The position numbers and the translations under genes were made by a program. From assembly GCA_017408045.1 (NCBI GenBank), contig JAFQVL010000071.1:1-37603 (forward strand): a DNA stretch of 37,603 nt, written 5' to 3'. Positions within the stretch are counted from its first letter, which is position 1. Each line of letters starts with the position of its first letter. Below the pieces are notes generated by a model, which saw nothing but the letters and a program-made list of their open reading frames with translations, was not told where the DNA came from and made no database searches. The DNA is from Clostridia bacterium. Its GTDB lineage: Bacteria; Bacillota; Clostridia; Christensenellales; Borkfalkiaceae. Positions 1 through 37,603 of the stretch are shown here, in pieces.

Positions 1-18
1 GCGCGCCGCATTTTGTAG
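1..18. repeat. tail fragment of the structured repeat
   Basis: The first bases of the window (GCGCCGCATTTTGTAG at 3-18) recur at 118-133 at the end of the full repeat copy. The window therefore probably begins inside the right end of a preceding tandem copy, with a unit length of about 115 bp. Confidence 0.5.
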
Positions 19-140
19 CCGTAGGAAAATGCAAGTAAGACAAGAAGAACGAGGAAAACCTGAAGGAGTTTACTGAGCGTAAATGACTGAAGGTTGCCAC
101 AGTTCGACGAAGTATTGCGCCGCATTTTGTAGGCTAGTAG
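19..140. repeat. structured dispersed repeat, copy 1
   Basis: This is one of three copies of a repeat also seen at 32836-32948 and 35159-35281, all in the same orientation. The shared parts are a left block (GCAAG-AAGACAAG-AGAAC type, from 31) and a right block (GTTCGACGAAGTATTGCGCCGCA, 102-124, read here in two parts). Between them is an interrupted hairpin: ACCT 58-61 pairs with AGGT 91-94, and GTTTAC 68-73 pairs with GTAAAT 79-84 around a 5-base loop, with purine-rich internal loops between the stems. The paired bases differ from the other copies but pairing is kept. It lies directly 3' of prfB. Whether it acts as RNA or DNA is not known. Confidence 0.75.
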
Positions 141-146
141 GCTAAT

Positions 147-1244
147 TTAGAATTTTTTCAGATAATCAATGATAAAGCCATGAATTTCGCCATCCATAAC
201 CGCCTGAATGTCGCCCTTTTCATAGCCCGTTCTATGGTCCTTCGCCAAGGTGTACGGACAGAAGACGTAGGAACGAATCTGCGCGCCCCATTCAATCTTT
301 TTCACGTCCCCTTTCATCGCCTGCGCCTCTTCCTGGCGCTGCTTAATTTTCAATTCCAACAACTTGGAACGGAGCATATTAAAGCACATCGCTTTGTTTT
401 GCAGCTGCGAACGCTCGTTTTGGCATTGTACGACGATGCCCGTCGGGAAGTGGGTAATACGCACCGCCGAGGCAACCTTGTTGACGTTCTGACCGCCTGC
501 GCCGCCCGAATGGTAAATGTCGATACGAATATCGTCGTCGTTGATTTCCACTTCGTTGTCGTCCTCAACCTCGGGCATAACTTCCAAAGAGGAAAACGAA
601 GTCTGACGGCGTTTGTTGGCGTCGAACGGAGAGATACGCACCAAACGATGCACCCCCATTTCCGCCTTTAAATAGCCGTACGCATTTTCGCCCTCGACCC
701 TAAAAGCAACGCTCTTTAAGCCTGCGCCGTCGCCAGCTTCTCTGTCCAGCTCGTACACCTTAAAGCCCATTTTTTCGCAATAACGGGTGTACATTCTATA
801 CAGCATCTGACACCAGTCGCACGCCTCCGTACCGCCCGCGCCTGCGTGCAAGGCAAGCATCGCGTTATGGTTATCGTACGGGCCTTTCAAAATGGCGCGG
901 ATACGCATATCCTCAATGTCTTTTTCTGCTATCGCGAGCATTTCGTCGAGTTCGGCAATCAAGCTCTCGTCTTCCGTTTCTTCGATGAGGTCGATGACGT
1001 CCGCCGCATCCGAAAGCGCAGTTTCCCCTGCCTCGTATGCGTTGACTTTCGCGCGTACCTGCGCGATTTCCCTGCCGATTTTGGTGGACTTTTCCAAATC
1101 CTGCCAAACGTCGGGGTTTTCCTGCTCCTTTTCAAGTTCGGCAAGCCGAGGGCGCAAATGCTCTACGTCCAGCGCGTAGCCTGCCTCGGAAAGCACCGAA
1201 CGCATCGCCTGTATTTTCAATCTGTAATCGTCTGCTTTAAACAT
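147..1244 (-). CDS. prfB: peptide chain release factor 2
   Basis: Release factor 2 recognises UGA and UAA stop codons and triggers hydrolysis of peptidyl-tRNA in the ribosome. The 365-residue protein has the RF2 SPF recognition tripeptide at 205-207 and the catalytic GGQ motif at 250-252 within HSGGAGGQNVNK; the length is normal. The reading frame is continuous: around GYALDVEHL (22-30), where many bacteria have an in-frame UGA and a programmed +1 frameshift, there is no stop, so this autoregulation is absent. AAGGAAAACT precedes the ATG. It begins 8 bases after the secA stop codon and is probably co-transcribed with secA, a common Firmicutes arrangement. No clear terminator follows; the structured repeat lies immediately downstream. 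Confidence 0.97.
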   Translation of the reverse strand: MFKADDYRLKIQAMRSVLSEAGYALDVEHLRPRLAELEKEQENPDVWQDLEKSTKIGREIAQVRAKVNAYEAGETALSDAADVIDLIEETEDESLIAELDEMLAIAEKDIEDMRIRAILKGPYDNHNAMLALHAGAGGTEACDWCQMLYRMYTRYCEKMGFKVYELDREAGDGAGLKSVAFRVEGENAYGYLKAEMGVHRLVRISPFDANKRRQTSFSSLEVMPEVEDDNEVEINDDDIRIDIYHSGGAGGQNVNKVASAVRITHFPTGIVVQCQNERSQLQNKAMCFNMLRSKLLELKIKQRQEEAQAMKGDVKKIEWGAQIRSYVFCPYTLAKDHRTGYEKGDIQAVMDGEIHGFIIDYLKKF

Positions 1245-1252
1245 AGTTTTCC

Positions 1253-4165
1253 TTATTTCCCTTCGTTGTTTTTCGGGGGTTGATGCGAAGACATACTGGA
1301 AAGCGGCGAAGGCATTATCCTTCTCGTCGGCATCTTCATAGGCGCGGGCTGCGTGGGCGCGGCAGGTTTCTGCGGCTGCTGAGGTGCAGGCGCAGGCGCT
1401 TGACGAATTTCCAACTTCACCTTCAAAAGCACGGAGATGATGGTGCGTTGGATACGCTCTACCATCTCGTCAAACATCTCAAAGCCCTCTTTCTTGTAGG
1501 CGATAATCGGGTCAACCTGCCCAAACGCACGAAGACCGATACCCTTTCTAAGTTGGTCCATCGCGTCGATATGGTCAATCCAGTTTCTGTCTACCGTACG
1601 AAGCATAATCTGTCTTTCGACCGTACCGAAATCAACCCCGAGCGCTTTCAAGTCCTCTATCTTCTTCTCGTATTCCTTAACGACCTTCTTCGTAATCTTT
1701 TGCAGAGCGTATTCGTAATCCCATTTTGCAAGGCGTTCCTGCGTGATATAGTTCGTACCTTCAGGCAAGACTTTTGCTTCCAGAGCCGCGTTCAACTCCT
1801 CTGCGTTCCAAAATTCGGGCATTACGTCCACGTTTACCGCAGCATTCACCGTTTCTGCGACGTAGTCGGGAATGTATTTCAGCACCTGCTCGTGCACGTC
1901 CTCGCCCTTGAGGACCTTCATTCTCTCCCCGTACATAACAAGACGCTGGGTGTTCATAACGTCGTCGTATTGCAAGACGTTTTTACGGATACCGAAGTTT
2001 CTGCCTTCAATCGTTCTCTGCGCGTTTTCAATCCCACGAGAGAGCATTCTCGATTCCAGCGCCTCGTCCTCTTGGATTTTGAAAGCCTGATACAGCGCCT
2101 TCATTCTCTCGCCGCCAAAACGCAGGACGAGGTCGTCTTCGAGCGAAAGGAAGAATACCGATTCGCCCACGTCCCCTTGACGGCCTGCACGACCGCGCAA
2201 CTGGTTGTCGATACGGCGGGATTCGTGGCGTTCCGTACCGATGATACAAAGACCGCCTGCCGCAATTACCTTTTCCTTTTCCGCGTCCGTTTCCTTCTTG
2301 TAATGCTCGTACACCTTCATATAGTGTTCGCGAAGCGCGCGGATATTTTCAGGAATATCGGTAATATAGGTGCTCATGGCAAGGTCGATGTCCTCGGGAC
2401 TATACAGTTCCTCACGAAGACGTTTCTTTGCCAAGTATTCAGGGTTGCCGCCGAGTAGAATGTCCGTACCACGACCTGCCATGTTGGTGGAAATGGTGAC
2501 TGCGCCAAGTCTACCTGCCTGCGCGACGATTTCCGCCTCGCGTTCGTGGTTCTTTGCGTTGAGGATATTATGTTTCACCCCTTCACGCTTCAAAAGACGA
2601 GCAATTTCCTCCGACTTTTCTACCGAGGAAGTACCCACCAAAACGGGCTGACCCTTTGCGTTTCTCGCCTGAATTTCACGCACGATTTCCGCTTTCTTAC
2701 CGCCCACCGTCGAATAGACCTTGTCGGGGTGGTCGATACGCTGTACGGGACGGTTGGTAGGGATTTCTACAACGTCCAACGAATAAATCGTTCTAAACTC
2801 TGCCTCTTCCGTCTTTGCCGTACCCGTCATACCCGACAGTTTCTTATACAAACGGAAGTAGTTTTGGAAGGTGACCGTCGCCCAAGTCTTATTCTCGCTG
2901 CGTACCTCCATGCCCTCTTTGGCTTCGATTGCCTGGTGCAAGCCGTCCGAATACCGTCTGCCGTCCATAAGACGACCGGTAAATTCGTCCACGATAACCA
3001 CCTCGCCGTCCTTGACGATATAGTCCTCGTCGATATGGAACAACTTGTGCGCTTTGAGCGCCTGCTGAATGTGGTGGTTGAGGTCTGCGTGCTCTATCTG
3101 CGCGATGTTGTCGATGTGGAAGAAGCGTTCTGCTTTTCTTGCGCCGCTGTCGGTCAACTCCACCGTCTTGTCCTTGCGGTTGACGATATAGTCCCAATCA
3201 CGGCTCTGCGCCAGCGCGCGTTTCCCCTCGGGAGCAGCCGCTTTTGCCGCCGCTTCGCGTTCTGCCTTTTCCGCCTCGTAGTTCGCCTGCTCTTCCAGCG
3301 TCATCTTCGTGTAGTCGACGTATTCTTCGTCATCGTCCTCGTCGTCCACAACCTTTTTCTTCTTTTTCTTGGGCGCTTTCACCATTGCAAGCGCTTCCTC
3401 TTCCTCTTTGAGTTCGTCGTCAAAACCGCCCGAAATCGTGCGGACGAACTTATCCACCTGTACGTACAGGTCGGAAGATTTTTCACCCTTACCTGAAATG
3501 ATGAGCGGCGTTCTCGCCTCGTCGATTAAAATCGAGTCCACCTCGTCCACAATGGCAAACGTCAAATCGCGTTGTACCATCATGCGGAGATCCGTCTTCA
3601 AGTTATCGCGCAGGTAGTCGAAACCAAATTCGTTGTTCGTACCGTAGACGATATCGCATTGATAAGCCGCGCGCTTTGCATCGTCGTCCATACCGGGCAC
3701 GACGACACCGACGGTCAAGCCCATAAATCTATGCACCTTGCCCATCCATTCCGCGTCGCGCTTTGCCAAATAATCGTTGACGGTAACGACGTGTACGCTC
3801 TTGCCGGAAAGCGCGTTTAAGTATGCAGGCAACGTGGAAACCAACGTCTTACCTTCACCCGTGCGCATCTCGGCAATACGTCCCTGATGCAAGCAGATAC
3901 CGCCGATGATCTGTACGCGGAAGTGGCGCATTTTGAGCACACGCCAAGCCGCCTCTCTAAGCGCAGCAAATGCATCGGGCAAAATCCCGTCCAGCGTTTC
4001 GCCTGCCGCCAACCGAGCCTTTAAAATCCCCGTTTGACTTTTCAGTTCGTCATCGCTCATGGGCGCGTACTTGTCCTCTAACGCCTCGACGCTGTCTGCA
4101 ATCTTGTTCAATTTTTTCAGGCTGGCTCTGCCGTCGCTACCCAACAAAAACTTGATAAGTCCCAT
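1253..4165 (-). CDS. secA: preprotein translocase ATPase SecA with PPXD insertion
   Basis: SecA is the cytoplasmic motor that drives preproteins through SecYEG. Seen are Walker A (MRTGEGKT, about residues 100-107), the DEVDS Walker B region (about 207-211), the second nucleotide-binding domain (MAGRGTDILLGG) and the helical scaffold and wing regions. The protein is 970 residues, against about 840 in Bacillus subtilis. Much of the excess is a charged insertion at about residues 245-321 in the preprotein cross-linking domain: a Glu-rich run, six Lys, a DDEDDDEE tract, then an Ala/Glu helix-like segment. The C-terminus is a Pro/Ala/Gln-rich tail without the CxCxSG...CH zinc motif found in many SecAs. 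The gene leads the secA-prfB operon. Confidence 0.97.
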   Translation of the reverse strand: MGLIKFLLGSDGRASLKKLNKIADSVEALEDKYAPMSDDELKSQTGILKARLAAGETLDGILPDAFAALREAAWRVLKMRHFRVQIIGGICLHQGRIAEMRTGEGKTLVSTLPAYLNALSGKSVHVVTVNDYLAKRDAEWMGKVHRFMGLTVGVVVPGMDDDAKRAAYQCDIVYGTNNEFGFDYLRDNLKTDLRMMVQRDLTFAIVDEVDSILIDEARTPLIISGKGEKSSDLYVQVDKFVRTISGGFDDELKEEEEALAMVKAPKKKKKKVVDDEDDDEEYVDYTKMTLEEQANYEAEKAEREAAAKAAAPEGKRALAQSRDWDYIVNRKDKTVELTDSGARKAERFFHIDNIAQIEHADLNHHIQQALKAHKLFHIDEDYIVKDGEVVIVDEFTGRLMDGRRYSDGLHQAIEAKEGMEVRSENKTWATVTFQNYFRLYKKLSGMTGTAKTEEAEFRTIYSLDVVEIPTNRPVQRIDHPDKVYSTVGGKKAEIVREIQARNAKGQPVLVGTSSVEKSEEIARLLKREGVKHNILNAKNHEREAEIVAQAGRLGAVTISTNMAGRGTDILLGGNPEYLAKKRLREELYSPEDIDLAMSTYITDIPENIRALREHYMKVYEHYKKETDAEKEKVIAAGGLCIIGTERHESRRIDNQLRGRAGRQGDVGESVFFLSLEDDLVLRFGGERMKALYQAFKIQEDEALESRMLSRGIENAQRTIEGRNFGIRKNVLQYDDVMNTQRLVMYGERMKVLKGEDVHEQVLKYIPDYVAETVNAAVNVDVMPEFWNAEELNAALEAKVLPEGTNYITQERLAKWDYEYALQKITKKVVKEYEKKIEDLKALGVDFGTVERQIMLRTVDRNWIDHIDAMDQLRKGIGLRAFGQVDPIIAYKKEGFEMFDEMVERIQRTIISVLLKVKLEIRQAPAPAPQQPQKPAAPTQPAPMKMPTRRIMPSPLSSMSSHQPPKNNEGK

Positions 4166-4242
4166 TTTATACTCCTACTTCGGGCGTCAGCATTTTTTCA
4201 AAAGGAAAGAACGCCGCACTCCCCGATTATTATTCACCATAT

Positions 4243-4270
4243 ATTGTACTATATTTCCACCGATTTTCAA
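4243..4270 (-). promoter_or_regulatory. probable secA-prfB promoter
   Basis: On the minus strand TTGAAA (4265-4270) and TACAAT (4243-4248) are separated by 16 bases, upstream of secA. The transcript would have a leader of about 70 bases. Confidence 0.6.
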
Positions 4271-4324
4271 AGCGTTTTTTGCTTGCTTTCTCAGATTTTT
4301 TGCACGCAACGCAAAAATTTAACT

Positions 4325-4362
4325 TAAAAAGTTAAAAAAGCAAGGCTTTCCCGCCCTGCTTT
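4325..4362 (-). terminator. intrinsic terminator after metK
   Basis: On the minus strand an A-rich GC hairpin (AAAAGCAGGG paired with the CCTTGCTTTT region) is followed by a T run, starting about 17 bases past the metK stop. Confidence 0.7.
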
Positions 4363-4378
4363 TTCTTTGGTTATACGC

Positions 4379-5536
4379 TTATAAATATTTTTGAAGGCTC
4401 TTGACGCGGTCGGTCTTTTCCCACGAAAAGCCCTCTCTGCCAAAGTGCCCGTACGCTGCCGTCTGTGCAAAAATGGGAGCGCGCAACCCCAACTCACGAA
4501 TGAACGCGGAAGGACGAAGATCAAATTCCTTCACGACGATTTCCGCCAACGTTTCATCGTCCAGCTTGCCCGTGCCGTGGCTGTCCACAAACACCGATAC
4601 GGGATTTGCCACGCCGATTGCGTAAGCAACCTGAATTTCCAACTCGTCTGCGAGGCCTGCCGCCACCATATTTTTCGCAATATAGCGACAATAGTACGCC
4701 GCGCTTCTATCCACCTTCGTAGGGTCTTTCCCAGAGAAAGCGCCGCCGCCGTGCGCGCATCTGCCGCCATAAGTGTCTACGATAATCTTTCTGCCCGTCA
4801 AGCCGCTGTCCCCTTCAGGGCCACCGATTTCAAATCTGCCCGTCGGGTTGATATAAATCTTCGTATTCTCGTCCATCCATTCCTCGGGAATGATAGCGTC
4901 AATGACCCGTTCCTTGATATCCTTCTTCAGTTGTTCTTGCGAGATGGTCGCATCGTGCTGCGCGGAAACCACCACCGTATCGACACGCTTTGCTACGCCG
5001 TTTTCATACTCTACGGTTACCTGTGTTTTTCCGTCGGGACGGAGTGCCTTATAACCGTGTCTGCGCAACAAGGTCAACCGCCTTGCCAAGCGGTGCGCCA
5101 GCACCAAGGTCAGGGGCATCAGCTCCTCCGTTTCGTTGCAGGCGTAGCCGAACATCATACCCTGGTCGCCCGCGCCAAGTTCCTCTTCCGCGCTGCCCGC
5201 CGTCTTCTTTTCCAAAGCGGCGTCTACCCCCATCGCAATATCGGGGGATTGTTCGTGGATCGCCACGATAATCTTACATTTGTCGTACGCGAACGTGCCG
5301 AAATCATAGCCGATACGCCTGATAATCTCACGCGCCGTCGCCTCGTAATCGACCTTTGCGGTCGTGCTTACTTCGCCCATGATCAAGAGGGTGTCGTACG
5401 CCGCCGCGCATTCCACCGCCGCCCTTGCCATCGGGTCTAATGCAAAAATAGCGTCCAAAATCCCGTCGGAAATGTTGTCGCAGACCTTATCGGGATGCCC
5501 TTCGGTGACGCTTTCGCTGGTAAAAAACTTTTTCAT
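4379..5536 (-). CDS. metK: S-adenosylmethionine synthetase
   Basis: This enzyme makes S-adenosylmethionine from methionine and ATP in the cytoplasm. The 385-residue protein carries the family signatures: [12 protein letters not shown] near the N-terminus, [12 protein letters not shown], and the glycine-rich [20 protein letters not shown] loop. The start is placed at [13 protein letters not shown] (5536) because AGAGG lies just upstream and family members begin there; the frame stays open to 5647, but that extra 37-residue stretch runs through the promoter. The gene is monocistronic, with its own promoter and terminator. The roughly 75-base leader has a small hairpin at 5597-5616, but no SAM-I, SMK-box or other SAM riboswitch was recognised. 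Confidence 0.97.
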
Positions 5537-5618
5537 GTAAAAACCTCTTGTATTTTTTAACGATAGTTCTTCTCCGCGCTTGGGATTTGCGGACAAGTTC
5601 CCATATACAGGGAAACAT

Positions 5619-5647
5619 AGTATAACATAGTTAAAGAGGAAAGTCAA
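5619..5647 (-). promoter_or_regulatory. metK promoter
   Basis: On the minus strand TTGACT (5642-5647) and TATACT (5619-5624) are separated by 17 bases. It is back to back with the rightward promoter at 5660-5688. Confidence 0.8.
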
Positions 5648-5659
5648 CTAAAAATGCGC

Positions 5660-5688
5660 TTGCGCTTTTTGATTTATTGTGTTATAAT
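5660..5688 (+). promoter_or_regulatory. promoter of radical SAM gene, probably giving a leaderless mRNA
   Basis: TTGCGC (5660-5665) and TATAAT (5683-5688) have a 17-base spacer. The expected start site, about 7 bases after the -10 box, falls at 5695-5698, at the ATG of the next gene. There is no room for a Shine-Dalgarno sequence. Confidence 0.75.
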
Positions 5689-5697
5689 GGTTTTACT

Positions 5698-6582
5698 ATG
5701 GGCAACTTTTCTTACGACGAACAAAATTGCAGGCTCTGTCCCGTGGCATGCGGCGCAAATCGGGCACAGAGAGCGGGCGTTTGCGGCACAAACAACGAAA
5801 TGCGGATTGCAAAGTATTCCCTGCACCCCTTTGAAGAACCCTGCATTTCGCATAAGAACGGCAGCGGCACGATCTTTTTCACGGGCTGTTCGCTGCGCTG
5901 CGTGTTTTGCCAAAACTACGAAGTATCGCGCGCACAGCGCGGAAAAGTCGTTTCCCCTGCCGAGCTTGCGGAGATTTTCCACCGCTTGGAAGAAATGGGG
6001 GCGGAGAACGTTTCGTTGGTATCCGCACAACACTTCATTCCATACCTGGTACAGACTTTTGAGATATATCGCCCGAAAATTCCCGTTGTTTACAACAGCG
6101 GCGGATACGAAAATATCGACGCGTTGAAGGCGCTTGACCCGTTCGTCGATATCTATCTTCCCGATATGAAATTTTACTCCCCAGCCCTCGCCAAACGGTA
6201 CACGGGCAGAGAGGATTATTTTGAAGTAGCCGACGCCGCCATACGCTTTATGGCAGACAAGCGGCGCAAGATGACCGAGGACGGAAAAATGCTGTCCGGG
6301 CTCATCGTCCGCCACCTCGTGATGCCCCTTGGGGTAGCCGATTCACGGCAGGTTGTCCGTTGGTTCGCGCGCGAAATGCCTGAGGACGCCTATTTGAGCC
6401 TAATGAGCCAATATACTCCCTTTGGGAGTATCGAGGGCTTTCCAGAGCTTTCCCGACCCATCAAGGCAAGGGAATACGACGCCGTCCTGTCCGAGGCGTT
6501 ATCGTTGGGGCTCTCGGATAGACTGTTCGCGCAAGAACTTTCCTCTATCGGAGAAAACTATATCCCTACTTGGGATTACTGA
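5698..6582 (+). CDS. radical SAM protein, PflA/PflX-like (COG1313 type)
   Basis: The 294-residue protein has the radical SAM cluster motif CxxxCxxC (C64, C68, C71, in FTGCSLRCVFC) and is predicted to bind a 4Fe-4S cluster and S-adenosylmethionine. An N-terminal set of cysteines (C11, C14, C18, C29) could bind a second metal centre. The pattern resembles pyruvate formate-lyase activating enzyme relatives of the PflX/COG1313 group; the substrate is unknown and no partner glycyl-radical enzyme is nearby. ATG 5698 is chosen because the upstream in-frame TTG at 5677 overlaps the -10 box. No ribosome site precedes the ATG, which suggests leaderless translation. Confidence 0.85.
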   Translation: MGNFSYDEQNCRLCPVACGANRAQRAGVCGTNNEMRIAKYSLHPFEEPCISHKNGSGTIFFTGCSLRCVFCQNYEVSRAQRGKVVSPAELAEIFHRLEEMGAENVSLVSAQHFIPYLVQTFEIYRPKIPVVYNSGGYENIDALKALDPFVDIYLPDMKFYSPALAKRYTGREDYFEVADAAIRFMADKRRKMTEDGKMLSGLIVRHLVMPLGVADSRQVVRWFAREMPEDAYLSLMSQYTPFGSIEGFPELSRPIKAREYDAVLSEALSLGLSDRLFAQELSSIGENYIPTWDY

Positions 6583-6719
6583 CTACTCTCCCTATCCTTC
6601 CTCGGGTTTTTGAGTAGCCGCATCGCTTGGCTGACCAAATCATAGGTCATCTTGCCTGCGCTCTTGGGGTCTGCGGCTTTCCATTCGAGGGGTAAAGGGG
6701 GCAAAATTCGTTTTTTCAT
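6576..6719 (-). CDS. possible small protein, unknown function
   Basis: A 47-codon frame opposite the intergenic space between the radical SAM and ABC-F genes encodes a basic peptide beginning MKKRILPPLPLEWKAADP. Its composition (PPLPLEW, then an amphipathic stretch with MTYDLVSQAMRLL) looks protein-like. It overlaps the end of the radical SAM gene by 7 bases on the opposite strand. AAGGG sits too close to the ATG to be a good ribosome site. It may be chance. Confidence 0.3.
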   Translation of the reverse strand: MKKRILPPLPLEWKAADPKSAGKMTYDLVSQAMRLLKNPRKDRESSQ

Positions 6720-6750
6720 ACCCTTATTTTGCACAAAAAAGGAGCGGCTT

Positions 6751-8649
6751 ATGCTGATAAACGCCACCGACTTACAATTTGGATATACGGAAGAAACCTT
6801 GTTGGAAAAGGTCTGTTTTACCCTAAACGAGGGGGACAGGGTTGGACTTATCGGCGCAAATGGCGAGGGGAAAACCACTCTGATTCGCCTGATTTTAGGG
6901 GAGTTGTACCCCGATAAAGGCGAGCTGTTTAAAAAGAGCGGGATTCGCATCGGCTATTTGGCGCAGAACGGCGGCTATGACAGCGGCAACACCGTTTGGG
7001 AAGAAATGCAGGCAATCTTTGCCGAGGATAAACGGCTGCTCAACGCTCTCAGAGAGGTGGAAACGGACATTTCCAAGGCAACCGAGGGAAACGAGGAATA
7101 CCGTCGCCTTGCCGCGCGCTACGAAAGCCTGAACAAACAAATTTCCGCGCGCGACAGTTATCAATACGAGGTAAAAATCCGTACCGTCTTAGGGGGCATG
7201 GGCTTTGCAGACCGTACGGAGCAGGTGATTCGCACCATGTCGGGGGGCGAAAAGACGCGTCTGCAGCTGTGCCGCCTCTTGCTGGAAGAGCCCGACCTTC
7301 TCATCTTGGACGAGCCCACCAACCACCTCGACGTCAAGACGCTGTTTTGGCTGGAAGAATATCTTGCCTCTTACAAAGGCGCAATCTTTACCGTTTCGCA
7401 CGACAGATACTTTCTCGATAAGACGGTCCAGCAGATTTACGAGTTAGAGCGCAAGGGGCTGTCCGTCTACAAGGGAAATTATACGAAGTACAAAACGCTG
7501 AAAGCGGAACGTGTCGCCCACCAACTGAAAGAATACGAAAAGCAGCAGGTAGAACGGGCGCATTTGCAAGAATACGTCGATAAAAACCTTGTACGCGCAA
7601 GTACGACCAAGTCGGCGCAATCCCGTCGGCATAAGCTGGAAACGATGGAAATCATCGAAAAGCCTGCTCTGCCGCCCACGCCGCCACGCTTCACCTTTGT
7701 TTTTACGGAAAGACCGTACGAGCAGGTGCTGTCCATTCGCGGTCTGCGCCTTTTGGCAGGAGAAAAATTGCTGCTTGAAAACGCCGAAATGCAAATCACC
7801 CGCGGCGAGAAATGCGCGCTGGTCGGGGACAACGGCACAGGCAAAAGTTCCCTCTTGAAGGAAATTGCCTATGGCAAAAACCCTGCCATTCAGCTCGGGC
7901 GATTCGTACGGCTCGCCGTCTACGATCAGGAAAACGCCAATTTGAGCCCCGAAAACACCGTCTTGCAGGAGCTGTGGGAACGGCACGTTAGCTGGGATCA
8001 GACAAGGGTGCGCAATATTTTGGCGCAGGCGAAATTAGAGGCAGAGGACGTCGATAAAAAGGTGCGGATGCTCTCGGGTGGGGAACGGGCAAAACTTGCG
8101 CTTGCCGTCTTCTCGACGGAAAATGGCAACGTGCTCCTTTTGGACGAACCCACCAACCACCTCGACCTGCCCGCAAGAGAGAGCCTTGAAACCGCCTTAA
8201 AGGCGTTTGAGGGAACGCTACTGTTCGTGTCGCACGACCGATATTTCATCGAGGCGTTGGCCGGGAAAATCTTTGAATTAGAAGGTGGAAAAATCCACAC
8301 CTATCCTTGTGGCTACGCGGAATACAGCGCGCAAAAGCGCGAACAGCGCGCGGCGCAAAACGCAACACAAAAAAGCGTTAAACCCTTACCTGCCCCCACG
8401 AAATCGGCAGAAACACCCGCCTACAAAAGCAAAGAGGAACGAAAAAACGAGGCAAAACGGCGTGTTCGCAGCAAGGAGCTGGAAACGGAAATCGAGGCTC
8501 TCGAAGAAGAGAGCGAGGCTTTGGGCGAGGCACTCTCCACCCCCGAGGTTGCGACGAACTTTGCCCTACTGACGGAAAAATGCAACCGCTTGGAATGGGT
8601 GAAGAACCGTCTGGACGAACTGTACGCAGAATACGAAACTTTACTGTAA
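6751..8649 (+). CDS. ABC-F family ATPase (YdiF/Uup-like)
   Basis: ABC-F proteins are soluble twin-ATPase proteins that act on the ribosome, in translation quality control or antibiotic protection, rather than in transport. The 632-residue protein has two nucleotide-binding domains: Walker A GANGEGKTT (35-43) with MSGGEKTRLQ and LLILDEPTNHLD, then GDNGTGKSS with LSGGERAKLA and LLLDEPTNHLD. A charged linker between the domains fits the P-site tRNA interaction motif, and a Lys/Glu-rich C-terminal segment looks coiled coil. ATG 6751 follows AAAAGGAG; an upstream extension to 6652 lacks a ribosome site. No membrane partner is nearby. Housekeeping or resistance role cannot be decided. Confidence 0.93.
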   Translation: MLINATDLQFGYTEETLLEKVCFTLNEGDRVGLIGANGEGKTTLIRLILGELYPDKGELFKKSGIRIGYLAQNGGYDSGNTVWEEMQAIFAEDKRLLNALREVETDISKATEGNEEYRRLAARYESLNKQISARDSYQYEVKIRTVLGGMGFADRTEQVIRTMSGGEKTRLQLCRLLLEEPDLLILDEPTNHLDVKTLFWLEEYLASYKGAIFTVSHDRYFLDKTVQQIYELERKGLSVYKGNYTKYKTLKAERVAHQLKEYEKQQVERAHLQEYVDKNLVRASTTKSAQSRRHKLETMEIIEKPALPPTPPRFTFVFTERPYEQVLSIRGLRLLAGEKLLLENAEMQITRGEKCALVGDNGTGKSSLLKEIAYGKNPAIQLGRFVRLAVYDQENANLSPENTVLQELWERHVSWDQTRVRNILAQAKLEAEDVDKKVRMLSGGERAKLALAVFSTENGNVLLLDEPTNHLDLPARESLETALKAFEGTLLFVSHDRYFIEALAGKIFELEGGKIHTYPCGYAEYSAQKREQRAAQNATQKSVKPLPAPTKSAETPAYKSKEERKNEAKRRVRSKELETEIEALEEESEALGEALSTPEVATNFALLTEKCNRLEWVKNRLDELYAEYETLL

Positions 8650-8653
8650 ACGG

Positions 8654-8682
8654 TTTACTTTTTTTAAAAAGTGTGCTACACT
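8654..8682 (+). promoter_or_regulatory. probable promoter of the membrane-anchored protein gene
   Basis: TTTACT (8654-8659) and TACACT (8677-8682) are 17 bases apart, and TG precedes the -10 box by one base (extended -10). Confidence 0.6.
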
Positions 8683-8712
8683 TATCATAACGACATGAAA
8701 GGAGTTAAGTAG

Positions 8713-9741
8713 ATGAAACTCAAAAAAGGCGTTGCTATTCCTTTAAAGATTTTGGCTTGGGTTGCCAGCGTGTTGGCTGGTTTACTCATTTTGGTTTTCG
8801 TGGGCGAAAAGTTGTTTTTCGCTTCCTTCTTCTTTGGAGGCGCGAAGATTGCGATGCGCACCCCCGGTACTTGGTCGAATTACGTACAGCAGGGATTTGA
8901 CCGCTTGGAAGACGGCACGTTCGTCGTTTCCGCATACGATAAAGGGGACGAGAATGCAGCCCTCTATCTTATCAAGGACGGCAAGGAAACCCTCTGCCAA
9001 CTGAAAAACGCTGACGGAACGCCCTATCTTAGCCACGCAGGCGGCGTGACCCACTATAAGAGCTGGGTGTACGTTGCCACCGACAACCATACCGACAAGG
9101 CAGGCGACGAGTATTGTACGCACGAAAATTGCGATACCAACCTCGATATGTTCCTTTTGTCCGACGTGCTTGACGGGGACGGAAAAGCCACGAAGGTCGA
9201 CAGCATTATCGTTCCCAACCGCTTGGCATACGCGTCCGTGTACGGCGACTTGCTCTATACTGGCGCTTTTCATCGCGCAGGCAGCAAATATATCACGCCT
9301 GAAAGCCACCACCTCACCACCCCTGCAGGGGATGAAAACACCGCGCTGATGATGGTGTATAAGCTGGACGAAAACACGGGTAAACCCGTAAGCGCAACCC
9401 CCGAATACTGCTACTCCACCATTTCCAACGTGCAGGGTATGTGCATTACGGGGGATAAAGATATTGTCCTTTCCACCTCTTGGGGCTTAGGGATTTCCCA
9501 CCTCTATCAATACGAGTTGGACAACGCCACCAAGGGTACGATTACCTTGGGCGGCGAAAGCGTGGACGTATACTATTTGGACAGCGCGTGCTTAGAAAAG
9601 ACCCTCTCCACGCCCCCTATGGCGGAAGAGCTGGTTTGGCTCGACGGCAGAGTGTATATCCTCAGCGAATCCGCCTCGATGAAATATCTGTTCGGCAAGC
9701 TGATGAGTGGCAACCATATTTACAGCTATCCCATGGCGTAA
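8713..9741 (+). CDS. membrane-anchored extracytoplasmic protein, unknown function
   Basis: I do not recognise this 342-residue protein. After a basic N-terminus (MKLKKG) there is one hydrophobic segment (about 10-43), probably an uncleaved signal anchor, followed by a soluble region exposed outside the cell. That region has repeated short beta-strand stretches with Gly/Asp turns (LEDGTFVVSAYDKGD, YKSWVYVATDN, LDGRVYILSESASMKYLFGK), which suggests a beta-propeller-like fold without proving it. GAAAGGAG precedes the ATG. It has its own promoter and terminator, so appears monocistronic. Confidence 0.85.
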   Translation: MKLKKGVAIPLKILAWVASVLAGLLILVFVGEKLFFASFFFGGAKIAMRTPGTWSNYVQQGFDRLEDGTFVVSAYDKGDENAALYLIKDGKETLCQLKNADGTPYLSHAGGVTHYKSWVYVATDNHTDKAGDEYCTHENCDTNLDMFLLSDVLDGDGKATKVDSIIVPNRLAYASVYGDLLYTGAFHRAGSKYITPESHHLTTPAGDENTALMMVYKLDENTGKPVSATPEYCYSTISNVQGMCITGDKDIVLSTSWGLGISHLYQYELDNATKGTITLGGESVDVYYLDSACLEKTLSTPPMAEELVWLDGRVYILSESASMKYLFGKLMSGNHIYSYPMA

Positions 9742-9764
9742 AACCATGTAATCTTAAAAGCACA

Positions 9765-9795
9765 ACCCCGAGGGTCAACCCTCAGGGTTTTTTTA
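9765..9795 (+). terminator. intrinsic terminator
   Basis: CCCGAGGGT pairs with ACCCTCAGGG around a 2-base loop and is followed by seven T residues. It ends the 8713-9741 transcript. Confidence 0.85.
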
Positions 9796-9843
9796 TCTTT
9801 TGCCTTTTTATCCTTGCCTTGACAATCCTTTATTTTACAGAAA

Positions 9844-9872
9844 CCAAAAAGGTGGGGCTTGCCCCACCTTTT
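9844..9872 (-). terminator. intrinsic terminator, possibly bidirectional
   Basis: AAAGGTGGGGC and GCCCCACCTTT form a perfect stem with T runs on both sides. It lies just beyond the leftward gene ending at 9882. Confidence 0.85.
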
Positions 9873-9881
9873 ATGCGTTTT

Positions 9882-11192
9882 TTAGGAATAATTATAAGTC
9901 GTATACTCTTTCAATTTTAATTTTGCATCCACAATCTTTTGAATTCCAAGCATATCAATTTCCGATGCGAATACTTCATTGAAGTTCGTCGTAACCCCAG
10001 TAGGATACGTATAGAACTTTGCAATGAAATTGGGAATGTGGAAATAATAGTTAATCGAGGGCGTGGGGTTCAAACTCGAATTACTGCAGAAATCATACGC
10101 CTTACCGCGCGCCCTTTCACCCGTAATCGCGCAATAGGTCATTAGCGTCGTGATATATCCCGACAACATATTAGGATGATAGCCGTCCTTAGCGCTCTTT
10201 GAAATAACAAACGTGTTCTTCGTGTACTGCAAAGTCGAGTTAGGCACTTGCACTTTTTTATCCAAAATATCTTGAACCACGCTGCCCCAGTCGGATACGA
10301 TCATACCTTGATCCGCATACGTTTTCAACTTGTTTAAGTAGGTCTTTGTCAATATTAAATCCGAGCCTATTTTGCCATAGCAATGGTACGGCACCAACAG
10401 AACGAATTTTACATTGGGATTTGCCGTCTTAAAGAAATCTATCACAAACTGTATCGCCGACGCATCACCCTCAGACGTTTCATCAAGAATATCGTTTTTG
10501 CCGGGTTGCAAGACTACGTAGTCGAAATATCTATCCGTTAAATAGGATTTATGATTTTCCCCAGCGCAAGATTTGTTGGTTGCCCCACAGGAATCACTAA
10601 ATAAGTATCTAAGATTGTGTCCGTCAAACGTCCAGTTGGTTACGCTTACGTCCACGCCGTTGCTCTTGCACATCTGGTAGAAGAAGCCTTTATCGCCCGT
10701 TCTCTTTGCCTGCGTTAAATTATTACTACTGCCATTGTGAACCGTCTGCCCGTAATAGGTATAAGAGTTGCCGATGAAAATAATTTTTTTGCCGTCAAGA
10801 GGGTTTACAGCATTGCCGCCGTCAGGAAGCGCGCCATCGCAAAATTCGCATTGTTCCCCCGTATATTCATCGCGGCAAAGCACGCAGGTTTGAACAACGG
10901 GTTTGCACGCCTCGCACTCGCCATTGATCAAATCACCGCCGCAGTTTTCGCATTTTTCAGCGGGAGCGGGCTTGTCGCAAGCTGCACACTTCCCGTCGCC
11001 GTCAAGCTCACCGCCGCATATCTCGCACAAGTCTTTCGCATCGGTAAATTCTACGGTGCAAATATCGCATTTGCCGTCGTCATTCGCATCGCGGTGGCTA
11101 CACGGCGCATCGCAAGCAAAACTGCAAAGCCCCAAAACCAGCGCCAACGAAACAGCAAAAAATTTTTTAAAACCGTTTAATTTCTTTTTCAT
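9882..11192 (-). CDS. exported SGNH-hydrolase-like protein (DUF4886 type) with CxxC-rich N-terminal region
   Basis: The 436-residue protein starts with a signal peptide and a possible lipobox (SFAC, C27). Residues about 40-115 hold seven CxxC pairs (CDIC, CEIC, CAAC, CENC, CEAC, CVLC, CEFC) separated by Gly/Asp/Glu-rich turns, like serial zinc-ribbon knuckles. The C-terminal part has the SGNH/GDSL pattern: IIFIGNSYTYYG with the probable nucleophile Ser, an N in the GKNDI region, and DGYHPN near the end with the expected Asp-x-x-His. An esterase acting on cell-surface or dietary polysaccharide is plausible, but the substrate is unknown. AGAGGCGG precedes the ATG, and it has its own promoter and terminator. 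Confidence 0.85.
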   Translation of the reverse strand: MKKKLNGFKKFFAVSLALVLGLCSFACDAPCSHRDANDDGKCDICTVEFTDAKDLCEICGGELDGDGKCAACDKPAPAEKCENCGGDLINGECEACKPVVQTCVLCRDEYTGEQCEFCDGALPDGGNAVNPLDGKKIIFIGNSYTYYGQTVHNGSSNNLTQAKRTGDKGFFYQMCKSNGVDVSVTNWTFDGHNLRYLFSDSCGATNKSCAGENHKSYLTDRYFDYVVLQPGKNDILDETSEGDASAIQFVIDFFKTANPNVKFVLLVPYHCYGKIGSDLILTKTYLNKLKTYADQGMIVSDWGSVVQDILDKKVQVPNSTLQYTKNTFVISKSAKDGYHPNMLSGYITTLMTYCAITGERARGKAYDFCSNSSLNPTPSINYYFHIPNFIAKFYTYPTGVTTNFNEVFASEIDMLGIQKIVDAKLKLKEYTTYNYS

Positions 11193-11225
11193 TTATCCGC
11201 CTCTTTATTTTATATTGCTACCCTT

Positions 11226-11254
11226 ATTATAGCATCTCCTCTTGGATTCGTAAA
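11226..11254 (-). promoter_or_regulatory. promoter of SGNH-like gene
   Basis: On the minus strand TTTACG (11249-11254) and TATAAT (11226-11231) have a 17-base spacer. Confidence 0.75.
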
Positions 11255-11282
11255 GTGTTTTTCACAAAAAAGGCACGGGCTA

Positions 11283-12077
11283 TCACTCTTTTGCCTTCCA
11301 ACTTGCAAACCACTTTTTCACCGTTGCCCTATCGTCAATCAAGTGGAACGCATTGACGTAAATGACAATCAACAAGATATACAAGGTGAGATACAGCCCA
11401 TAACTGATATGCAAAATATCTGCCTGAATATCGCCGTCGGGCATAAAGTACATCGGGTCGTCCTGCGTATGCAGTACGTAAATTTGCAACAAGCCGTACG
11501 CGTAGGTCAGGACAAAGCAAATCGCCAACTTCCAAATATCCTTATACTTAAAAGCGGTAAACTTCAAGACCACCAACGTAAGCGAGGTCGTCAGCAGCAA
11601 AGCATGGGTCAAAATGGAATACCAGTTATCAAACAGCAAAATCTCGTTGTTGTACCCTACGCCCGGATAACAGAAGAAAATAAACGAGCACAGCAAAGCC
11701 GACAGGCTGGCGTAATTGTAGAAAAACGCCTTTTTCACAAACACACACGCCACCAACACCCAACAGGAAATGGCGCACCAAGGCTTGGGGATCATAATCC
11801 ACAGCACACTCCAGCTCTCCGTCCCCTCTTGATGAAAATAATACAGCTTCATAAAATATACAAAGCGTATCATCACCTCGAAAAAGAGAATTGCCCCCGC
11901 CAGAGAATTGACGATGATATTCCTCGTGCGATCCTTATTCTTCGCGTGCTTCACCAAGAAATAAAACCCGACGACGCACCCCACGCAAACCACCAACGTC
12001 ATAATGTGCAACAAGCCCCATCTTCCGTTTTTGTAGGGATTGTCAATGCCACCAAACAACCATTGAGAAAACGTCAT
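11283..12077 (-). CDS. YwaF/TMEM164-like membrane protein (pair 1, second gene)
   Basis: The 264-residue integral membrane protein has about six to seven hydrophobic segments and resembles the TIGR02206/YwaF family, whose animal relative TMEM164 has been reported as a lipid acyltransferase. A Cys in a membrane segment (IPKPWCAISCW) and a His further on (WYSILTHALLL) sit where the family has its conserved Cys and His. Bacterial function is not established. ATG 12077 is chosen because GGAGAG lies upstream; the frame extends to 12116 without a ribosome site. It starts 5 bases after the stop of the preceding paralogue, so the two are probably translationally coupled and may act together. Confidence 0.8.
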   Translation of the reverse strand: MTFSQWLFGGIDNPYKNGRWGLLHIMTLVVCVGCVVGFYFLVKHAKNKDRTRNIIVNSLAGAILFFEVMIRFVYFMKLYYFHQEGTESWSVLWIMIPKPWCAISCWVLVACVFVKKAFFYNYASLSALLCSFIFFCYPGVGYNNEILLFDNWYSILTHALLLTTSLTLVVLKFTAFKYKDIWKLAICFVLTYAYGLLQIYVLHTQDDPMYFMPDGDIQADILHISYGLYLTLYILLIVIYVNAFHLIDDRATVKKWFASWKAKE

Positions 12078-12082
12078 AACCT

Positions 12083-12958
12083 TTACTCTCCTTTTTTCTT
12101 TCGTGTATTCCACCAAGTCTGCAATTTTTCCTTCGCCGATAAAACGTCCTTTTTAAAGGCGGCAAAGTCAAAAATCAGCGACACCCCAAAGCATACGGGT
12201 ACTAAAATGACAAAGCAGGGAACAATCAGCCAGAACCAAGGCCAATACTTCGCCTCGCCTGCGTGCGGCCCTACGGGTATCGTCTTGAAAAATTCGGGAC
12301 ACGCCCAGTCGATAAGCTTCGAGATACTGCCGTCAGGACCCCATATCAGCGAGTTGTTGATATACGGTATCGAATGAATGTCGTCCCCTCTTAAGCCGAT
12401 AAAGCCCAGTTCGCTTTGGAAAATCTGGTTGAGCATAATAAACAGCATCACCAAAAGGAAAATGACGGGCGTAGACCATACTCTGCGGTATTCGGGCTTA
12501 TGGATTTTCAGCACCACCATCAGCATCGGTACGTACCAAAGCAAGTTATGGTGCAGATAGAAACGTAAGACGTCTATCCATTCCGCCGCTTGATTTTCCT
12601 TTAATATCGGGTCAATGGGGTAGAAAATCGCAATCAAACCGCTGAATACCCCTATGTAGAACATGTAGTCCTTGACGTGCTTGTTTTTGGACAGGAGCAT
12701 AAACGGGAACAAGGCAATATTCGCGCCACAAATATTGATGAACCACGAATCGCGCAAATGCCTGTCGTAATCGAGCGAATAAGGCGGAAACAGCCCTTTC
12801 ATAAAGTGCAACACCAGCGCGAACGTCATCAGCGAAATCAGGACGATTTTCACCGTTTTTTGGCTTCTTTTCCGCAGGAGAAAGTACAGCCCCGCAAAGC
12901 CGCCGCCCGACAGCGCAATAAAGAGAAAATACCAACCGTTAAACATTTGTATGTTCAT
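12083..12958 (-). CDS. YwaF/TMEM164-like membrane protein (pair 1, first gene)
   Basis: The 291-residue protein has several membrane segments and a basic C-terminal tail (KKDVLSAKEKLQTWW...RKKK). The family-like Cys (FINICGANIALFP) and His (FYLHHNLLWYVP) are present. The start is MNIQMF at 12958 or the adjacent ATG at 12961, next to GAGGTG; the frame runs further upstream but across the promoter. It is the first of two tandem paralogues. A similar pair lies at 19005-20563. Assignment to the family is from overall pattern, weaker than for the second pair. Confidence 0.75.
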   Translation of the reverse strand: MNIQMFNGWYFLFIALSGGGFAGLYFLLRKRSQKTVKIVLISLMTFALVLHFMKGLFPPYSLDYDRHLRDSWFINICGANIALFPFMLLSKNKHVKDYMFYIGVFSGLIAIFYPIDPILKENQAAEWIDVLRFYLHHNLLWYVPMLMVVLKIHKPEYRRVWSTPVIFLLVMLFIMLNQIFQSELGFIGLRGDDIHSIPYINNSLIWGPDGSISKLIDWACPEFFKTIPVGPHAGEAKYWPWFWLIVPCFVILVPVCFGVSLIFDFAAFKKDVLSAKEKLQTWWNTRKKKGE

Positions 12959-13001
12959 CATCTCACCTCGCAGTTGCCCGATATTTGGCATACCGCCCTT
13001 T

Positions 13002-13029
13002 TGACAGTTTGTCATTTTATAGTATGACA
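13002..13029. promoter_or_regulatory. possible operator with TGTCA half-sites
   Basis: TGTCAT (13010-13015) and ATGACA (13024-13029) form an inverted repeat with an 8-base spacer, and a further TGACA lies at 13002-13006. The sites cover the expected transcription start of the pair-1 promoter. The regulator is unknown. Confidence 0.4.
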
Positions 13030-13034
13030 ATTAC

Positions 13035-13063
13035 AGTATAGCACTCGGTTTTGCAAATTGCAA
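13035..13063 (-). promoter_or_regulatory. promoter of YwaF-like pair 1
   Basis: On the minus strand TTGCAA (13058-13063) and TATACT (13035-13040) are separated by 17 bases. Confidence 0.7.
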
Positions 13064-13085
13064 GCTTTTTTGTTTAAGATTGTTA

Positions 13086-13125
13086 AAACGCCGCGGCAAA
13101 ACCTGCCGCGGCGTTTTCTTCTTTT
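13086..13125 (-). terminator. intrinsic terminator after the channel gene
   Basis: AACGCCGCGGCA and TGCCGCGGCGTT form a 12-bp stem around a short loop, flanked by an A/T-rich run. It lies directly after the leftward stop at 13126. Confidence 0.8.
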
Positions 13126-14970
13126 TTAGTAGTTAATCACAATCAATTCGTCATCGGCGGACAAAACCAACGACTCCTGCGCGTCCATATCGTTGCAAAG
13201 GAAAGTAATTTCAGGGTCGCTCGTCCGCTTTATACCGATACAAAGACGGGTCTTGCCCGAGGCGAAGTAGAACGCCTGCACCAACTCTGCCTTGCAGGAA
13301 AATCCCACGGTAGACTGCCCCAACTGCTCTAAATCCAGCACCTCCGATACCTTGACTACGTCAAGGTCGATTGCGCCGTTTCCGCCGTCGTCATTCGTAG
13401 AAATCAGGTCGCGGTAAAATTTCTTCGAGCCGGGGTGGGTCAACAACTGCACCATAAACAGCGACAAAATGCGGTTGGATACAATCACCGATACCACGCC
13501 GAAGTTTTTAAGACAGCTCAGGTTTGCAGGGTTGGTGATTTCCGCCAAAATTTCCGTATTCTCGCCCAAACAGCCACTCAATTTAAAGGTGAGCGCAGAA
13601 AGGAAGATATCCTCGTCTTGGTTGTCCATATCCGCACCGTCGGACGAAAGCAGCAAAATCTTCTTCTTGCCTGCCGTAGACTTGATACGGTCGATCACCT
13701 CGTTAAGATTGTCGTGATAGGAATGGGCGTAGCAGGTGATTTTCTTTTGATAGAGTTTTTCGTAGCGGTCCAATTCGTCCACGACGAACTTGGAATCCCC
13801 CGAACGGGAAAAGACGAATACGGTAAATTCCTCGCGCTCGGGCAAGTAGCAGTACGGCAACGCCCTATCATAGACCTTTTTCGCCTCGCGTACCCCGAGG
13901 TTTTGTCCGTTCTCCGAGAGGACGTACAGCTGGTCTGCATGCTTGCTGCCCTCGCCGTCCACCTCGTCATCGTCGTCGTAGTTGATGATAGGGATACAGC
14001 CGTTGTAGGCGTGCAGAGCCTCCTCCATATCCATCGGCGGCACGCCGTAGAATTCGCAGCCGTCGTAGGAGAGCAGGGAATGATACAGCCCGCTAAAATC
14101 GGAATGGGCAATCGTCTTGCCAAGAATATGCCCCAGCACCGAATTGTGGGAGAAGATGATAATGCGCTTGTTCAAGTCCTTGTCGATGGTCGACAGCAGC
14201 TTTTCAATCTTGACTACCGTATCGTTGTTTTCCACTTCCACCACGATATTCGCGCGCGTTGCGGTGTGGATAATGGTGAACAGCGATTTGAGCGCATGGA
14301 TATCCTTGCTGGACATGGCGTGCATTCCGTCGTTTTCCACCGCGGAGAGCAGCACCCCGACGTACTTTGCGTCTTGCAGGGAAACGTCGTCCAAGTGCTT
14401 GGGGGAATTCGGATCACCACTTTTGATGAAAATACGCACGTTTTTCATTCTTCGACGGTTTTCCGTGAAAATATTTTGTATCGAGTTTAAGACGACGTCC
14501 CTATCCTCTTCGGAAAGTATGACGATATTCTTCTTGCCCTCCAGAAAGGAGAGATCGTATACCAAATGCGCGCCGATGGACGACCAGTTCAAAAAGACGT
14601 AATGGTTGGCAAGGTGTATTTTACCGAGGTTGTTTAGACGCTTGTCGATCATGGACTGCAAAATATCCGTTGTGAAACCGATTAACGCGCCGGAGAAAAT
14701 GACCATTTGGATTACGGTGAGCACCATTTTAATCACAAAGCACGCCACGTCCTCGTCCGAATTGACGAAATCGTAAATCCCGTCCGAACACATCGTATAG
14801 GTGAAGATATATGCCAACTCGTCAAAGAACGGATTGCCCGACACAATGGACAATACCCCCGTAAACAGCAAAATCACCGCAAGATTGATGGCAATCAAAG
14901 ACACGGCGATGGCAATTCTGGGGTGGGAATACCACAATAGCATCAGCTTGTTTGTTTTTTTCTTCTGCAC
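13126..14970 (-). CDS. CASTOR/POLLUX-like ion channel protein with RCK domains
   Basis: The 614-residue protein has an N-terminal membrane segment (about 17-42), a pore-like re-entrant stretch, a second membrane segment (about 77-100), then a long cytoplasmic part with two NAD-binding-like RCK halves. NHYVFLNWSSIGAHLVYDLS and the following VILSEEDRD resemble the first RCK domain of CASTOR/POLLUX/TrkA-type channels. The potassium-channel filter TVGYG is absent; the equivalent stretch reads YTMCSDGIYDF, so ion selectivity is uncertain. The start is GTG 14970, with GGAGG 8 bases upstream; the frame extends to 15030 through the promoter. Probable role: ligand-gated cation flux. Confidence 0.8.
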   Translation of the reverse strand: MQKKKTNKLMLLWYSHPRIAIAVSLIAINLAVILLFTGVLSIVSGNPFFDELAYIFTYTMCSDGIYDFVNSDEDVACFVIKMVLTVIQMVIFSGALIGFTTDILQSMIDKRLNNLGKIHLANHYVFLNWSSIGAHLVYDLSFLEGKKNIVILSEEDRDVVLNSIQNIFTENRRRMKNVRIFIKSGDPNSPKHLDDVSLQDAKYVGVLLSAVENDGMHAMSSKDIHALKSLFTIIHTATRANIVVEVENNDTVVKIEKLLSTIDKDLNKRIIIFSHNSVLGHILGKTIAHSDFSGLYHSLLSYDGCEFYGVPPMDMEEALHAYNGCIPIINYDDDDEVDGEGSKHADQLYVLSENGQNLGVREAKKVYDRALPYCYLPEREEFTVFVFSRSGDSKFVVDELDRYEKLYQKKITCYAHSYHDNLNEVIDRIKSTAGKKKILLLSSDGADMDNQDEDIFLSALTFKLSGCLGENTEILAEITNPANLSCLKNFGVVSVIVSNRILSLFMVQLLTHPGSKKFYRDLISTNDDGGNGAIDLDVVKVSEVLDLEQLGQSTVGFSCKAELVQAFYFASGKTRLCIGIKRTSDPEITFLCNDMDAQESLVLSADDELIVINY

Positions 14971-15001
14971 GACAGCGCCTCCAAACACACGTATTTTTTT
15001 T

Positions 15002-15030
15002 ATTATAGCATATATTTTTATAAAAGACAA
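15002..15030 (-). promoter_or_regulatory. promoter of channel gene
   Basis: On the minus strand TTGTCT (15025-15030) and TATAAT (15002-15007) are separated by 17 bases. Confidence 0.75.
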
Positions 15031-15050
15031 TATCGTTTATCCTCTTTTTA

Positions 15051-15079
15051 TTGACATTTTTCGAGGCGAGTGCTACAAT
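15051..15079 (+). promoter_or_regulatory. promoter of SGY-tract membrane protein gene
   Basis: TTGACA (15051-15056) and TACAAT (15074-15079) have a 17-base spacer and an extended TG. It is divergent from the channel promoter. The leader is about 85 bases. Confidence 0.8.
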
Positions 15080-15168
15080 AATAACCGAGCCATTTATTTA
15101 CGTACGTATTTTGTAGCCCTTTCAAACCAAGTTAAACGCGGTTTTGACGGCTAAGAAAAGGAGAAATT

Positions 15169-16263
15169 ATGTTATCAAATCGTGTTATGCGTCTTATCAC
15201 CAGCGTGCTGATACTTCTCGGCGTAGGCATTGTCGTCGTCGCCATCATTGCCCCGATTTTCGACGGGGGTAACTCTTCAGGCGTGGCAAGTTCCGGTATG
15301 TTTGGCAATATGTTAATGAGCTTTGGCGTCTGCCTCATACACCAAATCTGTTGGGACTTGTTGAACTTTTCCTTCCTCGAAAACGTCGTAGGCAGAACGA
15401 TTAAGCGTATTTTGTTTATCGCCGTTCTTGCCTTTGCAGCTTTGATGGGATGTATGTTGTATTTTGATAACGTCCTCAATAATAACCACTCGCTTCGCGA
15501 GTTTACAAACGCAGGCGCGTTTGCTCAGGGCATGACAATCGCCTCGGCGTTAGCCCCTGTATCGGCGGCAATCTTCTGTCTGCTTGCCGACCGTATGTGC
15601 TGGGAGCGTGAATACGCCCCCTTCCTGCCCCTGTATAGTATGGGCGCAGCCCTTGCGGCAGGACTTGTGATTGCGTTCCTCGGCGAGAGCATGTGGGTCG
15701 CCGCTCCTATCGTTTTAATGATAGGCGGACTTGTCTTCTTCGTTGGCTACTGCGTTGTGAAGAAGACCTTTATCTACGGCGAAGAGGAATACGAGTACGT
15801 CAGAAGCGGCAGCAGCGGTTATAGCGGCGGTTATAGCGGTTATAGCGGCGGCAGCAGTAGCGGATACAGCGGATACAGCGACACGCCGCAGGACAACCGC
15901 AAGAGCGACGGCATCTTCCTCAATCAATTTGAGATAGGTATGTACCGCATCGCGGACAGCCACTCCCGCACCACCTCCCTTTCGCACGGTGCGTATCTGT
16001 CCTGCTCCGTTTATTCTTCCACCTATCCCGGCGGAGTGGATTTCAAGATTACGGGAACGGTAACCGTATACACCGACTACCTTACCCACCAAGCGGACGT
16101 AAGCGACATTCGTTCGGACGTGCAGAGAGAAATCTCGGATATTGCGAGATCGCTGAAGTCAGACGCAGAGAGCGAAATCCGCAGCCTGCGTGATCAATAC
16201 ACCGACTACGACGGCAGAATGAGTATCAGCGTCAGTTCGGACGTACGCTTTGAGCAACGTTAA
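15169..16263 (+). CDS. membrane protein with Ser-Gly-Tyr low-complexity linker, unknown function
   Basis: I do not recognise this 364-residue protein. Residues 1-200 hold about six hydrophobic segments. A short acidic/Tyr stretch (GEEEYEYV) leads into a low-complexity tract of Ser, Gly and Tyr at 213-237 (units of SGYSG type). The remaining roughly 125 residues are soluble, with beta-like segments and then a charged helical stretch (SDIRSDVQREISDIARSLKS). AAAAGGAG precedes the ATG. It has its own promoter and a shared terminator, and is transcribed divergently from the channel gene. Confidence 0.8.
   Translation: MLSNRVMRLITSVLILLGVGIVVVAIIAPIFDGGNSSGVASSGMFGNMLMSFGVCLIHQICWDLLNFSFLENVVGRTIKRILFIAVLAFAALMGCMLYFDNVLNNNHSLREFTNAGAFAQGMTIASALAPVSAAIFCLLADRMCWEREYAPFLPLYSMGAALAAGLVIAFLGESMWVAAPIVLMIGGLVFFVGYCVVKKTFIYGEEEYEYVRSGSSGYSGGYSGYSGGSSSGYSGYSDTPQDNRKSDGIFLNQFEIGMYRIADSHSRTTSLSHGAYLSCSVYSSTYPGGVDFKITGTVTVYTDYLTHQADVSDIRSDVQREISDIARSLKSDAESEIRSLRDQYTDYDGRMSISVSSDVRFEQR
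15802..15880 (+). repeat. in-frame tandem repeat encoding the SGY tract
   Basis: Short imperfect units of the AGCGGTTATAGCGG type repeat within the coding frame and give the Ser-Gly-Tyr tract. Copy number could vary between strains. Confidence 0.7.
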
Positions 16264-16285
16264 ATCTCACACGAAAAAAGAAAAA

Positions 16286-16316
16286 AGGCTTTACCTTGCG
16301 TGGTAAAGCCTTTTTA
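16286..16316. terminator. bidirectional terminator
   Basis: AGGCTTTACC and GGTAAAGCCT form a 10-bp stem, with T-rich sequence on the right and A-rich sequence on the left. It serves the converging transcripts at 16263 and 16317. Confidence 0.85.
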
Positions 16317-16730
16317 TTATCCACAATTGTTTTTCGCATAGAAAAATGCGTATTCCCGTTTGAACCGTTCTAAGGCGCGCAGGTATTTTTCCGAAAGCGC
16401 TAAGGTATAGCGTTGCTTTTCGGTATAGGAGAGGGTTTCGTACAAGTCGTAATCGGTCAGCCGCCCGATGGCATCGCTAACCTCACCCTCGCTTAAAAGC
16501 AGAGTTTTTACACGCTCGTAAAAGGTGTCCACCTCCTCTTCGCCACGAATTTTCCTTTCAACTTCCATTGCAAAAAAGCGTTCCGCTTCCTGCGTGTTCA
16601 CTCCGTTTTGCCTTGCAAGCTCCATCTTCGCCTGTTGTTCTATGCGATAACTTTCCCAAAAGTTTTCCTTCATTCTTTGCTTGGCTTGACGGGCAATCGT
16701 CCTTAAACTTCTACCTGCATTTTTCGACAT
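16317..16730 (-). CDS. small charged helical protein, unknown function
   Basis: The 137-residue protein is rich in Arg, Lys and Glu, with predicted long helices and no membrane segment (MSKNAGRSLRTIARQ..., ending YAKNNCG). I do not recognise a family. ATG 16730 is chosen because AAAGGAG lies upstream; the frame runs to 16760 without a ribosome site. It lies downstream of rpsU on the same strand, past a terminator, so any co-transcription would need read-through. No separate promoter was seen. Confidence 0.7.
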   Translation of the reverse strand: MSKNAGRSLRTIARQAKQRMKENFWESYRIEQQAKMELARQNGVNTQEAERFFAMEVERKIRGEEEVDTFYERVKTLLLSEGEVSDAIGRLTDYDLYETLSYTEKQRYTLALSEKYLRALERFKREYAFFYAKNNCG

Positions 16731-16785
16731 TGTTCCACTCCTTTCCTTTAAAATCGCCAAAATCGTCTATTTTTTGCAAACAAAA

Positions 16786-16808
16786 AAGCTCACGGTTTCG
16801 TGAGCTTC
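16786..16808 (-). terminator. intrinsic terminator after rpsU
   Basis: On the minus strand AAGCTCACG and CGTGAGCTT pair around a 4-base loop, followed by a T run, just past the rpsU stop. Confidence 0.85.
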
Positions 16809-16814
16809 TTTCGT

Positions 16815-16991
16815 TTAGTTTCTGCTTCTCTTTCTGGCAGCTTCGGACTTCTTCTTTTTTCTTACGGAAGGCTTTTCATAAAATTCCTTCTTTCTAAGAT
16901 CGCCGATGATACCGTCGCGGGAGCACTTTCTCTTAAAACGACGCAACGCGCTTTCAACGTTCTCGTTTTCACCAACTTTCACCGTGGACAT
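16815..16991 (-). CDS. rpsU: 30S ribosomal protein S21
   Basis: This short gene encodes a 58-residue, highly basic protein that reads [19 protein letters not shown] and continues through [22 protein letters not shown] to a Lys/Arg-rich tail ([15 protein letters not shown]). This is the standard S21 pattern: an N-terminal beta segment, then helices that bind 16S rRNA near the anti-Shine-Dalgarno region. Length is typical. GGAGGG lies 10 bases before the ATG. It has a consensus promoter and its own terminator. Confidence 0.97.
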
Positions 16992-17037
16992 GACTTTTCA
17001 ACCCTCCTTCGCCAACTGCACTTATTTCAACATTGTT

Positions 17038-17066
17038 ATTATACCCGTTTCAGGAATGGCTGTCAA
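17038..17066 (-). promoter_or_regulatory. rpsU promoter
   Basis: On the minus strand there is a perfect TTGACA (17061-17066) and a perfect TATAAT (17038-17043) with a 17-base spacer, as expected for a ribosomal protein gene. Confidence 0.9.
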
Positions 17067-17145
17067 GTTTTTTTACGGCATTTTTTGGCATTTTACAAGA
17101 AAAACTTTTCTTCGACAAAATCGGTCAGGATACCCTCGAAGAAAC

Positions 17146-17793
17146 TCAAGAAATCCGTTCAAAATCGCTAGCAGGGTGCTTACACCAAGGGCAAATAAAG
17201 TCATCGGGCAACGGTCCTTCGTGTACGTAGCCGCATACCTTGCACACCCATTTTTCCTGTGTGGGGGCTGCCTGCTTATCCTCGGCGTCTGCCGCCTTGG
17301 GGACAGCCTTCGTCTGCGGCTTGACTTCCGTTAAATACTGCTCGTAGGAAAGGCTCTTGTGGTCCGAAAGAGTTTTCGCCTCTATCACTTCCCCGACAAA
17401 CAGCGTGTGCGTGCCGTAATCGTGCGCGCCCACCACCTTGCAGGACAAGTACGCGTTTGCGTTTTCGTAGATATAATACAAGCCGTTTTCGCTGCGAGGA
17501 TATACCCTGCCTGCAAACTTATCGACGTCCTTGCCCGAGGCAAAGCCAAAGTGCTTAAAGAGCGCAAAGGGAGTATCTCTTTGCAGAATGGAAACGTTAA
17601 ATTCTCCCGTGCGGGCAATCATACCTTCGGTATAGTTGCTCTTGTTGACGAACACGACCACCCTTGTAGGGTCGCTGGTCAGCATCTGCACCGTGTTCAC
17701 GATACAGCCGTTGTCCTTTTCCCCCTCTTTCGCCGTCAAAACAAACAGCCCGTACGTAATTGCATACAGCGCTTTTTTATCCATAACACCCAT
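17146..17793 (-). CDS. flavin reductase-like protein with C-terminal rubredoxin domain
   Basis: The 215-residue protein has an FMN-binding split-barrel domain of the flavin reductase/Hrb family (about 1-160; ALYAITYGLFVLTAKEG, then GCIVNTVQMLTSDP) and, after an Ala/Lys-rich linker, a rubredoxin domain with two CxxC pairs (WVCKVCGY, ICPWCKH). Such high-molecular-weight rubredoxins pass electrons from NAD(P)H to flavodiiron NO/O2 reductases, and a rubredoxin can also reduce superoxide reductase. It follows the superoxide reductase gene by 94 bases on the same strand with no convincing promoter between, so co-transcription is likely. GGATAGGACA precedes the ATG; an in-frame ATG three codons later is an alternative. 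Confidence 0.9.
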   Translation of the reverse strand: MGVMDKKALYAITYGLFVLTAKEGEKDNGCIVNTVQMLTSDPTRVVVFVNKSNYTEGMIARTGEFNVSILQRDTPFALFKHFGFASGKDVDKFAGRVYPRSENGLYYIYENANAYLSCKVVGAHDYGTHTLFVGEVIEAKTLSDHKSLSYEQYLTEVKPQTKAVPKAADAEDKQAAPTQEKWVCKVCGYVHEGPLPDDFICPWCKHPASDFERIS

Positions 17794-17887
17794 TGTCCTA
17801 TCCTATCCTTATACGTATTGTAGGGCGAGTTGCCCCGCCCTCGCTTTTTTATTTTATTGATTGAGCATTACACCCATCGAAAGCGCC

Positions 17888-18238
17888 TTACGCCTTCCAC
17901 AATCCGTGCAGGTTGCAATACGCATACACGCCCACAACCTCGTCGCCCGCCTTCAGCGCAAACGCCACTTCGGGGGTATCGGTCGGCGCAAAGTATTTCA
18001 CCTGATAGCCGTCCTTCGTTTCTACCGCTACCCATTCGATATAGTGCGCCTCGGTCGCAGGGTGCATTACGCTACCCACGGAAACGCGCAATCTACCGCA
18101 TTTCTTTTCGACAACGGGTACGTGTTTTTCCACCGCCGCATCCGTCGAACAAGGAATCAGCTCCTTCCAACCTTCCAGTTTCAATTCCTCTTTCGAGAGG
18201 ATTACCTTTTTGCAGTTTTCACATTGATAAAATTTCAT
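17888..18238 (-). CDS. superoxide reductase (desulfoferrodoxin-like, incomplete centre I)
   Basis: Superoxide reductase reduces superoxide to hydrogen peroxide without making oxygen and is typical of anaerobes. The 116-residue protein has all five centre II iron ligands: H39, H59, H65, C108 and H111, with the usual EKHVPV and CNLHGLW contexts and the active-site Glu37-Lys38. The N-terminal desulforedoxin part has CxxC (C6, C9), but the second Cys pair is missing; only C30 remains, so the rubredoxin-like centre I is probably lost or altered. AAGGAG precedes the ATG. It heads a likely operon with the rubredoxin-flavoprotein, and a 7-1-7 palindrome near the start site suggests PerR/Fur-type control. 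Confidence 0.95.
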   Translation of the reverse strand: MKFYQCENCKKVILSKEELKLEGWKELIPCSTDAAVEKHVPVVEKKCGRLRVSVGSVMHPATEAHYIEWVAVETKDGYQVKYFAPTDTPEVAFALKAGDEVVGVYAYCNLHGLWKA

Positions 18239-18253
18239 AACCTTTCTCCTTAT

Positions 18254-18268
18254 TAAGATTAAATCTTA
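18254..18268. promoter_or_regulatory. candidate PerR/Fur-type operator
   Basis: TAAGATT and AATCTTA form a perfect inverted repeat around one central base (7-1-7), the architecture of PerR and Fur boxes. It sits just downstream of the -10 box of the superoxide reductase promoter. It matches the PerR consensus only partly (about 8 of 14 positions), so the regulator is inferred. Confidence 0.45.
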
Positions 18269-18273
18269 TTTAT

Positions 18274-18302
18274 AGTATGGCATATAAACCTGCCTTTGTC
18301 AA
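18274..18302 (-). promoter_or_regulatory. probable superoxide reductase promoter
   Basis: On the minus strand TTGACA (18297-18302) is followed after 17 bases by CATACT (18274-18279). Confidence 0.6.
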
Positions 18303-18365
18303 TAGTTTTTTGAAATATTATCCAATTTTATACAATTTTTTTTGCGTTTTTAAGCAAAAAGCATC

Positions 18366-18890
18366 TCACACGTAATAAATCCAGCCTTCCTTACGTGCTT
18401 TTGGCGCAGGCAAAGGTCCGTCCGCATAGCCGAGTACACAATGCCCGATGCCCTCCCATTCCCCTTCGATACCCAGGGAAGAAAGCAGCGATTTGCCGTA
18501 TTCGGTCGCAAATTCCTCTTTCGCACGGTGAATCCAACAGCTACCCAACCCAAGCGCGTGCGCCGCGTTCATCATATTGCCCATGACGAGGCTGCCGTCA
18601 TAGAGGTAGGTATTCACGGTAGGGTCTGCCAGCACCACCAACACCACGGGCGCGCCGTAGAAGGGATCAAAGCCCTCGTCCATGCCCAGTATCTTTGCAT
18701 TGAGCTTGCGAAGTTCATCGCGTACCTGCGTATCGGTAATTGCCAGAATTTTTACAGGCTGGCGGTTTTTGCCCGTCGGGGCGTACGTGCCTGCTTTGAG
18801 CACGCAATCCACCAACTCCTTTTCCACGGGCTTTGCCAAATACTTTTTACAGCTTCTTCTTTCTATAATATTCTTTACAGTTTCATTCAT
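18366..18890 (-). CDS. nitroreductase family protein
   Basis: The 174-residue FMN-dependent oxidoreductase has the family opening IIERRSCKKYLAKPV with the phosphate-binding Arg pair, APTGKNRQPVKI for the flavin, and GLGSCWIHRA near the C-terminal half. These enzymes reduce quinones, nitro compounds or flavins with NAD(P)H; the substrate here is unknown. Length is typical. AAGGAG precedes the ATG and a near-consensus promoter lies upstream. Its neighbours are a superoxide reductase and a rubredoxin protein, so a redox-stress role is plausible but not shown. Confidence 0.93.
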   Translation of the reverse strand: MNETVKNIIERRSCKKYLAKPVEKELVDCVLKAGTYAPTGKNRQPVKILAITDTQVRDELRKLNAKILGMDEGFDPFYGAPVVLVVLADPTVNTYLYDGSLVMGNMMNAAHALGLGSCWIHRAKEEFATEYGKSLLSSLGIEGEWEGIGHCVLGYADGPLPAPKARKEGWIYYV

Positions 18891-18911
18891 TGCTTTTTCT
18901 CCTTAAAAACC

Positions 18912-18940
18912 ATTGTACCACCAACGCGTTTTTTTGTCAA
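18912..18940 (-). promoter_or_regulatory. nitroreductase promoter
   Basis: On the minus strand TTGACA (18935-18940) and TACAAT (18912-18917) are 17 bases apart. Confidence 0.8.
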
Positions 18941-18960
18941 TACTTGGGATAAAATCTTAC

Positions 18961-18989
18961 AAAAAAACACCCTGAAACAGGGTGTTTTT
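18961..18989 (-). terminator. intrinsic terminator after YwaF-like pair 2
   Basis: AAAAACACCCTG and CAGGGTGTTTTT form a perfect stem around AAA; T runs lie on both sides. It follows the stop at 19005. Confidence 0.85.
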
Positions 18990-19004
18990 GGCTGTTTTTT
19001 GCGT

Positions 19005-19811
19005 TTATTCCGCTACGTTTCTCGACATCTTTATCTTCTGCGAGATAAACGAGGGCAGATAGAAACAAGCAGGTACGATGATATACAATGCATAGATGAT
19101 CAGCGTGATCCAAATTTTCTCCATGTCCCCGAAAATCGCAGGCAAGAAAGCGCTCGTTCCGCGGAAGAACATATAGTCCGCAGGCACGGTATAGTTCACG
19201 ATGTTCGCAGGAATGGACAAAATCAACGTCGGTACGGCAGGCAGGAACAAGTCCCAAACGCTCTTGACGCGCGTGTACCGATGATATCCCGAAAGCAGCA
19301 TCGTCAGGCAGGTGAACAGCATCACGGCGTGATAAATCATCGAATGCATTGCCGAGAAGGAAATAATCGAATAACGGTACAGCACCGTCATCGGATAGAA
19401 GAAGTTGACTGAGCCGCCAAGCAAGCCCAGCGTACAAACGTAGCCGCAAGCCGCAGTTTTTACCCTATCCTTGCCCCAGATGGCAAACGGCATCGCATAC
19501 ATGAAAATACTACAAGGATACAGGGGCAAAATTCCCGTTATTTCCAAACGCACCTCGTTGCCCGTCGTGCTCTCCCAAGTAATTTTTACCACTTCCAGCA
19601 CCGTTACCGTCGCCCAAAGAATGATAAACAGGGTCTTTACAAGTTTCTCCTTCTTATGTACGAGAATTGCCGACACGATAACGATTGCCAAAATGATGCC
19701 CGCTACAATAAAATGCAAGGGGGTAAACATCGTCCCCGGCAACTGCTCCGCCGGTGCAAGCTTGTCCTTGTGTGTGAAAAAGTTTTGCAGTAAATAGCCA
19801 AAGTCCTTCAT
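19005..19811 (-). CDS. YwaF/TMEM164-like membrane protein (pair 2, second gene)
   Basis: The 268-residue protein has seven or so membrane segments. It shows the clearest family motifs in the window: ILPLYPCSIFMYAMP with the conserved Cys, and SAMHSMIYHAVMLF with the conserved His. These match the YwaF/TIGR02206 family, related to the reported animal lipid acyltransferase TMEM164; substrate and role in bacteria are unknown. Its ATG overlaps the stop of the preceding gene by 4 bases, which indicates translational coupling. A terminator follows. Confidence 0.85.
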   Translation of the reverse strand: MKDFGYLLQNFFTHKDKLAPAEQLPGTMFTPLHFIVAGIILAIVIVSAILVHKKEKLVKTLFIILWATVTVLEVVKITWESTTGNEVRLEITGILPLYPCSIFMYAMPFAIWGKDRVKTAACGYVCTLGLLGGSVNFFYPMTVLYRYSIISFSAMHSMIYHAVMLFTCLTMLLSGYHRYTRVKSVWDLFLPAVPTLILSIPANIVNYTVPADYMFFRGTSAFLPAIFGDMEKIWITLIIYALYIIVPACFYLPSFISQKIKMSRNVAE

Positions 19812-20563
19812 GCCTCTACTCCTTTCTTATTTGTAAACAACTGATACATTCCAAAGTTCGCCCAAAACATCAACGACGCTTGCGCTACGACCACGACTAA
19901 CATATACAGCCCGTGCGAATAAACGAGCAAGTCGTCCAAAATCGGCAGTTTGAACGCATAATGCAGGAACATACAGTTGCTGCCCACCCATTCGTTGATG
20001 AAATACCCAACGACACACGCCAGTAGAATAAACGCTCCGTAGAAAATCGCGTCCTTGGCGCGCGGAGCGTACAGCCCCTTGATTAAGACCAACAAGCCCG
20101 TAAACGCCATCACCGTATGGTATAAAAGGCTGTGCAGACTTGCAGGGTGCCAAGCGGGATACAACGCAAGCGAAGTGGACGGATACAGCGTAAATAAGAC
20201 CGCCGCCAAAATGCCGCCCATCGTTATGTACGCGTAGCCCATACGGGAGAGCCATTCCGCTTTCGCGCGGCGCATCCAAATCGCATAGATGAATAAGCTG
20301 CAATAATACAGCGGAACCCAAGTGTCCGTGCCGCCGCCCTTCGCTATACGCAGGGTGATTTTTAGCACCTCTACGCCGCTGACGATAATCGCTACCCAAA
20401 GCAGCAGTTTTTCCGTCTGCTTTTTCGTCAAGTCTCGGCAAAGGTACAGCCCTGCCGCCACCAACGCCGCAAAAATGCCAATAAAGAGGAAGTGCTCCCA
20501 TGAAAATATCCCGGGGACTTGGTCCCACGTGTAATTGTCGTAAAAAAATCGGATTGCTAACAT
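19808..20563 (-). CDS. YwaF/TMEM164-like membrane protein (pair 2, first gene)
   Basis: The 251-residue protein has about seven membrane segments and the motifs VPLYYCSLFIYAIW (conserved Cys) and SLHSLLYHTVMAF (conserved His). It is a diverged paralogue of the gene it overlaps downstream, and of the pair at 11283-12958. The leader contains two hairpins (CTTTCGC/GCGAAAG and GGGCTAGCCC at 20584-20613). No strong ribosome site is visible before the ATG, so translation may be weak or controlled by the leader structures. Confidence 0.85.
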   Translation of the reverse strand: MLAIRFFYDNYTWDQVPGIFSWEHFLFIGIFAALVAAGLYLCRDLTKKQTEKLLLWVAIIVSGVEVLKITLRIAKGGGTDTWVPLYYCSLFIYAIWMRRAKAEWLSRMGYAYITMGGILAAVLFTLYPSTSLALYPAWHPASLHSLLYHTVMAFTGLLVLIKGLYAPRAKDAIFYGAFILLACVVGYFINEWVGSNCMFLHYAFKLPILDDLLVYSHGLYMLVVVVAQASLMFWANFGMYQLFTNKKGVEA

Positions 20564-20583
20564 TTTCTAAATAATAGTTTTCT

Positions 20584-20613
20584 TTCGCTGTAAGCGAAAG
20601 AGGGCTAGCCCTG
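20584..20613 (-). promoter_or_regulatory. two adjacent hairpins in the leader of YwaF-like pair 2
   Basis: CTTTCGC and GCGAAAG pair around 5 bases, and GGGCTAGCCC is a perfect palindrome next to it. Both lie between promoter and start codon. No known riboswitch is recognised, and there is no T run. Confidence 0.5.
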
Positions 20614-20643
20614 AAAAATTTTATTCGTTTTTAAACACCTGCT

Positions 20644-20671
20644 ATTATAGGGGAAATATAAAAAATGTCAA
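20644..20671 (-). promoter_or_regulatory. promoter of YwaF-like pair 2
   Basis: On the minus strand TTGACA (20666-20671) and TATAAT (20644-20649) have a 16-base spacer. Confidence 0.8.
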
Positions 20672-20725
20672 GCGTTTTTATCCATCTTCGCGGTCATCCG
20701 CTTTGACAATATTTACAAACGCACC

Positions 20726-22195
20726 TTATCGCCGCCAAGTTGCAGGCGTAAACAGCACCAACATCGGGAAAATTTCCAACCTGCCTGCTAGCATATCGAA
20801 CATATACACCACTTTGGAAAAATCGGTAAAGCCTGCGAAGTTGCCCATCGGCCCTACTACCTCACCGACGCCCGGCCCAACGTTGTTTAAGGTCGTGGCA
20901 ACCGAAGTAAACGCCGTCGTAAAGTCCCCTTGCACCAAGGGATCAAAGGAAATGAGTAGTATAGAGGTGCAGAATATTAAGATAAACGCCACCAGGTATG
21001 CGTTTACGGAACGAACCACCTCGTGTTCTACCACTCTGCCGTCCATCATAATCTTCCTTACCTGCTTGGGGTGGAGCAATCTACCCACTTCGTGCGCACC
21101 ACCCTTGGAAAGAATGATCCAACGGCTGAGCTTCATACCGCCGCACGTACTGCCAGCGCAGCCGCCGGTGAACATCAAGAGCATTAAAATTCCTATGGAA
21201 AGTTGCGGCCACAGACTGAAATCCACCTCGATCCCAAAGCCCGTAGTGGAAACGATAGAGGCGACGTAAAACGCCGACTGCCGCAGGGTATCCGCAAAAC
21301 TGCCCTTCCCTTCAAAGTTGCCCATAAAATGCACGTTGAGAGAAATCGCCGTGATTGCCGTAAATACGATAATAATGAACGTCCGTACCTCTTCCGTCAA
21401 CGCCTCCTTCGGCTTGCCGCAAAGCAACAGATAGTACGAAGTAAAGTTGATAGAGAACAAGAGCATAAACACCGTAAGCACGATTTGGATATACGGTCCG
21501 TACGCCATACCCTTTGAGGAAAAGGCAAAACCGCCCGTGCCCGCCGTGGCAAACGCCGTATGGAGCGCCTCAAACACAGTCATACCGCCGCAAAGCAGCA
21601 TAATAAATTCCGCCACCGTCATCACGGAGTAGATCGCGTACAGAATAAACGCGGTTTGGCGTACTTTGGGTACTAATTTGGAAACGATAGGTCCGGGGCT
21701 TTCCGCCTTCATCATATGCATATTTTGCGCGCCCGAAAGGGGGAGAAACGCCATCACGAACACCAGCACCCCCATACCGCCTACCCAATGGGTAAAACTG
21801 CGCCACATCAAGAGGGACTTTGCCATGCCGTCGATTTGCTCGCCCGTGAAAATGCTTGCGCCTGTCGTGGTAAAGCCGGACACCGTTTCAAACAGCGCGT
21901 CGATAAAGCTATCCGCCGTCCCCGTCAACAGAAGCGGCAGAGCACCGAACAAACTCATCACAACCCAAGAGAGAGCAACGATAACAAACCCTTCCTTGGC
22001 GTACATATTCTTATTTTTTACCTTTGGAAGCACGCATAAACCGCCCAAACCGCCGCAAATCCCGATGCAGATGAGGAAGATAAACAACTCGTACCACTCC
22101 CCATAGCAAACGGCGGTGATCGCAGGCACAAGAAAGAAGATTGCCTCGAACACGAGCAGCGCGCCCAGCGTTTTGCGTATAACCGAAAAATTCAT
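20726..22195 (-). CDS. trkH: TrkH/KtrB-type potassium uptake channel subunit
   Basis: TrkH forms the membrane pore of a potassium uptake system gated by TrkA. The 489-residue protein has the expected set of M1-P-M2 repeats; the filter-like stretches TTGASIFTG, GTGGFAFSS, TTGFGIEVD and NNVGPGVG are all visible, each with the conserved glycine. Length is typical. It lies downstream of trkA and a small lipoprotein gene on the same strand, 38 bases after the latter's stop, and is probably the last gene of that operon. AAAAGGACG before the ATG is a modest ribosome site. No clear terminator was seen after it. Confidence 0.95.
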   Translation of the reverse strand: MNFSVIRKTLGALLVFEAIFFLVPAITAVCYGEWYELFIFLICIGICGGLGGLCVLPKVKNKNMYAKEGFVIVALSWVVMSLFGALPLLLTGTADSFIDALFETVSGFTTTGASIFTGEQIDGMAKSLLMWRSFTHWVGGMGVLVFVMAFLPLSGAQNMHMMKAESPGPIVSKLVPKVRQTAFILYAIYSVMTVAEFIMLLCGGMTVFEALHTAFATAGTGGFAFSSKGMAYGPYIQIVLTVFMLLFSINFTSYYLLLCGKPKEALTEEVRTFIIIVFTAITAISLNVHFMGNFEGKGSFADTLRQSAFYVASIVSTTGFGIEVDFSLWPQLSIGILMLLMFTGGCAGSTCGGMKLSRWIILSKGGAHEVGRLLHPKQVRKIMMDGRVVEHEVVRSVNAYLVAFILIFCTSILLISFDPLVQGDFTTAFTSVATTLNNVGPGVGEVVGPMGNFAGFTDFSKVVYMFDMLAGRLEIFPMLVLFTPATWRR

Positions 22196-22233
22196 ACGAT
22201 TTTCGTCCTTTTTGTATTTTTACCGTCCGCCTG

Positions 22234-22374
22234 TTAAAAGGGCTGATCGGGAAGTTGTACCCCACCCCCCGAAACAGAGGGAGTAGGAGTAGAAGTATTC
22301 GGCTTTTCCGACGTAGAACAGCCAGCCAAACCGATTGCTAGCATTATCACAATGAACAATAAAAATTTCTTCAT
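22234..22374 (-). CDS. 46-residue lipoprotein between trkA and trkH
   Basis: This short frame encodes MKKFLLFIVIMLAIGLAGCS followed by a Ser/Thr/Pro-rich stretch and a short Gly-rich tail ending in PDQPF. The basic start, hydrophobic core and LAGC lipobox (Cys19) are a textbook lipoprotein signal, leaving only about 28 residues in the mature peptide. It starts 40 bases after the trkA stop. No strong ribosome site is seen (A-rich AAGAAAAAAAT). Position suggests an accessory part of the potassium system, but it could be a generic small lipoprotein. Confidence 0.7.
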   Translation of the reverse strand: MKKFLLFIVIMLAIGLAGCSTSEKPNTSTPTPSVSGGGVQLPDQPF

Positions 22375-22413
22375 ATTTTTTTCTTGATTCACAAATCCAC
22401 GGCTGTTTAGCCA

Positions 22414-23766
22414 TTACGCCAACGCATCTTCAATATCGAACAGCGCAACGTCCTTCGTTACCATAATCACCGAATCGCCCGCCAAAATACTGTCGTTGCC
22501 TCGGGGCAAAATCACTTTGCCGTCGCGTACGATAGACGCCACCAAAACCCCTTGTTTCCAAGGCAACTCGCTAATCGGCTTTCCGACGACCGCAGAGCCT
22601 TCTCGCACGATAAATTCCGCCGCTTCCACTTGGTCCTGCACCACGTTATAGAAGTTTTGCATATTGCTGCCGTGGACATTTTTCGCAGAGCGAACGTGCC
22701 GCAAAATGATGTCTGCCGTCAAATTCTTCGGGCAAACCACGGTGTCCAAATCCAACTTTGCCACAACACCGTCGTAATCGATGCGATTAATTTTGCTCAC
22801 CAACTTTTTTACTCCCCATTCTTTCGCAAACAGCGAGAGCAAAATATTCTCCTCGTCCAAGCTCGCCAGAGCCACGAACGCCTCCGCCTTTTCAATCCCC
22901 TGTTCCTTTAACAGAGCATAATCGCTTGGATTCGCGTTGATAACGGTTGTTTTCGGGTACTTGGATGCAAACTCCTCGCACAGGTCGTGGTTTTTTTCGA
23001 TTATCTTTAACGCAACGCTCGACCCTAATATATCGCAAAGATAACGGGTAATCACGCCGCCGCCGACAATCAGCGCATCCTTTACAGCGTGTCTTTTACG
23101 GCGGATTTTCGTCAAGAAATCAACAGCGTCCTTGGGCGTAGAAACAAAGGTCAGAACGTCCTTTTCTTCAAACACGGTATCGCCGTGGACGATATACGCT
23201 TCGTCCCCCCGTTCTACGGCGGCAAATTGTACGTTCGCGCGAAGCTTAGGCATAATCTCACGCACCGATTGCCCGACGAGCAGGTTTCCTGCACCAAGAC
23301 GAATGGAAATCAATTCCACCTTGCCCTCGCCAAACGGCTCGATACGCACCGCCGACGGAAAACGCAATACTCTCGCAATCTCTTTCGCTGCTTCGTATTC
23401 AGGGTTGATAACGGCGGCAAGGTCAAGCTGCTTTTGCAAATATTGAGCCTCTTTGCTGTATTCGGGGTCTTTGATACGGGCTACCGTCTTGCAGTTCCCC
23501 TCTTTTTTGGCAATCATGCAACAGAGCAAATTGAGTTCATCCGAGTTGGTAACCGCAATCAACAAATCGGCGTCCGCGATGCCCGCCTCCTGCAGGACGG
23601 AGAAGGTTGCGCCGTTCCCGACCACCCCCATGACGTCGAATTGCGCCGTCGTTTCAGCAACCTTTTCCGCAGAAACGTCTACCACCACGACGTCGTTGTC
23701 GTCCGCATTCAATTTTCCTGCCAGCGAGTAGCCCACCCGTCCACAGCCGACGATAATGATTTTCAT
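22414..23766 (-). CDS. trkA: Trk potassium uptake regulatory subunit
   Basis: TrkA is the cytoplasmic NAD(H)/nucleotide-binding ring that gates TrkH. The 450-residue protein has two RCK halves: an N-terminal Rossmann motif (IIIVGCGRVGYSLAGKL, then VVVVDVSAEKV and the GNGATF loop), and a second half starting about residue 230 (DALIVGGGVITRYLCDIL, NANPSDYALL), each followed by a TrkA-C domain. Length matches two-RCK TrkA proteins. AAAGGAG precedes the ATG. It heads the trkA-lipoprotein-trkH operon. The roughly 85-base leader shows no c-di-AMP (ydaO) riboswitch that I can recognise. Confidence 0.96.
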   Translation of the reverse strand: MKIIIVGCGRVGYSLAGKLNADDNDVVVVDVSAEKVAETTAQFDVMGVVGNGATFSVLQEAGIADADLLIAVTNSDELNLLCCMIAKKEGNCKTVARIKDPEYSKEAQYLQKQLDLAAVINPEYEAAKEIARVLRFPSAVRIEPFGEGKVELISIRLGAGNLLVGQSVREIMPKLRANVQFAAVERGDEAYIVHGDTVFEEKDVLTFVSTPKDAVDFLTKIRRKRHAVKDALIVGGGVITRYLCDILGSSVALKIIEKNHDLCEEFASKYPKTTVINANPSDYALLKEQGIEKAEAFVALASLDEENILLSLFAKEWGVKKLVSKINRIDYDGVVAKLDLDTVVCPKNLTADIILRHVRSAKNVHGSNMQNFYNVVQDQVEAAEFIVREGSAVVGKPISELPWKQGVLVASIVRDGKVILPRGNDSILAGDSVIMVTKDVALFDIEDALA

Positions 23767-23857
23767 ATTTTTCTCCTTTCCAGCGTAGAAATACTACCCC
23801 GTTTCTTAAGCCTCAAGCGTAGCTTGTTTTTTACGCAATATCCGCTCAACATTCCCT

Positions 23858-23886
23858 ATTATGGCACAATTATCATCAAATGTCAA
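23858..23886 (-). promoter_or_regulatory. trk operon promoter
   Basis: On the minus strand TTGACA (23881-23886) and CATAAT (23858-23863) are 17 bases apart. Confidence 0.75.
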
Positions 23887-23937
23887 GTTTTTCAAAATGT
23901 TTCCTGCTTTAACCTTTCCATCTTCCGTATAAAGCAC

Positions 23938-23966
23938 TTGACTTTAAAAAAAATATCGTCTATAAT
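23938..23966 (+). promoter_or_regulatory. promoter of M20 peptidase gene
   Basis: TTGACT (23938-23943) and TATAAT (23961-23966) have a 17-base spacer. A perfect short hairpin, CGTGCC/GGCACG at 23975-23988, lies at the start of the transcript. Confidence 0.8.
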
Positions 23967-24015
23967 CATTTTATCGTGCCGTGGCACGCAAAACAAGAAG
24001 GACGGACGCTGGATT

Positions 24016-25164
24016 ATGGAATGTAAAAATCTGTTTGACTGTATAGACGGCCTCTACGATAAATACGTCGATCTTTGGACAGAAATCTGCAATATGGAAA
24101 CCCCTACAATGCATAAGGAGTTGGTGGATCGGCTCGGCAACTATTTCTTGAACTTTGCAAAGCAAAAGGGTTGGGAAACGGAAGTCTTTGAAAACCCCAC
24201 CGGCAACGTCGTGTGTATGACCATGAACGCAAACGCAAGCAAAGAGCCCATCACCTTCTCCGGCCATATGGACACGGTGCACCCCGTCGGCTCTTTCGGA
24301 TCGCCCGCCGTTAGAATGGACGAAAAAAATATCTACGGCCCTGGGGTATCCGACTGCAAAGGGGGCTTGGTTGCGGCGCTGCTCGCAATGGACGCCCTCG
24401 AAAAATGCGGCTTTTCCGATAGACCCGTACGCCTGCTGGTGCAGAGCGACGAAGAGGCTGGCAGCCGTCCCATCAACAAGCCGAGCATTGAATACATATG
24501 CGAAAAATCCAAGGATTCACGGGCGTTTTTTAACTTAGAGCCAAACGTCGCAGGCTCTGCCTGCGTACAGCGCAAGGGCATCATCACCTACACGATGAAG
24601 ATTTGGGGGGTTGAGGCGCACTCTTCCCTTTGCGCGGTAAGCGGCGCTAACGCCATCGCCGAGGCGGCGCATAAGATTTTGGAGTTGGAAAAATGTAAGG
24701 ACCACAACGGGATTACCTGCAACTGCGGCGTCATCTCTGGGGGAACGACGCACAATACCGTCCCTGGCTACTGCGAAGTTCGGGTGAACTTCCGTTTCAC
24801 CTGCGCCAAAGAGCAAGAGGTGATTGCGCAGTATATGCAAGAACTTGAAAAGACCGTCTACGTTCCCGGCTGTAGAACGGAAATAGAGGTGTATGGTTCT
24901 CGTCCTGCTATGGAGCGAGTAGAAAGAAACCTCGAACTACTGGATACGGTGAATGGGATTTTTGAGAAAAATGGGTTGTCGACCTTCCAGCCGATTATGA
25001 AACAAGGCGGCTCGGACGCGTCGCAAATAACGACGGCAGGAATTCCTTGCTTAGACGGGTTTGGGGTACGCGGCGGAAACGTACACTCCCCGAACGAATT
25101 TGGAGTTTTAGAATCGCTGAGAGAGGCGGCAAAACGCTTGGCGGCAATCACCTATTCTCTCTAA
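24016..25164 (+). CDS. M20 family metallopeptidase (glutamate carboxypeptidase-like)
   Basis: M20 enzymes are di-zinc exo- or dipeptidases. The 382-residue protein has the ligands and motifs in order: SGHMDTVHP (H84, D86), GVSDCKGG (bridging D113), SDEEAGS (catalytic E146, ligand E147), a dimerisation domain with HSSLCAVSGANAI, and a final NVHSPNEFG His. It resembles the CPG2/ArgE-like group; the substrate is unknown. The start is ATG 24016, with GAAGGAC upstream; the frame is open far upstream but crosses the promoter. Its terminator is separated from the stop codon by the inserted element at 25170. Confidence 0.93.
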   Translation: MECKNLFDCIDGLYDKYVDLWTEICNMETPTMHKELVDRLGNYFLNFAKQKGWETEVFENPTGNVVCMTMNANASKEPITFSGHMDTVHPVGSFGSPAVRMDEKNIYGPGVSDCKGGLVAALLAMDALEKCGFSDRPVRLLVQSDEEAGSRPINKPSIEYICEKSKDSRAFFNLEPNVAGSACVQRKGIITYTMKIWGVEAHSSLCAVSGANAIAEAAHKILELEKCKDHNGITCNCGVISGGTTHNTVPGYCEVRVNFRFTCAKEQEVIAQYMQELEKTVYVPGCRTEIEVYGSRPAMERVERNLELLDTVNGIFEKNGLSTFQPIMKQGGSDASQITTAGIPCLDGFGVRGGNVHSPNEFGVLESLREAAKRLAAITYSL

Positions 25165-25169
25165 ACGGC

Positions 25170-25726
25170 TAACCAAAGCAATATAATCCGAATCAGCCCA
25201 AAAGACGTCTTTTGAACGCCTAAGCTGGCAAGACTTGAACCTATCAGTCTTAAAATGTTATTTTGTGCGCCTTCAAGACGGTTGCGCCCTTGCAGTATGG
25301 CTATACGGCAGCGGTCGCCACCGCCTAAATGCATCGCAAAATCCCTATTTTAAGATGCTTGCAGTTTTCACGAGCGCGAAATCTCTTAAATGAAAGGATT
25401 TTCGCGCAGGAATACCGTCCGTATTGCAAGAGAAAACCCTGCACGGTTAGGGGATTTCTCGCCGTCAAAACCTGAGAGGTTCAAATCTTGTCAGCTTATA
25501 TGGCTTGTCGTCATCATAATACTTTGGTATAATTTCTTCCTTCGCACCAAAAATCATTTCAAAATCCTTCCTTTTGGGTGCGAAGCAATTTTATAGCGAG
25601 AAAATTTTCGTCCTTCTACAAGGCGAAAGCCGCAGGTAAACCTGCGCGGTTTATCAAGGATTTCTACGAAGTAGTAGGCAAAATTTACCGCTAAAAATCT
25701 TGGTTCGGATTATATTGTTTTGGTTA
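25170..25726. mobile_element. MITE-like insertion, 557 bp, no transposase
   Basis: The ends are 23-bp inverted repeats (25170-25192 and 25704-25726) with one mismatch; each end begins or ends with TA, as in TA-targeting IS630/mariner-type elements. Inside is a second, imperfect inverted repeat (25222-25247 with 25472-25497, 3 mismatches in 26), a 16-bp palindrome (25199-25214) and several hairpins, for example CTTCGCACC/GGTGCGAAG and GCAGGT/ACCTGC. No coding frame looks real. It lies exactly between the M20 stop codon and the intrinsic terminator. The family is not recognised. Confidence 0.75.
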
Positions 25727-25727
25727 A

Positions 25728-25758
25728 GGGCAGCGGACAATCCGCCGCCCTCTTTTTT
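25728..25758 (+). terminator. intrinsic terminator, probably the original M20 gene terminator
   Basis: GGGCAGCGGA and TCCGCCGCCC pair around a short loop and are followed by six T residues. It begins two bases after the right end of the inserted element. Confidence 0.85.
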
Positions 25759-25953
25759 GTTGTAAGCCTAACCTTTCGCCGTCGCAACGCCCGTTCCTAT
25801 CGTACGGCATAACCTATTACGACCTCTACCTCATAACAACTACCCGTACAAGAAAAAAGGACAGGTAAAACCTATCCTTTTTGCTATCGAATTCCAAACA
25901 GCGATGCTTTTTATACTTTGTGTTTTCCTATCACGCACTATCGCCACAATGCA
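25759..25953 (-). terminator. non-coding gap holding a terminator at 25853-25881
   Basis: Within this 195-base gap, AAAAGGACAGGT and ACCTATCCTTTT form a stem with T runs on both sides; it would end the leftward operon finishing at 25954. Nothing else is recognised in the gap. Confidence 0.65.
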
Positions 25954-26538
25954 TTACATTGCGTTTCTTCTTGCTTTTAACAAGGCAAAATGGCAGCAAT
26001 TAAAGACAACCAACGCAATCAAAATAATCCAGTACCACGCCGTCAAAGTGTTGCGTTCGCCCTGCTCCATGCTGATACCACCGCCCGATACATAGTCAAC
26101 AGTACCCGTATCAAACATCACGGCAAACACAATCGTAGTCGCCAACGCCGCCAATGAAGAAATAAGTATAACAAAATCAAACGTCCCTGAGCGGTGTTTG
26201 TGGCGCAAACATATGGTAGCAATAGAAATAACCAAGAATGCAATAACGGCAATCCCGTAAACACGCCACTCGAAATCGTTATACATATTCCGAGTTTTTG
26301 TTTCGTATAAATCTACACTGTCGCCAAAAGGTTTGCCCGTTTCCCAGATTAACCCCCCCGAACTACGTTTTGCAAGCGGCGCACCGAGTATCAAAATCAA
26401 AATCGGCACAAGCCCACAAATCAAAGGAATGAGTAAATCCTTATAACTAACGGACTTTAATGGTTGCTTATTATCGTAATCTTCTTTAACGACGGAAAGG
26501 CTCTCTTCGCCTGTTTCATTATCGGCATTCCAGTTCAT
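25954..26538 (-). CDS. four-helix membrane protein, unknown function
   Basis: The 194-residue protein has an acidic N-terminal tail (about 1-33) and four hydrophobic segments at about 35-55, 93-111, 122-142 and 168-187, with an extracytoplasmic-looking loop between the first two. I recognise no family. AAGGAGCG precedes the ATG and overlaps the end of the upstream gene, 12 bases away, so the two are co-transcribed and probably coupled. The pair is under the promoter controlled by the XRE-type operators. Confidence 0.75.
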   Translation of the reverse strand: MNWNADNETGEESLSVVKEDYDNKQPLKSVSYKDLLIPLICGLVPILILILGAPLAKRSSGGLIWETGKPFGDSVDLYETKTRNMYNDFEWRVYGIAVIAFLVISIATICLRHKHRSGTFDFVILISSLAALATTIVFAVMFDTGTVDYVSGGGISMEQGERNTLTAWYWIILIALVVFNCCHFALLKARRNAM

Positions 26539-26550
26539 AATCCACGCTCC

Positions 26551-27210
26551 TTATGCCATTTCCTTGAAAGAATTAAGCACCGCAACCAATTCTTCCGCTT
26601 GCTTGATGATGGTCGCAAATTCTTGCGTATCGAGATAAAAACCTTGATTGTCGTTGACGGGAATACCGTACATAAAATTGTCGTCTTTTAAGGTAAATTG
26701 AACAACAAGCACGGTGAGCATATCTCTCGTCCCCACTTGCTTGACGTCTTTTATCATATCAACGCTTACAATGTCGGAATAATCGAAAATCTTAAAATGG
26801 TCTTCCAAAAGTTCTGCAAACGCCAAACGTTTATTTTCTCCGTCAATCCACAAATGTATATTGTCGGGCGCGGCGAAATCATTTCTATATTCAATAAACT
26901 TATGACCAAACGCCGATATGTGTTTACTGACAACAAACGCATTCTTTTGCAATTCTTCGGTATATTTTTCAATTCGTTCTTTGGCAATTGCGGTGTTCGT
27001 CGCCATTTCTACGTAATTTTTGTTCAGCACCCTGATGAGATTCACCGTCCAAAATATCATTACTACAGAAACCAACGCTAATAAATAGCCAAAGATTTGT
27101 TCTAAAAGGATTGCAATACAAAGCGACAGCAACAACAAGAATATATAAAGGACTAACATTCCAACGCGCCCTCGCAAGCCTTTCTTATAGCCAGCCATTT
27201 CCCTATACAT
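26551..27210 (-). CDS. membrane-anchored protein, unknown function
   Basis: The 219-residue protein has two adjacent hydrophobic segments at about 17-58, then a charged helical stretch (about 64-95) and a cytoplasmic soluble domain of about 120 residues. That domain has alternating strands and helices (HLWIDGENKRLAFAE, SDIVSVDMIKDV), in a pattern that could suit a PH-like or sensor fold. No family is recognised. GGAGGGG lies just before the ATG. It is the first gene after the operator-controlled promoter and is divergent from the XRE regulator. Confidence 0.75.
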   Translation of the reverse strand: MYREMAGYKKGLRGRVGMLVLYIFLLLLSLCIAILLEQIFGYLLALVSVVMIFWTVNLIRVLNKNYVEMATNTAIAKERIEKYTEELQKNAFVVSKHISAFGHKFIEYRNDFAAPDNIHLWIDGENKRLAFAELLEDHFKIFDYSDIVSVDMIKDVKQVGTRDMLTVLVVQFTLKDDNFMYGIPVNDNQGFYLDTQEFATIIKQAEELVAVLNSFKEMA

Positions 27211-27241
27211 AACGCCCCTCCAAAATAAATTTTATACCAAT

Positions 27242-27270
27242 ATTATACGGAACAATTTGTTCCAAGTCAA
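27242..27270 (-). promoter_or_regulatory. leftward promoter with operator in the spacer
   Basis: On the minus strand TTGACT (27265-27270) and TATAAT (27242-27247) are separated by 17 bases. Operator 27249-27263 lies wholly within the spacer, so a bound repressor would block polymerase. Confidence 0.8.
27249..27263. promoter_or_regulatory. palindromic operator 1
   Basis: GGAACAA and TTGTTCC form a perfect 7-1-7 palindrome. The same site recurs at 27278-27292, with centres 29 bases apart (nearly three helical turns). The presumed ligand is the XRE protein encoded next door. Confidence 0.75.
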
Positions 27271-27277
27271 GTATTTT

Positions 27278-27292
27278 GGAACAAATTGTTCT
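27278..27292. promoter_or_regulatory. palindromic operator 2
   Basis: GGAACAA and TTGTTCT repeat operator 1 with one end mismatch. It lies 11 bases before the XRE start codon and overlaps the presumed XRE promoter (TAAAAT at 27292-27297), suggesting autoregulation. Confidence 0.7.
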
Positions 27293-27303
27293 AAAATAAT
27301 AGT

Positions 27304-27513
27304 ATGCAAAATAATTTCTCGGAACAATTAAACAATTTGCGTATTGAAAGCAATCTTTCTCGCGCACAACTCGCAAAACAATTAAACGTTTCCGTACGAT
27401 TGATTTCTTACTGGGAAACAGGAAAAAGAGAATGCGATTTTGATATGCTTATAAAAATAGCCGACTTGTTTTCAGTTAGTATAGACTATTTGTTGGGAAG
27501 AAAGGACTATTAG
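27304..27513 (+). CDS. XRE-family helix-turn-helix regulator
   Basis: The 69-residue protein is essentially one HTH_3 domain: LNNLRIESNLSRAQLAKQLN, then VSVRLISYWETGKRECDFD as the recognition region, and LIKIADLFSVSIDYLLGRKDY. Such small XRE proteins are dimeric repressors. No Shine-Dalgarno precedes the ATG; if TAAAAT at 27292-27297 is the -10 box, the message would start at or near the ATG (leaderless). Two palindromic operators lie between it and the divergent membrane-protein operon, the typical layout of an autoregulated switch. Confidence 0.92.
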   Translation: MQNNFSEQLNNLRIESNLSRAQLAKQLNVSVRLISYWETGKRECDFDMLIKIADLFSVSIDYLLGRKDY

Positions 27514-27624
27514 CCACCCGTAAGTCGCTTAAAAATGCTTTTAATAAGAAATAAATCTCGCGCGAATGAGTTCAAATCAATCTGTGAGGCATTACAGTTA
27601 ATAGTAAGTCCACCCTTCTTACAA

Positions 27625-27656
27625 AAAAACCGTCCTTCTAAGGACGGTTTTTCGTT
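27625..27656. terminator. bidirectional terminator
   Basis: AACCGTCCTT and AAGGACGGTT pair around CT, with A and T runs on the two sides. It lies downstream of the leftward LRR gene and the rightward XRE gene. The rest of the gap 27514-27662 shows nothing recognisable. Confidence 0.85.
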
Positions 27657-27662
27657 TTCTTT

Positions 27663-29705
27663 TTATCGTTTATAACAGTAATAGTCTTTGCTCAAAGACA
27701 AAAAAGCGGTCTCATTTGTAGACGAATTAGACACGTTAAACGGAGTCCCACCCGTCTTATTTTCCCAATCCATTTTGCTCGCCGTGTAATACCAATCCGA
27801 GGTCGCTTGGAAGGAAATGCTCTGCAAAGCATAACAGTCAGCGAAGGCGGAAGAACCGATATATTCCACGCCGACACCAATTTCCACCGTCGTCAAGGCG
27901 ATACAATTCTTGAACGCATACAAACCGATACGAACGACGCTGTCGGGAATGACCACGCTTTTCAAGCTGCCACATTTGTAAAACGCATAGTCCTCGATGG
28001 TTTCCACGCCCTCCCCGATGACCAAGTTCGTCAGCGCTTCACAGCCGGAAAACGACCTCTCCCCGATACGGACGACGCCGTCCCCGATGACCAAACTCTT
28101 CAAACTGGCGCAATTATAGAACGCCTCGTCGCTGATACTCTCCACGCTGTCGGGAATGGTCAGATTTTCAATAAGCGCATTGTCTACGTACAAGTTCTTA
28201 GCGCGATATACGGGGTTGGAAGAAGAGTTTTCAAACAGAATAGCACACCAAGCGGCAATATCCGTAATATACACTTTCGCCAAGTCGCCGCACGCCTCGA
28301 ACGCAAATTCGCCAATCCGTTTCATACTGCCGGGAATACCCACACTCTCCAAACCGCCACAGTTGTAGAACGCCTTATAGCCGATACTCTCTACTCGGCT
28401 GGGAAGTTGCAAGGTTTTTAAACTGCCGCAATCCTGGAACGCATACTCGCCGATGCTCTCCAAGCCCTCTCCAATCGTCAAACTGGATAAGCCGACGCAA
28501 CTATAAAACGCATAATTGCCGATACGCTTCACGCCGTTTCCAATCGTCAAACCAGACAAACGAAGGCAGGTACTAAATGCCGAAGCGCCGATGCTTTCCA
28601 CGCTGTCGGGAATCGCCAACTGTAAAAGCCCGCTGCAATCTCGGAAAGCGTAATCCCCTATCGTCTTCACGCCGCCGCCGATTTCTAAGTCCATTAAGGA
28701 ACTACATTTAGAGAAAGCGTACGCCCCGATGCTTTCCACGCTATCGGGAATGACCAACTCCATCAATGCGCCACATTCAAAAAATGCGTAATCGTCAATG
28801 CTTTTCACGCCCTCGAAAAGAACCACGTCCGCCAGTCTGCTACATCCTGCAAACGCTCTGCAAGCAATCCTATCCACGCCGCTCGGGATTTCCACGCCCG
28901 TCAAATTGCTACATGCGGCAAAGGCATAATCCCCGATATACGTCGTGCCGTCAGGGATTTCCACGCTTATCAAACCGTCACAATTTGCAAACGCATATTC
29001 GCCGATGCTTTCCACGCCGTCGCAAAGCGACACGTTGGTCAAACTGCGGCAAGACCAAAACGCCCGATCGCCGATACTTTTCACTCCGTCGCCCATGACT
29101 ACGTTCGTCAAGCCGCTGCAAATACTAAACGCCGAATACCCGATACGCGTCGTGCTGTCGGGGATTTCCACGCTGGTTAAATCTCTACAGTAATAGAACG
29201 CATAATCCCCGATGATTTTACACGTATCCTCTATCTTCGCCGTTGTGATATGAGAGTTCTCCACGCCAGCCAAATACAGATACGGATTCTGGCTATTCCC
29301 TAAATATTTCAGCCCGTCCTTTACGTAATACTCCAAACTAATACAACCCAAAAAAGCGTAATCCTCGATACTTTCCACGCTGTCGGGGATTTCCACGCTG
29401 GTCAATCTTTTGCAATACGCAAACGCCGACTCCCTGATGGCTGAAACGCCGTCCGGAATGAGGATTTCCGTGGCGGTATGGTCCTTGATACCCGTAATCA
29501 CGCAGCCACTTTCCGTATAGGTAAAATAGAAATCTTCCATCTTGTCTTTGACGTTCGATACGGGCGTGTCGGTAATCCCGCCGCCTATCGAGCCGCTATC
29601 GCCGCTGCCGTCGGACGAATGACGCCCGCCGTCGCACGCCGAAAAACCAAACGCGCAAGCGAGCGCTGCCGCCGCCGTAAACAGGAAACACAACCTTTTT
29701 TTCAC
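27663..29705 (-). CDS. BspA-type leucine-rich-repeat surface lipoprotein
   Basis: The 680-residue protein begins with a signal peptide ending in a lipobox (GFSAC), then a Gly/Ser/Asp-rich linker, then about 20 LRR_5 repeats of 23 residues spanning most of the length (pattern AFxxCxxLxxVxIPDSVxxIGxxAF). One repeat series is interrupted near the middle by YITDIAAWCAILFENSSSN, as is common in BspA-like proteins. These proteins sit on the surface and mediate adhesion or unknown binding. The start is GTG 29705, with GGAGG 8 bases upstream; the frame stays open to 29804 but crosses the promoter. No catalytic domain is seen. Confidence 0.92.
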   Translation of the reverse strand: MKKRLCFLFTAAAALACAFGFSACDGGRHSSDGSGDSGSIGGGITDTPVSNVKDKMEDFYFTYTESGCVITGIKDHTATEILIPDGVSAIRESAFAYCKRLTSVEIPDSVESIEDYAFLGCISLEYYVKDGLKYLGNSQNPYLYLAGVENSHITTAKIEDTCKIIGDYAFYYCRDLTSVEIPDSTTRIGYSAFSICSGLTNVVMGDGVKSIGDRAFWSCRSLTNVSLCDGVESIGEYAFANCDGLISVEIPDGTTYIGDYAFAACSNLTGVEIPSGVDRIACRAFAGCSRLADVVLFEGVKSIDDYAFFECGALMELVIPDSVESIGAYAFSKCSSLMDLEIGGGVKTIGDYAFRDCSGLLQLAIPDSVESIGASAFSTCLRLSGLTIGNGVKRIGNYAFYSCVGLSSLTIGEGLESIGEYAFQDCGSLKTLQLPSRVESIGYKAFYNCGGLESVGIPGSMKRIGEFAFEACGDLAKVYITDIAAWCAILFENSSSNPVYRAKNLYVDNALIENLTIPDSVESISDEAFYNCASLKSLVIGDGVVRIGERSFSGCEALTNLVIGEGVETIEDYAFYKCGSLKSVVIPDSVVRIGLYAFKNCIALTTVEIGVGVEYIGSSAFADCYALQSISFQATSDWYYTASKMDWENKTGGTPFNVSNSSTNETAFLSLSKDYYCYKR

Positions 29706-29748
29706 AGTATCTACCTCCGCAAGGTGAGAAAATTTCGTATATGGAATT

Positions 29749-29777
29749 ATTGTATCACCTTTTTTTACTTCCGTCAA
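29749..29777 (-). promoter_or_regulatory. promoter of LRR lipoprotein gene
   Basis: On the minus strand TTGACG (29772-29777) and TACAAT (29749-29754) have a 17-base spacer. Confidence 0.75.
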
Positions 29778-29807
29778 TAACATTGCATGGAAAACTTTTT
29801 GCAAAGC

Positions 29808-29836
29808 AAAAACCGCCCTTTTTAGGACGGTTTTAC
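29808..29836 (-). terminator. intrinsic terminator after yugP-like gene
   Basis: AAAACCGCCCT and AGGACGGTTTT pair around four bases with one mismatch; a T run follows on the minus strand. Confidence 0.7.
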
Positions 29837-29890
29837 CTATGAGGGCACTCAGCGTTATTTTTTGCTTTTGAACGCATACCTGCCCCTGCC

Positions 29891-30622
29891 TTATCGTCTT
29901 CTTCTACCGAACAACGACAATACGACCAACAGAAAACGCAGAAAGTACAACAGCGAGGTCGCAAGCGCCGCCACGTAGGTGAGCGCCGCCGCATCCAACA
30001 CTTTGTCTGCACCGCGCAGCTCCTCGTTTGTCAAAACGCCCTGCTCTCTAAGCATCTTCTTCGCACGGCGAGAGGCGTTGTATTCCACGGGCAGCGTAAT
30101 CAACTGGAACAGCGTTGCCGCCCCGTACAGGGCTACGCCGATAATCGCTACCGTAAAACCGATAGAGGCGTTGGGGGTTAATGAAAACAGGTCTAACACC
30201 ATTCCTATCAATACCAAGGGCAACGCCAACCGAGAACCGATGTTCACCACGGGTACGAGCGCCGTACGCACACGGTATGGAAAGTACCCTTTCTTCTTTT
30301 GCGCCACGTGTCCCACTTCGTGCGCCGCCACGGCTACCGCGCCCACAGACGCGCTGCCATACGTGCTTTCAGAGAGATTGACCACGCCCTTCGTCGGGTG
30401 ATAATGGTCGGTGAGCGTACCGCTTACCTTGCCTACCTCAATCTCCCGAGCGTCAGCCGCAGCAAGCAGTTTTTTGGCGGTGTCATAGCCCGTCATACCA
30501 CTCTGACAGCGTACGCCCGAATAAGCACGGAAAGTCGAGGATACCTTATAACTGGCATACGCCGAAAACAAAGCGCATACCGCCAACCCGATTAGAAAAT
30601 AAATATATTCGTCTAAATACAT
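29891..30622 (-). CDS. yugP: YugP-type zinc-dependent membrane peptidase
   Basis: The 243-residue protein belongs to the Zn_peptidase_2 family. An N-terminal membrane segment (7-24) is followed by a soluble part with TLTDHYHPTKGVVNLSES and the zinc motif HEVGH at 101-105, then two or three more membrane segments, of which the last (SLLYFLRFLLVVLSLFG) ends the protein with an Arg-rich tail. Function is unknown, presumed protein turnover or processing at the membrane. GGGGGTG precedes the ATG. It lies downstream of rsmI on the same strand (61-base gap) and may be its operon partner. Confidence 0.93.
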   Translation of the reverse strand: MYLDEYIYFLIGLAVCALFSAYASYKVSSTFRAYSGVRCQSGMTGYDTAKKLLAAADAREIEVGKVSGTLTDHYHPTKGVVNLSESTYGSASVGAVAVAAHEVGHVAQKKKGYFPYRVRTALVPVVNIGSRLALPLVLIGMVLDLFSLTPNASIGFTVAIIGVALYGAATLFQLITLPVEYNASRRAKKMLREQGVLTNEELRGADKVLDAAALTYVAALATSLLYFLRFLLVVLSLFGRRRR

Positions 30623-30683
30623 ATCTACACCCCCGTGATGAAAGTAATAAGTAAGAGTGAAAAGTGAAAAAGTGTAGGACGGA

Positions 30684-31487
30684 TTACAGGTCTACCGCAA
30701 AGGGGTATAATTCGGATTTGGACACCCCCCTATCCTTTGCCGCTTTTTTCAGCGCCTCTTTCTTAGGAAAGCCCGCCGCCATATAATGGCGGATATGCTC
30801 CGTTTCCGTCAAGGCGTTTAAGGGGTTTTCCCCTTCCTTCGCGCCTTCGACCAGCAAAACGTATTCCCCGCGCTTTTCCCCTGCCAAGCCCTCGGCAAGG
30901 TGGAAGTGTTGCGCTTCCTCGTGGATTTTCGTAATCTCGCGTACGGCAACGGCGGCACGGTCGCCAAATACTTCGTACATCGCCGCCACGTCCTTGTCTA
31001 CGTCCTGCGGCGCACAATGGAACGCCAAGGTCATCGTCAAATCCTTGTATTTTTCCAGTTGTTTTAACTTTTCCCCTTTTTTGTCGGGAAGAAACCCGAT
31101 AAACGCAAATTGATCGGCAGGCAGCGCGGAAAGCACCAACGCCGCTATAAACGCGCACGCCCCGGGAATGAGGGTGTACGGCTCGTTCGCCTCACGCAAA
31201 ATGCGGCAAACGACGTTGCCGGGGTCGGATACGACGGGCGTACCCGCATCGGATACTACCGCTACCTTTTTCCCCTCTCTCGACGCCTCTAAAATCCTTT
31301 GCGCCGCCTCCGTTTCGTTGAACTTATGGCAGGCAAACAACGGCTTTTTGATTTCGTATGCATTGAGCAGTTTTAAGGTATGCCGCGTGTCCTCACAAAA
31401 AATCACGTCCGCCTCTTTCAACGTTTCCAACGCGCGCAGGGTAATGTCCTTTAAGTTGCCTATCGGCGTCGCCACGAAACCAACCAT
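30684..31487 (-). CDS. rsmI: 16S rRNA 2'-O-methyltransferase (C1402), RsmI
   Basis: RsmI methylates the ribose of C1402 in the decoding centre using S-adenosylmethionine. The 267-residue protein has the tetrapyrrole-methylase-fold motifs FVATPIGNLKDITLRAL at the N-terminus, FCEDTRHTLKLL, and VAVVSDAGTPVVSDPG, and the typical C-terminal helical region (FPKKEALKKAAKDRGVSKSELY). Length is typical. Its ATG follows the prfA stop by 2 bases, so it is translated from the same message. Confidence 0.96.
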   Translation of the reverse strand: MVGFVATPIGNLKDITLRALETLKEADVIFCEDTRHTLKLLNAYEIKKPLFACHKFNETEAAQRILEASREGKKVAVVSDAGTPVVSDPGNVVCRILREANEPYTLIPGACAFIAALVLSALPADQFAFIGFLPDKKGEKLKQLEKYKDLTMTLAFHCAPQDVDKDVAAMYEVFGDRAAVAVREITKIHEEAQHFHLAEGLAGEKRGEYVLLVEGAKEGENPLNALTETEHIRHYMAAGFPKKEALKKAAKDRGVSKSELYPFAVDL

Positions 31488-31489
31488 GC

Positions 31490-32563
31490 TTATTCCTCCC
31501 CCTGCGAAGCGAGCTGCGCCTCTCTGTCCGCAATCGAAAGCGCCTCTACCATCGACCCGATGTCCCCCATCATAAAGGCGTCTAAATTGTATTGACTGAG
31601 CCCAATTCTATGGTCGGTGATACGGCTTTGGGGGAAGTTGTAGGTGCGGATGCGTTCGCTTCTGTCGCCGCTTCCCACCATGCTGCGGCGGTTTTCTTCA
31701 CGCGCCTTCGCGCTCTGACCGTTGTAAAAGTCGTAGATACGCGAACGAAGTACCTTAAAGGCACGCTCCTTGTTTTTGAGCTGCGAACGTTCGTCTTGAC
31801 AGGTAACGACAATCCCCGTCGGGAAGTGAGTAATACGCACCGCCGAGGCTACTTTGTTGACGTTCTGACCGCCTGCGCCGCCCGAATGGAAAATGTCGAT
31901 ACGAATGTCCTTGTCGGAGATTTCCACCTCGACCTCTTCCGCCTCGGGAAGTACCGCAACCGTCGCCGCCGAGGTGTGAATTCTGCCCTGCGTTTCGGTG
32001 GCAGGTACGCGTTGCACGCGGTGCACGCCGCTTTCGTATTTTAAGAGTTTGTATGCGCCCGCACCGGAAACGGAATAAATGGCTTCCTTCATACCGCCGA
32101 GTTCCGTGGGGCTAACCTCAATCTCTTCCACACGCAACCGCCTTGCCGCGCAGAAGTTCAAATACATTCTGCAAAGCTCGGCGGCAAACAGAGCCGCCTC
32201 CTCACCGCCCGTGCCGGCACGGATTTCCAAAATACAGTTCTTTTCGTCGTTTTTATCCTTAGGCAACAATAAAACTTTCAGTTCCCCGTGCAACGCGGTA
32301 AGCCGTTCTTTGCAGACATACCCCTCGTCAAGGAGCATTTTTTTCATCTCCCCGTCCGTTTCCTCTTCCGCCAAAGCAAAGGCGTCGTCCATCTGCCGCT
32401 TACATTCGAGGTATTCGCGGTACTTGTCTGCCGTTTCGGAAAGGTCGGCGTGTTCCTTGGAATATTTTTGCCATACGCTCATGTCCGCGATGACGTCGGG
32501 ATTTAACAGCTGCTCGGATAAAAACTCCGCACGCTTTAAAATATCGTCCAGTTTTTTCAGCAT
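31490..32563 (-). CDS. prfA: peptide chain release factor 1
   Basis: Release factor 1 reads UAG and UAA. The 357-residue protein has the codon-recognition PxT-type motif (PAT, 187-189) and the GGQ motif at 231-233 within HSGGAGGQNVNK, whose Gln is methylated by PrmC. The start is ATG 32563, with AAAGGAG upstream; the frame is open to 32599. The hairpin array (32600-32815) lies directly upstream in its 5' region, between it and yqhQ-prmC. Followed by rsmI with a 2-base gap. Confidence 0.97.
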   Translation of the reverse strand: MLKKLDDILKRAEFLSEQLLNPDVIADMSVWQKYSKEHADLSETADKYREYLECKRQMDDAFALAEEETDGEMKKMLLDEGYVCKERLTALHGELKVLLLPKDKNDEKNCILEIRAGTGGEEAALFAAELCRMYLNFCAARRLRVEEIEVSPTELGGMKEAIYSVSGAGAYKLLKYESGVHRVQRVPATETQGRIHTSAATVAVLPEAEEVEVEISDKDIRIDIFHSGGAGGQNVNKVASAVRITHFPTGIVVTCQDERSQLKNKERAFKVLRSRIYDFYNGQSAKAREENRRSMVGSGDRSERIRTYNFPQSRITDHRIGLSQYNLDAFMMGDIGSMVEALSIADREAQLASQGEE

Positions 32564-32599
32564 AAAACACGCTCCTTTGTGGCAGAGCCACGGAATCAA

Positions 32600-32815
32600 G
32601 TGAATTGAAAACTACGTTTTCGTGAATTGCATACTGTGTATGCGTGAATTGTTTTGCGCGGCAAAACGTGAATTGATTGCCTATGGCAATCGTTGCGGAA
32701 GTATTTAAATGATTCCATAACGCAAGGCAAAGCCTTGCAATTCACGAACGCGTACAGCGTTCTATTCACGACGGCTATGCCGTCAATTCACGATTTGTGA
32801 AACAAATCAATTCAC
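32600..32815. repeat. hairpin array, copy A
   Basis: Small perfect hairpins are separated by one 7-base spacer: GTGAATT four times on the left, then a central part, then AATTCAC (or ATTCAC) four times on the right. Hairpin stems in order are GAAAAC/GTTTTC, GCATAC/GTATGC, GTTTTG/CAAAAC, GATTGCC/GGCAATC, a central CGTT-GGAA/TTCC-AACG, GCAAGGC/GCCTTGC, GAACGC/GCGTTC, GACGGC/GCCGTC, GATTTG/CAAATC. Left and right spacers are complementary, so the whole can fold as one branched structure. No coding frame is evident. A near-identical copy is at 34894-35107. Confidence 0.85.
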
Positions 32816-32835
32816 CGCAAATAAAGCGAATTTCG

Positions 32836-32948
32836 CGGCGTAGATGCAAGCAAGACAAGGAGAACTGAGTACCCCGACGGGAGTGTACTAACCGTACACG
32901 AGCGAGGGGCACGCAAGTTCGACGAAGTATTGCGCCGCATATACGTCG
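32836..32948. repeat. structured dispersed repeat, copy 2
   Basis: CCCC 32872-32875 pairs with GGGG 32906-32909, and GTGTAC 32883-32888 with GTACAC 32894-32899 around TAACC; the internal loop is GACGGGA/GAGCGA. Flanking blocks match the other copies (GCAAGCAAGACAAGG and GTTCGACGAAGTATTGCGCCGCA). An outer pairing of CGTAGATGC with GCATATACG is possible. It lies six bases after the yqhQ-prmC stop. Confidence 0.8.
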
Positions 32949-32954
32949 TGAAAA

Positions 32955-34796
32955 CTAAAAGATGGCTTTTACAAAACGATCTTTCCCCGCCAAATCTTTC
33001 ATAATCATCGTGTACTCGGCGTGCTTGAACAATCTAGCAACCTCGGTGGCTTGCCCGTCGCCCACTTCCAAAATCACGATACCGCCGCGCGCAAGGCACT
33101 TGGGCGCATCTTTGGCGATGCGACGATAATAGTCCAAGCCGTCCTCGCCGCCGTCCAACGCCAAATGCGGTTCATATTCCTTGACTTCCTTTTGCAAGCC
33201 CGCAATATCCGCCGTCGGGATATAGGGAGGGTTGGAAACGATTACGTCAAATCTTCCGCGAATACGGCCAAAAAGGTCGGATTTGACAAAGCGTACGTTC
33301 GCCTCGTTCGCCTCCGCATTCTCTTTGGCGAGCGCAAGCGCTCCGTCGGAAATATCACTCGCCGTAACGGCAGCGTTGATTCCACGCTTTTCCAGCTCCT
33401 TTGCTATTGCAATGGCAATCGCGCCGCTGCCCGTGCAAAGGTCTAAAATTTGACAATCGTCATTCACGCCGTTGACGACGTGCAATACGAGCTCTTCCGT
33501 TTCGGGGCGGGGGATTAACACCCTTTCGTCGACCTTGATGGTGTAGCCGTAAAAATCGGTGTCGCCAAAGATATACCAAAGCGGTCTACCCGTCAAGCGT
33601 TCCTCGACGACAGAGAAGATTTGCTGTACTTCCGCACGCTTTAAGATCCGTTCTTCGCCGCCCGCGATTGCGCTTTTAGGAATGGAGAGTTTTAAGGCAA
33701 AAATCCACTCTGCCTCCTCCTCGTCAATCTGCGCCTGCGCAAAACGTTTCTTCGTATGTTTCAGGATTTCCGTCAACTTGCCGCCGATCGGAAACATTTT
33801 TTCAGGGATATTTTCGTCCGCGTCCATCGCCTGCACCGTACGGAAAGCAGCAATCGCGCACTCAATCATATCGTCGGTCGGTTCTTTGGTCGTCAAGCGT
33901 TGCAGCAGCAAACCGGGCCACTTAAAGACGTACAAAATCTTTGCATCCGATTTTGCCAGCAGCCGCAGGATTTCGTACGATAAGCCTGCAATCAACGGCA
34001 GCAATAAGACTTTTAAGCCAAGGCGAATCACGTCGTTGACCGTGTCGTTTCCCACGTACAGCCACTCTGCCGCCGCATAGTTCGCCAACGAGCCGATGAT
34101 AATCGAAACGAAGATTACGATGAATAAGAAGGTCGTACCGCAACGGTCGTGCACACGGCTGCACCCTCTAACGTTCTCCACCGTCAGCTCCAAGCCACGC
34201 TCTACACAAGTAATCGTCTTATGCTCTGCCCCGTGATACATGTAGGTACGACGAAGGGTTTTGGAGATGGTAATCAGCGTGATATACGCAATAAAAATCA
34301 CCAACCGAACGCCCCCCTCAACGAGGTTGAACCATAAAAGGTTTAAGTCTTTTGGATTTTCTCCCCAGCCCACCCAACGGGAAATCGCCTTGGTGAGTAG
34401 TTGCGGCAAAAACAAAAACAGCGCGAACGCAAACAGAATGGCAAGCGCGATGGAGACGAAATCCACCACCGAACTCATAGACACCTTGTGTTTTTCTTCC
34501 AGCCATTTTTCCGCTTTCGAGGCAGTTTCTTCCTCCTCGACGGCAACGTCTGCGCTGCGCATCAGCACTTTAAAGCCAAGGGTCAGCGATTCTACAAAGT
34601 TCACCACCCCTCGAATCAAGGGAAAGCGGGAGAATCTGCTTCGTTTTTCGGGGGGCGTGATGCGCTTGGATTCGATCTGCACCTTTCCGTCGGGGTCGCG
34701 CACCGCAGTTGCGTACGCCGTCCTTCCCTTCAGCATCAAGCCTTCCATAACCGCTTGCCCACCGATATAGGTTTTTTGGATTTTTTCTTTTTTCAT
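32955..34796 (-). CDS. prmC: fusion of YqhQ-like (DUF1385) membrane protein and release factor methyltransferase PrmC
   Basis: The 613-residue protein joins two usually separate proteins. Residues about 1-315 match YqhQ/DUF1385: YIGGQAVMEGLMLKGR, several membrane segments, and MYHGAEHKTITCVERGLELT with GCSRVHDRCGTTF. Residues about 335-613 match PrmC, which methylates the GGQ glutamine of release factors: an N-terminal helical domain, IPRPETEEL, the S-adenosylmethionine site LDLCTGSGAIAIAIA, and the catalytic SNPPY. The join is in frame with no internal ribosome site noticed. The neighbours rpmE and prfA are the normal context of separate yqhQ, prmC and prfA genes. Fusion would tether the methyltransferase to the membrane. 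Confidence 0.93.
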   Translation of the reverse strand: MKKEKIQKTYIGGQAVMEGLMLKGRTAYATAVRDPDGKVQIESKRITPPEKRSRFSRFPLIRGVVNFVESLTLGFKVLMRSADVAVEEEETASKAEKWLEEKHKVSMSSVVDFVSIALAILFAFALFLFLPQLLTKAISRWVGWGENPKDLNLLWFNLVEGGVRLVIFIAYITLITISKTLRRTYMYHGAEHKTITCVERGLELTVENVRGCSRVHDRCGTTFLFIVIFVSIIIGSLANYAAAEWLYVGNDTVNDVIRLGLKVLLLPLIAGLSYEILRLLAKSDAKILYVFKWPGLLLQRLTTKEPTDDMIECAIAAFRTVQAMDADENIPEKMFPIGGKLTEILKHTKKRFAQAQIDEEEAEWIFALKLSIPKSAIAGGEERILKRAEVQQIFSVVEERLTGRPLWYIFGDTDFYGYTIKVDERVLIPRPETEELVLHVVNGVNDDCQILDLCTGSGAIAIAIAKELEKRGINAAVTASDISDGALALAKENAEANEANVRFVKSDLFGRIRGRFDVIVSNPPYIPTADIAGLQKEVKEYEPHLALDGGEDGLDYYRRIAKDAPKCLARGGIVILEVGDGQATEVARLFKHAEYTMIMKDLAGKDRFVKAIF

Positions 34797-34893
34797 ATAT
34801 CTCTACCTTCCCCCACGCGCCTACGCGCGTAGAAAATCACGCGCCTAAGCGCAATTGTTGATTAAGATACACGCAAGGAAATTCCTTGCGGAA
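34797..34893. repeat. irregular hairpin stretch adjoining array copy B
   Basis: Short palindromes (CGCGCCTACGCGCG region, CGCGCCTAAGCGC region, GCAAGGAAATTCCTTGC) precede the regular array. They may be additional, decayed array units. The ribosome site and start region of yqhQ-prmC also lie here. Confidence 0.45.
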
Positions 34894-35107
34894 GTGAATT
34901 GAAAACTACGTTTTCGTGAATTGCATACTGTGTATGCGTGAATTGTTTTGCGTGGCAAAACGTGAATTGATTGCCTATGGCAATCGTTGCGGAAATATTT
35001 TAATGATTCCATAACGCAAGGCGCAGCCTTGCAATTCACGAACGCGTACAGCGTTCTATTCACGACGGCTATGCCGTCAATTCACGCGATACGTTATCGC
35101 AATTCAC
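34894..35107. repeat. hairpin array, copy B
   Basis: This is the second copy of the array at 32600-32815, in the same orientation. Most differences are in hairpin loops (GCGCGG to GCGTGG; AAA to GCA between GGC and GCC), while the stems are kept. The last hairpin is replaced (GCGAT/ATCGC instead of GATTTG/CAAATC), and a further CGCGCC/GGCGCG hairpin follows. This pattern fits selection or a copying process that preserves stem pairing. Confidence 0.85.
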
Positions 35108-35117
35108 GCGCGCCAAG

Positions 35118-35148
35118 GCGCGCAGGTTTGACGCCGTATTGCGCAGCA
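35118..35148. repeat. degenerate tail fragment of the structured repeat
   Basis: This stretch resembles the right end of the structured repeat (GCGCGCAGG...GACG..GTATTGCGC.GCA) with a few differences, just before full copy 3. It parallels the tail fragment at 1-18 before copy 1. Confidence 0.55.
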
Positions 35149-35158
35149 GCCCTTGCGA

Positions 35159-35281
35159 TTTTAAGTCGCAGTTGCAAGCAAGGCAAGAAGAACCGAGCAC
35201 CTCGACGGGAGTGTACTAGCCGTACACGAGCGAGAGGCGCGCAGGCTCGACGAAGTATTGCGCCGCAAATCCGACTTAAAA
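35159..35281. repeat. structured dispersed repeat, copy 3
   Basis: CCTC 35200-35203 pairs with GAGG 35234-35237, and GTGTAC 35211-35216 with GTACAC 35222-35227 around TAGCC. A perfect 10-bp outer stem (TTTTAAGTCG 35159-35168 with CGACTTAAAA 35272-35281) closes the whole unit. It lies immediately past the rpmE terminator. Confidence 0.85.
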
Positions 35282-35315
35282 AAAAAGGGATTTAAGGGAC
35301 AAGCCCTCAAATCCC
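35279..35315 (-). terminator. intrinsic terminator after rpmE
   Basis: On the minus strand GGGATTTGAGGG pairs with CCCTTAAATCCC with one mismatch and is followed by eight T residues. Its T run overlaps the outer stem of the structured repeat. Confidence 0.9.
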
Positions 35316-35330
35316 GACCAGTCGAAACCA

Positions 35331-35534
35331 TTACATACCGTATCTCTTTTTGAATTTATCGATACGTCCACCGGTATCAACTAACTTCTGCTTGCCCGTG
35401 AAGAAAGGGTGGCAGTTGCTGCAAATATCTACCTTCATAACGTCGCCGTCTCTCGTCGTACCCGTTTTGAACGTAGCGCCGCACGCGCAAGTCACAGTCA
35501 CTTCGTGATATTTGGGATGAATCTCAGCCTTCAT
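35331..35534 (-). CDS. rpmE: 50S ribosomal protein L31 (zinc-type)
   Basis: The 67-residue protein starts [20 protein letters not shown] and has the four-cysteine zinc set of the C+ form (C16, C18, then the CSNCH pair), followed by [23 protein letters not shown]. Length is typical. The start is ATG 35534, with GAGGTG just upstream; the frame is open to 35645 across the promoter. It has its own promoter and terminator and lies upstream of yqhQ-prmC and prfA, a common Firmicutes order. Confidence 0.97.
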
Positions 35535-35573
35535 TCTTTTCACCTCGCTGTTTTTTCTATCAAATGCCCTACT

Positions 35574-35602
35574 ATTATACCCCGATTTTTTTCTTCCGTC
35601 AA
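35574..35602 (-). promoter_or_regulatory. rpmE promoter
   Basis: On the minus strand TTGACG (35597-35602) and TATAAT (35574-35579) have a 17-base spacer. Confidence 0.8.
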
Positions 35603-35630
35603 CTGTTTTTGTGTTATTTACAAAAAATAG

Positions 35631-35659
35631 TTGCAAATTTTCCAAAAATAAGATATACT
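35631..35659 (+). promoter_or_regulatory. promoter of dehydrogenase-phosphodiesterase operon
   Basis: TTGCAA (35631-35636) and TATACT (35654-35659) have a 17-base spacer. It is divergent from the rpmE promoter, and the leader is only about 14 bases. Confidence 0.7.
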
Positions 35660-35679
35660 ATCCTCAACGAGGTGTTTTT

Positions 35680-36678
35680 ATGAAAATTTGGCAACTTGCA
35701 TCCCCTAAAAACTTACAAAGGAGCACCGCGCCCGACCTGAAGATCAGCGAAAATACGGCGAAGGTTAAGGTTATGAAAGCGTTGCTTTCCGAGGCCGACG
35801 TTGCCTCTTACGCAGGCTCGCTCAAGACCAAGTACCCTTTGGTGCTGGGCAGATATGCTCTTGGTCAAATTACGGAAGCAGGCGAATCGTCCTTTATGAA
35901 AAAGGGGGATCGGGTATATTTGGCTCACTCCTTTGAAGACGAACTTTCTCCCGACGGCACGCAGACCGCCGGGCAGACGGTGGACGGCTATTACCGCGAT
36001 TTCGTACTGGTAGACGAAAACCAGGCGTACGTACTCCCCCCTTCCGTTTCGGACGAAGCCGCTTTCTTGATTGACGCCGTGGCTTTGGCAGAACGAGTGG
36101 TCGAAGAAATGGACTTGAAGATCGGACAGCATATTTTGGTAATGGGCGGCGGCCTGTACGGCAACGTCCTTTGCCAAATCTTAATCTACCACCGCGCCGT
36201 ACCCATCTTGGTAGACAACAACCAAGAACGACTGTCGCGCGCAAAGAAATGCGGTATTTATTACACCCTGCCCTTCGACGAAACCTTAAAGGAAAATATT
36301 ATGAAGGTGACGGGCGGCAAGTGCGCAGACGGCGCGATTTACCTTGCGTTTAATAACCGTATCGAGCCCTCTTCCGTCTTCAATTTCTTGGCAAAAAATA
36401 CGACGGCGACCTTCTGTTCTTTGTTGGAAAAACCGCTGACGGTAAACCTTGAAAACGCCCTGAAAAACAACATCACGGTGAAAGGCATAACGGAATGCAG
36501 AGAACACATTTCTTCTGCCATCAATATCCTTGCCAACAAAGCGGTAAGTTTTTCGGAATTCCCCTACTTTACCTATCAGGAAGAGGCTTTGCCTGAAAAG
36601 ATGAAGGAATACGCAGAGATCCTCTCTTCGGGCGGCAGCCTCCCCGAACAGTTGGACGTGTTCCGCTTTATCTTCTAA
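35680..36678 (+). CDS. zinc-type alcohol dehydrogenase-like (MDR superfamily) protein
   Basis: The 332-residue protein has the MDR layout: an N-terminal GroES-like domain (KVKVMKALLSEADVASYAG, then YPLVLGRYALGQITEAGE and KKGDRVYLA) and a nucleotide-binding domain (GQHILVMGGGLYGNVLCQILIYH, VPILVDNNQERLSRAKKCGI). The usual zinc-ligand Cys and GHE motif of catalytic alcohol dehydrogenases are not evident: the GHE-like position reads LGRYALG. Catalysis is therefore doubtful or altered, and the substrate is unknown. The start is ATG 35680, with GAGGTG upstream; the frame is open to 35611 across the promoter. The next gene starts 9 bases after its stop. Confidence 0.85.
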   Translation: MKIWQLASPKNLQRSTAPDLKISENTAKVKVMKALLSEADVASYAGSLKTKYPLVLGRYALGQITEAGESSFMKKGDRVYLAHSFEDELSPDGTQTAGQTVDGYYRDFVLVDENQAYVLPPSVSDEAAFLIDAVALAERVVEEMDLKIGQHILVMGGGLYGNVLCQILIYHRAVPILVDNNQERLSRAKKCGIYYTLPFDETLKENIMKVTGGKCADGAIYLAFNNRIEPSSVFNFLAKNTTATFCSLLEKPLTVNLENALKNNITVKGITECREHISSAINILANKAVSFSEFPYFTYQEEALPEKMKEYAEILSSGGSLPEQLDVFRFIF

Positions 36679-36687
36679 GGAGTTTCT

Positions 36688-37239
36688 ATGAAATACATGA
36701 TTGCCTCGGACGTCCATGGATCGTCCTACTGGTGTGAACAATTATTAAAATGCTTTGACGGTTCGGGCGCAGAAAAGTTGCTGCTCGTGGGGGATTTGCT
36801 CTACCACGGCCCTCGCAACGCTTTCCCCCAAAAGTACGATACGAAGCTCGTCTATGAACAGCTGAACGAGCGCAAGGACGTCTTGCTGTGCGTGCGCGGC
36901 AACTGCGACAGCGAAGTCGACCAAATGGTGCTGGATTTCCCCATGATGGACGATTACCGCGTATTGCCGCTGGGGGAGAGAACGCTGTATTTGACGCACG
37001 GGCACTTGCACGATGCGCAAAAGCCGCCTATCCCTTTACAAGCAGGCGATTTGCAGGTGAACGGACATTTCCACGTCCCCACCTTTAAGACGCTGGAAAA
37101 CGGCGTTTTGTATGCGAATTGCGGTTCGGTGGGCTTGCCGAAGGACGGCTCTCCGCATAGTTGTATGCTGCTGACGGAAGAGAGCATCGAATGGATCGAC
37201 CTTTCGACCGGCAAAGCGTTCCACAAACAAAGACTGTAA
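36688..37239 (+). CDS. yfcE: YfcE/MJ0936-type metallophosphoesterase
   Basis: This is a calcineurin-like phosphodiesterase of the YfcE group, usually manganese-dependent with unknown natural substrate. The 183-residue protein has the metal motifs in order: ASDVHGS, VGDLLYHGP, RGNCDSEVD, LTHGHLHD and NGHFHVP, then NCGSVGLPKDG. Length is typical. AAGGAG precedes the ATG. It is probably co-transcribed with the dehydrogenase-like gene 9 bases upstream, and a terminator follows. Confidence 0.95.
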   Translation: MKYMIASDVHGSSYWCEQLLKCFDGSGAEKLLLVGDLLYHGPRNAFPQKYDTKLVYEQLNERKDVLLCVRGNCDSEVDQMVLDFPMMDDYRVLPLGERTLYLTHGHLHDAQKPPIPLQAGDLQVNGHFHVPTFKTLENGVLYANCGSVGLPKDGSPHSCMLLTEESIEWIDLSTGKAFHKQRL

Positions 37240-37255
37240 TCGAAAACGCAACAAA

Positions 37256-37291
37256 AAACACTCGGAAGTTTTAACTCCGAGTGTTTTTGAT
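37256..37291 (+). terminator. intrinsic terminator
   Basis: ACACTCGGA and TCCGAGTGT form a perfect 9-bp stem around a 9-base loop, followed by TTTTT. The stretch 37292-37463 shows nothing recognisable. Confidence 0.85.
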
Positions 37292-37463
37292 TTACGCGCC
37301 GTCGGGCGCTTTGTTCTTTTGTTTGAGCCGTTTGTACCTATCTTAAAGCAAAAAGAAATAAGCGCAGGTTCTTGATTTCCAAGCATTGGGTTTTAAAGAA
37401 GTATGATGGATAATAAAACTACCAAGAAAGCCCAAGAAAAAAGTAAGCAAGAAACGCACAAGA

Positions 37464-37603
37464 TTATTCCACCCTCAACATTCTGTATCCAACGCCGATG
37501 TGCGTTTGGATATACTGCGGTGTATCGGGTGTTGCTTCGATCTTTTTGCGGAGTGTTGCCATAAAGACACGGAGAGAGGCTACGTTATTCTCCCACGCCG
37601 CGC
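37464..37603 (-). CDS. response regulator, OmpR/KdpE-type, C-terminal end (partial)
   Basis: The window ends inside a leftward gene; only the last 45 codons are present. The encoded end has the winged-helix pattern of OmpR-family regulators: NNVASLRVFMATLRKKIEAT with the recognition helix, then the wing HIGVGYRM, ending LRVE. The spacing and the RVFMATLRKKIE stretch are most like KdpE, which would fit the potassium genes in the window, but the fragment is too short to be sure of the subfamily. Confidence 0.8.
   Translation of the reverse strand, partial: AAWENNVASLRVFMATLRKKIEATPDTPQYIQTHIGVGYRMLRVE

Follow-up and report, generated by a model that had tools for sequence, protein, structure and literature searches.

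Dispersed arrays of short hairpins with mirrored 7-base words in gut Clostridia and their probable relation to elements carrying an intervening-sequence protein gene

The 23S rRNA intervening-sequence proteins (PF05635; IVP, S23 or S23p) are four-helix bundles, and although the family has been recognised for about 30 years, to our knowledge no function has been assigned to it. In the intervening sequence (IVS) of Coxiella, tandem heptamers lie upstream of the S23p gene (PMC4990558), and the FLSHclust survey placed a 23S rRNA IVP among CRISPR-adaptation associations (PMC10910872). Fixed 7-base words are also known from the TAACTGA repeats of Beggiatoaceae, which form intergenic sets (PMC4679880), and dispersed palindromic repeats of the REP/BIME/REPIN type are paired with RAYT proteins. 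Described here are arrays that resemble each of these systems in part, in which a constant 7-base word alternates with short hairpins of variable sequence and is mirrored about a central core.

Two mirrored hairpin arrays in a translation gene cluster

The arrays were recognised in a window of 37,603 nucleotides, by which is meant the whole stretch of DNA analysed, from an uncultured gut Clostridia-type bacterium whose genome assembly (G000) comprises 1.28 Mb and is 81% complete. Two near-identical copies, A and B, lie among genes transcribed from the minus strand:

31490-32563, minus strand: prfA, peptide chain release factor 1 (NCBIfam TIGR00019, E 1.3e-141; NF001859, E 6.8e-147), downstream neighbour of copy A
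32600-32815: copy A, whole, about 216 bases
32600-32690, no strand assigned: copy A left half, four units of GTGAATT plus hairpin, stems GAAAAC, GCATAC, GTTTTGC and GATTGCC
32691-32722, no strand assigned: copy A core, asymmetric imperfect palindrome CGTTGCGGAA..TTCCATAACG
32722-32815, no strand assigned: copy A right half, four units of hairpin plus AATTCAC, stems GCAAGGC, GAACGC, GACGGC and GATTTGT
32955-34796, minus strand: DUF1385-PrmC fusion gene (PF07136, E 1.1e-78; TIGR03534, E 2.3e-80), between copies A and B
34894-35107: copy B, whole, near-identical to copy A
34894-34984, no strand assigned: copy B left half, with the four hairpins of copy A
34985-35016, no strand assigned: copy B core
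35016-35107, no strand assigned: copy B right half, outermost hairpin GCGATACGTTATCGC, against GATTTGTGAAACAAATC in copy A
35331-35534, minus strand: rpmE, ribosomal protein L31 (TIGR00105, E 5.5e-33), upstream neighbour of copy B

The minus-strand order is thus rpmE, copy B, the DUF1385-PrmC fusion, copy A and prfA. The original prediction had described perfect hairpins punctuated by GTGAATT on the left and AATTCAC on the right, and its coordinates are exact: in copy A the GTGAATT words start at 32600, 32622, 32644 and 32668, and AATTCAC closes the right-hand units at 32745, 32791 and 32815, the second right-hand spacer being TATTCAC, with one mismatch. Both copies hold a central imperfect palindrome, GTTGCGGAA…TTCCATAAC, between four left and four right hairpins, and in copy A this core occupies the position where coding relatives hold an IVP gene. 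The difference in the outermost right hairpin is a whole-hairpin exchange that falls exactly between two AATTCAC words; otherwise only a few loop and core bases distinguish the two copies. The placement of copy A directly upstream of prfA was likewise borne out, 37 bp separating it from the start codon, with the ribosome-binding site in that gap. A repeat unrelated to the arrays, GTGTAC/GTACAC (GGGAGTGTACTARCCGTACACGAGCGAG...TCGACGAAGTATTGCGCCGCA), adjoins both copies (32836-32950 and 35150-35270, with a further fragment at about 35113-35150), and a related copy of it lies at the prmC/prfA junction of G175, the closest sampled relative, where that genome has no array.

The ends of each copy are mutually complementary, so that one strand can fold back on itself as in IVS elements, and because small perfect hairpins stand between the words, a single strand can form stacked four-way junctions around the core. 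Folding of both strands of copy A gave a plus-strand RNA with a predicted energy of -88.6 kcal/mol, against -57.5 +/- 4.5 for shuffled sequences (z -6.9), and a minus-strand DNA with z -7.4; none of the shuffles matched the stability of the real sequence. The tree-like fold that had been proposed, with spacers paired across the central hairpin, is the predicted minimum of copy A at 4 of 4 levels; in copy B the spacers pair at only 1 of 4. All or all but one of the levels are paired in 24 of 45 arrays, the rest favouring alternative hairpin pairings, and thus the tree holds for about half of the arrays.

Copy number, distribution and remodelling of the arrays

A search of the genome under study for GTGAATT-N10-20-GTGAATT returned 30 forward and 39 reverse matches, against 0 for the reversed control, corresponding to about 20 arrays dispersed between genes. 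When segments were delimited by the words alone, with pairing playing no part in their definition and a hairpin requiring at least 4 end pairs, the word-delimited segments proved to be hairpins in 54 of 65 cases in this genome, in 77 of 90 in G175 and in 38 of 51 in G095, as compared with about 0.6% after shuffling. This proportion of paired segments, together with the copy number, indicates that the arrays are not a product of chance. The most frequent architecture is 4+4, with four words on each side in 28 of 53 parsed arrays, and the core is asymmetric, its arms reading GTTGYGG and GTTAWGG in 45 of 50 arrays. By inspection, these arms misfit the GTTRRRY of integron attC sites, and that identity was rejected.

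Given that copies A and B are flanked by co-directional genes belonging to a single translation cluster, that their predicted RNA fold is very stable, and that IVS elements of rRNA are excised by RNase III (PMC4990558), the arrays might be cis-acting RNA elements (attenuators, terminators, stabilisers or RNase III sites) of the adjoining mRNA, which for copy A would be that of prfA. This explanation is unlikely: arrays occupy co-directional, divergent and convergent gene gaps alike, and the polarity of the core with respect to transcription is random (9 same, 15 opposite, p 0.31). Relatives lack an array at prfA, as in G175 and in G126, where the gap at the prmC/prfA junction is only about 20 bp, and no Rfam 15 family reaches its gathering score within the window. 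A strand-specific RNA regulator was rejected on the same random polarity and mixed gene contexts. One array core elsewhere in the genome (L066, 3361-3610, contig C27) holds a terminator-like hairpin, AAATCCCCTTGG...CCAAGGGGATTT.

Within the genus, a three-word pattern was matched by 17 of 57 genomes, with 1 to 86 matches each and none in the control, and was absent from the other 40. At least three further families of the order also have arrays, patchily distributed, that share this word and core but mostly carry other hairpins, and the reversed-pattern control again gave 0; where array-bearing records have names, as with SIG403 and SIG406, they are MAGs of rumen and hindgut Clostridia. Persistence over several families, presence in every intergenic context and in both orientations, and perfect hairpins with variable loops are what would be expected of a DNA-architecture element, that is, of supercoil-dependent cruciforms or sites for nucleoid or replication proteins selected for a position-independent function. 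That 40 of the 57 genomes in the genus lack the pattern is hard to square with an essential chromosomal function, however, and this explanation, which would leave the IVP gene found at the core of some arrays unexplained, is judged improbable. Arrays of other design were also seen. In RGIG4006 (L077, 2585-2773), a series of ten hairpins, whose GTGAATT words all point the same way and which has neither mirrored half nor core, lies directly upstream of a start codon, and in Bacteroidales MAGs (L101, L140, L145) AATTCAC forms tandem and mirrored arrays without hairpins.

Comparison with G175, whose DUF1385-PrmC protein is 77% identical to that of the genome under study, revealed that array sites mostly differ between the two genomes. 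At least one site is common to both, among the part of the G175 arrays compared, and there the outermost hairpins have been kept and the inner ones replaced. No exact empty site was found among the relatives compared. Hairpin order and content differ from species to species and in some cases from copy to copy; for hairpins of the same type, per-site variation is 0.43-0.45 in loops and 0.02-0.04 in stems, the stem figure being biased downward by the way types are defined. Whole hairpins thus behave as cassettes that can be exchanged between constant words. The recurrence in relatives that had been proposed as a test of a mobile or functional unit is therefore seen in part, with word and core recurring in many relatives and the order and content of hairpins not being conserved between species.

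Remodelling also extends to the words themselves. G175 contains gene-less arrays with a second word, GCGATAT, which flanks IVP genes in other species, as well as chimeras in which a GTGAATT half is joined to an ATATCGC half at the common core:

L350, 4249-4459: chimeric array of G175
L356, 2556-2766: chimeric array of G175
L286, 11497-11681: chimeric array of G175

The halves of these chimeras cannot pair, and thus a complete tree is not obligatory. In the same genome, copies of the GCGATAT/ATATCGC family at L276 (12289-12395) and L281 (1052 and 2828), some of them coreless, lie beside a GGGCGGGGGCTTGCTCCCGCC repeat.

Such changes invite the reading that the arrays are a mutational by-product of tandem duplication, template switching and gene conversion, with no dedicated machinery and with the IVP gene incidental to one array. 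The left arm of an IVP-flanking array in G179 (L295, contig C40) is a unit of two hairpins repeated five times in tandem; in RGIG4180, ATTTCAC stands at all four right-hand spacers, only one side having been homogenised; and the site shared with G175 retains its outer hairpins around replaced inner ones. The processes named would account for each of these, but hardly for a word and core common to several families, for the preferred 4+4 architecture, or for IVP genes that recur at this point of the core and are associated with mirrored repeats throughout the phylum, as set out below, so that little weight is given to this reading.

Arrays with an intervening-sequence protein gene at the core

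A single array in the genome under study carries a gene. At G000:C40:93251-93834, GTGAATT and AATTCAC halves enclose a core that is opened by an ORF of 117 amino acids, which matches PF05635 (E 2e-26) and 2RLD (E 1e-30), the latter a four-helix-bundle protein of solved structure; this is the only PF05635 gene found in that genome. In four further species (genomes G169, G154, G179 and G187; L292, L294, L295 and L302), an orthologous IVP gene precedes what reads as glnS and is enclosed by GTGAATT/AATTCAC half-arrays ending in the core arms, and at L301 an IVP gene is placed likewise at another locus. The IVP gene of G186, at a locus other than the glnS site, is enclosed by arrays of ATGAATT, and the other words found at IVP hairpin arrays of the genus are GTGAAGTT, GCGATATA, ATGAAAT, GATGATAT, ATATAAC and TTATGAT. 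In a tree of the IVP proteins, those with the same word cluster, several of the members being orthologous loci; the GCGATAT and ATGAATT groups each span two different loci. Stand-alone heptamer arrays, of the TAACTGA type or other, were considered and rejected, the CTAGTAA word of G244 being confined to one IVP locus.

An automatic score, which asks for a constant 7-mer beside at least three hairpins, identified a constant-word hairpin array at 18 of 28 IVP loci of the genus and at 0 of 29 prmC control loci (p 4e-8), counts that are not all independent because many of the IVP loci are orthologous. Across the phylum, the flanks of IVP loci are mutually inverted repeats (z > 5) in 21 of 28 cases, against 0 of 29 controls (p 6e-10), and a tandem period of 7 scores best in 17 of 28, against 2 of 29 (p 1e-5). 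Together with the Coxiella heptamers, these flanks suggest that mirrored 7-base repeats are general to IVP elements. Two IVP elements whose mirrored repeats measure about 7 bases appear, by eye, to lie in a 23S rRNA gene (L331, G304) and in an RNase P RNA gene (L333, G236); at L330 (G203) and L332 (G283) the flanking repeats have a period of 11 rather than 7.

Arrays are more often present in genomes that have an IVP of the GTGAATT type (4 of 5, against 13 of 52, p 0.02), whereas possession of any IVP does not predict arrays (7 of 20, against 10 of 37, p 0.37). In the array-rich genomes G175, G095 and G166, which are incomplete MAGs (G095 is 93% complete), no PF05635 match was obtained at E<=0.001. 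Array-rich genomes of this kind, and the lack of a general correlation, count against mobilisation of the arrays in trans by IVP.

The search for other mobilising proteins was negative. Reverse transcriptases, whether of group II introns, retrons or DGRs, were rejected on the absence of PF00078 from G000, G175 and G095. The REP-associated tyrosine transposase that the original prediction suggested seeking is not what was found: PF01797, the RAYT family, has no match in the 81% complete genome under study, the same search being positive in 5 of 14 control genomes, and the protein linked to the arrays is instead PF05635. The arrays are dispersed, intergenic, palindromic, mosaic and hybrid, as BIMEs are (PMC2817692), but their hairpins are not one conserved sequence, 26 stem types occurring among the 54 paired segments of the genome under study, in keeping with the earlier remark that they are unlike ordinary REP clusters. 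It is thus very improbable that they belong to a REP/BIME family driven by a RAYT, or Y1 tyrosine transposase.

A proposed element and its comparison with known systems

The reading preferred here, at a probability of roughly 60%, is that copies A and B are gene-less ('miniature') relatives of dispersed elements whose full form has a PF05635 gene at the apex. Its grounds are direct observations, namely the anatomy and number of the copies, the conservation of word and core alongside turnover of the hairpins, the IVP gene in the core position, and the association of IVP with mirrored repeats. The ends of the elements are, by general design, mirrored arrays of a 7-base word, and in the present lineage the words are separated by hairpins. 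Each IVP lineage would recognise its own word on folded nucleic acid, and the element may spread as a selfish repeat, with a relation to IVP comparable to that of REPs to RAYTs, while recombination or template switching between copies would remodel hairpins and half-arrays. We know of no catalytic site in IVP, and a host activity would thus be needed for strand transfer. Visual inspection of the sequences flanking complete copies revealed no target-site duplication, and no insertion event was caught among the genomes compared.

A broader proposal, advanced only tentatively, is that these belong to a class of mobile or selfish elements, widespread and hitherto undescribed. In each, an IVP, as a small four-helix bundle that binds RNA or DNA, would have a 7-base word of its own, arranged in mirrored arrays, and would propagate or maintain the element; the lineage considered here would have evolved tree-folding hairpin arrays and multiplied gene-less copies. 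A literature search, most subscription journals lying outside its coverage, returned no description of the hairpin arrays or of their link to IVP, and there is a reasonable chance that the arrays represent a new class of element. An IVP at the apex, tracking of word and protein, and about 20 gene-less copies make for a testable system of element and protein, in which the word bound by each protein, the choice of RNA or DNA, and the movement of arrays can all be addressed. With four stacked four-way junctions and exchangeable hairpins, an array would be an unusual natural nucleic-acid architecture.

The closest described elements are the IVSs with an S23p/IVP gene known from Coxiella, Leptospira and others. 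Like the arrays, they have complementary ends that fold back and 7-base repeats near the gene (GTGAATT/AATTCAC in the present case), some members hold a PF05635 gene in the loop, as does the array on contig C40, and no enzyme is known for either. Copies A and B differ in lying between protein genes rather than in a 23S rRNA gene, in having no PF05635 gene in the loop, in ends where eight unrelated hairpins are interspersed with a 7-base word, and in their dispersal as some 20 copies. REP/BIME/REPIN repeats and their RAYTs share with the arrays many dispersed palindromic repeats, hybrid arrays, a single genomic gene flanked by inverted repeat copies, and a protein lineage that tracks the word (PMC2817692). 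Close as the layouts are, the arrays do not qualify as members, the genome having yielded no Y1 transposase; their gene is PF05635, and the constant part is a 7-base word among variable hairpins. Copies A and B recall MITEs in being short, non-coding and inverted at the ends, with a longer coding relative, but the parent-like copy encodes PF05635 rather than a known transposase. The TAACTGA repeats of Beggiatoaceae are direct, have neither hairpins nor a mirrored half, and lie mostly upstream of start codons. Finally, constant and variable segments alternate in CRISPR as in the arrays; yet in the latter a 7-base segment stays constant, palindromes make up the variable segments, and the orientation reverses at the midpoint, consistent with the initial judgement that the arrays are not CRISPR.
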